Both the position numbers and the translations under genes were made by a program. A stretch of 38,855 bases of DNA from an uncultured Clostridia bacterium. GTDB lineage: Bacteria; Bacillota; Clostridia; TANB77; CAG-508. The stretch spans positions 1-38,855 of the forward strand of contig CALXBZ010000115.1 of assembly GCA_944386665.1 (NCBI GenBank). Direction: 5' to 3'. Below, piece after piece: positions 1 through 38,855 of the stretch; positions within the stretch are counted from its first letter, which is position 1, and every line of letters begins with the position of its first letter. The notes beneath the pieces are model-generated. The model searched no databases and had not been told where the DNA came from. It worked only from the letters and a program-made list of their open reading frames with translations.

Positions 1-77
1 GGACTTACTATCTTATACATTAAACCTCCTAATTTACTCTGATAAAGATTTACTCATATTATACCTCATATCTTTCA
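1..77. repeat. Terminal direct repeat, left copy (circular overlap)
   Basis: Bases 1-77 are identical to the last 77 bases of the window (38779-38855). The copy carries the start codon region of the RusA-like gene (equivalent to position 20 leftward) and the last codons of the 73-aa gene. The leftward operon reads through the joined ends without a break, so the molecule or assembly is circular. An exact length of 77 fits an assembler k-mer overlap better than a phage terminal repeat. Confidence 0.95.
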
Positions 78-280
78 CAATATACTCTCGTAGTCTTACC
101 TTTATCTATAAAATGTAAATACTCATTATTACAATAATTATCATCATACCAATTCTCATTCTTGCAATTATTGCAGTCGCAATATAACGAGTATCTACAT
201 CCTTCTTTAGTATATCTTCTAACAGATTTTGTAGTTGCTAAAAGTTTTATATTTTCAACAATTATTCCTTTATTAATCAT
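59..280 (-). CDS. Small Cys-rich hypothetical protein (73 aa)
   Basis: Not recognised. The protein has six cysteines, most of them in the middle third (CDCNNC pattern followed by a further Cys), which suggests a small metal-binding fold, but no known zinc-finger spacing is clear. Its start overlaps the end of the upstream 58-aa coiled-coil ORF by 8 bases, consistent with coupled translation. Across the circular joint the next gene downstream is the RusA-like resolvase, 38 bp away with its own AGGAGG site, so this is part of the leftward early operon. Function unknown. Confidence 0.7.
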   Translation of the reverse strand: MINKGIIVENIKLLATTKSVRRYTKEGCRYSLYCDCNNCKNENWYDDNYCNNEYLHFIDKGKTTRVYCERYEV

Positions 281-449
281 CTACATCTTCCCTACCGTAA
301 CTCTTGTACCAGCCTATTTTTGTTTCTAATTCCTCAATACGTTCTTTCAGGTCAAAATTTTTTCTTTCTTCGATTGTTAGCTTTTCTTCCAATTCATTAA
401 CACGAGCTTCAAGCTCAATTTCTCTTAGAGAAATATTTTTATCTGTCAT
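273..449 (-). CDS. Small predicted coiled-coil protein (58 aa)
   Basis: A 58-codon leftward ORF starting at the ATG complement of 447-449. A GAGGAG ribosome site lies about 7 bases upstream of the start. The sequence is highly charged with leucines, valines and isoleucines in heptad-like spacing (LREIELEARVNELEEKL region, residues 8-24, then ERIEELETKI), so it should form a short coiled coil or helical hairpin. The end overlaps the start of the next leftward gene. Probably a small oligomeric regulator or scaffold; the function is not known. Confidence 0.75.
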   Translation of the reverse strand: MTDKNISLREIELEARVNELEEKLTIEERKNFDLKERIEELETKIGWYKSYGREDVDD

Positions 450-532
450 TCCGTACTCCTCTCATAAACTGTTCTTTAGTACCTATACCACAAGTAAAAT
501 ATTCACAAATGGACTTTATATAGTATACATAT

Positions 533-742
533 CTAATATCCTCCCCAAGCTATCTCGTATTTATCCCCTTCTATTAGGGTTAAGGTAAAGTATAAACGCT
601 TAAGTTCTTCTACGTTTTCTTGAAAGGGTATTAAGTATTCTATATAATCTTTACCTTGATAACAAGCTTGTTCTATAGCTACCATTACATTATCCATATT
701 GGCTTTCCTTGCTATCCCTTGTGCTTGTATTCTATCGAGCAT
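533..742 (-). CDS. Hypothetical protein (69 aa)
   Basis: Unrecognised. The start codon follows the stop of the metallophosphoesterase directly (TAA then ATG), and the GGAGG ribosome site lies inside the end of that gene, so the two are tightly coupled. The protein is mixed alpha/beta by eye, with an acidic middle and an aromatic C-terminus (YEIAWGGY). No membrane segment, signal peptide or Cys motif is seen. The 83 bases between it and the 58-aa coiled-coil ORF hold only a four-codon ORF (MYTI) after an AGGAGG-like site, which I do not call. Confidence 0.7.
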   Translation of the reverse strand: MLDRIQAQGIARKANMDNVMVAIEQACYQGKDYIEYLIPFQENVEELKRLYFTLTLIEGDKYEIAWGGY

Positions 743-1456
743 TTAATCCTCCAATAATACACATTTAATCTTACCATCAACTATAGGTATAGGTGTTACC
801 GCAAAACTATCTTTCTCTATATATCCGTATAGAAAACCTTGCTGCCAATTAGGTTCATCTATATACTCAGGGTTTAAATCGCAAAGGCAGAAGCTTTCAA
901 ACCAAGCTAAATATCTTTCAGGTGTTCGATAATAATATACTCCACCTCTATGAGTGTGAGAACTAATACCACTACTGTCGTGCTTTTCAAGTTCTCCTCT
1001 TGCTGTATAACTAGAGAATTTCCTAATCATATCTCCGTGAATTATTTTAAGACTACCTAATTTAAAACCTTTATCTTTATATTCTATAATATAGTTATCT
1101 AGATTTAACAAATTAGGCAACTTTAAAGCATCTAATGAATATAATTCAGGATGTTTCTTTAGATAACGTTCTATCCTATTTTCGTGATTACCTTTAACAA
1201 ATATTATCTTTGCTTTAGGGTTTAAGCTTCTAAGTTTCTTAAAGAACTTCTGGGCCATATCAATTTCTTTTTGTAGGCTATTAATTCTATCAGGGTCTTT
1301 ATCAAAAAAACTTACATCGTAGAAGTCTAAAATATCTCCGTTAAGAATTATTGTATCAACAGGATGATGTTCTAAGAATTTATATACAGCTTTCAAAGCT
1401 TTATCATCGTGGTATGGAAAATGTATATCACTCAGAACTACAAATTTATTTTTCAT
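743..1456 (-). CDS. Calcineurin-like metallophosphoesterase
   Basis: A 237-aa two-metal phosphoesterase. All the hallmark blocks are present in order: D10-x-H12 (SDIHFP), D41 (NGD), N90-H91-E92 (GNHE), H140 (IIHGD) and H167-x-H169 (SHTHR). The fold hydrolyses phosphate esters in nucleotides, nucleic acids or proteins, and the substrate cannot be read from sequence. Length matches stand-alone phage phosphoesterases. It lies in the leftward early operon downstream of the helicase, so a role in nucleotide or nucleic-acid processing, or in removing host signals, is plausible. Its start overlaps the end of a 49-aa ORF. No signal peptide, so cytoplasmic. Confidence 0.9.
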   Translation of the reverse strand: MKNKFVVLSDIHFPYHDDKALKAVYKFLEHHPVDTIILNGDILDFYDVSFFDKDPDRINSLQKEIDMAQKFFKKLRSLNPKAKIIFVKGNHENRIERYLKKHPELYSLDALKLPNLLNLDNYIIEYKDKGFKLGSLKIIHGDMIRKFSSYTARGELEKHDSSGISSHTHRGGVYYYRTPERYLAWFESFCLCDLNPEYIDEPNWQQGFLYGYIEKDSFAVTPIPIVDGKIKCVLLED

Positions 1457-1595
1457 TTAATCCCTCCAAGTCTTTAAGTTTAATCCACATAAAATATCCT
1501 GTTGATGTTTTACAGAATGCTTTATCATCTTTAATTCTTTCTATAAGATACCAATAAGATTTATCTTTGGTATAATATTTATTTCCTATCTCCAT
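1446..1595 (-). CDS. Small hypothetical protein (49 aa)
   Basis: A 49-codon ORF whose ATG overlaps the stop of the upstream Cys-rich gene (TAATG), and whose own stop overlaps the start of the phosphoesterase. The double overlap in a tight leftward operon is the main evidence that it is translated. The protein is rich in Lys, Tyr and Trp (KYYTKDKSYWYLIERIKDDKA), with an SH3-like look of short beta strands ending in WIKLKDLE. It might bind a partner or RNA; this is a guess. No family recognised. Confidence 0.6.
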   Translation of the reverse strand: MEIGNKYYTKDKSYWYLIERIKDDKAFCKTSTGYFMWIKLKDLEGLNEK

Positions 1596-1888
1596 TATTT
1601 GCCTTTCGCTTTATTAATAATATCAAGGATTTCATCAAGTGTATCATAACGTACTTGCGTTCCGTCTGCAAAAGTATAGGTATCCTCTAAACAATATTTC
1701 TCAATCTCATCAAGTACTTGCTCGTATTTCTCGCATTCTTGCTCTTTGCGTTTGAGTTGTTTGAATATACAGTCTTTACCTTCACAGTCAACTAACCCTT
1801 CTCCGCAACTTTTATAAAGGTTATGCAAATAATATCTACACTTACTCACATTACAACCGTCAATCATTACCTGTTCTTTATCTACCAT
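1595..1888 (-). CDS. Cys-rich protein with coiled-coil segment (97 aa)
   Basis: I place the start at the internal ATG (complement of 1886-1888), because AGGAGA lies six bases upstream; the longer reading from 1909 has no better site. The N-terminal half carries a cysteine pattern (C-x4-C, C-x6-C, C-x4-C) that ends in a KQLKRKEQECEKYEQVL helix. The same arrangement is seen in many hypothetical proteins of Firmicutes phages (established pattern, function unknown). Probably zinc-binding at the front and coiled coil at the back. It overlaps the 53-aa ORF upstream and the 49-aa ORF downstream. Confidence 0.75.
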   Translation of the reverse strand: MVDKEQVMIDGCNVSKCRYYLHNLYKSCGEGLVDCEGKDCIFKQLKRKEQECEKYEQVLDEIEKYCLEDTYTFADGTQVRYDTLDEILDIINKAKGK

Positions 1889-2039
1889 ACAATCTCCTAT
1901 TAGTTTCATCTATTATATCTTTCCAGTAAGGGTCTATTTCTACTGGATTATAATTAAGACATTTACATCCTCTTATTATTTTACATATACGCTTATGAGT
2001 TATAACTATACAGTTACAGAGGTATTTACATCTTCTCAT
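1878..2039 (-). CDS. Small Cys-rich basic protein (53 aa)
   Basis: A 53-codon ORF beginning in an ATGA overlap with the end of the DnaB-like helicase and ending inside the first codons of the next gene. Six cysteines fall in the first 27 residues (positions 4, 8, 10, 19, 25 and 27) among many Lys and Arg, which suggests a compact zinc-binding, possibly nucleic-acid-binding, domain. The C-terminal half is acidic and polar. The start is supported by coupling rather than by a strong ribosome site. Unknown family. Confidence 0.6.
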   Translation of the reverse strand: MRRCKYLCNCIVITHKRICKIIRGCKCLNYNPVEIDPYWKDIIDETNRRLYGR

Positions 2040-3352
2040 CGAGGGTTACTCCCTTCTATAAATTCTGTCTTAGCTCCATTAAATAACATTGGTATCATAC
2101 GACAAGTACCTTCTCTATTCTTAGCTATTATTAATTCTGCTTTACCTCTACTCATAGGGCTAGGATTATATACTTCATCTCGATATATAAACATAACCAC
2201 ATCAGCATCTTGTTCTATTGCTCCACTATCTCTAAGGTCCGATAGTATTGGTCGTTTATCTTGTCTCTGTTCTAACTGCCTAGATAGTTGACTTAAACAA
2301 ATAATAGGTACGTTGTATTTGTTAGCTAATTTTTTTAATCCTCTACTATTATCAGATACAACATCAAATCTATCATATACTTTCTTATTATTACTCTCCA
2401 TAAGTTGAAGATAATCTATAACTATCAAATCACAACTTCCTTTTTTATCTATCATATTGTTGATATTCTTTTCTATAGAAGTTAAAGTACATTCACTAGC
2501 ATCATCTATAAATAAGTTTAGTTTAGATAGTTGGCCACTAGCTTCTGCTACTCTATTCATAGCATCCTCCACTGTTACTCCACCATTAGTTAAAACATCA
2601 TTGTTTAATCCTGTCAATCTAAATACACTACGTTTAGTATATTGAGCATATCGCATTTCCAATGAATGAAATAATACATTATGATTTGTAGATACATTCT
2701 CTGCTATCTGTTGAGCTAAACTACTTTTACCCATAGATGGTCTAGCAGCTAAGATATATATTTTTGATTTACATAAACCAGATAAAACATTATCTATCTT
2801 TTTAAATCCTGTAGACAAACCAAATGTTTTAGTTTCAGAATTTAATACAGTATCTATCTCATCCATTACTTCAGTAACACCTGTTAAGATACTTGTTAAA
2901 TTATTATCTGTTTTACTGAGTGATATGATTTCAGCTTGAGATTTTAAACTATCAATAGCATCATCTATGTCTATACCTTTTTCTATATCACTTTTAGTAT
3001 GGTCTATAAGATAAAGTATCTGACGCTTCTTACTATATTTTTTAACAATCTTACATAATTGTTTATAGTTAGATGTAGTTATAACACTATCAGCAAGGAG
3101 GTTTATATATTCCCTCCCGCCAATAGTATTTAGTTGGTTATCAAATTTAAGTTGCTCACTTACACTTACTATATCTATAGGTTTATCTTTCTTATACATA
3201 GTACAAATAGTATCAAAGATAATTCTATTTGCTTCTGTAAAGAAGTCCTTAGTTTCTAGTAATGAAGATATAGACGCAACCTTACTATTGTCTACCAACA
3301 TAATTCCTAATATATTTTCTTCAGCATCTTTATTATATAAATCTTCTATCAT
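2036..3352 (-). CDS. Replicative DNA helicase, DnaB family
   Basis: A 438-aa hexameric helicase that would unwind the phage replication fork. The N-terminal helical domain (LYNKDAEENILG start, about residues 5-110) is followed by the RecA-like motor. Walker A is AARPSMGKSS at about 202-211, then LFHSLEM, Walker B LIVIDYLQLM, the LSQLSRQLEQR arginine-rich motif, and a C-terminal DLRDSGAIEQDADVV block typical of DnaB. I choose the ATG at 3352 over an upstream TTG because it overlaps the stop of the preceding TM ORF (TAATG) and gives the usual N-terminus. No primase domain is fused, and none is seen elsewhere, so host DnaG is presumably used. Confidence 0.95.
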   Translation of the reverse strand: MIEDLYNKDAEENILGIMLVDNSKVASISSLLETKDFFTEANRIIFDTICTMYKKDKPIDIVSVSEQLKFDNQLNTIGGREYINLLADSVITTSNYKQLCKIVKKYSKKRQILYLIDHTKSDIEKGIDIDDAIDSLKSQAEIISLSKTDNNLTSILTGVTEVMDEIDTVLNSETKTFGLSTGFKKIDNVLSGLCKSKIYILAARPSMGKSSLAQQIAENVSTNHNVLFHSLEMRYAQYTKRSVFRLTGLNNDVLTNGGVTVEDAMNRVAEASGQLSKLNLFIDDASECTLTSIEKNINNMIDKKGSCDLIVIDYLQLMESNNKKVYDRFDVVSDNSRGLKKLANKYNVPIICLSQLSRQLEQRQDKRPILSDLRDSGAIEQDADVVMFIYRDEVYNPSPMSRGKAELIIAKNREGTCRMIPMLFNGAKTEFIEGSNPR

Positions 3353-3495
3353 TATTTTATCTCGTAACAATATTCAGAAGTACAGTCAAGTGTTGTATAG
3401 CTATCAAATAAATTGTTTATGTATATTGTACTTGCTACCATAAAAGCTATAGTTAATATTAATATAACATATTCTGGAAATAAATCTTTATTCAT
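3352..3495 (-). CDS. Small single-pass membrane protein (47 aa)
   Basis: A 47-codon ORF between the replisome-organiser-like gene and the helicase. It has a GAGGT ribosome site and a TAATG overlap with the helicase start. Residues 9-27 form a hydrophobic stretch (YVILILTIAFMVASTIYI), followed by a polar tail with two cysteines (C38, C43). A single transmembrane segment is likely. Its position suggests a membrane peptide made together with replication proteins, perhaps anchoring or host-modulating. No family recognised. Confidence 0.65.
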   Translation of the reverse strand: MNKDLFPEYVILILTIAFMVASTIYINNLFDSYTTLDCTSEYCYEIK

Positions 3496-3496
3496 A

Positions 3497-4093
3497 TTAC
3501 CTCAATAATAAATTAGGAAATCGTGTCATTAAATATTCTACTTCTGGATTATTTATTCTAAGCTCAACAGGAAGTTCATCAAGATATCTTTGTGCTTGAG
3601 TTGGATTGTCTATATCCCAAACAGATAAACTATTATTGTAGGGGCTGCTAGTAGCCTTAGAATTAATGTTCATTTCATTAACTACTCTTTCATTTACCCA
3701 TCCCTTAGTTATCTTATAATAATGAGATATCCTTTGATATTCTTTTAATCTTTGTCGAGCTATACTTTCACTCTCGGCTCGGACTTCTAAGTTACTTATA
3801 TAATCATACAGAACTTCTACTGCTCTATGGAAATATATATCTCCAAACTGTTGTATAACTCTATCATATTCTCCTTTAGTCAGACGGACTTTACCCAAGT
3901 TGTTACTCTGTTGAACTCCATTCCTATCAAACTTCATTACCCTTGCTCGTTTACAATCAAAGCGTTCTAGTAATAATTGATAAGCCTCCTTAGACTGCTT
4001 CTCCGTAAAGGTTTGGACGTATGCAATAAGCGTTTCTTTTGCAGTTAGTTTAGGTATATTAAGTTTTAATTGTTTCTTAGTAACCATATGCAT
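3497..4093 (-). CDS. Replisome-organiser / helicase-loader-like protein (198 aa)
   Basis: The central part (about residues 68-135) shows the pattern common in phage replication initiators and DnaD-like proteins: KVRLTKGEYDRVIQQFGD, then a helix ending in YDYI, then SHYYKITKGWVNE (compare LT-x2-EY-x2-L-x3-FG and HY-x-I-x2-W in the family). It lies directly upstream of the DnaB helicase, the usual place for a helicase loader or origin-binding protein. The C-terminus (DID, A-x-RYL, PV-x-LR, YL-x3-F) matches the C-terminus of the 180-aa gene at 5437-5979, so the two look like diverged paralogues. Start could be 4093 or the second ATG at 4087. The front overlaps the M48 gene by 17 bases. Confidence 0.55.
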   Translation of the reverse strand: MHMVTKKQLKLNIPKLTAKETLIAYVQTFTEKQSKEAYQLLLERFDCKRARVMKFDRNGVQQSNNLGKVRLTKGEYDRVIQQFGDIYFHRAVEVLYDYISNLEVRAESESIARQRLKEYQRISHYYKITKGWVNERVVNEMNINSKATSSPYNNSLSVWDIDNPTQAQRYLDELPVELRINNPEVEYLMTRFPNLLLR

Positions 4094-4658
4094 TCTTTCT
4101 TAACATTAGATAATATTTATTTATATTCCTAACTCGTTGATTAGTAGATGGATGGGAGATAGTATCTTTATTCCTATCTCTACCCTTTGATATTCTCATT
4201 AAAGCTTTTGATAATGATTGGGGTTTTTTATTTTCATAAAGTAATTGAGTAGCTTTTGCATCCGCTTCATATTCAAACCGATGACGTATCTGTTTAGCTT
4301 CAAGAGGAGTTATACTCTTACCCATAGTCTGTATCTGGTTCATAATTGCTTGACCCTTCTGGCTATGTTGATTAAGTACGTGTCCTAGTTCGTGATATAA
4401 GATGCCTCTCAATTCATCTTTCGGAAAATTATTAGCAAGTGTATTGGATATAGTTATATCATTATTCTTGGTATAAGCTACATTACGAAAGTCATCAACT
4501 ATTCTAACAGAACAATAAGTATTATAATAATTACAAAGAGATATTACTTCATCAATTACTTGTGCTTGTTCAGAAATCGTTGCTGCTTTAGTTGGTGGTA
4601 GCCAAAGTATACTACCTATTAAAAAAATAATACTTAATAATCTATAAATTAATTTCAT
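4077..4658 (-). CDS. Exported M48-family zinc metallopeptidase
   Basis: A 193-aa protein with a clear signal peptide: basic n-region MKLIYR, a hydrophobic core to about residue 20, and a likely cleavage after PTKA (25-26). The zinc site is HELGH at 89-93, with a downstream EYEAD (129-133) supplying the third ligand. The C-terminus has the SHPSTNQR block (168-175) typical of M48 peptidases. It should act outside the cytoplasmic membrane (periplasm, membrane face or medium). Finding it inside a replication operon, between an unknown gene and a helicase loader, is unusual. Possible roles are degrading an envelope protein, superinfection exclusion or preparing the wall for lysis; none is shown. 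No additional TM segments as in HtpX, and no TPR as in BepA. Confidence 0.88.
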   Translation of the reverse strand: MKLIYRLLSIIFLIGSILWLPPTKAATISEQAQVIDEVISLCNYYNTYCSVRIVDDFRNVAYTKNNDITISNTLANNFPKDELRGILYHELGHVLNQHSQKGQAIMNQIQTMGKSITPLEAKQIRHRFEYEADAKATQLLYENKKPQSLSKALMRISKGRDRNKDTISHPSTNQRVRNINKYYLMLRKNAYGY

Positions 4659-4663
4659 CTTTA

Positions 4664-4912
4664 CTATTCCTTTTGATTATTATTGTTTAGTGTTTCTTTT
4701 TTCAATTCTTCATTTTCCTTTATTGCTGATTCTACTTGAGCCTTAGCATATTCAAAAGATAAATAAAATACAGCTGTGTCGGGTGGTATTTCTTTGATAT
4801 TATTGTATATGAAAACTTCTTTAAAATAATGTAATATATTATCTTCGTTTTCTATAACTTGAAGTAATAGCTCTGGCTTGTCTTTTAATATTTCCTTTAA
4901 TGCTGTGTTCAT
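4664..4912 (-). CDS. Hypothetical acidic helical protein (82 aa)
   Basis: Unrecognised. It starts just after an AAAGGAG site that lies in the coding end of a 16-codon ORF; start and stop overlap as GAATGA. The protein looks fully helical with a charged, Asn-rich tail (KENEELKKET). It ends 6 bases before the M48 peptidase start, so the pair may be cotranslated. There is no signal peptide, so it would not follow the peptidase out of the cell. Confidence 0.65.
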   Translation of the reverse strand: MNTALKEILKDKPELLLQVIENEDNILHYFKEVFIYNNIKEIPPDTAVFYLSFEYAKAQVESAIKENEELKKETLNNNNQKE

Positions 4913-4959
4913 TCTTTCTCCTTTAATATTCTATCTATATAAGTATTAATTCTAGTCAT
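4909..4959 (-). CDS. Candidate 16-codon micro-ORF
   Basis: A 16-codon frame (MTRINTYIDRILKEKE) linked at both ends by four-base overlaps: its ATG overlaps the stop of the 35-aa ORF (ATGA) and its stop overlaps the start of the 82-aa gene (ATGA). It has no ribosome site of its own. The overlaps suggest translation re-initiation, either to make a peptide or to carry ribosomes to the 82-aa gene. It could be chance in AT-rich DNA. Confidence 0.3.
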   Translation of the reverse strand: MTRINTYIDRILKEKE

Positions 4960-5063
4960 ACAATCTTTTTCGATTTATATATTCTATAGTGTGGATTATA
5001 ACTTGTACTTGTTAACCAATATTCTGTAGCTACACCATATAATGTGTTAGGTATTCCCGTCAT
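4956..5063 (-). CDS. Candidate small ORF (35 aa)
   Basis: A 35-codon frame starting in an ATGA overlap with the end of the 126-aa OB-fold-like gene and ending in an ATGA overlap with the 16-codon frame. The peptide is Tyr/Ser/Thr-rich with a basic end (IYKSKKIV). It fills what would otherwise be a gap in a densely packed operon. No family recognised; evidence is positional only. Confidence 0.4.
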   Translation of the reverse strand: MTGIPNTLYGVATEYWLTSTSYNPHYRIYKSKKIV

Positions 5064-5440
5064 AACATATCCTCTAAATCTTTCGGGTTAATATTGCCAT
5101 AGTTATTATAATACTTAACCCAATCTTCTTTATATATATAATCAGCTTTAACTATACGTTCGTAGTTATATTGATTAGGTTTACTCATTTCTGTATGTCC
5201 AACTACAAAGATTAAATCATTAACATCTAACTCATATAAAGCATAATACATTAGTTGTCCTTTAACAAATACTCTAGTCTTATATTTTTCAGTTGTCCAT
5301 CCATACTTTGCTTTACTATCCCTAAGTAAATGTTTACCCTCACATCTGAGTATAACTAAGGGATATTCTCCTGATGTATAATCTTTTATTTCTATTATCT
5401 TTAAGTGGTGATATTCATTTTGTCCTTGATTTAAAATCAT
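5060..5440 (-). CDS. Possible OB-fold / SSB-like protein (126 aa)
   Basis: The order of predicted strands resembles single-strand-DNA-binding proteins: an early strand pair (PLVILRCEGK), then KTRVFVKGQLMYYALYELDVNDLIFVVGH, then YERIVKADYIYKE. Compare the SSB order of W-GKLAE, a GD/V-x-V-x-GR turn and an E-x-VKAD-x-Y strand. The acidic end (PKDLEDML) is like the short acidic tail by which SSBs bind partners. Position in the replication block supports this. Similarity is weak, so another OB-fold or an unrelated beta protein is possible. Linked by ATGA overlaps to the genes on both sides. Confidence 0.4.
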   Translation of the reverse strand: MILNQGQNEYHHLKIIEIKDYTSGEYPLVILRCEGKHLLRDSKAKYGWTTEKYKTRVFVKGQLMYYALYELDVNDLIFVVGHTEMSKPNQYNYERIVKADYIYKEDWVKYYNNYGNINPKDLEDML

Positions 5441-5979
5441 AAGTTAAACTTTTCTTTTAGGTATTTACATCCCTCGTCTATATTCCTTAGATATACTGGA
5501 GTACCTTGTATATATTTTCTTGCATTCTCTATTGTATCTATATCGTGGTAATCTATATTAGTAATAGCTTGGCAAATAGTAGAAGTATAATCGCTTAACT
5601 TTTCTTTCATAGCTAGATTAATTGCCCATTCTTTTAACTTCTTATAGGGATTGTTAATAGGTTTATTAGTTTGTTCTATATACTTATCTAAGATAACACA
5701 AGCAGTAGTTACAACTTCCGCTCCATACTCGTTTAATAAAGCTTGATATTGTTTATTACTTAGAGTGAAGTTATTAAAGTCAATCATATCTTCTAGCTTC
5801 TTAAGTCGGTTAATCTTTTTAGCTTCTTGTTTATCTAATAGTTTTTGTATAGTTCTTTCTTTACTTGAGGTAAGCTCTATTAAATTAAATACATTGGTTA
5901 ACAACACTGTCAGCATATATCTATTTACTAATAATTCATTTACTATATTAAACTTATTATATAAATCTTTATAAGACAA
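5437..5979 (-). CDS. Replisome-organiser-like protein, paralogue of the 3497-4093 gene
   Basis: A 180-aa helical protein. Residues ~70-122 (LSNKQYQALLNEYGAEVV, then a helix with LDKYI, then NPYKKLKEWAINL) match the L-x4-Y-x2-L-x3-YG / LD-x-YI / Y-x2-LK-x-W layout of phage replisome organisers and DnaD-like domains. The C-terminus DID-x4-NARKY, PVYLR, KYL-x3-F repeats the C-terminus of the 198-aa protein. It probably takes part in origin recognition or helicase loading. ATGA overlap with the next gene; overlaps the 95-aa gene upstream by 11 bases. Confidence 0.5.
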   Translation of the reverse strand: MSYKDLYNKFNIVNELLVNRYMLTVLLTNVFNLIELTSSKERTIQKLLDKQEAKKINRLKKLEDMIDFNNFTLSNKQYQALLNEYGAEVVTTACVILDKYIEQTNKPINNPYKKLKEWAINLAMKEKLSDYTSTICQAITNIDYHDIDTIENARKYIQGTPVYLRNIDEGCKYLKEKFNL

Positions 5980-6256
5980 GTTTTAATCCTCTCAAATATA
6001 TATATCCATCTTGTGTTAAGTCTATCGCCTGATTAACGTCTAATTGATTTAAAGCTTTCCACAATCCTGACTTAGTTTTATACCCGTATTTCTTTTTATC
6101 TTTTTCATAACTATCAATAACTAAGAATAAAGTATTACTATCTTCATCATCTTGTCGCTGATGTTCTTGTAATAACTTAAGATATAATTCTCTATTGCGT
6201 CTACTCCTAAGTATATCAATTAATACATTCATTGGTAATGTTATTTCTTTATACAT
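5969..6256 (-). CDS. Hypothetical protein, possible winged-helix (95 aa)
   Basis: First gene of the replication block after a 186-base gap with operator-like palindromes. The C-terminal half (KTKSGLWKALNQLDVNQAI then DLTQDGYIYLRGLKLVL) could be a recognition helix plus a wing; the N-terminal half is a charged helix with RRNRELYLKLL. It may be a DNA-binding initiator or regulator acting on the adjacent palindromes, but no family is recognised. The start at 6256 has only a weak AAGGAT site. Confidence 0.5.
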   Translation of the reverse strand: MYKEITLPMNVLIDILRSRRNRELYLKLLQEHQRQDDEDSNTLFLVIDSYEKDKKKYGYKTKSGLWKALNQLDVNQAIDLTQDGYIYLRGLKLVL

Positions 6257-6442
6257 ATTCGTATCCTTGTTTTTACCGTTCTAGCAAATTTATTAATTCT
6301 TTACCTAACATATGTGGTATTATTACCGTTCGGTAAAAAGAAAATAATACTGGTAGGTTTATTGAGTATACTCTAGTTCCTATCTTATATACCGCCAGTT
6401 CGGTCTTTCTCCCCCACTTCCCCCTCTTAAATCAAAGAGGTA
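6257..6442 (-). promoter_or_regulatory. Regulatory gap with TTACCG...CGGTAA palindromes
   Basis: Gene-free stretch upstream of the replication block. It holds a perfect 6+6 inverted repeat with a two-base centre, TTACCG-TT-CGGTAA at 6323-6336; a half-site TTACCGTTC at 6273-6281; and a looser ACCG-6 bases-CGGT at 6391-6404. Three related sites about 50-60 bases apart look like operators. A further hairpin (CCTCTT...AAGAGG, 6423-6440) follows the stop of the 32-aa gene but lacks a T-run on either strand. No consensus promoter was found here, though TATACT lies at 6366-6371 leftward. Confidence 0.45.
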
Positions 6443-6541
6443 TCACAAACCAAACGTTATACCAATCATTAGTATTCCTGTTGCTATCATTCCAATAGCT
6501 AATACTAATAGTAAAGTAGTTCCTAATAATCCGTATATCAT
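6443..6541 (-). CDS. Membrane micropeptide (32 aa)
   Basis: A 32-codon frame directly after the stop of the 87-aa gene. Almost the whole peptide is one hydrophobic helix (LLGTTLLLVLAIGMIATGIL), so a single membrane span with very short ends is predicted. The ribosome site is weak (AAGGG about 11 bases upstream). It resembles other tiny membrane peptides in this genome (3352-3495, 35974-36057). Function unknown. Confidence 0.5.
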   Translation of the reverse strand: MIYGLLGTTLLLVLAIGMIATGILMIGITFGL

Positions 6542-6544
6542 TTA

Positions 6545-6808
6545 TTATCTACCCTTCATATCTATCATTAATGATGTTACCCAAGCTGTAAGCCCTGATG
6601 CCATTAACAAAGCGTCTGTCTTTATACCTTTTTCCTCTGCTCTTTGTAATATCATAGCAAATAAATCTAATCGTTTATCTATTTCTTCTTCTACATTCAT
6701 TGGTGGTTTTTGTTGTTGTTGAAACTGTTGATTGTTATTAAAGTTTCGTTGGTATTGATTACCTCCCCCAAAATTATTGTTGTTAAAATTCTGTCTAGAA
6801 AATGCCAT
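6545..6808 (-). CDS. Asn/Gln-rich low-complexity protein with helical C-domain (87 aa)
   Basis: The first ~35 residues are almost only N, Q, G and F with a few R (prion-like, repeated NNN and QQQ tracts). The rest (NVEEEIDKRLDLFAMILQRAEEKGIKTDALLMASG and on) is a predicted helical domain. A strong AAAGGAGG site lies inside the end of the sigma-factor gene, which it overlaps by 14 bases, so the two are made together. It could be a partner of the sigma factor or an RNA-/DNA-binding condensate-forming protein; that is inference. The family is not recognised. Confidence 0.65.
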   Translation of the reverse strand: MAFSRQNFNNNNFGGGNQYQRNFNNNQQFQQQQKPPMNVEEEIDKRLDLFAMILQRAEEKGIKTDALLMASGLTAWVTSLMIDMKGR

Positions 6809-7499
6809 AAGTAAAATCCTCCTTTAGTTTTGATTGTAATTTTCTACGTAACTTTTTAATACTAGCTCTTATCATTGCTGAACATCTTGCATTACTTATA
6901 TTAAGTTCTTTAGCAATCTGTATTACTTGTTTATTATTATCTAGATATCTTTCTCGTATAGCCTTCTGCGCTATTGGCCTAATAAATTGTAAAAGATATT
7001 CTATTAATGTAATCATTCTTTTAGTATCAATTGTCGTATCCATATTTGTATAAGTAGGCAATGCATTATTTAATTCATACTCGTCAACATCTACTGTTTC
7101 AGCATAATAATCCATATTCATTAATACTTCTGTTCGGTTTCCCATACCCTTATCTTTTAAGTATGCTTTAATTTCATCGGTAGTATTATACAATCTTTTA
7201 GCTTGATAATAATGTGATATATAGTCCGTTATATATCTTGGTATAGTTATCATATTACGTTGTAAGTTTTGTTCTTCTCTTAATCGTCTTGTTAATATCT
7301 TTTGAATATATAGAACACTTTTCTCGGCGATATTGATATTCTTTTTCTTGAGTTTTAAAATAGTTTCATATCCTGCTTGGACTAAATCATCAACATCAAG
7401 TCTATAATCATCCTTTTTTATTTTCAAAGCTACCTTATATATTAATGGTTTATATTTTTTGATGAGTTCCTCATCATTGAATTTTTGTAAGTAGTTCAT
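6795..7499 (-). CDS. Phage-encoded RNA polymerase sigma factor (sigma-70 family)
   Basis: A 234-aa sigma factor. Region 2 is seen at about residues 10-70: KYKPLIYKVALKIK, then LDVDDLVQAGYETILKL, matching the DL-x-Q-G-x-E/I core-binding helix. Region 4 is at about 175-225: AIRERYLDNNKQVIQIAKELNIS then RCSAMIRASIKKLRRKL, the helix-turn-helix that reads the -35 box. The middle is poorly conserved. It should redirect host RNA polymerase to phage promoters, probably the late ones. Near the start of the early operon, downstream of a consensus host-type promoter at 7865-7893, as expected for a middle/late switch. The first codons overlap the upstream 63-aa gene. Confidence 0.85.
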   Translation of the reverse strand: MNYLQKFNDEELIKKYKPLIYKVALKIKKDDYRLDVDDLVQAGYETILKLKKKNINIAEKSVLYIQKILTRRLREEQNLQRNMITIPRYITDYISHYYQAKRLYNTTDEIKAYLKDKGMGNRTEVLMNMDYYAETVDVDEYELNNALPTYTNMDTTIDTKRMITLIEYLLQFIRPIAQKAIRERYLDNNKQVIQIAKELNISNARCSAMIRASIKKLRRKLQSKLKEDFTYGIF

Positions 7500-7665
7500 C
7501 TAATACCTCTGCCCGTTTAATTAATCCATAATATAATGGACTTCTATACATACCATATAATGTAATATCAATATCAAGTAAAGTTCGTACAACTTTCAAT
7601 TCTTTTTGTATTAATTTCCGTAATATCTTTTTATCTTGTCCATTAATATATGTTTTATTATTCAT
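7474..7665 (-). CDS. Hypothetical basic helical protein (63 aa)
   Basis: Unrecognised. I choose the ATG at 7665, overlapping the end of the upstream gene; an in-frame ATG at 7680 would add five residues (MAGLK). The protein is rich in Lys, Leu and Ile (KKILRKLIQKELKVVRTLL), likely a helical bundle or coiled coil. It overlaps the sigma-factor start by 26 bases and might act with it, for example as an anti-sigma or co-regulator, but there is no direct sign of that. Confidence 0.6.
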   Translation of the reverse strand: MNNKTYINGQDKKILRKLIQKELKVVRTLLDIDITLYGMYRSPLYYGLIKRAEVLDELLTKIQ

Positions 7666-7843
7666 CTTCAAACCCGCCATATTCTATATAGTTTATAAAT
7701 TGTTTAGTTGATATTCTACCTTCTGATAAGAAGTCTATTAAATCTTCTCGATTTATATCACCATTATCTATATGGAATTTAATTTCATCATCATAGTTAT
7801 ACGGGTCTAATCTACAATTGTAATCCATTTGGTCTATATTCAT
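7658..7843 (-). CDS. Hypothetical acidic protein (61 aa)
   Basis: First gene after the consensus promoter at 7865-7893. I set the start at the ATG at 7843 because AAAGGA lies 8 bases upstream; an upstream in-frame ATG at 7876 lies inside the promoter -10 region and would not be on the transcript. The protein is strongly acidic (many D and E: YDDEIKFHIDNGDINREDL), which fits a DNA mimic or small adaptor; this is speculation. No family recognised. Confidence 0.65.
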   Translation of the reverse strand: MNIDQMDYNCRLDPYNYDDEIKFHIDNGDINREDLIDFLSEGRISTKQFINYIEYGGFEDE

Positions 7844-7864
7844 AATTAAATCCTTTCTATTTAT

Positions 7865-7893
7865 ATCATACCACATATTTTACACGATGTCAA
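7865..7893 (-). promoter_or_regulatory. Consensus sigma-70 promoter for the sigma-factor operon
   Basis: Reading leftward: TTGACA (7888-7893), a 17-base spacer (7871-7887), then TATGAT (7865-7870). This is six of six at -35, five of six at -10, and ideal spacing. The start site should fall near 7858, about 15 bases before the start codon at 7843. A host-type promoter here means the phage sigma factor can be made by unmodified host polymerase. Confidence 0.85.
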
Positions 7894-7928
7894 TAGATTT
7901 ATTTCACATATTTTACATTACTTTACAA

Positions 7929-8171
7929 TTAGAATTCTTGAATAACTCTATTATAAAATGGGAATATTAAATCATCATCTAATATTTTAGGGTTGTAATA
8001 TTCTATAACAATTCCGTCTGATACTGTCAATGTATTCGTTTCTGGATTATAATCATAAGTTGTTAATCCATCACGTACAATCCCTTGTATAAGTATAGCT
8101 TTACAGGCTAATTGATGTGCCTTAAAATTGTTTCCTGAATGTTTATTAATTTTACATCTATCATTTTTCAT
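7929..8171 (-). CDS. Hypothetical protein (80 aa)
   Basis: Unrecognised early protein with an AAGGAT site before its ATG. The N-terminus is basic with His and Cys (CKINKHSGNNFKAHQLACK). The C-terminal two-thirds look beta-rich (TTYDYNPETNTLTVSDGIVIEYY). Last gene before the internal promoter at 7.88 kb. One of several small genes at the front of the early operon, where phages often keep host-takeover and anti-defence proteins. Confidence 0.6.
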   Translation of the reverse strand: MKNDRCKINKHSGNNFKAHQLACKAILIQGIVRDGLTTYDYNPETNTLTVSDGIVIEYYNPKILDDDLIFPFYNRVIQEF

Positions 8172-8174
8172 AAT

Positions 8175-8387
8175 TTAATCCTTTACATATTCTAATTGAT
8201 AACAATCTTCTAGATAATTAGATAAGAAAAACATTATTGTTTTATTATCAGCTAGATGTAATTCATAGTTTTTACATCCCCATAAGTTTAGTAAAGTTTC
8301 TACATATTGACAAGAATATTCACCATCAATCGTAATAAATCCGTACTTATCTGTAAAGCATAGCCATAAATAATAATCGTGTTGCAT
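8175..8387 (-). CDS. Hypothetical protein (70 aa)
   Basis: I start at ATG 8387, with AAAGGAG nine bases upstream, rather than the TTG two codons earlier. The gene overlaps the end of the upstream 127-aa gene by 41 bases in another frame. Aromatic and acidic (YYLWLCFTDKYGFITIDGEY), with four Cys and no zinc-type spacing. Unknown function. Confidence 0.6.
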   Translation of the reverse strand: MQHDYYLWLCFTDKYGFITIDGEYSCQYVETLLNLWGCKNYELHLADNKTIMFFLSNYLEDCYQLEYVKD

Positions 8388-8730
8388 ATTCAATTACTCC
8401 TTTCTCTTTATAAGTTTCTATTAACGGTAAGGCATAACGTATAGCTTTCACATATTCTTTTCTTATATTTTCTCTATGTTTATAAGTGCAACCCCAATCT
8501 AACACTTTGCTATATTCTTTTACTGGTTTAGTGTTTACTCCTAAATTAACTAGAGTTTTGTATAGGTCATAGTCATAACAATCAAGATATCCATATTGAT
8601 ATATTGTTTGGGCTACATTGATGCCAAACACTTTTTTGTAATGTCTTACTTCATCAATTCCCATACGTTCAACTATATACTTCGCAAATTGTAATCTTAC
8701 TTTAAAATTCTTTGTTGTTACTGTACTCAT
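8347..8730 (-). CDS. Hypothetical helical protein (127 aa)
   Basis: Unrecognised. A GAGG ribosome site precedes ATG 8730, just after the end of the 95-aa gene. Predicted mostly helical with repeated Tyr-rich segments (YQYGYLDCYDYDLYKTL) and a basic C-terminus (KHRENIRKEYVKAIRYAL). No membrane or signal segment. Early operon, function unknown. Confidence 0.65.
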   Translation of the reverse strand: MSTVTTKNFKVRLQFAKYIVERMGIDEVRHYKKVFGINVAQTIYQYGYLDCYDYDLYKTLVNLGVNTKPVKEYSKVLDWGCTYKHRENIRKEYVKAIRYALPLIETYKEKGVIEYATRLLFMAMLYR

Positions 8731-8732
8731 AT

Positions 8733-9020
8733 TTATCTTACCTCCTCATTATTACTTAATACATAAACTTTATATTTGTTATTAATTAAATATTGAATAA
8801 ATTTATTTAAGTTTTGACAATTCTTTTCGTGATATCCACAATGAAAACTTCTATGTTTTATATTAAATAAGCCGTAATATGTTCCATATATTGCTATAAA
8901 ATAAGTATAATCGTTATGCTTAATTATAAACCTATTTAATTTATATTTGTTTATTGCTTTGCTTATGTTTATAAATTCTTTTGGTATCTCGCTAAAGCTA
9001 TCTTTAATGACTTCAATCAT
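8733..9020 (-). CDS. Hypothetical protein (95 aa)
   Basis: AAAAGGAG precedes the start at a good distance. Tyr-, Asn- and Lys-rich. The order FIIKHNDYTYFIAIYGTYYG, then NIKHRSFHCGYHEKNCQNLNKFIQYL, suggests several beta strands followed by a helix. The His/Cys cluster (HCGYHEKNC) could bind a metal. Unknown family; early position. Confidence 0.65.
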   Translation of the reverse strand: MIEVIKDSFSEIPKEFINISKAINKYKLNRFIIKHNDYTYFIAIYGTYYGLFNIKHRSFHCGYHEKNCQNLNKFIQYLINNKYKVYVLSNNEEVR

Positions 9021-9044
9021 ATTGTACTCCTTTTAATCATTATA

Positions 9045-9479
9045 TTAATTATGATAATATTCATTAATCAAACTTCTAACAATCTTATTATCGTGAATGC
9101 CCGCTAATATATACCAAGCATTCAAACCTTGTCTTAACACAACAGCTGAACGGACTTCATTAATAAATTGCTCGTAGCTTGAAAAAAACTTTTTATTGCA
9201 TAGTGTTGCATTAATTTGACAGCTATGACATAATCCTGTATTATAATTTTCATATAGCTTTATAGTTACTGCTATATTACTATAAGTTTTTTGTAATTTA
9301 TTATATGTATCTAAAACATCATATAAGTCTATAACTTCATTAATATCTTTAATAATATTTTTATCTTTTAATAGTTTTGAATTTTTTCTATTTGATTTAT
9401 AGAATTGTATAGATATTTGCTTGAACACTTGAGTATTCTTTTTTGCCAAATTATTTGTTTGTTCTTCTATTGTTAACAT
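9045..9479 (-). CDS. First gene of the leftward early operon, hypothetical (144 aa)
   Basis: A very good ribosome site (AAAGGAGG, eight bases before ATG 9479) and a TATAAT box at 9504-9509 mark this as the first, probably immediate-early, product. The protein is polar and helical in the first 90 residues (TNNLAKKNTQVFKQISIQFYKS). It then has a CHSC motif with a later CNKK and FF, and ends with a tryptophan-containing helix. CxxC plus a third Cys might bind zinc. Being first in the operon suggests host takeover or defence inhibition; that is inference. Confidence 0.65.
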   Translation of the reverse strand: MLTIEEQTNNLAKKNTQVFKQISIQFYKSNRKNSKLLKDKNIIKDINEVIDLYDVLDTYNKLQKTYSNIAVTIKLYENYNTGLCHSCQINATLCNKKFFSSYEQFINEVRSAVVLRQGLNAWYILAGIHDNKIVRSLINEYYHN

Positions 9480-9503
9480 AATTAATTCCTCCTTTATATT
9501 CTT

Positions 9504-9532
9504 ATTATACCCAATAAAAATATTTCATAACA
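9504..9532 (-). promoter_or_regulatory. Probable leftward early promoter
   Basis: TATAAT (9504-9509 complement), preceded by GGG, lies about 25 bases before the start codon of the first leftward gene. The -35 position has only a weak match (TGTTAT at about 17 bases). The GGG-TATAAT core is shared with a site before 17988 on the other strand and, with one extra A, with two sites in the 34-kb gap. Confidence 0.5.
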
Positions 9533-9654
9533 TCTAAAGGATTATATTGTTACATAACTTTACAATAAGGAAGGAAAAGAGAAGGAAAGGGAAAAAGGAG
9601 AGAAGACTTTTTTATTAAGAGGGGAACATTGAGGGGGGGATTTTTTTTCTTTTG

Positions 9655-9674
9655 CTACTATATTTATATAGTAG
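9655..9674 (+). terminator. Perfect AT-rich hairpin followed by T-rich tract
   Basis: CTACTATA-TTTA-TATAGTAG: eight perfect pairs around a four-base loop, followed on the plus strand by TTTTCTTTATT and preceded by another T-rich tract. It could end rightward transcription or be a cruciform in an origin. No rightward gene precedes it, which favours a structural role. Confidence 0.35.
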
Positions 9675-9775
9675 TTTTCTTTATTAAAAAGGGGGAGCTA
9701 AGAAGGGTAATTAATTTTTAGCTATGAGGAATAAGGAATAAGAAAAGAAAAGGATAGCGTACTTTCTTTTACTAG

Positions 9776-9814
9776 ATAATACTATGTAGTACTAAGTATT
9801 ATTCATAATTTTTT
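9776..9814 (+). terminator. Hairpin with downstream T-run in control region
   Basis: ATAATACT (9776-9783) pairs perfectly with AGTATTAT (9795-9802) around an 11-base loop that contains the palindrome TAGTACTA. TTTTTTCTTT follows from 9809. It has the shape of an intrinsic terminator, with a very AT-rich stem. It may isolate the two modules or be part of an origin. Confidence 0.35.
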
Positions 9815-9979
9815 CTTTATAGGTAGTTAAATAACTAACGGAGAATTTCTCCTCAATATATTGTTTGGTTTGTTTATAGTTTTATTGTTTTATGGTTGCT
9901 GTTTGTTTATTCGGTTAGAATTTAATGTTACTGTTTAGCCTTTTCCTTTCTGTTGTTTAGTCTACCCTTCGGAGCCGTC

Positions 9980-10020
9980 GATTAGATTACAGCCGGGCGT
10001 TTTCTGTATTGGGACTAATC
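9980..10020 (+). other. Locally GC-rich folded segment
   Basis: GATTAG (9980-9985) pairs with CTAATC (10015-10020), and ACAG (9989-9992) with CTGT (10003-10006) inside it, around a CCGGGCG loop. It stands out because the surrounding DNA is extremely AT-rich. It could be a structured RNA or a protein-binding site. It is not a tRNA: it has no T-arm or anticodon arm. Confidence 0.3.
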
Positions 10021-10034
10021 ACCATACAAGCATT

Positions 10035-10065
10035 TTGAACAAATTAAAAGTAGTACTATAGTACT
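10035..10065 (+). promoter_or_regulatory. Rightward promoter overlapped by AGTACT operator
   Basis: TTGAAC (10035-10040), a 16-base spacer and TATAGT (10057-10062). The -10 box lies inside AGTACT-AT-AGTACT (10052-10065), two copies of a palindromic hexamer. A protein bound there would block the polymerase. A start near 10069 would leave a ~147-base leader before the first rightward gene. Confidence 0.45.
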
Positions 10066-10178
10066 GGTTATTTTATGGTAGTGTCTAATAAAAAAAAAGA
10101 AATAAAACCATACCCCTATATATAGAATATATACCCCCTATCTTTAAAGAAAAAAAAATAATTTTTTTAAAAAAAATT

Positions 10179-10206
10179 TTGATTTTTAAAAAAAAGATGT
10201 TACAAT
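10179..10206 (+). promoter_or_regulatory. Second rightward promoter, close to the gene start
   Basis: TTGATT (10179-10184), a 16-base spacer and TACAAT (10201-10206), preceded by A/T runs that could act as an UP element. The start would lie near 10213, only about three bases before the ATG at 10216, giving an almost leaderless transcript. Confidence 0.45.
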
Positions 10207-10215
10207 AAATATAGG

Positions 10216-10590
10216 ATGGGATATTTTGATTTAGTTCGACGGATAGTTAATAGTAAGGAGTATGCTACTAAGAAGTATACCTATGAGTTTTATAACCAGA
10301 TAAAACGAACCTCATCTAATAGACGTACTATTGATAACATTAGACAGACTCTTAATTCGTTAAATAGTATATCCGATTATAAGTTTAATATCTACTTATA
10401 CCAGGATGGAAAATGTTATCAATTAGATTTGTATAGTTCAAATTGTTATGAAGGTTCTATACGAGATAATAACTTAAAACAACTTAGTAATAAGTTTAAG
10501 GATATATGCCTGAAAATCAAACACTATTTAAAAAACAAGCTTATATCTGTACAGAAAAATACAAAAAATAGTAAATTGAGTAAAGAATAA
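10216..10590 (+). CDS. Hypothetical basic protein, first rightward gene (124 aa)
   Basis: First gene of the rightward module. There is no Shine-Dalgarno site before ATG 10216 (only TAGG directly adjacent), and a -10 box sits ten bases upstream, so it may be translated from a near-leaderless mRNA or from the longer transcript of the 10035 promoter. The protein is Lys/Asn/Tyr/Ser-rich, with a basic N-terminus (VRRIVNSKEYATKKYTYEF) and a Lys-rich tail. Predicted alpha/beta with no known motif. Possibly a regulator of the late operon; not recognised. Confidence 0.55.
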   Translation: MGYFDLVRRIVNSKEYATKKYTYEFYNQIKRTSSNRRTIDNIRQTLNSLNSISDYKFNIYLYQDGKCYQLDLYSSNCYEGSIRDNNLKQLSNKFKDICLKIKHYLKNKLISVQKNTKNSKLSKE

Positions 10591-10612
10591 GAATAGGGGG
10601 GTATTAATAAAT

Positions 10613-10879
10613 ATGCGAAAACAAATATCTATCTTTGCAGCAATAAATCATTCAATAGATTTAGACCCTGATATGTATTGTAAGATAGTAGATTATGGTA
10701 GAGATTTTTGTAAGTTGGATAAATATGGAGATATATGTTTAGTAAACAGTAAAGGAGTTAAAGTTCCTGTCTGGAGGATAGTTCGTAAATGTTGGAATAA
10801 GAATTTAAAAGTAAGATACTTAGATAACAACCGTACAAACTTAACTAGGGATAACTTAAGATTATGTTTAAACCAATAA
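10613..10879 (+). CDS. Degenerate HNH-like protein (88 aa)
   Basis: The C-terminal half (VPVWRIVRKCW, then VRYLDNNRTNLTRDNLRLCLN) has the layout of phage HNH/AP2-type nucleases (V-HR-LV...V-HH-x-DGN-x2-N-x3-NL). The catalytic His pair position reads RY, and the first His (HR) reads WR. The fold is probably kept without nuclease activity, so it may be a DNA-binding protein derived from a homing-type nuclease. The gene has a GGGGGG-containing site upstream and overlaps the next gene by 16 bases. HNH nucleases next to terminase genes are common in other phages and aid packaging. Confidence 0.45.
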   Translation: MRKQISIFAAINHSIDLDPDMYCKIVDYGRDFCKLDKYGDICLVNSKGVKVPVWRIVRKCWNKNLKVRYLDNNRTNLTRDNLRLCLNQ

Positions 10880-11115
10880 CTTATTTTACCGATGATAGTT
10901 CCTTGATAGAATTATTTAATCAATATCAAAAAATAGTATCTACTTTATTCAAAGCTAAAATATTTCTTTATGAAGATTGCGATAATGAATATCCTGATAG
11001 GAAGTTTATAGTCTGTGAAATACAAAAACCATTTCCCGAAGGGATAATATTTGTAACTATGAGTAGTGATATAGATAAAGTATTAAGAAATATTGAAGAG
11101 TTTATAGAGTATTAA
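10864..11115 (+). CDS. Hypothetical protein (83 aa)
   Basis: Overlaps the end of the HNH-like gene and ends before a terminator-like hairpin. It has an alternating polar/hydrophobic pattern (YEDCDNEYPDRKFIVCEI, then GIIFVTMSSDIDKVLRNIEEFIEY), a likely small alpha/beta fold. The ribosome site is poor, so translation is probably coupled to the gene before it. Unknown family. Confidence 0.55.
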   Translation: MFKPITYFTDDSSLIELFNQYQKIVSTLFKAKIFLYEDCDNEYPDRKFIVCEIQKPFPEGIIFVTMSSDIDKVLRNIEEFIEY

Positions 11116-11124
11116 AAACCAGAC

Positions 11125-11138
11125 CACAATGATTTGTG
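11125..11138 (+). other. Small hairpin CACAA-TGAT-TTGTG
   Basis: A perfect five-pair stem with a four-base loop just after the stop of the 83-aa gene and before the terminator-like element. It has no T-run of its own. Possibly an RNA processing or protective structure. Confidence 0.3.
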
Positions 11139-11163
11139 TGAATACCTCCTTTCCGATTTCCTA

Positions 11164-11200
11164 CTAAGGTTGCTGGTAATCCTTAGATTATTTTTCTTTT
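11164..11200 (+). terminator. Intrinsic terminator or attenuator before terminase genes
   Basis: CTAAGG (11164-11169) pairs with CCTTAG (11181-11186) and is followed by ATTATTTTTCTTTT. Only ten bases separate the T-run from the small terminase start codon. No promoter is obvious in between, so this would attenuate rather than fully end late transcription. Confidence 0.55.
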
Positions 11201-11209
11201 AGAGGTCCG

Positions 11210-11593
11210 ATGGAATTAGATGATAAGCAAATAAAATTTATTGATAATTATATACAAACCTATTCTGCTGAAATATCTGCTATCAAGGCTGGATATCCGA
11301 GAGAGAATGCTTTAAAGGTAGGTCTTGATTTATTAGCTAATTCTACTATAGACGAGGCTATTAAAGCTCGAGAGAAAGAATTGAACTCCTCATCAGATAT
11401 GCTTAAGATGAGTAAGGAAAGACTACTAAGAAGTATGTATTATATCTATAATGAAAGTCTTAAGAAAGGAAGAACAAACGAAGCGATAACTATATTAGAG
11501 AAGATAGCAAGTTGGTCAGGTGTTAATCCTGATGAAGTTCAATTAGAACCTGTACAACTTATAATAAATAATCTAGATGATAACAAGATATAA
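11210..11593 (+). CDS. terS: Terminase small subunit
   Basis: A 127-aa DNA-recognition subunit of the packaging motor. The N-terminus LDDKQIKFIDNYIQTYSAEISAIKAGYPRE-type helix-turn-helix (residues 3-33), followed by LLANSTIDEAIKAREKE, is the standard small-terminase layout (L-x2-KQ-x-F-x2-YI...A-x2-AGY...LL). The middle is an oligomerisation helix (SKERLLRSMYYIYNES). It sits directly before the large subunit. An AGAGG site lies four bases upstream of the ATG. Confidence 0.9.
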   Translation: MELDDKQIKFIDNYIQTYSAEISAIKAGYPRENALKVGLDLLANSTIDEAIKAREKELNSSSDMLKMSKERLLRSMYYIYNESLKKGRTNEAITILEKIASWSGVNPDEVQLEPVQLIINNLDDNKI

Positions 11594-11625
11594 CTTATTT
11601 TTGTATATGAAAGGAGGTGATGTTA

Positions 11626-12999
11626 ATGACGTACAGCGTAGAACTTTTACCAGCACAAAAAGAATATTTTGAAATTAATCATAATAATCCAATTGATATA
11701 GCTGTATATCAAGGAGGATATGGTAGTGGTAAAACCTGGTGTGGTAGTTTATTAGGAATAATCTTAGCTATCAAATATCCTGGTATAAGAGGTTTAGTTG
11801 GAGCATTAACATACCCCCTTCTTAGAGATACAACCTTATTTACTTATATAGAACATCTCGATAAATTAGGACTTCAATATACTTTCCTAAAGAATGAGAA
11901 CAAATTAATATTTCCTAATAAGAGCGAGATATTATTCCGCCATCTACAAGAACCTGAAAAACTTAAATCATTAAACTTAGGTTTTGTAGAGATAGAGGAA
12001 ATGAGTGATGTACCGGAGAGTACATTTACAATGTTGTTATCTCGTCTAAGACAAAGTCCTAATCCTGAATGGAAAAACTTTCGCCATAGATTATTCGGTC
12101 ATACAAACCCTCAACAATCCAGAGGTTGGATATATCAATACTTTAAACTAAATCCAAAAGAAGGATATCGAAGGATATTAGCACCTACTACTCAAAATAA
12201 ATTTTTACCAGAAGGTTATATAGAGTTACTTAAAAACTCTTATAACGATTTATATTATAGGATAAATGTAGAAGGTGAAGACTGTGATGATACAACTGGT
12301 CTAGTAACTAAAGGCTTTAACAAAAACCTACAAATTGTAGATGGACTAAATATAGACCCGTCATTACCAATCCATTTAACTTGCGACTTTAACGTAGACC
12401 CGATGTGTTGGTATATATGCCAAGTAAAAGATGGTAATGTATATGTATTATACGAGATGGTAAAAGAAAACACTACTACAGATAGTGCAGCAAGTATTAT
12501 TGCTGATTTGTTATGCAATTATAAAACACATCCTATAATAATAAACGGTGATGCTTCTGGAGATTACGTAACAACCAAAGGTGTTGATTATGTCTATATA
12601 AAGAATAACTTATTGAGGAATGGATTTAATAATCTTACTCTTAAAGTTATGGCTAAGAACCCTGGTATTGAATATAGGATATCGTGTTGGAATAATATGA
12701 TATGTGGGCCTGATAATAAACCCCATATATTTATACATCCTCAATGTAAGTATTTAATATACAATATAGAAAACTATGAAGTAGAACCTGGTACATCTAG
12801 ACCTAAAAAGATAAGCTCTAGTAAAATAAAGAATAACCCTATGGCTAAATACTTAGGTCATCCAATAGATGCAGTTAGTTATTTAGTTTGTTTATACTTT
12901 CCTATTAAAGCTACAAGATATGACCAATATAAATCAAATGAGAGTATCTCTAAAGAACGTGATATATTTGGTGGAAAGTATGATAAACGTTTAATATAA
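11626..12999 (+). CDS. terL: Terminase large subunit
   Basis: A 457-aa ATPase-nuclease that pumps DNA into the prohead. I place the start at ATG 11626, eight bases after AAGGAGG; the earlier GTG and ATG at 11617 and 11620 sit on top of the ribosome site. Walker A is YQGGYGSGKTW (about residues 30-40), and Walker B with the catalytic Glu is GFVEIEEM (about 121-128). The RNase H-like nuclease has its acidic residues at LTCDFNVDP, INGDASGDY and HPIDAVSYL. Length is normal for the P22/Sf6-like group. Circular closure of the sequence agrees with headful packaging. Confidence 0.95.
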   Translation: MTYSVELLPAQKEYFEINHNNPIDIAVYQGGYGSGKTWCGSLLGIILAIKYPGIRGLVGALTYPLLRDTTLFTYIEHLDKLGLQYTFLKNENKLIFPNKSEILFRHLQEPEKLKSLNLGFVEIEEMSDVPESTFTMLLSRLRQSPNPEWKNFRHRLFGHTNPQQSRGWIYQYFKLNPKEGYRRILAPTTQNKFLPEGYIELLKNSYNDLYYRINVEGEDCDDTTGLVTKGFNKNLQIVDGLNIDPSLPIHLTCDFNVDPMCWYICQVKDGNVYVLYEMVKENTTTDSAASIIADLLCNYKTHPIIINGDASGDYVTTKGVDYVYIKNNLLRNGFNNLTLKVMAKNPGIEYRISCWNNMICGPDNKPHIFIHPQCKYLIYNIENYEVEPGTSRPKKISSSKIKNNPMAKYLGHPIDAVSYLVCLYFPIKATRYDQYKSNESISKERDIFGGKYDKRLI

Positions 13000-13010
13000 G
13001 GAATAAACCA

Positions 13011-14849
13011 TTGGTAACATTTTTTTATCAAAGCAATAAGAAAATAAATCTTAATCCTGATAAACGTAATAAGATATGTAATGATATCAAATCATTATTT
13101 AAAAACTATTATACTGATTTAGAAGGACCTAAAAGAGAAACTATAGATATCTTAGATAAACTATTTCCTTGTGTTGATGATACTGGAAAACTAGATAAGA
13201 TACCAAGTTTATATGAACAATATAAAACATATACAAGTGCTATACAAAGAGCTTGTTATCCTAGCTATGATGCTATAGTAGATATTAAAGGATTAGATTT
13301 AAAGAGTAATAATCTAGCTGGTACTTATAAAGCAAGTCTTATATACGATTGGTACAATATAGATTTAGAAGCTACTATAGATAAATGCCAAGATGATTGG
13401 GCTATTAAAGGTGAAGCTGCTGCTTATATCTACTGGAAAGAAGAAGTAGTAGAGATAGATGACCCTATACAAAGTATGGAGTTAGATGAGACTACTGGTT
13501 TACCTAAGCTAGTTGAGATACCTAATAAAAGAAATATAACTACTTTTAGAGCTGTAGATGTTAAGCGTATTGACCCTCATAATTTATATTTTGATAGGAG
13601 CCAAGTAGATAATTGGCAATCTTGTAAAAAGGTATATAGAGACTTTATTCCTTTAGAGATTGTTCTTTCTAATACAAGTTATAATCTAACTCGTGATGAA
13701 AAGAAAGAACTAAAACAATTAGTATTAGGTGAAAAGAAAAGTCTTAGTAATCAATACGAAAGTCTTATAAAGGAAGATACTATAGTATATGGTAACTCAG
13801 TAGAAGTCTTAGAGTTTGAAGGTGATTATGTAGACCCTGAAACTTATGAGATATATAGAAATGTAGAAGCTACTGTTGTAGCTGGTAAGTATCTAGCCAA
13901 ATTCCAAGAAAGCAAGAAACCTAAAAGCTCTATTGTATGGGCTGCTTATATGAAGAGGCCTGATACTGGTAGAGGTCAATCACCATTACGTATTCCGGAG
14001 ATATTAAACTCAGTACAGAATATGTGTGCTGACTTAATGATGCAATCCTGGAAATTAAATACTTATCCAACATTCTTAGCTCCTAAAGGAATGTTACCTA
14101 CATACGTAGACCTAGAACCTGGTATGGTAGTAGAATACGATAATACAGATTTATCTATGACTAGCGTACCAAGCAAGATGGATTTCTCATCCGGTCTTAG
14201 AGGATTTGAATTCTCTGACTTTTTCCAAAGACGTATGGAAAGCGCTACTGGTATTAACCAGTATATGCAAGGGGCTATGGATGGTAGTGTAAGAACCGCT
14301 AGTGAAGCAAGTTATATTCATAGCGGAGCTACAATGAGAATGGCTAGAGAAGCTTTCTTATTCTCTCATAACTTCTTATATAAATTAGTTCGTACATATG
14401 CTTTATTCAAGAAAGTATTTGATACTCAAGATGTATCAGTACCTATAGGTAACGACCAGTACGCTATGGTTGATGAAGCTGTACGAAATGGTAATTATCA
14501 ATTTATAATAGGCGGTAGTCAATCCGCTGTAGAAAGAGAGGCTGAAACACAAAAGATATTTACTCTATTCGGATTACCGGTATTCCAAAGTTTAGCAGGT
14601 GTACTTGACCCAATCACTTCTGCAGAATTCCTTAAATGGGTATTGAATAGGATGAACTTCCAAGACACTACCCAAGTAATGGAAATGCTTAATATGAATG
14701 GTATGTTAAGAAAACTTGCTCAACAGATGGGAATACAGAACCAAAACTTTGAAGGGTTTAGACAGGATATGATGGATAGATTTAGTCAACAAGCTCCTCA
14801 AATTGCTGTTGATATGTATAACGAAATAAGAAATGGAGGTAACGTCTAG
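13011..14849 (+). CDS. Portal protein (P22-like)
   Basis: A 612-aa head-vertex channel protein. Evidence: position between terminase and scaffold, length, and P22-type features, namely an acidic helical N-terminus with ...DWAIKGEAAAYIYW (about residue 130) and ...DVKRIDPHNLYFDRS (about 185), a long stem/wing region, and a C-terminal helical barrel rich in Gln and Met (MLRKLAQQMGIQNQNFEGF). The start codon is TTG at 13011, with AAGGA eight bases upstream; no ATG lies near. The stop overlaps the next gene's GTG start as TAGTG. Confidence 0.88.
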   Translation: MVTFFYQSNKKINLNPDKRNKICNDIKSLFKNYYTDLEGPKRETIDILDKLFPCVDDTGKLDKIPSLYEQYKTYTSAIQRACYPSYDAIVDIKGLDLKSNNLAGTYKASLIYDWYNIDLEATIDKCQDDWAIKGEAAAYIYWKEEVVEIDDPIQSMELDETTGLPKLVEIPNKRNITTFRAVDVKRIDPHNLYFDRSQVDNWQSCKKVYRDFIPLEIVLSNTSYNLTRDEKKELKQLVLGEKKSLSNQYESLIKEDTIVYGNSVEVLEFEGDYVDPETYEIYRNVEATVVAGKYLAKFQESKKPKSSIVWAAYMKRPDTGRGQSPLRIPEILNSVQNMCADLMMQSWKLNTYPTFLAPKGMLPTYVDLEPGMVVEYDNTDLSMTSVPSKMDFSSGLRGFEFSDFFQRRMESATGINQYMQGAMDGSVRTASEASYIHSGATMRMAREAFLFSHNFLYKLVRTYALFKKVFDTQDVSVPIGNDQYAMVDEAVRNGNYQFIIGGSQSAVEREAETQKIFTLFGLPVFQSLAGVLDPITSAEFLKWVLNRMNFQDTTQVMEMLNMNGMLRKLAQQMGIQNQNFEGFRQDMMDRFSQQAPQIAVDMYNEIRNGGNV

Positions 14850-15178
14850 TGAACTTTGAAGAAGCACAGAGACTCGCGAACTTCAGGAAAAGAAAACAAT
14901 CCGAAGCAAGTTCTAACTTATCTCAGAAAAAGATAGAGATAACCGAGTTTCTTAAAACCCATAGCATCTTTAAGGATATGCTTGAAACAAAACAAAAAAC
15001 TTACGAAGATTGTATTGAATTTATTTATCTCAATGAGATTATACCAAAAATTAGAGGTACTACCTCGATGGAATATTTATCAGGCTTTAAAGATGGTGTT
15101 AACTATTTTGGTAAAGCCTATAAAGAATATTTTAAAGTACTTGATGATTACAATAATCTTATAGAAAGGGATAAATAA
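14849..15178 (+). CDS. Hypothetical head-module protein (109 aa)
   Basis: Starts at GTG in a TAGTG overlap with the portal stop, with GGAGG about ten bases upstream, and ends in a TAATG overlap with the scaffold gene, so all three are coupled. Helical, with a basic N-terminus (RLANFRKRKQSE) and an aromatic C-terminal part (YLSGFKDGVNYFGKAYKEYF). Small genes at this place often encode head-assembly cofactors, but no family is recognised. Confidence 0.65.
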   Translation: MNFEEAQRLANFRKRKQSEASSNLSQKKIEITEFLKTHSIFKDMLETKQKTYEDCIEFIYLNEIIPKIRGTTSMEYLSGFKDGVNYFGKAYKEYFKVLDDYNNLIERDK

Positions 15179-16107
15179 TGGAAGAACAATTAACGAACAA
15201 TGAACAACAAACACCTGTAGAAAGTTTACCATCTGTAGAAAACTCGGCAACTACTGTTGTTGAAGAAAATGCAAGAGAACAATCTACTGAAAATATAGTT
15301 GATGAGGGTGCAACAAATATTCAATCTGAGGCAGATAGCAAACCCGTAGAGGAGACTTTGCCAAAGATTGATACTCCTAATGCTAAAGAAGATATAGAAC
15401 TTCTTAAAAAGCAATTAGATGAGTATAAGCTCAAAGAGGAAGAAATTAAACAATTATCATCAAGATTAGGTACAAATAATTTTAGTGATATGCAAATCTT
15501 TGAAGCTAATAAACAATTAGATATTATAGACAATCAAGCTCAACAAGCCTATATATCTTTATGTAATCAGTTTGGGGTAGATTACCAACCTGATAAAATA
15601 GAAGCTAGTGCTAATGAGCTTAAGTCTAGAGACCCGCAAGCTTATTATGATTTAAACTATAAGCTTAATCAATTAGATAACGTAGTTAATCAACAACGTA
15701 ATGAAATCAAAAACTTTGTACGAAATAGAGAGATACAACTTTCTACTAAAAAGTATAACAAAATATTAAGTGCTAGTCCTGTATTAAGACAACAACTTGA
15801 CAATTATTTAACCATAGTAAACCCTGCTAATCCTTCTAAGGATATAGATATGTTTATGCAAATAGCACAATCTATACAAGCAGAGGCTTTTGAATATGGT
15901 AAGTTGTTTGCACAACAGGAAGCTAAGAAAGTTGAAGCTTCTCCAGAAACTATATTGAATAATAATTCTATTGTACAAGGTAGTAATGGTGGAACTACAA
16001 CAGGAGCTAAACCATTAACTCTTGCAGATATAGAGAAGATGGATTTGGCTACATATAGTAAATACGCAACAGAGATTGATAGACTACGTTCCGAAGGTAG
16101 ATTATAA
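15178..16107 (+). CDS. Scaffolding protein
   Basis: A 309-aa protein between portal and coat, the standard position. The first ~70 residues are acidic and disordered (E, T, V, N-rich). Then comes a coiled coil (KEDIELLKKQLDEYKLKEEEIKQ), further helices, a Gly/Thr-rich linker (GSNGGTTTGAKPLTLAD) and a short helical end (YATEIDRLRSEGRL), a likely coat-binding segment. Composition and order match podovirus scaffolds. It would direct coat assembly and leave, or be cut, before packaging finishes. Confidence 0.8.
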   Translation: MEEQLTNNEQQTPVESLPSVENSATTVVEENAREQSTENIVDEGATNIQSEADSKPVEETLPKIDTPNAKEDIELLKKQLDEYKLKEEEIKQLSSRLGTNNFSDMQIFEANKQLDIIDNQAQQAYISLCNQFGVDYQPDKIEASANELKSRDPQAYYDLNYKLNQLDNVVNQQRNEIKNFVRNREIQLSTKKYNKILSASPVLRQQLDNYLTIVNPANPSKDIDMFMQIAQSIQAEAFEYGKLFAQQEAKKVEASPETILNNNSIVQGSNGGTTTGAKPLTLADIEKMDLATYSKYATEIDRLRSEGRL

Positions 16108-16129
16108 TTAACTTTGAAAGGAACGCATT

Positions 16130-17928
16130 ATGGCAAATTCAACTACAAATTTTGGTAATAACGAATTTAATAATGCTAATGGCTTAAACCCGATTATATT
16201 TTCTAAGAAGGTAGCATTAGCATATACTAAAAAATCTAAAATTCTTGAACTCATTACTAATGATATGTGGGAAGGTAAACTATAAATCTTGCCTTCCGTC
16301 TAAAAACTCCGCTAAACGGGGAAGCCCTCCAAAGTTAATAGGGTAATCCCGTACCAAGCTTTATAGGCGACTATAGAGTATGGTCTAACGACTAGAGTTG
16401 AAACTCATTGAGTTAATAATTACTCCACGAAAACGGGGAATTGAATGAATAAAGAATACAAAAATAAAGAACTACTAGCTAAAAAATATAATGAATTAAG
16501 GTCGATGCAAAAGGTTGCTGATTACTACGGAGTTAGTAAGAAGTTAATACTTAATTATATGAATAGATTTAATATACCAAGATTTCAGAGACCTCCAGCT
16601 AAACCTAAAATTAAAAAAGAAGATACTTATCATAAAGGTTATATAACAACTTGGAATGGTTATATAAAAGTAAAAGCTCCTATAGACCATCCGTATAAAG
16701 ATAATAAAGGATATATAATGCAACATAGATTAATTATGGAGCAAAGTATAGAGCGATACTTAGAACCTTATGAAGAGGTTCACCATATAGATTACAATAA
16801 ACAAAACAATAACTTAAATAATTTAATGCTAGTAACAAAAACAGAACATATACGTATTCATTTAAAAGATAGTATTCATCCAGTTAAGATATAGTCTGAA
16901 CTTATACAATGGTAAAGTATAAGATGTAAAGGATAAAGAGCCTTTACGATAACATAATGGAGATTAAAAATCAGGGAGATAGAGTTAGAATAGTTCTTCC
17001 TAACCTAGATGGTATTACTATTGGTGATGGTGATTTATGTCCTACTCCTGGCTCTATTGACCCTGAAGCTCTTGACTTGGTAATTGATAAACAGAAAACA
17101 TTCCGTTTTGATATTTCTGATAAACAACTTGCTCAAACACAATTCAAAAATATCGAAGATGGTTATGCTAACGCAGTTGCAGAAAAGGTAGCACAAGTAA
17201 GAGCATTAGAAGTACAAAGAGCAATCTTTGAATACGATGGCGCTACAGTTGATGCTGAAGATACAGAATATGACCATACTAAACACGAATTAGCTGGTGA
17301 TTTCGGTACTGATACTGCTCCTGTAGAAGTAACTCCTCAAAATGCTTATCCGTTTATGCTTCAAGTTAAGATGGCTTTATTAGATAAAGGTGCTATCGCT
17401 GATGATGGTACTTACAACTTCAAACCATTAGAGCAAGAAGCTCAGGATATGAGAGGTGTATTTATTTGTGGTACTAGATTAGCTGCAATCTTATTATCTG
17501 CTTACCAAATTGCTGCTCGTTCTACAGCTGCTGTAGATATGGTAGTACAAGATGGTGTAGTTAAACGTGTTGCTGGCTTGGATGTTCATATTGATAGACT
17601 CTTAGACCAAGTAACTACAACAAAAGGTAATGGTACAGTAGACGCAAATGATAGTACTAGAAAGAAATTTACTAACTTACCATTTATTGCTGGTACTAAG
17701 AACGCTATTACTAAAGCTTCTCAAATCTCTAAAGTAGAAAAAGTTAGAGACCCGTATTGCTTCAATACAATTGTTAAAGGTATGGAACTTTACGGTTTCA
17801 AAGTACTTCACCCAGAAGCTCTCGTACGTGGTGTTGCTAAGGCTTACGAAGGAAAGATTATGGATATCAATGCTTCTATTCCTGTAGTTCAAACAGCACC
17901 TGTACCTACAGAAGACGCTGGAGCTTAG
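16130..17928 (+). CDS. Major capsid protein, split by a group I intron (join 16130-16276, 16960-17928)
   Basis: Spliced product 371 aa. Exon 1 (49 aa) ends ...NDMWEG; exon 2 begins EIKNQGDRVRI. Together they give WEGEIKNQGDRVRIV, the usual N-arm to beta-strand passage of P22-like coat proteins. Without splicing, a stop (TAA, 16283-16285) follows two codons after the exon end. A reading of exon 2 alone would start at ATG 16957, but those three bases are intron and have no ribosome site. Exon 2 holds the HK97-type core (VAEKVAQVRALEVQRAIFEYD helix and strands, FNTIVKGMELYGFKVLHPEALVRG at the end). The start has GAAAGGAA nine bases upstream. Function depends on correct intron removal. Confidence 0.88.
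16277..16959 (+). ncRNA. Self-splicing group I intron in the coat gene
   Basis: Splice sites are fixed by base pairing. P1: exon GGAAGGT (16270-16276) pairs with GCCTTCC (16291-16297), so the last exon U forms the conserved U-G pair. P10: the six bases before the guide's G, AATCTT (16285-16290), pair with the first exon-2 bases GAGATT (16960-16965), five Watson-Crick pairs plus one G-U. The intron ends in G (16959), as required. A P2-like hairpin CTCCG...CGGGG follows P1. GACTA (about 16390-16394) and TAGTC (16892-16896) are likely P7 strands, with the nuclease ORF between them in a peripheral loop. Splicing keeps frame (codon boundary at both sites). 683 nt. Confidence 0.9.
16445..16894 (+). 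CDS. Intron-encoded HNH homing endonuclease
   Basis: 149 aa inside the intron. An N-terminal helix-turn-helix (SMQKVADYYGVSKKLILNYM, residues 20-39) gives DNA specificity. The C-terminal HNH site has the H113-H114 pair (EVHHIDYNKQ), the Asn cluster at 121-126 and H135/H139 (TEHIRIH). It should cut intron-free coat genes near the insertion point, so that repair copies the intron in. The stop codon TAG (16892-16894) is itself part of the probable P7 strand, so ORF and ribozyme overlap. The ribosome site is weak (GGGG), typical for intron ORFs kept at low expression. Confidence 0.9.
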   Translation: MNKEYKNKELLAKKYNELRSMQKVADYYGVSKKLILNYMNRFNIPRFQRPPAKPKIKKEDTYHKGYITTWNGYIKVKAPIDHPYKDNKGYIMQHRLIMEQSIERYLEPYEEVHHIDYNKQNNNLNNLMLVTKTEHIRIHLKDSIHPVKI

Positions 17929-17933
17929 TTTTC

Positions 17934-17952
17934 GAGGGGATTAATTCCCCTC
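17934..17952 (+). other. Hairpin after the coat gene
   Basis: GAGGGGA-TTAAT-TCCCCTC, seven perfect pairs, five bases after the coat stop codon. It is followed by TCTTAACG rather than a T-run, so it is more likely a stability or processing hairpin, or a weak terminator, that sets coat mRNA apart from the tail genes. Confidence 0.5.
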
Positions 17953-17976
17953 TCTTAACGATTAAATAATATTGGG

Positions 17977-17982
17977 TATAAT
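17977..17982 (+). promoter_or_regulatory. TATAAT box directly before a gene start
   Basis: ATTGGG-TATAAT-TAG matches the box before the first early gene (9504-9509, leftward). The ATG of the next gene is only five bases further on. No clear -35 is seen. It is either a promoter giving a leaderless mRNA, perhaps read by the phage sigma factor, or a chance AT-rich match. Confidence 0.3.
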
Positions 17983-17987
17983 TAGAT

Positions 17988-18728
17988 ATGGCTAACAAAA
18001 CTTATTTTGATTTATGTAATGAAGTATTAACAGAATTATTTTATGAGAGAGTAAGTACCTTTGAAGAATTAGATGGTATTGCCGAAGGTATTAAAGTTAA
18101 ACAAGATTTAAATTCTGCTCTTAATATGGTGTGTAATAGTGAGAATGCTCCATTTAGATTTAGAAAATGTGAGTTTGACTTAGCACTTGTCGAAGGTATT
18201 AAAAACTATGAAATGCCTAATGGTTATATCGACTATATGAGATATAGAGATACTCCAATAGTATTGGTATATGAAGAGGACCACGAGTATCTACCTGTTA
18301 CTTATGGTATGCCTTTACAATATTGGATAGATAACGGTAAAGAGATTTCTTTATATCCTATACCAGACTCTACTCAAACAGGGCGTCTTATTAAAGTAGA
18401 GTTCTATACAAATGATTTTGCTAGAAACAAATGTGGTGTTTTAAAACCAGAAATGAAACTAGCAGATGATGAACCTATTATACCAAACCATCATAGAGAT
18501 ATTCTTAAATGGAAAGTATGTGCTGATTGGAGAGCTTCATTAAACGATGCTAAAGCTTTATTCTATGAAAGAAGATATAAGAAAGCTTATACAAATCTAA
18601 TAGCAGACCAGAAGCTTACAAGAGATTATCCAGCTGGATTTAATATTATGGGTAATAACTTAAAGAATTATCAGAATAGTATTATTAGAGCTTTCTATTT
18701 ACCATCAACAGCTAAAAGGATTTATTAA
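17988..18728 (+). CDS. Head-tail connector / tail adaptor protein (246 aa)
   Basis: Position (first after the coat), length and helical N-terminus (DLCNEVLTELFYERVSTFEELDGIAEGIKVKQDLNSAL) fit the adaptor ring proteins that podoviruses place below the portal (P22 gp4 / T7 gp11 role). A conserved-looking stretch ...IKNYEMPNGYIDYMRYRDTP... is followed by a beta-rich middle and a C-terminal helix with ALFYERRYKKAYTNL. No Shine-Dalgarno sequence precedes the start. The stop overlaps the next ATG (TTAATGG). Function is by analogy. Confidence 0.7.
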   Translation: MANKTYFDLCNEVLTELFYERVSTFEELDGIAEGIKVKQDLNSALNMVCNSENAPFRFRKCEFDLALVEGIKNYEMPNGYIDYMRYRDTPIVLVYEEDHEYLPVTYGMPLQYWIDNGKEISLYPIPDSTQTGRLIKVEFYTNDFARNKCGVLKPEMKLADDEPIIPNHHRDILKWKVCADWRASLNDAKALFYERRYKKAYTNLIADQKLTRDYPAGFNIMGNNLKNYQNSIIRAFYLPSTAKRIY

Positions 18729-21184
18729 TGGCAGGAACTATTAAATACTATAACTTAACAGGTGGACTTAATACAGTTCAAGGATTGGGTACAATCAATC
18801 AATCTCCTAAACGTACAGAGTCTCCTGATATGATGAATGTTGAATATTACAAATTAGGTGGTATTCAATCTATGGAAGGTAACCAACAATTTGCAAATGT
18901 ACTTCCATCATCTATTACATTAGGTTATGAGTATATATATCAAAATACAAAATATATGATAGTATGTACTTCTGATGGTACTGTATATAGATATGATAAA
19001 CCCTCTAGTGAATTTATTCAAATATATAAATTTGCTACTCCTACAGAACGTCATAGTATTTGTACTTTTAATAATGGTATAGTAATAAGTAATGGTGTAG
19101 ACGATTTAATTTTTTATCAATACGGACGCCATCAATTACTTCAAGGTAGTCTTACTTTAACTCAAGACTCTACAGAAATAACTGGTACTGATACTAAGTT
19201 TCTTACTGATTTATCTATTGGAGATTATATTGAATTCGCAGATATAGAAGGTAAATTTAAAGTAGTTACAATTACTGATGATACTCATTTAACAATAGAT
19301 AGAGTACCAGAGTTTGAAGCTAGTCAACTATATTATGCTTGGACTAATGGTGATACTACATTATATACAACAACAATTGATAATAGTACTAATGTAAATG
19401 TTTATAATATAAATGGGACTAGTGTTAGTATAGCTTATACTAATGGGAATATAGCAAATAATGTACTAAGTATACAAACAAAACAAACTGTAACCCAACA
19501 AGGAAGTAATTATAAAGATTGGACACAACCTAATCCAACTTCTAATACGTCTTATGGAACAATATCAGGTAATATAGAAAATCCATATACGTTATTCTCT
19601 GGTGGTGGCTATGGATTCGCTTTTGGAACAGTTACAGTAACCTGGAATTTTCCAGTTACATTGAGACTTAGTTCAATTAGTTATAGAATTGTTGAGGCTG
19701 GTTACTCTAGATTAACGGTTAGAGTGTATAATCAAAATAATACTTTATTATCTGTTAGAGAAATAGACCAGACGAGTGGTGATATTTTTAATGACACCTT
19801 TAATACTGTAACTGATACAACAAGTATAAGAGTAGAATTTAATTATCCCTTAGTATCTGGTGGACCTGGTTTTGCTCTTGTAGGAGAAATAAAACTATAC
19901 GGTAAAGAGAAATATAGTTATAACTACACATCTGAAGAAGTTGTTAATACTAACTACAACTATTCAGAATCTGATAATCAAACTCTTGATACTAACCTTA
20001 GTAATGTTAGTTATTACCTAAGTGATATATCAGAACTTAATGCAGTATATACTACTGATGATGAAAACATACGTAGAGAAATAAGAGGGCTTGCTCTTAA
20101 CTCATACCAAGGTAGAATATTCGTAGGTGCTAATGATGGAACTTTGTATTATTCTGGAGTAGGTTTAATCCACGGATGGAACTTACAAAAAGATGATGCT
20201 GGAGCTATACCCTCATTCTATGATGATAACTCTGATTTTACCGCGTTAGGTTTATGGGATAAATATTTAGTAATATGTAAGAGAGAAAGAAGCTATTTAC
20301 TTGATGGTACTAATGCAGACCAAGGGCAATGGATTTTAAACCCTTATAGTGATTATACTTGTGATAGTCAACAATCTTGGTTAGTAGCTAATAACTCCTT
20401 TATAGTATACTCTCGTAGTGCTGGTGGTATATATCCATTACTTCAAAGAACAATCTATAACCCTAACTATCAGGGTGTGGATATGAGTGTAAAGATAAGG
20501 GATAGTTTTTATAATCTTAATGAAAGTAAATTCCCTTTTATATTCCCAGTATATCATCCAAGAAAAAAATATATAATGTTCTATATGCCATTTATTTATG
20601 GCAATGGAAGTAACTATTGTTATATATTTGATTTACAAACAAAGACTTGGTTACTTAGAGTAGTACCGCAAGAAGTAACTTGTGCATTTAGATATGATAA
20701 TAAAATATATATAGGTACTCGAACTGGTAAAATACTAGAAGAATTTAAAGGTAGTAACTTTGATGGAGAGCCTATAGAGTTTTATTGGAAATCACCATTC
20801 TTTACATTCGGACAAGGAACTGATTATCTATCTACTAGAGAATTTAGAGTTAGTATAAGCGAAGATAGTTTAAATAAATTCTACGTTAGAAATAGAAGAG
20901 ATGGAGAGGGTAAGCAAGACTCCAGATTAATTACACAATCAGTTCAAGGTGGAAATACTCTTATATGGAATACTGTTAATCAAGAAGGAGATAATATAAC
21001 AGATACAACTTGGGATAATTATAACTGGGTTATAAATAAATATAGTGTAAAACGTTTTCCATTACCTAGACAATTCTTCCAACAAATGCAAGTAGAGTTT
21101 TACGGTAAAGGATTAGATGAAGGAATGAGAATATTTGGTTTTGAGATAGACGGTATACAACTAGAAGAAGTAACCTGGAGATAG
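18728..21184 (+). CDS. Tail tube / neck stabilisation protein (818 aa)
   Basis: Large beta-rich protein. The start (YYNLTGGLNTVQGLGTINQ, then SPDMMNVEYYKLGGIQSMEG) is typical for podovirus tail-hub or stabilisation proteins (P22 gp10 or T7 gp12 role), which begin by listing packed loops and then form a beta-propeller. Repeats such as YIYQNTKYMIVCTSDGTVYRYD and later GRIFVGANDGTLYYSG look like propeller blades. A middle insert (about residues 250-395: TSYGTISGNIENPYTLFSGG and on) is like a jelly-roll or carbohydrate-binding domain and may be an acquired host-binding module. Coupled to the adaptor gene. Confidence 0.7.
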   Translation: MAGTIKYYNLTGGLNTVQGLGTINQSPKRTESPDMMNVEYYKLGGIQSMEGNQQFANVLPSSITLGYEYIYQNTKYMIVCTSDGTVYRYDKPSSEFIQIYKFATPTERHSICTFNNGIVISNGVDDLIFYQYGRHQLLQGSLTLTQDSTEITGTDTKFLTDLSIGDYIEFADIEGKFKVVTITDDTHLTIDRVPEFEASQLYYAWTNGDTTLYTTTIDNSTNVNVYNINGTSVSIAYTNGNIANNVLSIQTKQTVTQQGSNYKDWTQPNPTSNTSYGTISGNIENPYTLFSGGGYGFAFGTVTVTWNFPVTLRLSSISYRIVEAGYSRLTVRVYNQNNTLLSVREIDQTSGDIFNDTFNTVTDTTSIRVEFNYPLVSGGPGFALVGEIKLYGKEKYSYNYTSEEVVNTNYNYSESDNQTLDTNLSNVSYYLSDISELNAVYTTDDENIRREIRGLALNSYQGRIFVGANDGTLYYSGVGLIHGWNLQKDDAGAIPSFYDDNSDFTALGLWDKYLVICKRERSYLLDGTNADQGQWILNPYSDYTCDSQQSWLVANNSFIVYSRSAGGIYPLLQRTIYNPNYQGVDMSVKIRDSFYNLNESKFPFIFPVYHPRKKYIMFYMPFIYGNGSNYCYIFDLQTKTWLLRVVPQEVTCAFRYDNKIYIGTRTGKILEEFKGSNFDGEPIEFYWKSPFFTFGQGTDYLSTREFRVSISEDSLNKFYVRNRRDGEGKQDSRLITQSVQGGNTLIWNTVNQEGDNITDTTWDNYNWVINKYSVKRFPLPRQFFQQMQVEFYGKGLDEGMRIFGFEIDGIQLEEVTWR

Positions 21185-21198
21185 AAAGGATAGACTTA

Positions 21199-21726
21199 AT
21201 GGAACAATTTATGATACTACCAATTACCTGGTCGCCTGTATATCAAAAAGAAATAGAAGAAATATACAGAATGCTTAAAGACCAAGAACATAAAATATTT
21301 GACCTTACCTGGTATGATATGGGAGGAGATATATTAAATTATGTTGAAGGTCGTATTAAAGAAGATGCAGTATTTGTTATTAAAAAAGACAATGATATCT
21401 GTGCTTTCTTTATGTTAGAAAACCCTAGAACTTTCAAGAATATAATTACTAGAGTAGAAGTTCATACAGTAGTAAGAAAAAAATACTGGGGTAAAACTTC
21501 TCGAGATATTATGAATAGTTTTAGGAACTATTTATTTACTAATTATAATATTAAGAAAGTAATAGCTCAAGTCCCTCAATGTGGATATGGAGTTATTAAA
21601 CTACTTAAAGATATAGGCTTCAAGCACGAAGGAACATTAAAACAAGCATTACTCTTCTTAGATAAAAACAATAAACCAAAATTTTATGATGAGCTTATAT
21701 ATAGCTTAACAAATGAGGAGATTTAA
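21199..21726 (+). CDS. GNAT-fold protein in the virion module (175 aa)
   Basis: The C-terminal two-thirds has the GNAT acetyltransferase pattern: AVFVIKKDNDICAFFMLEN, VEVHTVVRKKYWGKTSRDI (strand then acyl-CoA loop), KKVIAQVPQCGYGVIKLLKDIGFKHEG and a final strand. The acyl-CoA loop (R/Q-x-x-G-x-G/A) is reduced, so activity is uncertain. T7 gp13 and related podovirus proteins between tail and internal-protein genes also have a GNAT-like fold, and are needed for virion assembly rather than enzymatic (established knowledge, by position). An AAAGGA site precedes the start. Confidence 0.65.
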   Translation: MEQFMILPITWSPVYQKEIEEIYRMLKDQEHKIFDLTWYDMGGDILNYVEGRIKEDAVFVIKKDNDICAFFMLENPRTFKNIITRVEVHTVVRKKYWGKTSRDIMNSFRNYLFTNYNIKKVIAQVPQCGYGVIKLLKDIGFKHEGTLKQALLFLDKNNKPKFYDELIYSLTNEEI

Positions 21727-21731
21727 TTATT

Positions 21732-22589
21732 ATGGCTAAAATTGTAGACAGACCAATGTATGAAGAATTTAAGGATACCCCCTGGATTACACATAATAGA
21801 GAGATGGAGAATACTGCTTATGGTACTCTCAACAATGCTTTAGATAATTTATATAACTTTAATGAGAATCAATATCAAGCAATAGCTGATGCATATACAG
21901 GTGCTCAATGGAAAGATTTAAATCGTGGTTATCTACAAGCTATGAATCAACAAGCAGCTAATGAACGTAATAGATTAGGTACATCTGGTGCTAGTTCTTC
22001 ATTATATAATACCAACACATTACAGAATAGTTATAATGATTTAGCAGGTAGATTGGCATCTAATACAGCTTCTCAATATAATAACCTTATTAATCAAGAA
22101 TGGAATAGACGTCTACAGAATTTAAATCTATACAATGATTTATGGAGAAATGCTGGTACTACAGCCCATAATATAGATATAGCAAATTGGGATATTAGAA
22201 ATCAAAACAAAGATAGACAATGGGCTAATGATGTTGATAGAAATAATAATACTGGTTGGAATGCTTTTGCTAATGTTCTTCAAGGTAGTGTAGAAGGTGC
22301 ACTAGCCGGTAGCGCTTTCGGGCCTTGGGGTGCTGCAATCGGTGGTGTAGTAGGTGGATTAGGAGCTACAGGAACTAATCAAAACAGTAGTAACTTAGGC
22401 TCTACTTCTATGAATTTATTTAATAACTTATCTGGAAATAATGGTAATAGTTATTCCAATTATGCTAATAACCAGAATTGGTTAGCTAATTCTGGTGTAG
22501 GTAATTATGGTCTATCAACCAACAATCTTACAGATACTTTAAGCAATAGTAATCTTTACCAAGCTATGGTTAATATAGGTTTAATTTAA
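21732..22589 (+). CDS. Internal virion / DNA-ejection protein (285 aa)
   Basis: First of three large consecutive proteins expected to sit inside the head and leave with the DNA. Helical, Asn/Gln-rich front (EMENTAYGTLNNALDNLYNF, ANERNRLGTSGASSSLYNT), then a glycine-zipper membrane-insertion segment (GALAGSAFGPWGAAIGGVVGGLGATG, about residues 190-215) and an Asn/Ser-rich tail. Glycine zippers of this kind occur in phage proteins that form channels across the envelope. No sequence family identified. Confidence 0.65.
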   Translation: MAKIVDRPMYEEFKDTPWITHNREMENTAYGTLNNALDNLYNFNENQYQAIADAYTGAQWKDLNRGYLQAMNQQAANERNRLGTSGASSSLYNTNTLQNSYNDLAGRLASNTASQYNNLINQEWNRRLQNLNLYNDLWRNAGTTAHNIDIANWDIRNQNKDRQWANDVDRNNNTGWNAFANVLQGSVEGALAGSAFGPWGAAIGGVVGGLGATGTNQNSSNLGSTSMNLFNNLSGNNGNSYSNYANNQNWLANSGVGNYGLSTNNLTDTLSNSNLYQAMVNIGLI

Positions 22590-22590
22590 T

Positions 22591-24489
22591 ATGGTTGAAC
22601 AAAAGAAAAATCAAATATTTCCTTGGAATAAACCAGGAGCTACTCCATTATCTATAGGATTAGATTTAGCTGGTAGTGGTTTAGCTGGTTTATCTGGATT
22701 AGGTATACTTAGTGGTGTTGGTTTAATACCAGGTGGGTTAGGATTACTTGGTAGTGTTGGACTTCATAATGCAGCAGATACTGCACGTGGAAATAATCAA
22801 TCAGTATCATTAGTTAAAGAGAATCCTAAACTACAACAAACTATTACTAATACTCCTCAACAACCAGCAAGAAGGAATTATGGATTTAAACCAGATACTA
22901 TTCAAGGAAAAATAGTTAGTGAAGCTTATAAACAAGGTGTTGACCCTGCTTTAGCTCTAGCAATAGCTAAACAAGAAAGTGGATTTAATCCTAATGCTTT
23001 CGGAGATATTAATGTTGGTGGTTCTTATGGGTTATTTCAAATCCATAGACCATCCCATCCAAACTACAAAGGCGGATTTAATGTTGATGAAAATATAAAA
23101 TACGGAGTAGGCTTTCTTAAAAATCTTGGTAACAGATTTAATAACGATATACAAAAAGTTATAATGGCTTATAATGCTGGGGCTGGTGCTGTTAATAGTG
23201 GCAATATTCCAGCATCAACTAGGCAACAATACTTACCTGGGGTTATGGGTTTTTATAATGAATACAATAAAGGTGAAGTTCCATATACTCCACAATTTAA
23301 CCAGAGGCTACTAGGAGGCTCAGCAACCCCTGTTAATTATGAAATAGGATATGTTGACCCCCCAAGAAATACAACAGCCCTTAATAAGCTTTTAAACGCC
23401 GCTAAGAATAATCAAGGAAATATAGATATGGATAATATTACTAATAACCAACAGATGGCTAATCTTTTAAATAATATACAAATGATATCTGAGTTTGCAA
23501 GAGGAGCACAACAAGGTAATAGACTTCCTGATTTAGGAGTCAGCAATGAAGAATTAGATGCTTATAGTAGAGCTTTAGAACAATTCGGAAAAAATATAGC
23601 TGGTGCCCGTAAAGATTTACAAACATATCAAGAAGCTATAGGAAATGTAGGTAGAGCTAATGCTCTAGCCCCTGTATTAAATGCTGTTGGCTCAGCCGCT
23701 ATTAATGCATTAGATACTAGATATCGCCCTATGTTTGATGTTACTGGACGTAATTATATAGGTGATAGAACTGGTGCTTTAAGAGACCCTAGAGTAAATT
23801 TATTCGGAGATAACGTAGCTAGAGGTATGATAAATAATCTATCAATAGCTGATAAACTTATCCAAATGAATAACGCACAAAGACAATTAGAATTACAGAG
23901 ACAACAACAAGCTGCTGATTTATTAACAGCTGCTAGGGTAAGTAATCAAACAGGTTTACCACTCCAAGTAACACGTCAGATGACACCTACTGATTATATA
24001 AATTATATTAAACCTACTCAAGAAGCTCAAAACAAAACACAAGAACAAGCTATGCAAGGTGTAGTAGATGCTATTACAGATAGACAACAACAATTAGCAG
24101 ATTATACTAAAGCAATAGATGAACAAAACTTACAAAATCTTGGACAGTATAATGTAGAACTTTTAGGTCAACAAGGTCAGAACTTAAGACAGGCTGCTCA
24201 ATTAGAAAATCAATATAATATAGCAATGATGGATAATGCTACTCGTAGATATATTGTTCAACAAACAGGGTTAAATGCTCAACAATTAGAGAACTTGAGA
24301 CAGTCTGACCCAAATGCATTCTATAGAGCAATAGGTCCAGTTCTTATGGCAGCTACATATAGTGTTGGTACTCCTGCTGCACAAAATGCTGGATTATTCA
24401 TTAACAATTTATTACTACCTTTAATTGGACAACAAGGAACTACTCAACAAACTCCTGACCAATCTTACTGGAGTCAATTTAATAAATAA
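22591..24489 (+). CDS. Ejection protein with lytic transglycosylase domain (632 aa)
   Basis: A hydrophobic Gly/Leu-rich start (about residues 18-58) may insert into the membrane. An SLT domain follows at ~105-215: catalytic E129 in AIAKQESGFNP, GLFQI at 147-151, and AYNAGAGAVNSG further on. It would cut peptidoglycan glycan strands during DNA entry, as T7 gp16 and similar proteins do. The remaining 400 residues are Gln/Asn-rich helix (QRQQQAADLLTAAR and similar). Start only 2 bases after the previous stop. A cell-wall-cutting ejection protein fits a phage of a cell with a thin, accessible peptidoglycan layer. Confidence 0.85.
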   Translation: MVEQKKNQIFPWNKPGATPLSIGLDLAGSGLAGLSGLGILSGVGLIPGGLGLLGSVGLHNAADTARGNNQSVSLVKENPKLQQTITNTPQQPARRNYGFKPDTIQGKIVSEAYKQGVDPALALAIAKQESGFNPNAFGDINVGGSYGLFQIHRPSHPNYKGGFNVDENIKYGVGFLKNLGNRFNNDIQKVIMAYNAGAGAVNSGNIPASTRQQYLPGVMGFYNEYNKGEVPYTPQFNQRLLGGSATPVNYEIGYVDPPRNTTALNKLLNAAKNNQGNIDMDNITNNQQMANLLNNIQMISEFARGAQQGNRLPDLGVSNEELDAYSRALEQFGKNIAGARKDLQTYQEAIGNVGRANALAPVLNAVGSAAINALDTRYRPMFDVTGRNYIGDRTGALRDPRVNLFGDNVARGMINNLSIADKLIQMNNAQRQLELQRQQQAADLLTAARVSNQTGLPLQVTRQMTPTDYINYIKPTQEAQNKTQEQAMQGVVDAITDRQQQLADYTKAIDEQNLQNLGQYNVELLGQQGQNLRQAAQLENQYNIAMMDNATRRYIVQQTGLNAQQLENLRQSDPNAFYRAIGPVLMAATYSVGTPAAQNAGLFINNLLLPLIGQQGTTQQTPDQSYWSQFNK

Positions 24490-24500
24490 GAGGTTTATTA

Positions 24501-27401
24501 ATGGCTGATAAATTTAATAGACAAGAGGCTATACAAGGTGCTTTAGATATGGGACAATCGATTGAACAAATCAATCAAGGTCTTAGTTCTATTGGACAAA
24601 AACCTTTAAGTAGTTATGAACAAACATTAATACAAGATAATAACTTTGGACAATCTTTAGGAGAAAGGTTTGGGGAAGGTGCAATGAATTTTGCTCAAGG
24701 TTTGGGTACTATTCTTGCATCTCCCGTTGAATATTATCGTAATAAAGATTTCAGAAATGCTGTTAATAAAGGTGTAGCTAACTACACACAAGATGTATTA
24801 ACCGGTAATAGAAATCCTGTTGAAGACTTTACTAATCTAATGTTAAGTCCATACGGTGTAGAGTCTAATGATATATTTAAAGCTCCTCTTCAATCAGGAC
24901 AACGTATATTAGAAGGTGCTGCTTCTCATCCATTTGATGCTACATTAGATGCTATGAGTATACTTCCTCCCGGTACTATAGCAAACGTTTTAAATAAAAT
25001 ACCTAATGAAGGGTTTCAAAAAATTAGACGTGGGATAATGCCTACTACTAGAGAAAGACGTGTTAATACTCTTCTCAATAGAGGAGCTGGCGAAAGTATT
25101 ACTAAACGTTCTGACTTTGAAGATAAACTTACTAAGATTGCTACAGACTCTGACTTACCTAAATATGTTAGAGAATTAACTACAGGTACCGGCGAAGCTA
25201 GTAAAGGTAAACAGGCATTACAAGACTTTACTAAAGAATTAAATGAGAGGATGGTTAAGCTAGGGTTAGACCCTAATGAATATAAGAGAACTTCTGTAGC
25301 TCAAAAAGTATTAGAAGATTTAGACCCTAACAGAAAAGGTAATATATATTTACAGAATGTACAGAAAGCTATAGATAATCCTACAGAAGCTAATATAAAA
25401 GCTTTAGGTGTAGATGAAGCTAGGTTTAAACAATTAGTCGACGATGCTAATAAACTTGCGGATAAAGGTAAGCTAGCTACTATTACTCAAAGAAATATAT
25501 ATAGTGATGTAGACCACAGACTGGTAGACTTATCAGAATTAGGCCAAGGTGTTACAAGACAAAGAACTTTCGGTACAGCTACTCCAGAACAAGTAGCAAG
25601 AAATTTTGATAGAGGATATAGAAATCTATATAACCTTATTGAACGTGCTGAAAATAGTAGAGATAGTCTCGGAGAAATAGCTAAAGAATTCGGTCGAAAA
25701 ATATCTCCTAATGATGTTAATAAGGTTCGGAGTAATGAAGTAGTTATATCTCCTAAAGAATATCGAGATAATGTAAGTCAACTGTTTGGGCGTGATACAA
25801 ATGGTAATATAGAAAAGCTAGCTAATGATGTTACTAAAGGTGCTAATGCAAACACATTAAGTAAGTATAGTGATGATTTATATGTGGTGCCTAAAGCTGA
25901 TGTAGAAGCTTGGAGAAACTATACAGCTGGTATAGATTACCAATCGTTAATGGGTAGATTTGTACAAAGTGCTAGACCTGTAATGGGAGCGTTTAAATCA
26001 AATGTGCTAACCAGACCTTCTTATGTAGCTGGTAACAGAATAGGTAACTGGGCATTAGGTGCTATAGGTGGAGCTGATTATGCGAGCGCTTTAAATCCAA
26101 GACTAAGAAAATATATTCCAGAATATATTAAACAATCAACATCCTACCACGGCTATGATGCTGTTAATACAAATAATCCTTTAGTTGCTTATAAAGATAG
26201 TGCATCTAGATTACGTAATGCAATTAAAGATATTCAAGACCCTGATACTAAGTTACCTGATAGAATAGCAGCAGCTGGTCAAGTAGTACAACGTACTCAA
26301 GAATTAGCATTACCTATAAGACAATTATTCCAAGCTGAAAGTCAATTAGAATATCTTGACAGAAGTGCGGTTTATTTTAATGAGGCTAAGAAGTTAGCTA
26401 GAGAAACTAATAAATCTTTTGAACAAGTATTAAAAGAAGGAGTTAAAGATAGTCAAACACAACGTACTTTAATAGATAGAGTTAATAGTGTATTAGGAGA
26501 TTATGTAGGTAGAAACTATTATATAAATCCAACTCTTAGAGAATTTGCTTCTACAATAACTCCATTCTATAAGGTAATAACAACAAGTGCTGATGTTGGA
26601 AGACAACAATTATATAGAAATCCATTCCGTGTGCAAGCGTATGCTAGGATACCAAGCAGAGCTGGTAATGAAATACAAAGAGTAGATGCTGAACTTGGAT
26701 ATCAACCAACTGATAATGACCCTAGAGGTGGTATGGTAGTTACTCCTACTTATAGTAGACGTGCTCCAGCTACAGTATTATATAATAATTATCATCCACT
26801 TAGTGCTCCTGCTGAAATAGTACAGAGTTTATTTGGACCTTCTCCAAGACAAGGTGAAGGTACTGGATTAGCTGGTATCGGTGGTATAGTTGCTGGTAAT
26901 ATAACTCCAATTACTGGAATAATAAATGCGTTAGAAGGTAAAGACCCTTATGGCAATCCTGTAGTTGGTCCTAATAGTTATAAGCTAGGTAATCAAGTTA
27001 TTACTCTTGATGAGAATGGTAATAAATTAGAACAACCTGATATTATCGGTGGTGTAACCGGATATATAGGAAGATATCTACTTCCTTCTGCTACATTATG
27101 GAACTCTACTCTAGGACCTGTTGCAGGAACTTTAAACAATAGAAACTTCTATAGACCAACATCACGTTCTATATTCGGACAGATAGGTAATACCCCAAGT
27201 ATTCCTTACTTATATGAAGGTAATCCTAATAAACCAATGGCTAATAATCCGTTAGATGTTTGGATTAATCAAACTGGATTTAGGACAAGAGATGTATGGT
27301 ACCCATTACAAAATAGAATAAGTCCTTATGATATGAGACAACTTAATAGACGTAGATATATGGATGAACAAAGATTATTAATGAAACAACGAGGTAATTA
27401 A
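24501..27401 (+). CDS. Largest internal virion / ejection protein (966 aa)
   Basis: Longest gene. Predicted almost entirely helical, Asn/Gln/Arg-rich, with small hydrophobic patches (EGAMNFAQGLGTILASPVEYY; ASHPFDATLDAMSILPPGT) and a membrane-like region near residue 510 (GNRIGNWALGAIGGADYA). The layout (three ejection-type genes in a row, the last the largest) copies the T7 gp14-15-16 or P22 gp7-20-16 arrangement. No enzymatic motif seen. It probably lines the ejection channel or pulls in DNA. Confidence 0.65.
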   Translation: MADKFNRQEAIQGALDMGQSIEQINQGLSSIGQKPLSSYEQTLIQDNNFGQSLGERFGEGAMNFAQGLGTILASPVEYYRNKDFRNAVNKGVANYTQDVLTGNRNPVEDFTNLMLSPYGVESNDIFKAPLQSGQRILEGAASHPFDATLDAMSILPPGTIANVLNKIPNEGFQKIRRGIMPTTRERRVNTLLNRGAGESITKRSDFEDKLTKIATDSDLPKYVRELTTGTGEASKGKQALQDFTKELNERMVKLGLDPNEYKRTSVAQKVLEDLDPNRKGNIYLQNVQKAIDNPTEANIKALGVDEARFKQLVDDANKLADKGKLATITQRNIYSDVDHRLVDLSELGQGVTRQRTFGTATPEQVARNFDRGYRNLYNLIERAENSRDSLGEIAKEFGRKISPNDVNKVRSNEVVISPKEYRDNVSQLFGRDTNGNIEKLANDVTKGANANTLSKYSDDLYVVPKADVEAWRNYTAGIDYQSLMGRFVQSARPVMGAFKSNVLTRPSYVAGNRIGNWALGAIGGADYASALNPRLRKYIPEYIKQSTSYHGYDAVNTNNPLVAYKDSASRLRNAIKDIQDPDTKLPDRIAAAGQVVQRTQELALPIRQLFQAESQLEYLDRSAVYFNEAKKLARETNKSFEQVLKEGVKDSQTQRTLIDRVNSVLGDYVGRNYYINPTLREFASTITPFYKVITTSADVGRQQLYRNPFRVQAYARIPSRAGNEIQRVDAELGYQPTDNDPRGGMVVTPTYSRRAPATVLYNNYHPLSAPAEIVQSLFGPSPRQGEGTGLAGIGGIVAGNITPITGIINALEGKDPYGNPVVGPNSYKLGNQVITLDENGNKLEQPDIIGGVTGYIGRYLLPSATLWNSTLGPVAGTLNNRNFYRPTSRSIFGQIGNTPSIPYLYEGNPNKPMANNPLDVWINQTGFRTRDVWYPLQNRISPYDMRQLNRRRYMDEQRLLMKQRGN

Positions 27402-27403
27402 AT

Positions 27404-28252
27404 ATGGTTTGGACAATACCTAATACATTCGTAGGTGGTACACGTGCTAGTGCTACTGAAATGAATGAAAACTTTACAAGTATAAAGCAATTTGTAGACC
27501 TTCTCGAAACACAAGGTGCTAACAATGAAATTGATATTTCAACCTTAACTACTAATAAAGCAGATATTAATGGTTCTACTGAACAAAGATTTTCTGTAGC
27601 TAATCCTAGTTCATCTATGGATGCAATGAATTTGCAAACATTTAAAAGTTTAACCCTTAATAGTAGAGATACAATTTCAGGATATAACCTAAGTAAAACT
27701 AATAATAATACAATTAGTGCTACACCTGGTAGTTGTTACGATAGTACATATGAGTTTATGATTACATCAACCCTTACTCTTTCTAAGAGTGAAGCACTTG
27801 GTGCTAATGCTACATATTATGTATTTGTTTGTGGTGATGCTCAAGGTGAAAATCCTCAACTAGTATTTACTACCTCTTCTACAATACCTACATTACCGAG
27901 TGGCTATGATTATTATAGACGTATTGGTAATTTTACTACAGATGGTAATGCTAATATAAATAGAGTCTTAAATGAAGGACAAGTTGCTAATAACTTTGTA
28001 GGCTTCATTGGAGGACAAATGGGTGGTGGAGGAATAGGAACTATTACCCTTACTGAAAATAGATGGTTATATGCTAGAGTGAGTGCTAGAAATACGCAAG
28101 CATTTATCTATATAAATAATCTTATTGTAGCCAATGAATATACTGCAAAAGAATGGAATGATGCACATAGTGTAATGATACCTTGTATGGCTGGTCAGAC
28201 TATTCGTATAGAAGGTGGATGGTCAGAAATTGTTTGGTATCAAATGATATAG
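27404..28252 (+). CDS. Tail fibre or needle-like protein (282 aa)
   Basis: N-terminal ~70 residues form an anchoring helix/coil (SATEMNENFTSIKQFVDLLE), followed by short repeating Thr/Ser-rich strands and a Gly-rich C-terminal domain (GFIGGQMGGGGIGT, ending WYQMI) typical of fibre tips. It starts two bases after the ejection gene; the CGAGG site is within that gene's end. It probably binds the tail hub. No family identified. Confidence 0.6.
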   Translation: MVWTIPNTFVGGTRASATEMNENFTSIKQFVDLLETQGANNEIDISTLTTNKADINGSTEQRFSVANPSSSMDAMNLQTFKSLTLNSRDTISGYNLSKTNNNTISATPGSCYDSTYEFMITSTLTLSKSEALGANATYYVFVCGDAQGENPQLVFTTSSTIPTLPSGYDYYRRIGNFTTDGNANINRVLNEGQVANNFVGFIGGQMGGGGIGTITLTENRWLYARVSARNTQAFIYINNLIVANEYTAKEWNDAHSVMIPCMAGQTIRIEGGWSEIVWYQMI

Positions 28253-28261
28253 GTAATAATT

Positions 28262-28657
28262 ATGGTAGACAAGTTAGTATTAGAAATAAATCAAGGATGT
28301 CCAAGAGGATATGCATTTACAATAACTCAGAAGGTGTGTAATTCAGATGGGAGTTATAATATAGTACCCTTAAACTTAACAGGTATGACTATAGAGTTTT
28401 TAATTAAGAAAGCTCCATATTATAAACTACCTAGTCTTATTGCTAAGTATATAACAGAAAGTTCTAGTTTGGTAGATACTGGACAAATAACAGATGCAAA
28501 AAATGGCCAGTTCTTTGTTCAAATAACTCAAGAAGAAAGTGTTAAACTACCACCTGGTGAATATGCTTTAGTAATTAGAATAGTAGATAAAGATACTGTA
28601 AATCATATTAGCGGTGATGGTAATAATTATGCAATCTATAGAGTTTGCTATCAATAA
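28262..28657 (+). CDS. Tail-associated beta-sandwich protein (131 aa)
   Basis: Looks like the N-terminal domain of baseplate/fibre adaptor proteins of the BppU type: INQGCPRGYAFTI (strands), LNLTGMTIEFLIKKAP, then KNGQFFVQITQEESVKLPPGEYALVIRIVDKD. These small Ig-like domains attach receptor-binding proteins to a tail. The weak match and small size leave other roles open. It lies between two fibre-like genes. Confidence 0.55.
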   Translation: MVDKLVLEINQGCPRGYAFTITQKVCNSDGSYNIVPLNLTGMTIEFLIKKAPYYKLPSLIAKYITESSSLVDTGQITDAKNGQFFVQITQEESVKLPPGEYALVIRIVDKDTVNHISGDGNNYAIYRVCYQ

Positions 28658-28672
28658 TAGGAGATATTTATT

Positions 28673-31000
28673 ATGCCTTTAAATAACGAGAATAACAATG
28701 AATGTTGTAAATGTACAACTCCAGAAATACATATAGAGCTTAATAAACAAGGACCTCAAGGACGTCAAGGTAATCCTGGACTTGATGGGTTTAGTCCTGA
28801 TATATCTATAGCAGAAAATACTGAGAACTCTTTTAAGCTTAGAATTGAAGACAAAGATGGGGTAATTACTACTCCTAATCTTAAAGCTACATTACCAGTA
28901 GGTGGTCAAGAAGGTACGGTATTAACTAAGAATAGTTCTACAGACGGGGATGTATCTTGGCAAATGCTACCTAACGCTTCTCCAGAAAATCCTGGTATGG
29001 TTGAATTAGCAACTACAGAAGATATGACCCCTGATGAAAGCGGAGAGATTAATGACTTAAAAGCTGTAACACCAGCATTATTTAATAATGAATTAACTAA
29101 ACAAGTACAGAACTTTATAGTAGCTGGTGATAATATAACTACTTCTGTAGATGATGAAGGTAAAGTAACTATTAATGCAGAAGCTGAACCTTATACATTA
29201 CCACAAGCAAACGCAACTGCTCTAGGTGGTGTTAAAGCTAATCCTAAAACCGATGAAGATACGCAGCCTGTTAATATAGATGCTGCTACTGGATTATTAT
29301 ATACTAAAGCAGGTGGTGGTACTGAATTAGTCCCTGCCACAGATACTACATTAGGTGGAGTTATCATTGGTGATGGTCTATCTGTTGATACTGAGGGGGT
29401 AACATCATTAGATTTAGATGTGGAAGAACCATTACAAATAGTTGAAAGTATACCTAGTAATCCACATATAGAATCTGGAGCAGATGGTAAAGGTGTTTAT
29501 GGTTTAGATGTAATAGCTTTTACTCCTAAGAATGGACATAGTGTTACCGAGGATGTAAATCAGCTTAATACATCTCTAATGAATGTTGGTGATACAGTAA
29601 CATTAAGCATTAAAAATAGAACAAACAATATAATTGATTGGGAAAATAATATCTTAGAAGCACCTTTATATATTCAAGACAATGCGATGATATTTGCTAT
29701 TGGTTTTAATTGGGAGTTAATGAATATCTCAAATATTAATAGTATGGGGGAAATAGGTACTATATATGCCAATAGAGACCTTGAAGGCAATATTACTCCT
29801 TTACTGTATATAACAACAGAAATACCTTTTGCTGAAGGAAATCAATATAATAAATCGTGTGGATATAAATTCTTGGACAATGGAACAGCTCAAGATAATT
29901 CTACAACTAATTACCAACTAGAGTGTATTTACTCTTATAGGTCTGCTTGGCAAGCTGCTAATGGTCCAGAGTTAATGTATATAGTAAAATTTATTCGCAA
30001 GGATAGTGGTCTATATGAATTCGACATTTGTGGTAACCAACCTATATTTGACTCGAATAGATTAAATTGGAATAATTGGTTATTTTATGATAAGCAATCA
30101 AGTACTAATTGGCACGGAATAGCACAGAATATTGATACCTCAAATATTGAAATTAATTGTGTTTTTTATGTATTAACTCCAAAAAATAATGACCACTTAT
30201 ACAATAAAAATTATCCATTCTTAGCTAAATATACAGGAAATATAAATGCATTTGGTGCAAAAGACCACGGATTTCCAGCTGTAGTTGATGCAATGACTCA
30301 ACATTATGTTGAAGCATCACCTGCTAGTGGTACACCTAAATTATCTTTAAATTATGATAACTCTACTATTAAAGTAAATGAAAACAACCAGTTGTATGCT
30401 GATGTAGCAATACCAGATAATATTACTACACAAGGTAATACTTTTAATGGGGCTAATCAACTTGTACAACTAGACGCCTCTGGTAAACTTCCTGCTATTG
30501 ATGGTAGTCAATTAACTAACTTACCAGGTGGTTCTGCCCCTACCAATATGGTAACTACTGATACAGAACAAACTATTACTGGTGATAAAGTTTTTACTGG
30601 AACATTGACATTAGGTAATAATAGTTCTACGTATGTATATACAAATGGTACTGGTAATATAAATACGGCAAATCTATATACTGATAGTTTAACAATAGGT
30701 GGTCACTATAAAAACAGTACACAAGCTACTACAAAAGCCTCTTCCTCTATATCCTTTACAAATATTAATCATTCAATACAAAATCCAATAGATTTATTAT
30801 ATTTTAATTCTCAAGATAAATTTAGTGTAGGTAATACAGATTGTCCTTTAATATTGGAAGGAAGCACAATTACAGCAAATGGTAATAATATAGTTACTAC
30901 TAATGATACTACGCCTCTTGTTATATGGAGAGGTACTCAATTAGAATATGATGGTATAACTAGTAAAGATGCGAATACTTTATATATAATAACAGGATAA
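28673..31000 (+). CDS. Long tail fibre with short collagen-like segment (775 aa)
   Basis: Residues ~28-45 hold Gly-x-y repeats (KQGPQGRQGNPGLDGFSP) after a Cys-rich start (NNECCKCTTP). Then come repeated small beta units, such as MVELATTEDMTPDE and TLGGVIIGDGLSV, which are typical of phage fibre shafts, and a large distinct central domain (about residues 280-540). A second shaft block with VTTDTEQTITGDKVFTG precedes an end that probably trimerises (LVIWRGTQLEYDGITSKDANTLYIITG; compare the common GTQAQYDALP-x-KDANTLY motif). Likely the main receptor-binding fibre. Confidence 0.8.
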   Translation: MPLNNENNNECCKCTTPEIHIELNKQGPQGRQGNPGLDGFSPDISIAENTENSFKLRIEDKDGVITTPNLKATLPVGGQEGTVLTKNSSTDGDVSWQMLPNASPENPGMVELATTEDMTPDESGEINDLKAVTPALFNNELTKQVQNFIVAGDNITTSVDDEGKVTINAEAEPYTLPQANATALGGVKANPKTDEDTQPVNIDAATGLLYTKAGGGTELVPATDTTLGGVIIGDGLSVDTEGVTSLDLDVEEPLQIVESIPSNPHIESGADGKGVYGLDVIAFTPKNGHSVTEDVNQLNTSLMNVGDTVTLSIKNRTNNIIDWENNILEAPLYIQDNAMIFAIGFNWELMNISNINSMGEIGTIYANRDLEGNITPLLYITTEIPFAEGNQYNKSCGYKFLDNGTAQDNSTTNYQLECIYSYRSAWQAANGPELMYIVKFIRKDSGLYEFDICGNQPIFDSNRLNWNNWLFYDKQSSTNWHGIAQNIDTSNIEINCVFYVLTPKNNDHLYNKNYPFLAKYTGNINAFGAKDHGFPAVVDAMTQHYVEASPASGTPKLSLNYDNSTIKVNENNQLYADVAIPDNITTQGNTFNGANQLVQLDASGKLPAIDGSQLTNLPGGSAPTNMVTTDTEQTITGDKVFTGTLTLGNNSSTYVYTNGTGNINTANLYTDSLTIGGHYKNSTQATTKASSSISFTNINHSIQNPIDLLYFNSQDKFSVGNTDCPLILEGSTITANGNNIVTTNDTTPLVIWRGTQLEYDGITSKDANTLYIITG

Positions 31001-31004
31001 TATT

Positions 31005-31700
31005 ATGACATTAAATTTAGGAACAACTAATATAAACAAACTATATCTAGGTACTACAGAAGTAGTTAAAGCTTATCTTGGTACTACTTTAGTTTATGGT
31101 AATAATACTCCCACTAGTTATGTTTTAAATTCAGATTATATAGATATTATAGGAGATGTAACAATAGATAATCAAGGAGTAGCTACAAACTTCTTAGCGG
31201 GGAATTATTTAAAGTTTAAACAACCATTTAATCCAGGAGATGATAACTACGAAATAGTAATTAAAGCTCTAGTTGGGAACGGTTCTGATGGTACACTATC
31301 CCTATTTGGGGTTAAAGATGTTTACTCATTTGTAATTGGTGCTGACACTGATACTTCTCGATTTACTATATGGGCATCTAGTAATGGAACTAGTTGGGAT
31401 TTAGATAATAGTAGTCTGGTTAATACAACAAATCATAGCCACTTATTATTATATTGGAAATTAAGTTATGATAATAATACCAATACTACATCTATAGCAT
31501 CAAGTACCGATGGAACATCTTACATAAATATCAAGAATTATAATTCTAAATTATATTTCAATAGTGATTGCTATTTATATATAAGCGGTAATAGAAGTAA
31601 TACAGGTAATGAAATAGGAGCTAATGCCCAAGTTTATCTAGCAGAAAGCTATTATAAAATAGGCACAAATAGTTCAATCTATTTTGCTATACCAACATAA
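31005..31700 (+). CDS. Second fibre / receptor-binding protein with LGTT repeats (231 aa)
   Basis: The N-terminus repeats an 8-12 residue unit three times: LGTTNINKLY, LGTTEVVKAY, LGTTLVYG. This short repeat is common at the start of phage tail proteins and forms a stacked beta anchor. The rest resembles a LamG/concanavalin-like beta sandwich (FAGNYLKFKQPFNPGD-like start, then IWASSNGTSWDLDNSS and IASSTDGTSYINI), suggesting binding of a surface sugar. It directly follows the long fibre. Confidence 0.65.
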   Translation: MTLNLGTTNINKLYLGTTEVVKAYLGTTLVYGNNTPTSYVLNSDYIDIIGDVTIDNQGVATNFLAGNYLKFKQPFNPGDDNYEIVIKALVGNGSDGTLSLFGVKDVYSFVIGADTDTSRFTIWASSNGTSWDLDNSSLVNTTNHSHLLLYWKLSYDNNTNTTSIASSTDGTSYINIKNYNSKLYFNSDCYLYISGNRSNTGNEIGANAQVYLAESYYKIGTNSSIYFAIPT

Positions 31701-31718
31701 GAAAGGAGATATAGTTTT

Positions 31719-31751
31719 ATGGCTTGTAAATCAAAGAAGAAAAAAAGATAA
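31719..31751 (+). CDS. Candidate 10-aa Lys-rich micropeptide
   Basis: ATG 31719 has a very strong site (AAAGGAGAT, eight bases upstream) but opens only ten codons, MACKSKKKKR. A perfect ribosome site is hard to explain for a non-coding stretch. It may be a real basic peptide, a leader or a ribosome loading site for the structured region after it. Only one other start is in range. Confidence 0.4.
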   Translation: MACKSKKKKR

Positions 31752-31794
31752 CCATTTTAACTCAATAATCAATTTAAGATAGCTAGCGTTTGAT

Positions 31795-31855
31795 TTAAGG
31801 AGGGTTAGTATATTAGAGGATAACTTATACCTCGACGATATTTAACCCCTCTTAA
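31795..31855 (+). other. Long stem-loop in the gap after the fibre genes
   Basis: TTAAGGAGGGTTAG (31795-31808) pairs with TTAACCCCTCTTAA (31842-31855), with one A-C mismatch and one G-U. Inside, GAGG...CCTC forms a second short stem. No T-run follows. The left arm contains GGAGG, so the fold would hide a ribosome-site-like sequence. Probably a regulatory or mRNA-protecting structure. Confidence 0.5.
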
Positions 31856-31916
31856 CAAGCTTACTAGCCACCTCTAATTAAATATTTTACAAAATAACAA
31901 GGAGATAATTTACATT

Positions 31917-32204
31917 ATGAACATATTTGAAAAACTTTGGAATAAGGTAAAAACATTTTTTAAGAAGGCTGATGGGTTTAGAGAAGCCTTAGAAAATAAA
32001 ATAGCGGATTGTTTAGAAGATTTAGACAATTGTGAAGATGTCGATGAAGCAGAAAAAGAATTAGTAGCTAAAGCAATAGACTTTGCTTGTAGTTATTATG
32101 GGGTAAAGAATGTACCTGCTGGTGTAACTGATGAGATAGGAGAGGTAGTAGTTGATGCTTTGGGAAAGCTCAACAACAAAGTCCAGGACCAACTAAGGAA
32201 ATAA
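31917..32204 (+). CDS. Hypothetical protein with amphipathic N-terminal helix (95 aa)
   Basis: Begins MNIFEKLWNKVKTFFKKA, a basic amphipathic helix that could lie on a membrane. An acidic helical domain follows with two Cys (C32, C38) and another pair of helices (AIDFACSYYGVKNVPAG). There is no transmembrane segment. AAGGAGAT precedes the start. Located before the ART-like gene. Candidate membrane-active or virion protein; not recognised. Confidence 0.6.
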   Translation: MNIFEKLWNKVKTFFKKADGFREALENKIADCLEDLDNCEDVDEAEKELVAKAIDFACSYYGVKNVPAGVTDEIGEVVVDALGKLNNKVQDQLRK

Positions 32205-32242
32205 GATATAAAGACGAGAAAAAGGTAGACTTTAATATAAGG

Positions 32243-32259
32243 CCGTATAGTCCATACGG
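32243..32259 (+). other. Hairpin in the leader of the ART-like gene
   Basis: CCGTAT-AGTCC-ATACGG, six perfect pairs, 41 bases before the start codon at 32301. GC-rich for this genome and followed by GGTCTGG-type sequence without a T-run. Possibly a translational control element. Confidence 0.4.
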
Positions 32260-32300
32260 ACGGTCTGGTATCTGGTTGAATTTTATTTGGAGAATATAAT

Positions 32301-33431
32301 ATGGTAGATTATTTAAACTTAGAAGATATAGCTGCTCGATTGGTAGGTAAGAGTAATCCTACTAAAGTATATCACGGCAGTATGTATGGATTATTAGATA
32401 ATGTCGATTTTAATTATTATGGAAAAGGTGAGGGTAGTAAATTTTATGACCCTAATGATGTAGAGCTACCCAATCATTATTCTATAGATGATTATAAAAC
32501 TGCGGGGCATTACGCTGGTAAAGGTTTAGGCTACCCTTTAAACCAGCAAGGAGCTGTAAATATAGAATATCTACCCGATGAAAAATATTATATCAATCCA
32601 GACTTACCCTTTAATCAACAATCTAAAGAAGTACAAGAGGCATTAATTAAAGCAGGGTATTATAATCCTTCAGCATATAATGCTGATGATTATTATAAAT
32701 ATATGAAGGGAGAATTAAGAATAAAAGGTCTATCTCCTATGCAAAAAATAGATTTATATAATCAAATAGATAATGCTCTGACTAAATACGGAGAAAATAA
32801 AGCTATAGAAACTTGGCTAAACTATGTTAATAAAAATCCAGAAGTAAGTTTCTTACCTGGAGAAAAACTAGTTTATGGTGGAAATGACGTATTAAACTAT
32901 AGAGAAGCTTTAAAAGCTGCTAAAGAAGCAGGATTGGAAGGAATTGTAAGATATAAGCCTGCTATGCCAGAAGCTGGTTTAAAAAAAGAAGCCAGAGTAT
33001 TTCAATCACTCCATCCAGAAAATATAGAGATAGCTAACAACCCTAAATTAGGTAGAAGATTATATGGGGATTTTAATGAATATAATAAAACTTTGCAGCA
33101 ATTAGCAGAAGGATTAAATAAAGCTAAAGAACTTCAGCAAGCAATTTTAAATAGACCAGCAATTCAAGGGGTTTTTAATCATCCAATGACTAAGGCTCTT
33201 GGTAAAGCAGCTGGTACAATTATGAACGCTACTAATGCGGTTGGTGATGCTATGTTGGTTGGTGATTATATTAATAAAACTTCTCAATGGCATCCTGATA
33301 ATATCCAATGGAATCAATCTGGTAATCCTATACCTACTAGAGGAGTAGGAATGGTTGTACCAGCTAGCCAGCAACAACCTTGGGAAGCTTCACCTGTTAG
33401 ATTATATGGGGGAATAAGTTACTATGATTAA
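32301..33431 (+). CDS. ADP-ribosyltransferase-like protein (376 aa)
   Basis: The first ~235 residues follow the layout of ADP-ribosyltransferase (ART) domains found in phage polyvalent proteins and toxins. KVYHGS (H25) is the NAD-binding His-Gly. DFNYYGKGEGSKFYD follows at 36-50, then a YAG helix near 70, and INPDLPFNQQSKEVQEAL (98-115), which matches the common LDWDKPLSEQ-x4-V-x2-AL block. AAKEAGLEGIVRYKP comes near 210-225, with the position usually occupied by the catalytic strand and Glu. The C-terminal 140 residues are helical. It sits in the late module between fibre and lysis genes, so it may be packed in the virion and injected. Targets unknown. Confidence 0.6.
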   Translation: MVDYLNLEDIAARLVGKSNPTKVYHGSMYGLLDNVDFNYYGKGEGSKFYDPNDVELPNHYSIDDYKTAGHYAGKGLGYPLNQQGAVNIEYLPDEKYYINPDLPFNQQSKEVQEALIKAGYYNPSAYNADDYYKYMKGELRIKGLSPMQKIDLYNQIDNALTKYGENKAIETWLNYVNKNPEVSFLPGEKLVYGGNDVLNYREALKAAKEAGLEGIVRYKPAMPEAGLKKEARVFQSLHPENIEIANNPKLGRRLYGDFNEYNKTLQQLAEGLNKAKELQQAILNRPAIQGVFNHPMTKALGKAAGTIMNATNAVGDAMLVGDYINKTSQWHPDNIQWNQSGNPIPTRGVGMVVPASQQQPWEASPVRLYGGISYYD

Positions 33432-33972
33432 ACCAGAGCTATTAGATAAACGCCACACATATATCTTATTAGAATATGGAACATCAGCTATTAGTAAGTT
33501 AATACAAAAATTTACTAAGGAATATTATCCAGAAGCTGGAGACCATATACCTACTCACGTACTTGCTCTTAGCTTTGAGGATGGTATCTGGAGAGTATAT
33601 GAATCCCATATGAAGCCTGAGCCTGATGTAGAGTTACCTTCTGGAGTTCGTACATATCCTTTAGATATTCTTAAGCAAGCATTCCCTTCTACTTATTACA
33701 AAGGGGAAGTATATCAAGTAAGGTTTGATAGAAGAAAGTTAAAGAACTATCTTGGACAACCTTATGGTATAGGAGATATTGCTTCTCTTATGGGAGCTGC
33801 TATTACTAATCGTAATGGTAAACAACAGGACCGTAGAGGATTAGTATGTAGTGAGTATTTAGCTTTAGCTCATAAGAATATTAGGAAATATCTCTATTTA
33901 AAATCTCATTGTATTACTCCTATTCATTGGTTAAAATACTTACAAGAGAATCATATACCTAGAGTTTCTTAA
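33424..33972 (+). CDS. Permuted NlpC/P60-like (YiiX/YaeF-type) hydrolase (182 aa)
   Basis: His45 in IPTHVLALSFEDG and Cys142 in RRGLVCSEYLALAH are placed as in circularly permuted papain-like amidases, with E60 (VYESH) a possible third residue and LGQPYGIGDI between. This family cuts amide or ester bonds in cell-wall or lipid substrates. It overlaps the ART-like gene by 8 bases and precedes the lysis genes, so it may help lysis or be a virion wall enzyme. No signal peptide is seen. Confidence 0.6.
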   Translation: MIKPELLDKRHTYILLEYGTSAISKLIQKFTKEYYPEAGDHIPTHVLALSFEDGIWRVYESHMKPEPDVELPSGVRTYPLDILKQAFPSTYYKGEVYQVRFDRRKLKNYLGQPYGIGDIASLMGAAITNRNGKQQDRRGLVCSEYLALAHKNIRKYLYLKSHCITPIHWLKYLQENHIPRVS

Positions 33973-33975
33973 TCT

Positions 33976-34003
33976 TTTATTATATCCCTTTCCAAGAGGA
34001 AAG
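33976..34003 (+). repeat. Hairpin repeat, copy A
   Basis: TTTATTATATCCCT followed by TTCC-AAGA-GGAAAG (stem CTTTCC/GGAAAG). Same as copy B at 34177-34205 apart from the loop and one inserted A. It begins four bases after the stop codon of the 182-aa gene. Confidence 0.75.
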
Positions 34004-34066
34004 AAAAGAAATATATAAAGAAAAGAAAGAGAAGGTTTTCCCTTAGAGGATTTAAAAAGTAAACAT

Positions 34067-34103
34067 AAAAAAATCTAGCCCAAGTAATTACTACTTGCCC
34101 TAG
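34067..34103 (-). terminator. Leftward intrinsic terminator of the predicted small RNA
   Basis: CTAG-GG-CAAGTA-GTAAT-TACTTG-GG-CTAG read leftward (34103 to 34075; outer four pairs, a GG/GG internal loop, six inner pairs), followed directly by A and seven Ts (34073-34067). On the plus strand no T-run follows, so it acts leftward only, although no leftward gene lies upstream of it in this gap. Confidence 0.65.
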
Positions 34104-34176
34104 TTGAATTCCTCTTTATTAAATTAGGATAGCGAATAACCTATCGTTATCAGTAGGGGAGCAAGCTCCGAACTTA

Positions 34177-34205
34177 TTTATTATATCCCTATTCCTGTCG
34201 GAAAG
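34177..34205 (+). repeat. Hairpin repeat, copy B
   Basis: TTTATTATATCCCT then ATTCC-TGTC-GGAAAG. Matches copy A 201 bases away in every base outside the loop except one inserted A. Read leftward, both copies carry GGGATATAAT, close to the GGG-TATAAT boxes at 9.5 and 18.0 kb. Confidence 0.75.
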
Positions 34206-34216
34206 TCTCTACTTAT

Positions 34217-34246
34217 ATTGTACCATACTTAAATAAAAAAAATCAA
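34217..34246 (-). promoter_or_regulatory. Leftward promoter of the predicted small RNA
   Basis: TTGATT (34241-34246), an 18-base spacer and TACAAT (34217-34222), with TGG directly before the -10 giving an extended -10. It uses the same hexamers as the rightward promoter at 10179-10206. Start expected near 34210. No leftward ORF lies downstream. Confidence 0.55.
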
Positions 34247-34300
34247 AAAGTGGTATAAGAATTTTACATATTGATTTTATTTTATAAGGAGAAAATCCTT

Positions 34301-34525
34301 ATGGTAACTGCTTTAACATTATTATTAAGCTTTGTAAATTTTATTTTAATTGTTGGTATTATATTATATTATTTTCATACTCACTTTATAATTATCGATA
34401 GAGATTCTTGGAATACTATTTCAGAATATATGCAAGCATCAGAACCAGAAGAAGTACAAGAACTTCCTGGAGGGAATGGTTTCTTTAAAGAATATATAGA
34501 GGAAGAAGATTATGATGATGAGTAG
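34301..34525 (+). CDS. Single-pass membrane protein, candidate holin (74 aa)
   Basis: I start at ATG 34301 (AAGGAG nine bases upstream), ten codons inside the longer reading. One hydrophobic segment (TLLLSFVNFILIVGIILYYF, residues 5-24) and an acidic cytoplasmic tail (ASEPEEVQELPGG...EEEDYDDE). It lies directly before the endolysin, the normal place for a holin, although a one-segment holin with a long acidic tail is unusual. It could also be an anti-holin or spanin-like protein. Confidence 0.6.
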   Translation: MVTALTLLLSFVNFILIVGIILYYFHTHFIIIDRDSWNTISEYMQASEPEEVQELPGGNGFFKEYIEEEDYDDE

Positions 34526-34569
34526 TTACATCATCCAATTAACTACGTTAATTTATGGAGTAAATTATT

Positions 34570-35028
34570 ATGAGGATTAATGAGAAAGGGTTAGCTCTTA
34601 TAAAAGAATTTGAAGGATGCCGTTTGACGGCCTACCGTTGTCCAGCAGGTGTTTGGACTATAGGTTATGGCCATACTCAAGATGTTAAATCAGGTATGGC
34701 TATTACAAAGATAGATGCTGAAAGATTTCTACGTCAGGATATCCGTAGGTTTGAGGAAGCTGTAACTTCTCTTATTAAAGTACCAGCTACTTCTAATCAA
34801 TTCTCAGCACTAGTTAGCTTTGCTTTTAACGTAGGGATTAATAGTCTACGTACCTCCACTCTTCTTAAGAAATTAAATAGAGGGGACCTTAATGGAGCTG
34901 CTAATGAATTCCTCCGTTGGAATAAAGCAGGGGGTAAAGAATTACCAGGACTTACTAGACGTAGAGAAGCAGAAAGAAAATTATTTCTAACTATTGATAA
35001 GAAAGATTACTTAGATAGTAGATTATGA
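34570..35028 (+). CDS. Endolysin, GH24 lysozyme (muramidase)
   Basis: A 152-aa lysozyme of the P22/T4 type that cuts the MurNAc-GlcNAc bond. The catalytic triad has the form E-8-C-5-T: E15 (EFEGCR), C24 (YRCPAG), T30 (WTIGYGHT). The usual Asp is replaced by Cys, as known in some endolysins. The helical C-domain has SALVSFAFNVGIN and the final LTRRREAERKLF motif. No signal peptide or SAR segment, so it needs a holin. It lies between two small membrane-protein genes. Confidence 0.93.
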   Translation: MRINEKGLALIKEFEGCRLTAYRCPAGVWTIGYGHTQDVKSGMAITKIDAERFLRQDIRRFEEAVTSLIKVPATSNQFSALVSFAFNVGINSLRTSTLLKKLNRGDLNGAANEFLRWNKAGGKELPGLTRRREAERKLFLTIDKKDYLDSRL

Positions 35029-35053
35029 ATATTAATTCTCCGGGGTCTAGGAG

Positions 35054-35068
35054 CCCGTTTAAGACGGG
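35054..35068 (+). other. Hairpin between endolysin and downstream gene
   Basis: CCCGT-TTAAG-ACGGG, five perfect pairs, next to a second possible stem CTCC...GGAG (35039-35053). There is no T-run. Possibly a stability or translation element in the lysis mRNA. Confidence 0.4.
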
Positions 35069-35111
35069 TTAAATATTGTAGAGGATAAATTATATATAAA
35101 GGATATTAACT

Positions 35112-35282
35112 ATGGATAAAGATACAAGAGAGATCCTTAAATTAATTCACGAGGATATACAGCAAATTAGAAAAGATATAGATGATTTAAAGAGGTTTAA
35201 AAACCGAGTACTTGGAGGACTAGCTCTCTTTGTATTTATAGTACAATCCTTCTCATCTTATATATTTGGTTGTTATAAGTAG
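35112..35282 (+). CDS. Small coiled-coil membrane protein, XhlA/holin-like (56 aa)
   Basis: A 56-codon gene with an AAAGGA site. Residues 1-30 form a charged coiled coil (ILKLIHEDIQQIRKDIDDLKRF), followed by one hydrophobic segment (VLGGLALFVFIVQSFSSYIF, about 33-52). This layout is typical of XhlA-type and other small membrane lysis proteins, where the coil faces the cytoplasm. It is the last rightward gene before the terminator, and may be the true holin or a regulator of it. Confidence 0.75.
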   Translation: MDKDTREILKLIHEDIQQIRKDIDDLKRFKNRVLGGLALFVFIVQSFSSYIFGCYK

Positions 35283-35301
35283 TAAATATAGACAAAAGAA
35301 A

Positions 35302-35335
35302 ACCCGCTTGGATTAATTTCCTTGCGGGTATTTTT
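35302..35335. terminator. Strong bidirectional terminator between converging modules
   Basis: ACCCGC (35302-35307) pairs with GCGGGT (35324-35329), with an inner GGA/TCC stem. ATTTTT follows on the plus strand and TTTTCTTTT on the minus strand. It ends both the rightward late module (last gene 35282) and the leftward early module (last gene ends at 35340). Confidence 0.9.
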
Positions 35336-35339
35336 GTAT

Positions 35340-35456
35340 CTATATTATTTTTAATTGTATATTTATTGTATCATTATCCAATAATTTAATGGATTGGATT
35401 GTTATTCCTTTACCTATAAACTTAGAGAGGAATTTCATTATCATCTTCCGTATCAT
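35340..35456 (-). CDS. Small basic peptide, last gene of the early module (38 aa)
   Basis: A 38-codon ORF with AGGAGAT eight bases before ATG 35456. Basic and hydrophobic (IRKMIMKFLSKFIGKGITI), likely an amphipathic helix followed by a beta strand. It ends four bases before the shared terminator, so it is the distal end of the leftward module. Unknown function; the ribosome site is the main support. Confidence 0.5.
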   Translation of the reverse strand: MIRKMIMKFLSKFIGKGITIQSIKLLDNDTINIQLKII

Positions 35457-35468
35457 ATTCATCTCCTA

Positions 35469-35639
35469 TTATTCATCAGATAAACCAAGACATCGCCTAA
35501 GTCTCTTTCTAATTTCTCCGTCATAATTATCTGTATAATTCTTAAATATAAAAGCTTCTACTAAGTCTGCTCTAAGGTTTACTAATTCTTCATAGGTAAA
35601 TCCATATAACATAGGAGTTATGTTAGACTTTATTTTCAA
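35469..35639 (-). CDS. Small hypothetical protein (56 aa), TTG start
   Basis: A 56-codon ORF beginning at TTG 35639. AAGGAGG lies 7 bases upstream inside the end of the previous gene, and the stop TGA of that gene overlaps the TTG. Content: MKIKSNITPMLYGFTYEELV, then a basic helix IRKRLRRCLGLSDE. Strong ribosome site, weak start codon. Function unknown. Confidence 0.6.
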   Translation of the reverse strand: MKIKSNITPMLYGFTYEELVNLRADLVEAFIFKNYTDNYDGEIRKRLRRCLGLSDE

Positions 35640-35977
35640 AATATATCCTCCTTATCATTTGGTTGTTTTTCTTCCTCACTACTAATTAGAATAGTCTCTA
35701 GGTTATTTATATAATCTACCGCTTTATCAACGAGATACATTATAAAGTCAAACTCTTCTTTATCTTCATTAGCACTACGTTTAATATTATAAATAAGGTC
35801 ATACTTATCACGTTCAAATTTATGAGGTATCTCATCTCTAGATATTACTTTGATTTCTTTATGTTGCCATCTCTTACGAAATGTTAGAGGAGCCAGTAAA
35901 TCATCTAAATATTTAGAGGGTTCTCCATTCTCTATAGTAATATCATATTCTCTATTATACCAATTAGTTAACTTCAT
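35636..35977 (-). CDS. Hypothetical protein (113 aa)
   Basis: Unrecognised cytoplasmic protein. N-terminal strands (LTNWYNREYDITIENGEPS), a basic middle (FRKRWQHKEIKVISRDE) and an acidic helical C-terminus (EEEKQPNDKEDIF). The ATG overlaps the stop of a 27-aa TM peptide (ATGA). Confidence 0.6.
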   Translation of the reverse strand: MKLTNWYNREYDITIENGEPSKYLDDLLAPLTFRKRWQHKEIKVISRDEIPHKFERDKYDLIYNIKRSANEDKEEFDFIMYLVDKAVDYINNLETILISSEEEKQPNDKEDIF

Positions 35978-36057
35978 AACAATACCTCAACAATCATAAT
36001 ACCTGTAAGAAAAGATAGAAGAGTCCAACATAATATTAATATAGTATTCCTAATCAC
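35974..36057 (-). CDS. Membrane micropeptide (27 aa), GTG start
   Basis: The frame after the nucleotide-hydrolase gene encodes one hydrophobic helix (TILILCWTLLSFLTGIMIV). AAGGAGG lies nine bases before a GTG at 36057. Upstream ATGs at 36063 and 36066 also exist but sit too close to the site. The stop overlaps the next start (ATGA). Likely a translated membrane peptide. Confidence 0.45.
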   Translation of the reverse strand: MIRNTILILCWTLLSFLTGIMIVEVLL

Positions 36058-36517
36058 TAGCATCATCCTCCTTAGGTATATCTATATAGCTACCTTTAAA
36101 AGATTTCTTAGTAGCATAAGCCATCATTATTCTAGTAAGGAAATGTCCTTTATGGTCGTCTTGTGTATCACCTTTCTCCATAGCATAGAGGTGGATTAAA
36201 GCGTGGTTAAGATGGTCTTCTTCTGGTATAAGTCTCCAGTTATTCATTGGATATTTTCTTACACCTTCTTCTAGTGTTTTAGCTATTTGAATTAAAGCAT
36301 CGGGTACTTGTTCCAAAATATCTAAAGTCATATTATCCTTACTTATTTCACCATTCATATATTTTATTACAGGTAAAGCTAGCTTATATTGTTGCTCAAA
36401 AAATCCATACATAAATATAGGGTCTACTAAATGGAAAGCTCCTATTGCTTTAGATTGTTTACCACCTTTATTATTAGTAACTATCTCTGCATCTTTACCT
36501 ATTCCATCTATATTCAT
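36050..36517 (-). CDS. MazZ/DUF5664-like dATP/dGTP diphosphohydrolase
   Basis: 155 aa. Signature blocks: AIGAFHLVDP (about 25-34), RKYPMNNWRLIPEEDHLNHALIHL (about 87-110) and MEKGDTQDDHKGHFLTRIMMAYAT (about 113-136). The His/Asp/Glu residues in these helices are the metal site of all-alpha NTP pyrophosphatases. In phages that use 2-aminoadenine, this family removes dATP or dGTP. No PurZ-like gene is seen here, so it may simply tune dNTP pools or remove a signal nucleotide. AAAGGATG precedes the ATG. Confidence 0.75.
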   Translation of the reverse strand: MNIDGIGKDAEIVTNNKGGKQSKAIGAFHLVDPIFMYGFFEQQYKLALPVIKYMNGEISKDNMTLDILEQVPDALIQIAKTLEEGVRKYPMNNWRLIPEEDHLNHALIHLYAMEKGDTQDDHKGHFLTRIMMAYATKKSFKGSYIDIPKEDDASD

Positions 36518-36520
36518 TAA

Positions 36521-36682
36521 TCATCCTTTCAATCGTAATAGCTTTAAATATCTATATACTACAAATCTTTTAAGTAGTTTATTACTTACATATTTATATC
36601 TAATATTAAACATAATATGAGTAAAACAATACTGATAGAGATTGTAGGTATCATATCCATTAATTATTTTTCGTTCAATCAT
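36521..36682 (-). CDS. Basic Tyr-rich hypothetical protein (53 aa)
   Basis: I start at the ATG at 36682, overlapping the stop of the zinc-ribbon gene (ATGATTGA); longer readings would cover most of that gene's end. Rich in Lys, Arg and Tyr (FNIRYKYVSNKLLKRFVVYRYLK), with a high predicted charge, so it may bind nucleic acid. It has no ribosome site of its own and relies on coupling. Evidence is moderate. Confidence 0.45.
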   Translation of the reverse strand: MIERKIINGYDTYNLYQYCFTHIMFNIRYKYVSNKLLKRFVVYRYLKLLRLKG

Positions 36683-36902
36683 TCGGTAATTCTTTATAAC
36701 AATCTTCACATATAAATATATAAGGGTCAGATAAATCTGATACAAATTCTACATCTAAAGCGTAGCCTATTTCTAACTTATCATTATCCTCTCCGCACAT
36801 ACTACATCTATGAGGGAGTTTAGCTTTATTATACATCTGTTTAGTATGATGTAACCCTTGAGCATTTAATGCATCTGCAAATATTTCATCTTCTATACTC
36901 AT
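36675..36902 (-). CDS. Zinc-ribbon-type protein (75 aa)
   Basis: Two CxxC knuckles (HRCSMCGED and FICEDCYKEL), about 33 residues apart, define a zinc ribbon. The N-terminal helix (IEDEIFADALNAQGLHHTK) is charged. The ATG follows the previous stop directly (TAAATG). Likely binds nucleic acid or a protein such as RNA polymerase; the target is unknown. Confidence 0.7.
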   Translation of the reverse strand: MSIEDEIFADALNAQGLHHTKQMYNKAKLPHRCSMCGEDNDKLEIGYALDVEFVSDLSDPYIFICEDCYKELPND

Positions 36903-37064
36903 TTATTCTTCTTCCTTTCTTGGTTTTAATGCTTCTGCTATAATATCAAATACTTTATTAATTGTTCCTCTAATCTCTTTATGTGCTTGGATATCAGCAA
37001 CGAGAGTGTTCTGAACATTTAGTAATGCTTGTTTATATATATAAGCTTTATTAGTCTTCCTCAT
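36903..37064 (-). CDS. Helical hypothetical protein (53 aa)
   Basis: I start at the ATG at 37064, which has GGAGGAG about ten bases upstream; the earlier in-frame start at 37094 lies deep in the previous gene. Basic N-terminus (RKTNKAYIYKQALLNVQ), helical middle, acidic end. Its start overlaps the end of the 108-aa gene. Function unknown. Confidence 0.55.
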   Translation of the reverse strand: MRKTNKAYIYKQALLNVQNTLVADIQAHKEIRGTINKVFDIIAEALKPRKEEE

Positions 37065-37377
37065 TAATTTCTTTCTCCTCCTGTTCTTTTTCATTTACTG
37101 TATCTATAATATCTTGTTGAAGTTTAACCATAACATCTAAGAATACAGAGAATGGTTTCTTATGGAAAGTTTTAATATCCAAGTAGTTATCGCAGACTAT
37201 TCCTATCTTACCAGCAAAAGGAAATACACTATGAACTCTATATCTTTCCTTTTCAGGTTCCTCATAAACAACAAACTTAGGACTACTGTATTTTAATTGC
37301 ATAGCTCTTACACAAGCTATATATAAAACATCCTCTATATCTTCAAAAGTTATATTATATATTTCTTTATCTGTCAT
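37051..37377 (-). CDS. Hypothetical protein (108 aa)
   Basis: Mixed alpha/beta with a strongly charged C-terminus (EKEQEEKEINEED). The middle (SSPKFVVYEEPEKERYRVHSVFPFAGKIGIV) suggests a beta meander. It starts within the end of the exonuclease gene (11-base overlap). No family recognised. Confidence 0.6.
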   Translation of the reverse strand: MTDKEIYNITFEDIEDVLYIACVRAMQLKYSSPKFVVYEEPEKERYRVHSVFPFAGKIGIVCDNYLDIKTFHKKPFSVFLDVMVKLQQDIIDTVNEKEQEEKEINEED

Positions 37378-38104
37378 AATATACTTCTCCTGTATTAAAG
37401 TTGTATTGACTTATGCTTATTATTTGTGCCATATACTTATTCTTATAATAATCTTCTTTAGGTAATCCATTATCTTCAAACAGTTTAATAACTTCTTTTT
37501 CATCTCTACTAAATTCTAAAAATTTATTAGCTTTAGTTTCACCATATCCAGGTATGCCATTATAATGGTCTGCATTATCTCCCATTATTATTTGTTTATA
37601 GAGGTTATATTGAGCAGTATCTCTATCTATATCTACCAAGTTATTATTTGGTAAATCTCTAAAGAACTTACAAGGTACTGTAAAGAAATCTTTATCTATA
37701 GATACAATTATCTTATCAAAGGTAGGGTAGAATGTTTTATCCTCATATAATATCCTACAAGTATCATCAGCCTCAAGATTAACTAAACTAATAGGGTTAT
37801 ATTCTTCCTTAACTTCTTGTAATAACACTTCATATATCGGAGGTTTAACAGGTCTATTCGATTTATAATCTGGATTAATTACTTTCCTAAAGTTATTCTT
37901 ATCACCAATAGCAAGCTCACAATCAGTAGCTTGTAACTTATCCATTAAACGATTAAGATTATCTTCTATATATAATATACATTTATTTATATCATAAGCC
38001 TCATAATATATATTCTTATGTATATTATCTTGATGAAGTATTTTAGCAGCTGTTATAGATTTATATAGGTAACTTTCTATATCTACTATTAATAATCTAT
38101 TCAT
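37367..38104 (-). CDS. 5'-3' exonuclease / flap endonuclease (T5-FEN-like)
   Basis: 245 aa with all the acidic positions of FEN-type nucleases: VDIES at the N-terminus (D8); DKNNFRKVINPDYKSNR, the arch and substrate-binding block; EADDTCRIL, the acidic metal pair; SIDKDFF; and GDNADHYNGIPGYGETKA, the helix-hairpin-helix metal and DNA site. It would remove RNA primers and flaps. Replication genes without a polymerase suggest it works with the host enzyme. It overlaps the start-side 75-aa gene by 8 bases. Confidence 0.92.
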   Translation of the reverse strand: MNRLLIVDIESYLYKSITAAKILHQDNIHKNIYYEAYDINKCILYIEDNLNRLMDKLQATDCELAIGDKNNFRKVINPDYKSNRPVKPPIYEVLLQEVKEEYNPISLVNLEADDTCRILYEDKTFYPTFDKIIVSIDKDFFTVPCKFFRDLPNNNLVDIDRDTAQYNLYKQIIMGDNADHYNGIPGYGETKANKFLEFSRDEKEVIKLFEDNGLPKEDYYKNKYMAQIISISQYNFNTGEVYYDR

Positions 38105-38324
38105 AATATATTCTTATCCTCCCGGTAGAATTGGGTCTTAAATCTTTTATGACGTGTTGAGTATTTATAGGACGCGAGTGTATGTTGCGTTCCATTAATT
38201 CTCTATAATAATTGTGTTGTAATTCGTGAGCTTGATTAATACCAACTTCTCTTTTGGCATCTCTTATTTGTTCGGGAGTTGGAAGAGGTACTAACCCTAA
38301 ACAACTTAATAAGATTAATTCCAT
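38097..38324 (-). CDS. Hypothetical protein (75 aa)
   Basis: Good AAGGAGG site before ATG 38324. A hydrophobic first 15 residues (LILLSCLGLVPLP) may be a short membrane or lipoprotein-like segment: LSC-LG is not a perfect lipobox but Cys9 is in a plausible place. The rest is basic and polar (RDAKREVGINQAHELQHNYYRELMERNIHSRP). Either a small exported protein or a cytoplasmic one; unclear. It lies between RusA and the exonuclease. Confidence 0.55.
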   Translation of the reverse strand: MELILLSCLGLVPLPTPEQIRDAKREVGINQAHELQHNYYRELMERNIHSRPINTQHVIKDLRPNSTGRIRIYYE

Positions 38325-38333
38325 AGAGCCTCC

Positions 38334-38798
38334 TTATAGTATATTATGTTTCTCTAATTCTATATTGATTTGTTTATATAATTCTGTTGGGTCTTTTATA
38401 TGGTCGATATTGTATACTTTTATTTCTACCCTAGGATTATCTCTATCTATTCCTCCATCTGTATATAACACCATAGGTATATTACTAGCTTTATCATCTG
38501 GTAACTTACCACATTCAACTAGAGCATCTTCAAAGAATTTTTGATGGATAGATAGAACATTACCTATATCAAATCTTCTGTTATCACCTTTAAATACTTG
38601 ATATAGTATAGCTATCTTTTCGTATCTAGGTTTATCTTGTATCTGGTCTACAATAGCTTGCTTATATTTAATCTTTGCTACGTTTAAAGTTCTGAAATAA
38701 GTATTGCGATAGTTGTTAAGATTAAGAATAAAAAATCTTTCCTTACCTTTTTTATCTATGCTTAATCTAATCTTTAAAGGACTTACTATCTTATACAT
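38334..38798 (-). CDS. RusA-like Holliday junction resolvase
   Basis: 154 aa. The C-terminal half has the RusA signature: RRFDIGNVLSIHQKFFEDAL (D and N ligands), then ECGKLPDDKAS with the DD pair, ending RVEIKVYNI. It cuts four-way DNA junctions and clears replication intermediates before packaging. The start codon lies inside the terminal repeat and is preceded by AGGAGG, which confirms that the circular joint runs through the operon. Confidence 0.9.
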   Translation of the reverse strand: MYKIVSPLKIRLSIDKKGKERFFILNLNNYRNTYFRTLNVAKIKYKQAIVDQIQDKPRYEKIAILYQVFKGDNRRFDIGNVLSIHQKFFEDALVECGKLPDDKASNIPMVLYTDGGIDRDNPRVEIKVYNIDHIKDPTELYKQINIELEKHNIL

Positions 38799-38855
38799 TA
38801 AACCTCCTAATTTACTCTGATAAAGATTTACTCATATTATACCTCATATCTTTCA
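38779..38855. repeat. Terminal direct repeat, right copy (circular overlap)
   Basis: Identical to bases 1-77. Contains the first codons of the RusA-like gene, the intergenic AGGAGG site and the last codons of the 73-aa gene. Removing one copy gives a 38,778-bp circle. Confidence 0.95.

Follow-up and report, generated by a model that had tools for sequence, protein, structure and literature searches.

A candidate small-RNA gene with a conserved promoter, terminator and repeat pair on the minus strand of a phage genome from an uncultured Clostridia bacterium

The spacer between a late gene for a 182-aa protein and the lysis genes of a phage probably carries, on its minus strand, a phage small-RNA gene, predicted from an extended −10 promoter and an intrinsic terminator that enclose about 144 nt of noncoding sequence. 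This agrees with a preliminary description of the same DNA, and the gene is now supported by comparison with a relative, L139, as well. The elements of the cassette, their order and their conservation in a relative are established. We judge it probable that the minus stretch 34246-33976 is a phage regulatory cassette that makes a short terminated noncoding RNA from a host-type promoter. Because L139 has the cassette elsewhere and with a different RNA body, it looks more like a regulatory unit than like a plain antisense brake on lysis.

The contig and its features

The window, that is, the whole stretch of 38,855 nucleotides analysed here, is the entire contig C115 of a 1.22-Mb, 97% complete metagenome-assembled genome. 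Because its ends share a 77-bp direct repeat, the contig reads as a complete circular phage genome of ~38.8 kb, binned with a small-genome bacterium; misassembly was ruled out on the same ground. Late genes run rightward from the terminase at 11.6 kb through p56 at 35.3 kb, and early genes run leftward on the other side. The following features of the window are used below.

1-77 and 38779-38855: direct terminal repeat, 77 bp
33424-33972, plus strand: late gene, 182 aa, upstream neighbour of the RNA and not overlapped by it; no known family
33976-34003, minus strand: DR2, second repeat copy, beyond the terminator and close behind the stop codon of the 182-aa gene, CTTTCCTCTTGGAAAGGGATATAATAAA
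33988-34044, minus strand: T-rich element M2 with the core TTTATATATTT, overlapping DR2
34067-34103, minus strand: intrinsic terminator, an interrupted 10-bp stem CTAG-GG-CAAGTA / TACTTG-GG-CTAG, then A and T7 (U7)
34067-34210, minus strand: predicted noncoding RNA of ~144 nt, start near 34210, end in the U-tract
34177-34205, minus strand: DR1, direct repeat, RNA nucleotides 6-34, CTTTCCGACAGGAATAGGGATATAATAAA
34217-34246, minus strand: promoter, −35 TTGATT (34246-34241), 18-nt spacer, extended −10 TGG-TACAAT (34225-34217; TACAAT 34222-34217)
34301-34525, plus strand: p84, 74 aa, downstream neighbour, ATG behind AAGGAG (34286-34291), one predicted membrane segment
34570-35028, plus strand: endolysin, Phage_lysozyme (PF00959)
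35296-35335: bidirectional terminator hairpin CCCGC...GCGGG where late and early operons converge, the strongest of the genome on both strands

The early region also encodes a sigma-70-like protein (phrog_351; 6795-7499, minus strand), for which tblastn found no homologue in the related phages searched; such a protein could direct phage-specific promoters. Terminase relatives of the phage are present in IMG/VR and in gut metagenome-assembled genomes. A portal search of 50,697 phage records returned no relatives, and no closer relatives were found through the 182-aa protein, the lysozyme or the gap DNA in phage records, IMG/VR and 390 host-family genomes, the DNA search of the host-family genomes being swamped with short AT-rich chance matches.

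A promoter and a terminator frame a short noncoding stretch

The leftward extended −10 promoter (TTGATT-18-TACAAT with TGG) and the leftward intrinsic terminator with T7 given in the preliminary description are both present on the minus strand, the latter at 34103-34067. Genome-wide, sigma-70-like sites are not enriched (47 found, 55 expected), and there are 4 extended −10 sites whose −35 matches at 4/6 or better, against 2.8 expected. As promoter-like strings are not enriched in this AT-rich DNA, the promoter alone is weak evidence and by itself proves nothing; the weight rests on its position, its pairing with the terminator and the comparison with relatives.

Indirect but consistent signs suggest that the minus promoter is a host sigma-A promoter. 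Its 19-nt core, TATGGTACAATATAANTAG, occurs in four IMG/VR contigs, namely L139 and three others from unrelated phages; in these three it lies closely 5' of an ORF, correctly oriented. Two of five inspected host-family matches overlap the promoter, and both (L261, L265) lie directly before a ribosome-binding site and start codon. The phage late promoter at 10175-10206 of the window is of the same class (TTGATT ... TGTTACAAT). The strict promoter pattern, searched in 380 genomes, matched the window only.

The terminator hairpin has a folding energy of −9.2 kcal/mol (z −2.2). Scored as hairpin plus T-tract it reaches d = 6.9 and ranks second in the genome, both strands considered, to the convergence terminator at 35302; 0.42 terminators of this quality are expected per shuffled genome. 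It escaped a simple scan, and the GG/GG internal loop is the probable cause.

Exactly one place in the genome, 34246-34067 on the minus strand, combines an extended −10 promoter whose −35 matches at 4/6 or better with a terminator of d ≥ 0 lying 40-300 nt beyond it. Such a frame appeared at least once in 2 of 400 dinucleotide-shuffled genomes (10/400 at d ≥ −10), which bears out the earlier claim that the pair is unlikely by chance; since the thresholds were fixed post hoc, with the case already known, we put chance at about 1-2%. One mark of a phage-encoded small RNA, its own promoter and intrinsic terminator around a short noncoding stretch predicted to be transcribed, was found here.

The length of ~144 nt and the lack of an ORF were likewise confirmed: all three RNA frames are broken, ruling out a hidden small ORF in 34067-34210. 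A conserved plus-strand ORF across the gap in relatives, named beforehand as a finding that would speak against the gene, was not seen, and G073 and G080, relatives in which the late-operon end is covered, have no such gap there. The several hairpins of the preliminary description do not exceed chance (fold z +0.44 and +0.34 against shuffles), and as the RNA overall folds no better than shuffles we give them no weight. The 144-nt RNA had no Rfam match at gathering score; low-score matches of miRNA type fell on purine tracts and were rejected as noise.

The cassette is conserved in a relative phage

When the gap was compared by blast with the relatives retrieved, three short matches fell on L139 (also L002; IMGVR 3300012973_000128), whose terminase is 65% identical to that of the window phage. 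All three are on one strand and in one order: the promoter (24 nt at 92%), the terminator tail (26 nt at 85%) and a downstream stretch (67 nt at 75%). The promoter counterpart lies at 5033-5056 of L139, with 22/24 nt identical, and the terminator counterpart at 5276-5311. Compared by hand from the two folds, the terminators share eight pairs, of which six are unchanged, two are changed on both sides (G-C to A-U) and none is broken; in both phages CAACTA precedes and GATTTTTTTAT trails the hairpin. The gapped alignment of the cassettes reaches a score of 124.9, whereas the highest among 1000 shuffles within 40-nt blocks was 98.7 (0/1000); for its promoter-to-terminator part alone the two values are 71.2 and 68.2.

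The RNA bodies, 144 nt in the window and about 250 nt in L139, are not alignable (69/300 and 578/1000 shuffles as good). What is collinear in L139, on the same strand, is the promoter, the terminator, the T-rich element and the 5'-end direct repeat with its second downstream copy. The label 'orphan' in the preliminary description has to be withdrawn in so far as L139 has the same promoter, terminator and repeat cassette, L139 being the one relative in which the full cassette was found. There the cassette occupies the interval that separates the divergent early and late operons; it is oriented in the early direction, and no gene lies opposite to it.

The direct repeat has no further copies anywhere in the window. 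Its core is an inverted repeat, CTTTCC-N4-GGAAAG, which stands just after the start site and again about 200 bp downstream. The L139 repeat differs in sequence (CTTTCTTGACGGAACGGGCTCAGGAGCAGGGGAGATAA and a near copy) and occupies the same two places as DR1 and DR2; neither pair was equalled in shuffles (0/500 each). That the copies are more alike within than between genomes points to a functional pair. In G436 the repeat pair is weak (12/300 shuffles).

Five related phages have M2 in their early/late divergence region, a finding supported by block shuffles for L139 and G436 and by position and sequence only for G073, G080 and G437. In G436 a strong early-direction promoter (TTGACA, then TGG-TATAAT) precedes M2 by 205 bp. 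The cassette is missing from the divergence region of the window itself (9480-10215), which also shows no significant similarity to the RNA body (153 and 159 of 200 shuffles).

Position of the RNA relative to the lysis genes

The preliminary description suggested that the RNA regulates the lysis genes, or a hydrolase encoded by the 182-aa gene, by antisense. The term hydrolase is supported by no family match. The RNA ends 95 nt from the stop codon of that gene and starts about 75 nt before the ribosome-binding site of p84, so that both ORFs and the p84 ribosome-binding site lie outside it. OOP-like RNAs cover coding sequence or the translation start of a target on the other strand; 34067-34210 was found to cover neither. 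The proposed targets gain no support from the relative or from predicted pairing: the L139 cassette lies opposite no gene, and among 50 phage translation starts the best pairing, with the 182-aa gene at −36.8 kcal/mol, is equalled by 9 of 100 shuffled RNAs. An antisense role on the lysis genes or the 182-aa gene is possible, and readthrough across the RNA is likely because plus-direction late genes flank both sides; we do not take antisense control of lysis as the primary function because the cassette of this phage sits elsewhere than in its relatives.

The p84 protein is a possible holin; its match to Holin_SPP1 is sub-threshold. The endolysin appears to have been exchanged within the group, the PF00959 lysozyme of the window being replaced at the corresponding place in G073 and G080 by an unrelated protein that resembles M15-type peptidases by eye. 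The same p56-like small protein trails the endolysin in the window and the 143-aa protein in the other two phages.

L126 8732-9163 and L129 5877-6308: 143-aa protein, M15-type peptidase-like, G073 and G080

Other noncoding elements in the phage group

Three relatives, G073, G080 and G437, carry a candidate structured RNA of ~80 nt in the divergence region, directly divergent from the late operon and behind a conserved promoter-like sequence. It has a closing stem GGCAUCC/GGAUGC and two hairpins. In three sequences only, and with the structure drawn from their own folds, covariation is strong: 96.6% of cells over 20 pairs are paired and 7/20 pairs are changed on both sides (0/500 shuffles). This RNA has no Rfam match, and its covariance model (R1) detected it in neither the window nor L139. 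The model rules out the 144-nt RNA as a homologue: the best score in 33900-34350 is 7.3 bits, on the other strand, against 94-99 for members. A second conserved noncoding element, with the consensus GGGTGCTAATCCCC ... CTATTCGACG, lies in the early/late divergence region of six phages, the window phage included.

L127 4949-4864, minus strand; L128 11251-11331, plus strand; L248 19388-19468, plus strand: ~80-nt RNA candidate
Window 9950-10039, minus strand, and the divergence regions of L127, L128, L136, L139 and L244: GGGTGCTAATCCCC ... CTATTCGACG element

Comparison with known phage RNAs

The nearest in kind are lambda OOP and PAK_P4as15, and by analogy the window RNA may work partly like them. 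As the cited accounts describe it, OOP is a leftward RNA of 77 nt (pO-oop-tO), antisense to cII (PMC5869508, PMC12197685). Like the predicted RNA, OOP in these accounts is short and leftward, has a promoter of its own and an intrinsic terminator, runs opposite to the main rightward transcript, and lies near regulatory and replication sequences (PMC5869508, PMC12197685). As described there, the action of OOP depends on a 52-base overlap with the end of cII, whereas the predicted RNA overlaps no ORF; a sequence relation between the two was not found in Rfam, and the repeat-framed layout is a feature of the predicted RNA for which those accounts of OOP describe no counterpart. PAK_P4as15 of Pseudomonas phage PAK_P4 is listed as endolysin-associated and was found by sequencing (PMC12197685); the window RNA, known from prediction, occupies the spacer that precedes p84 and the endolysin gene. 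P22 sar and lambda aQ are presented in the same source as phage RNAs that control development genes by antisense or base pairing, with ant and Q as their known targets (PMC12197685), whereas the window RNA has no assigned target. We do not file the window RNA in the antisense class, because the overlap with a coding target that defines this class was looked for and not found.

Discussion

Tentatively, we propose that the RNA is an independent base-pairing regulator, not a dedicated lysis antisense, whose promoter is controlled through the paired repeats. Host RNA polymerase would transcribe the ~144-nt RNA from the sigma-A promoter, and transcription would end at U7. With DR1 at the 5' end of the RNA and DR2 in the conserved T-rich element just past the terminator, the repeats are putative operators for a dimeric phage regulator of the minus promoter; the RNA itself would most likely act through base pairing. 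In relatives the cassette is at home in the early/late divergence region, with no gene opposite, which speaks for a function independent of the lysis genes. At its lysis-side position the RNA could also pair with the late transcript crossing the spacer, and leftward transcription may collide with that transcript, lowering or delaying lysis gene expression. Given that DR1 pairs with the late-mRNA copy of DR2 and that leftward transcription opposes the late transcript, damping of the lysis genes is possible but secondary.

That the RNA is instead a cis-antisense RNA dedicated to lysis timing, pairing or colliding with late mRNA between the 182-aa and lysis genes and so delaying lysis, we consider unlikely. 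It does lie opposite the late transcript, directly before the lysis genes; the pairing of DR1 with the late-mRNA DR2 (−30.3 kcal/mol) was equalled by none of 200 shuffles, and the report of PAK_P4as15 offers a phage precedent for an endolysin-associated antisense RNA (PMC12197685). Yet no ORF or ribosome-binding site is overlapped, the homologous L139 cassette has nothing opposite, and no such gene is present at the end of the late operon in the relatives for which that end is covered. A body that is not conserved and folds no better than shuffles gives an RNA function no structural support, and the conserved ends and repeats could mark a DNA element. In that case the repeats and the AT-rich element, which are conserved more strongly than the RNA body, would form a replication origin or an operator or looping array, with the promoter only opening the DNA or being part of the control. 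The inverted-repeat core and the location in relatives at the early/late divergence fit such an element, but the leftward U7 terminator, with pairs changed on both sides in L139, would have no role in a purely DNA element, and we regard this explanation as quite improbable.

Very improbable indeed is an AT-rich spacer that merely happens to hold promoter-like and terminator-like strings: the frequency of promoter-like strings and the unremarkable fold are what chance would give, but the joint frame (2/400) and the collinear conservation in L139 (0/1000) are not. It is a more doubtful thought that the cassette is mobile or exchangeable, with conserved promoter, terminator and repeats around a swapped or fast-evolving body, and has moved from the early/late switch to the lysis genes; if so, its RNA would vary from phage to phage as a regulator or decoy adapted to the host.

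Judged from the sequence, the short phage-encoded RNA gene is likely real, and its layout of conserved ends, variable body and framing repeats is unusual. Comparison with relatives argues against the obvious antisense-of-lysis reading, and the promoter, terminator and repeats of the cassette give exact testable ends. Noncoding RNAs have hardly been described in phages of uncultured gut bacteria; the window RNA together with the covarying RNA of three relatives suggests that this phage group encodes small RNAs at regulatory hubs.
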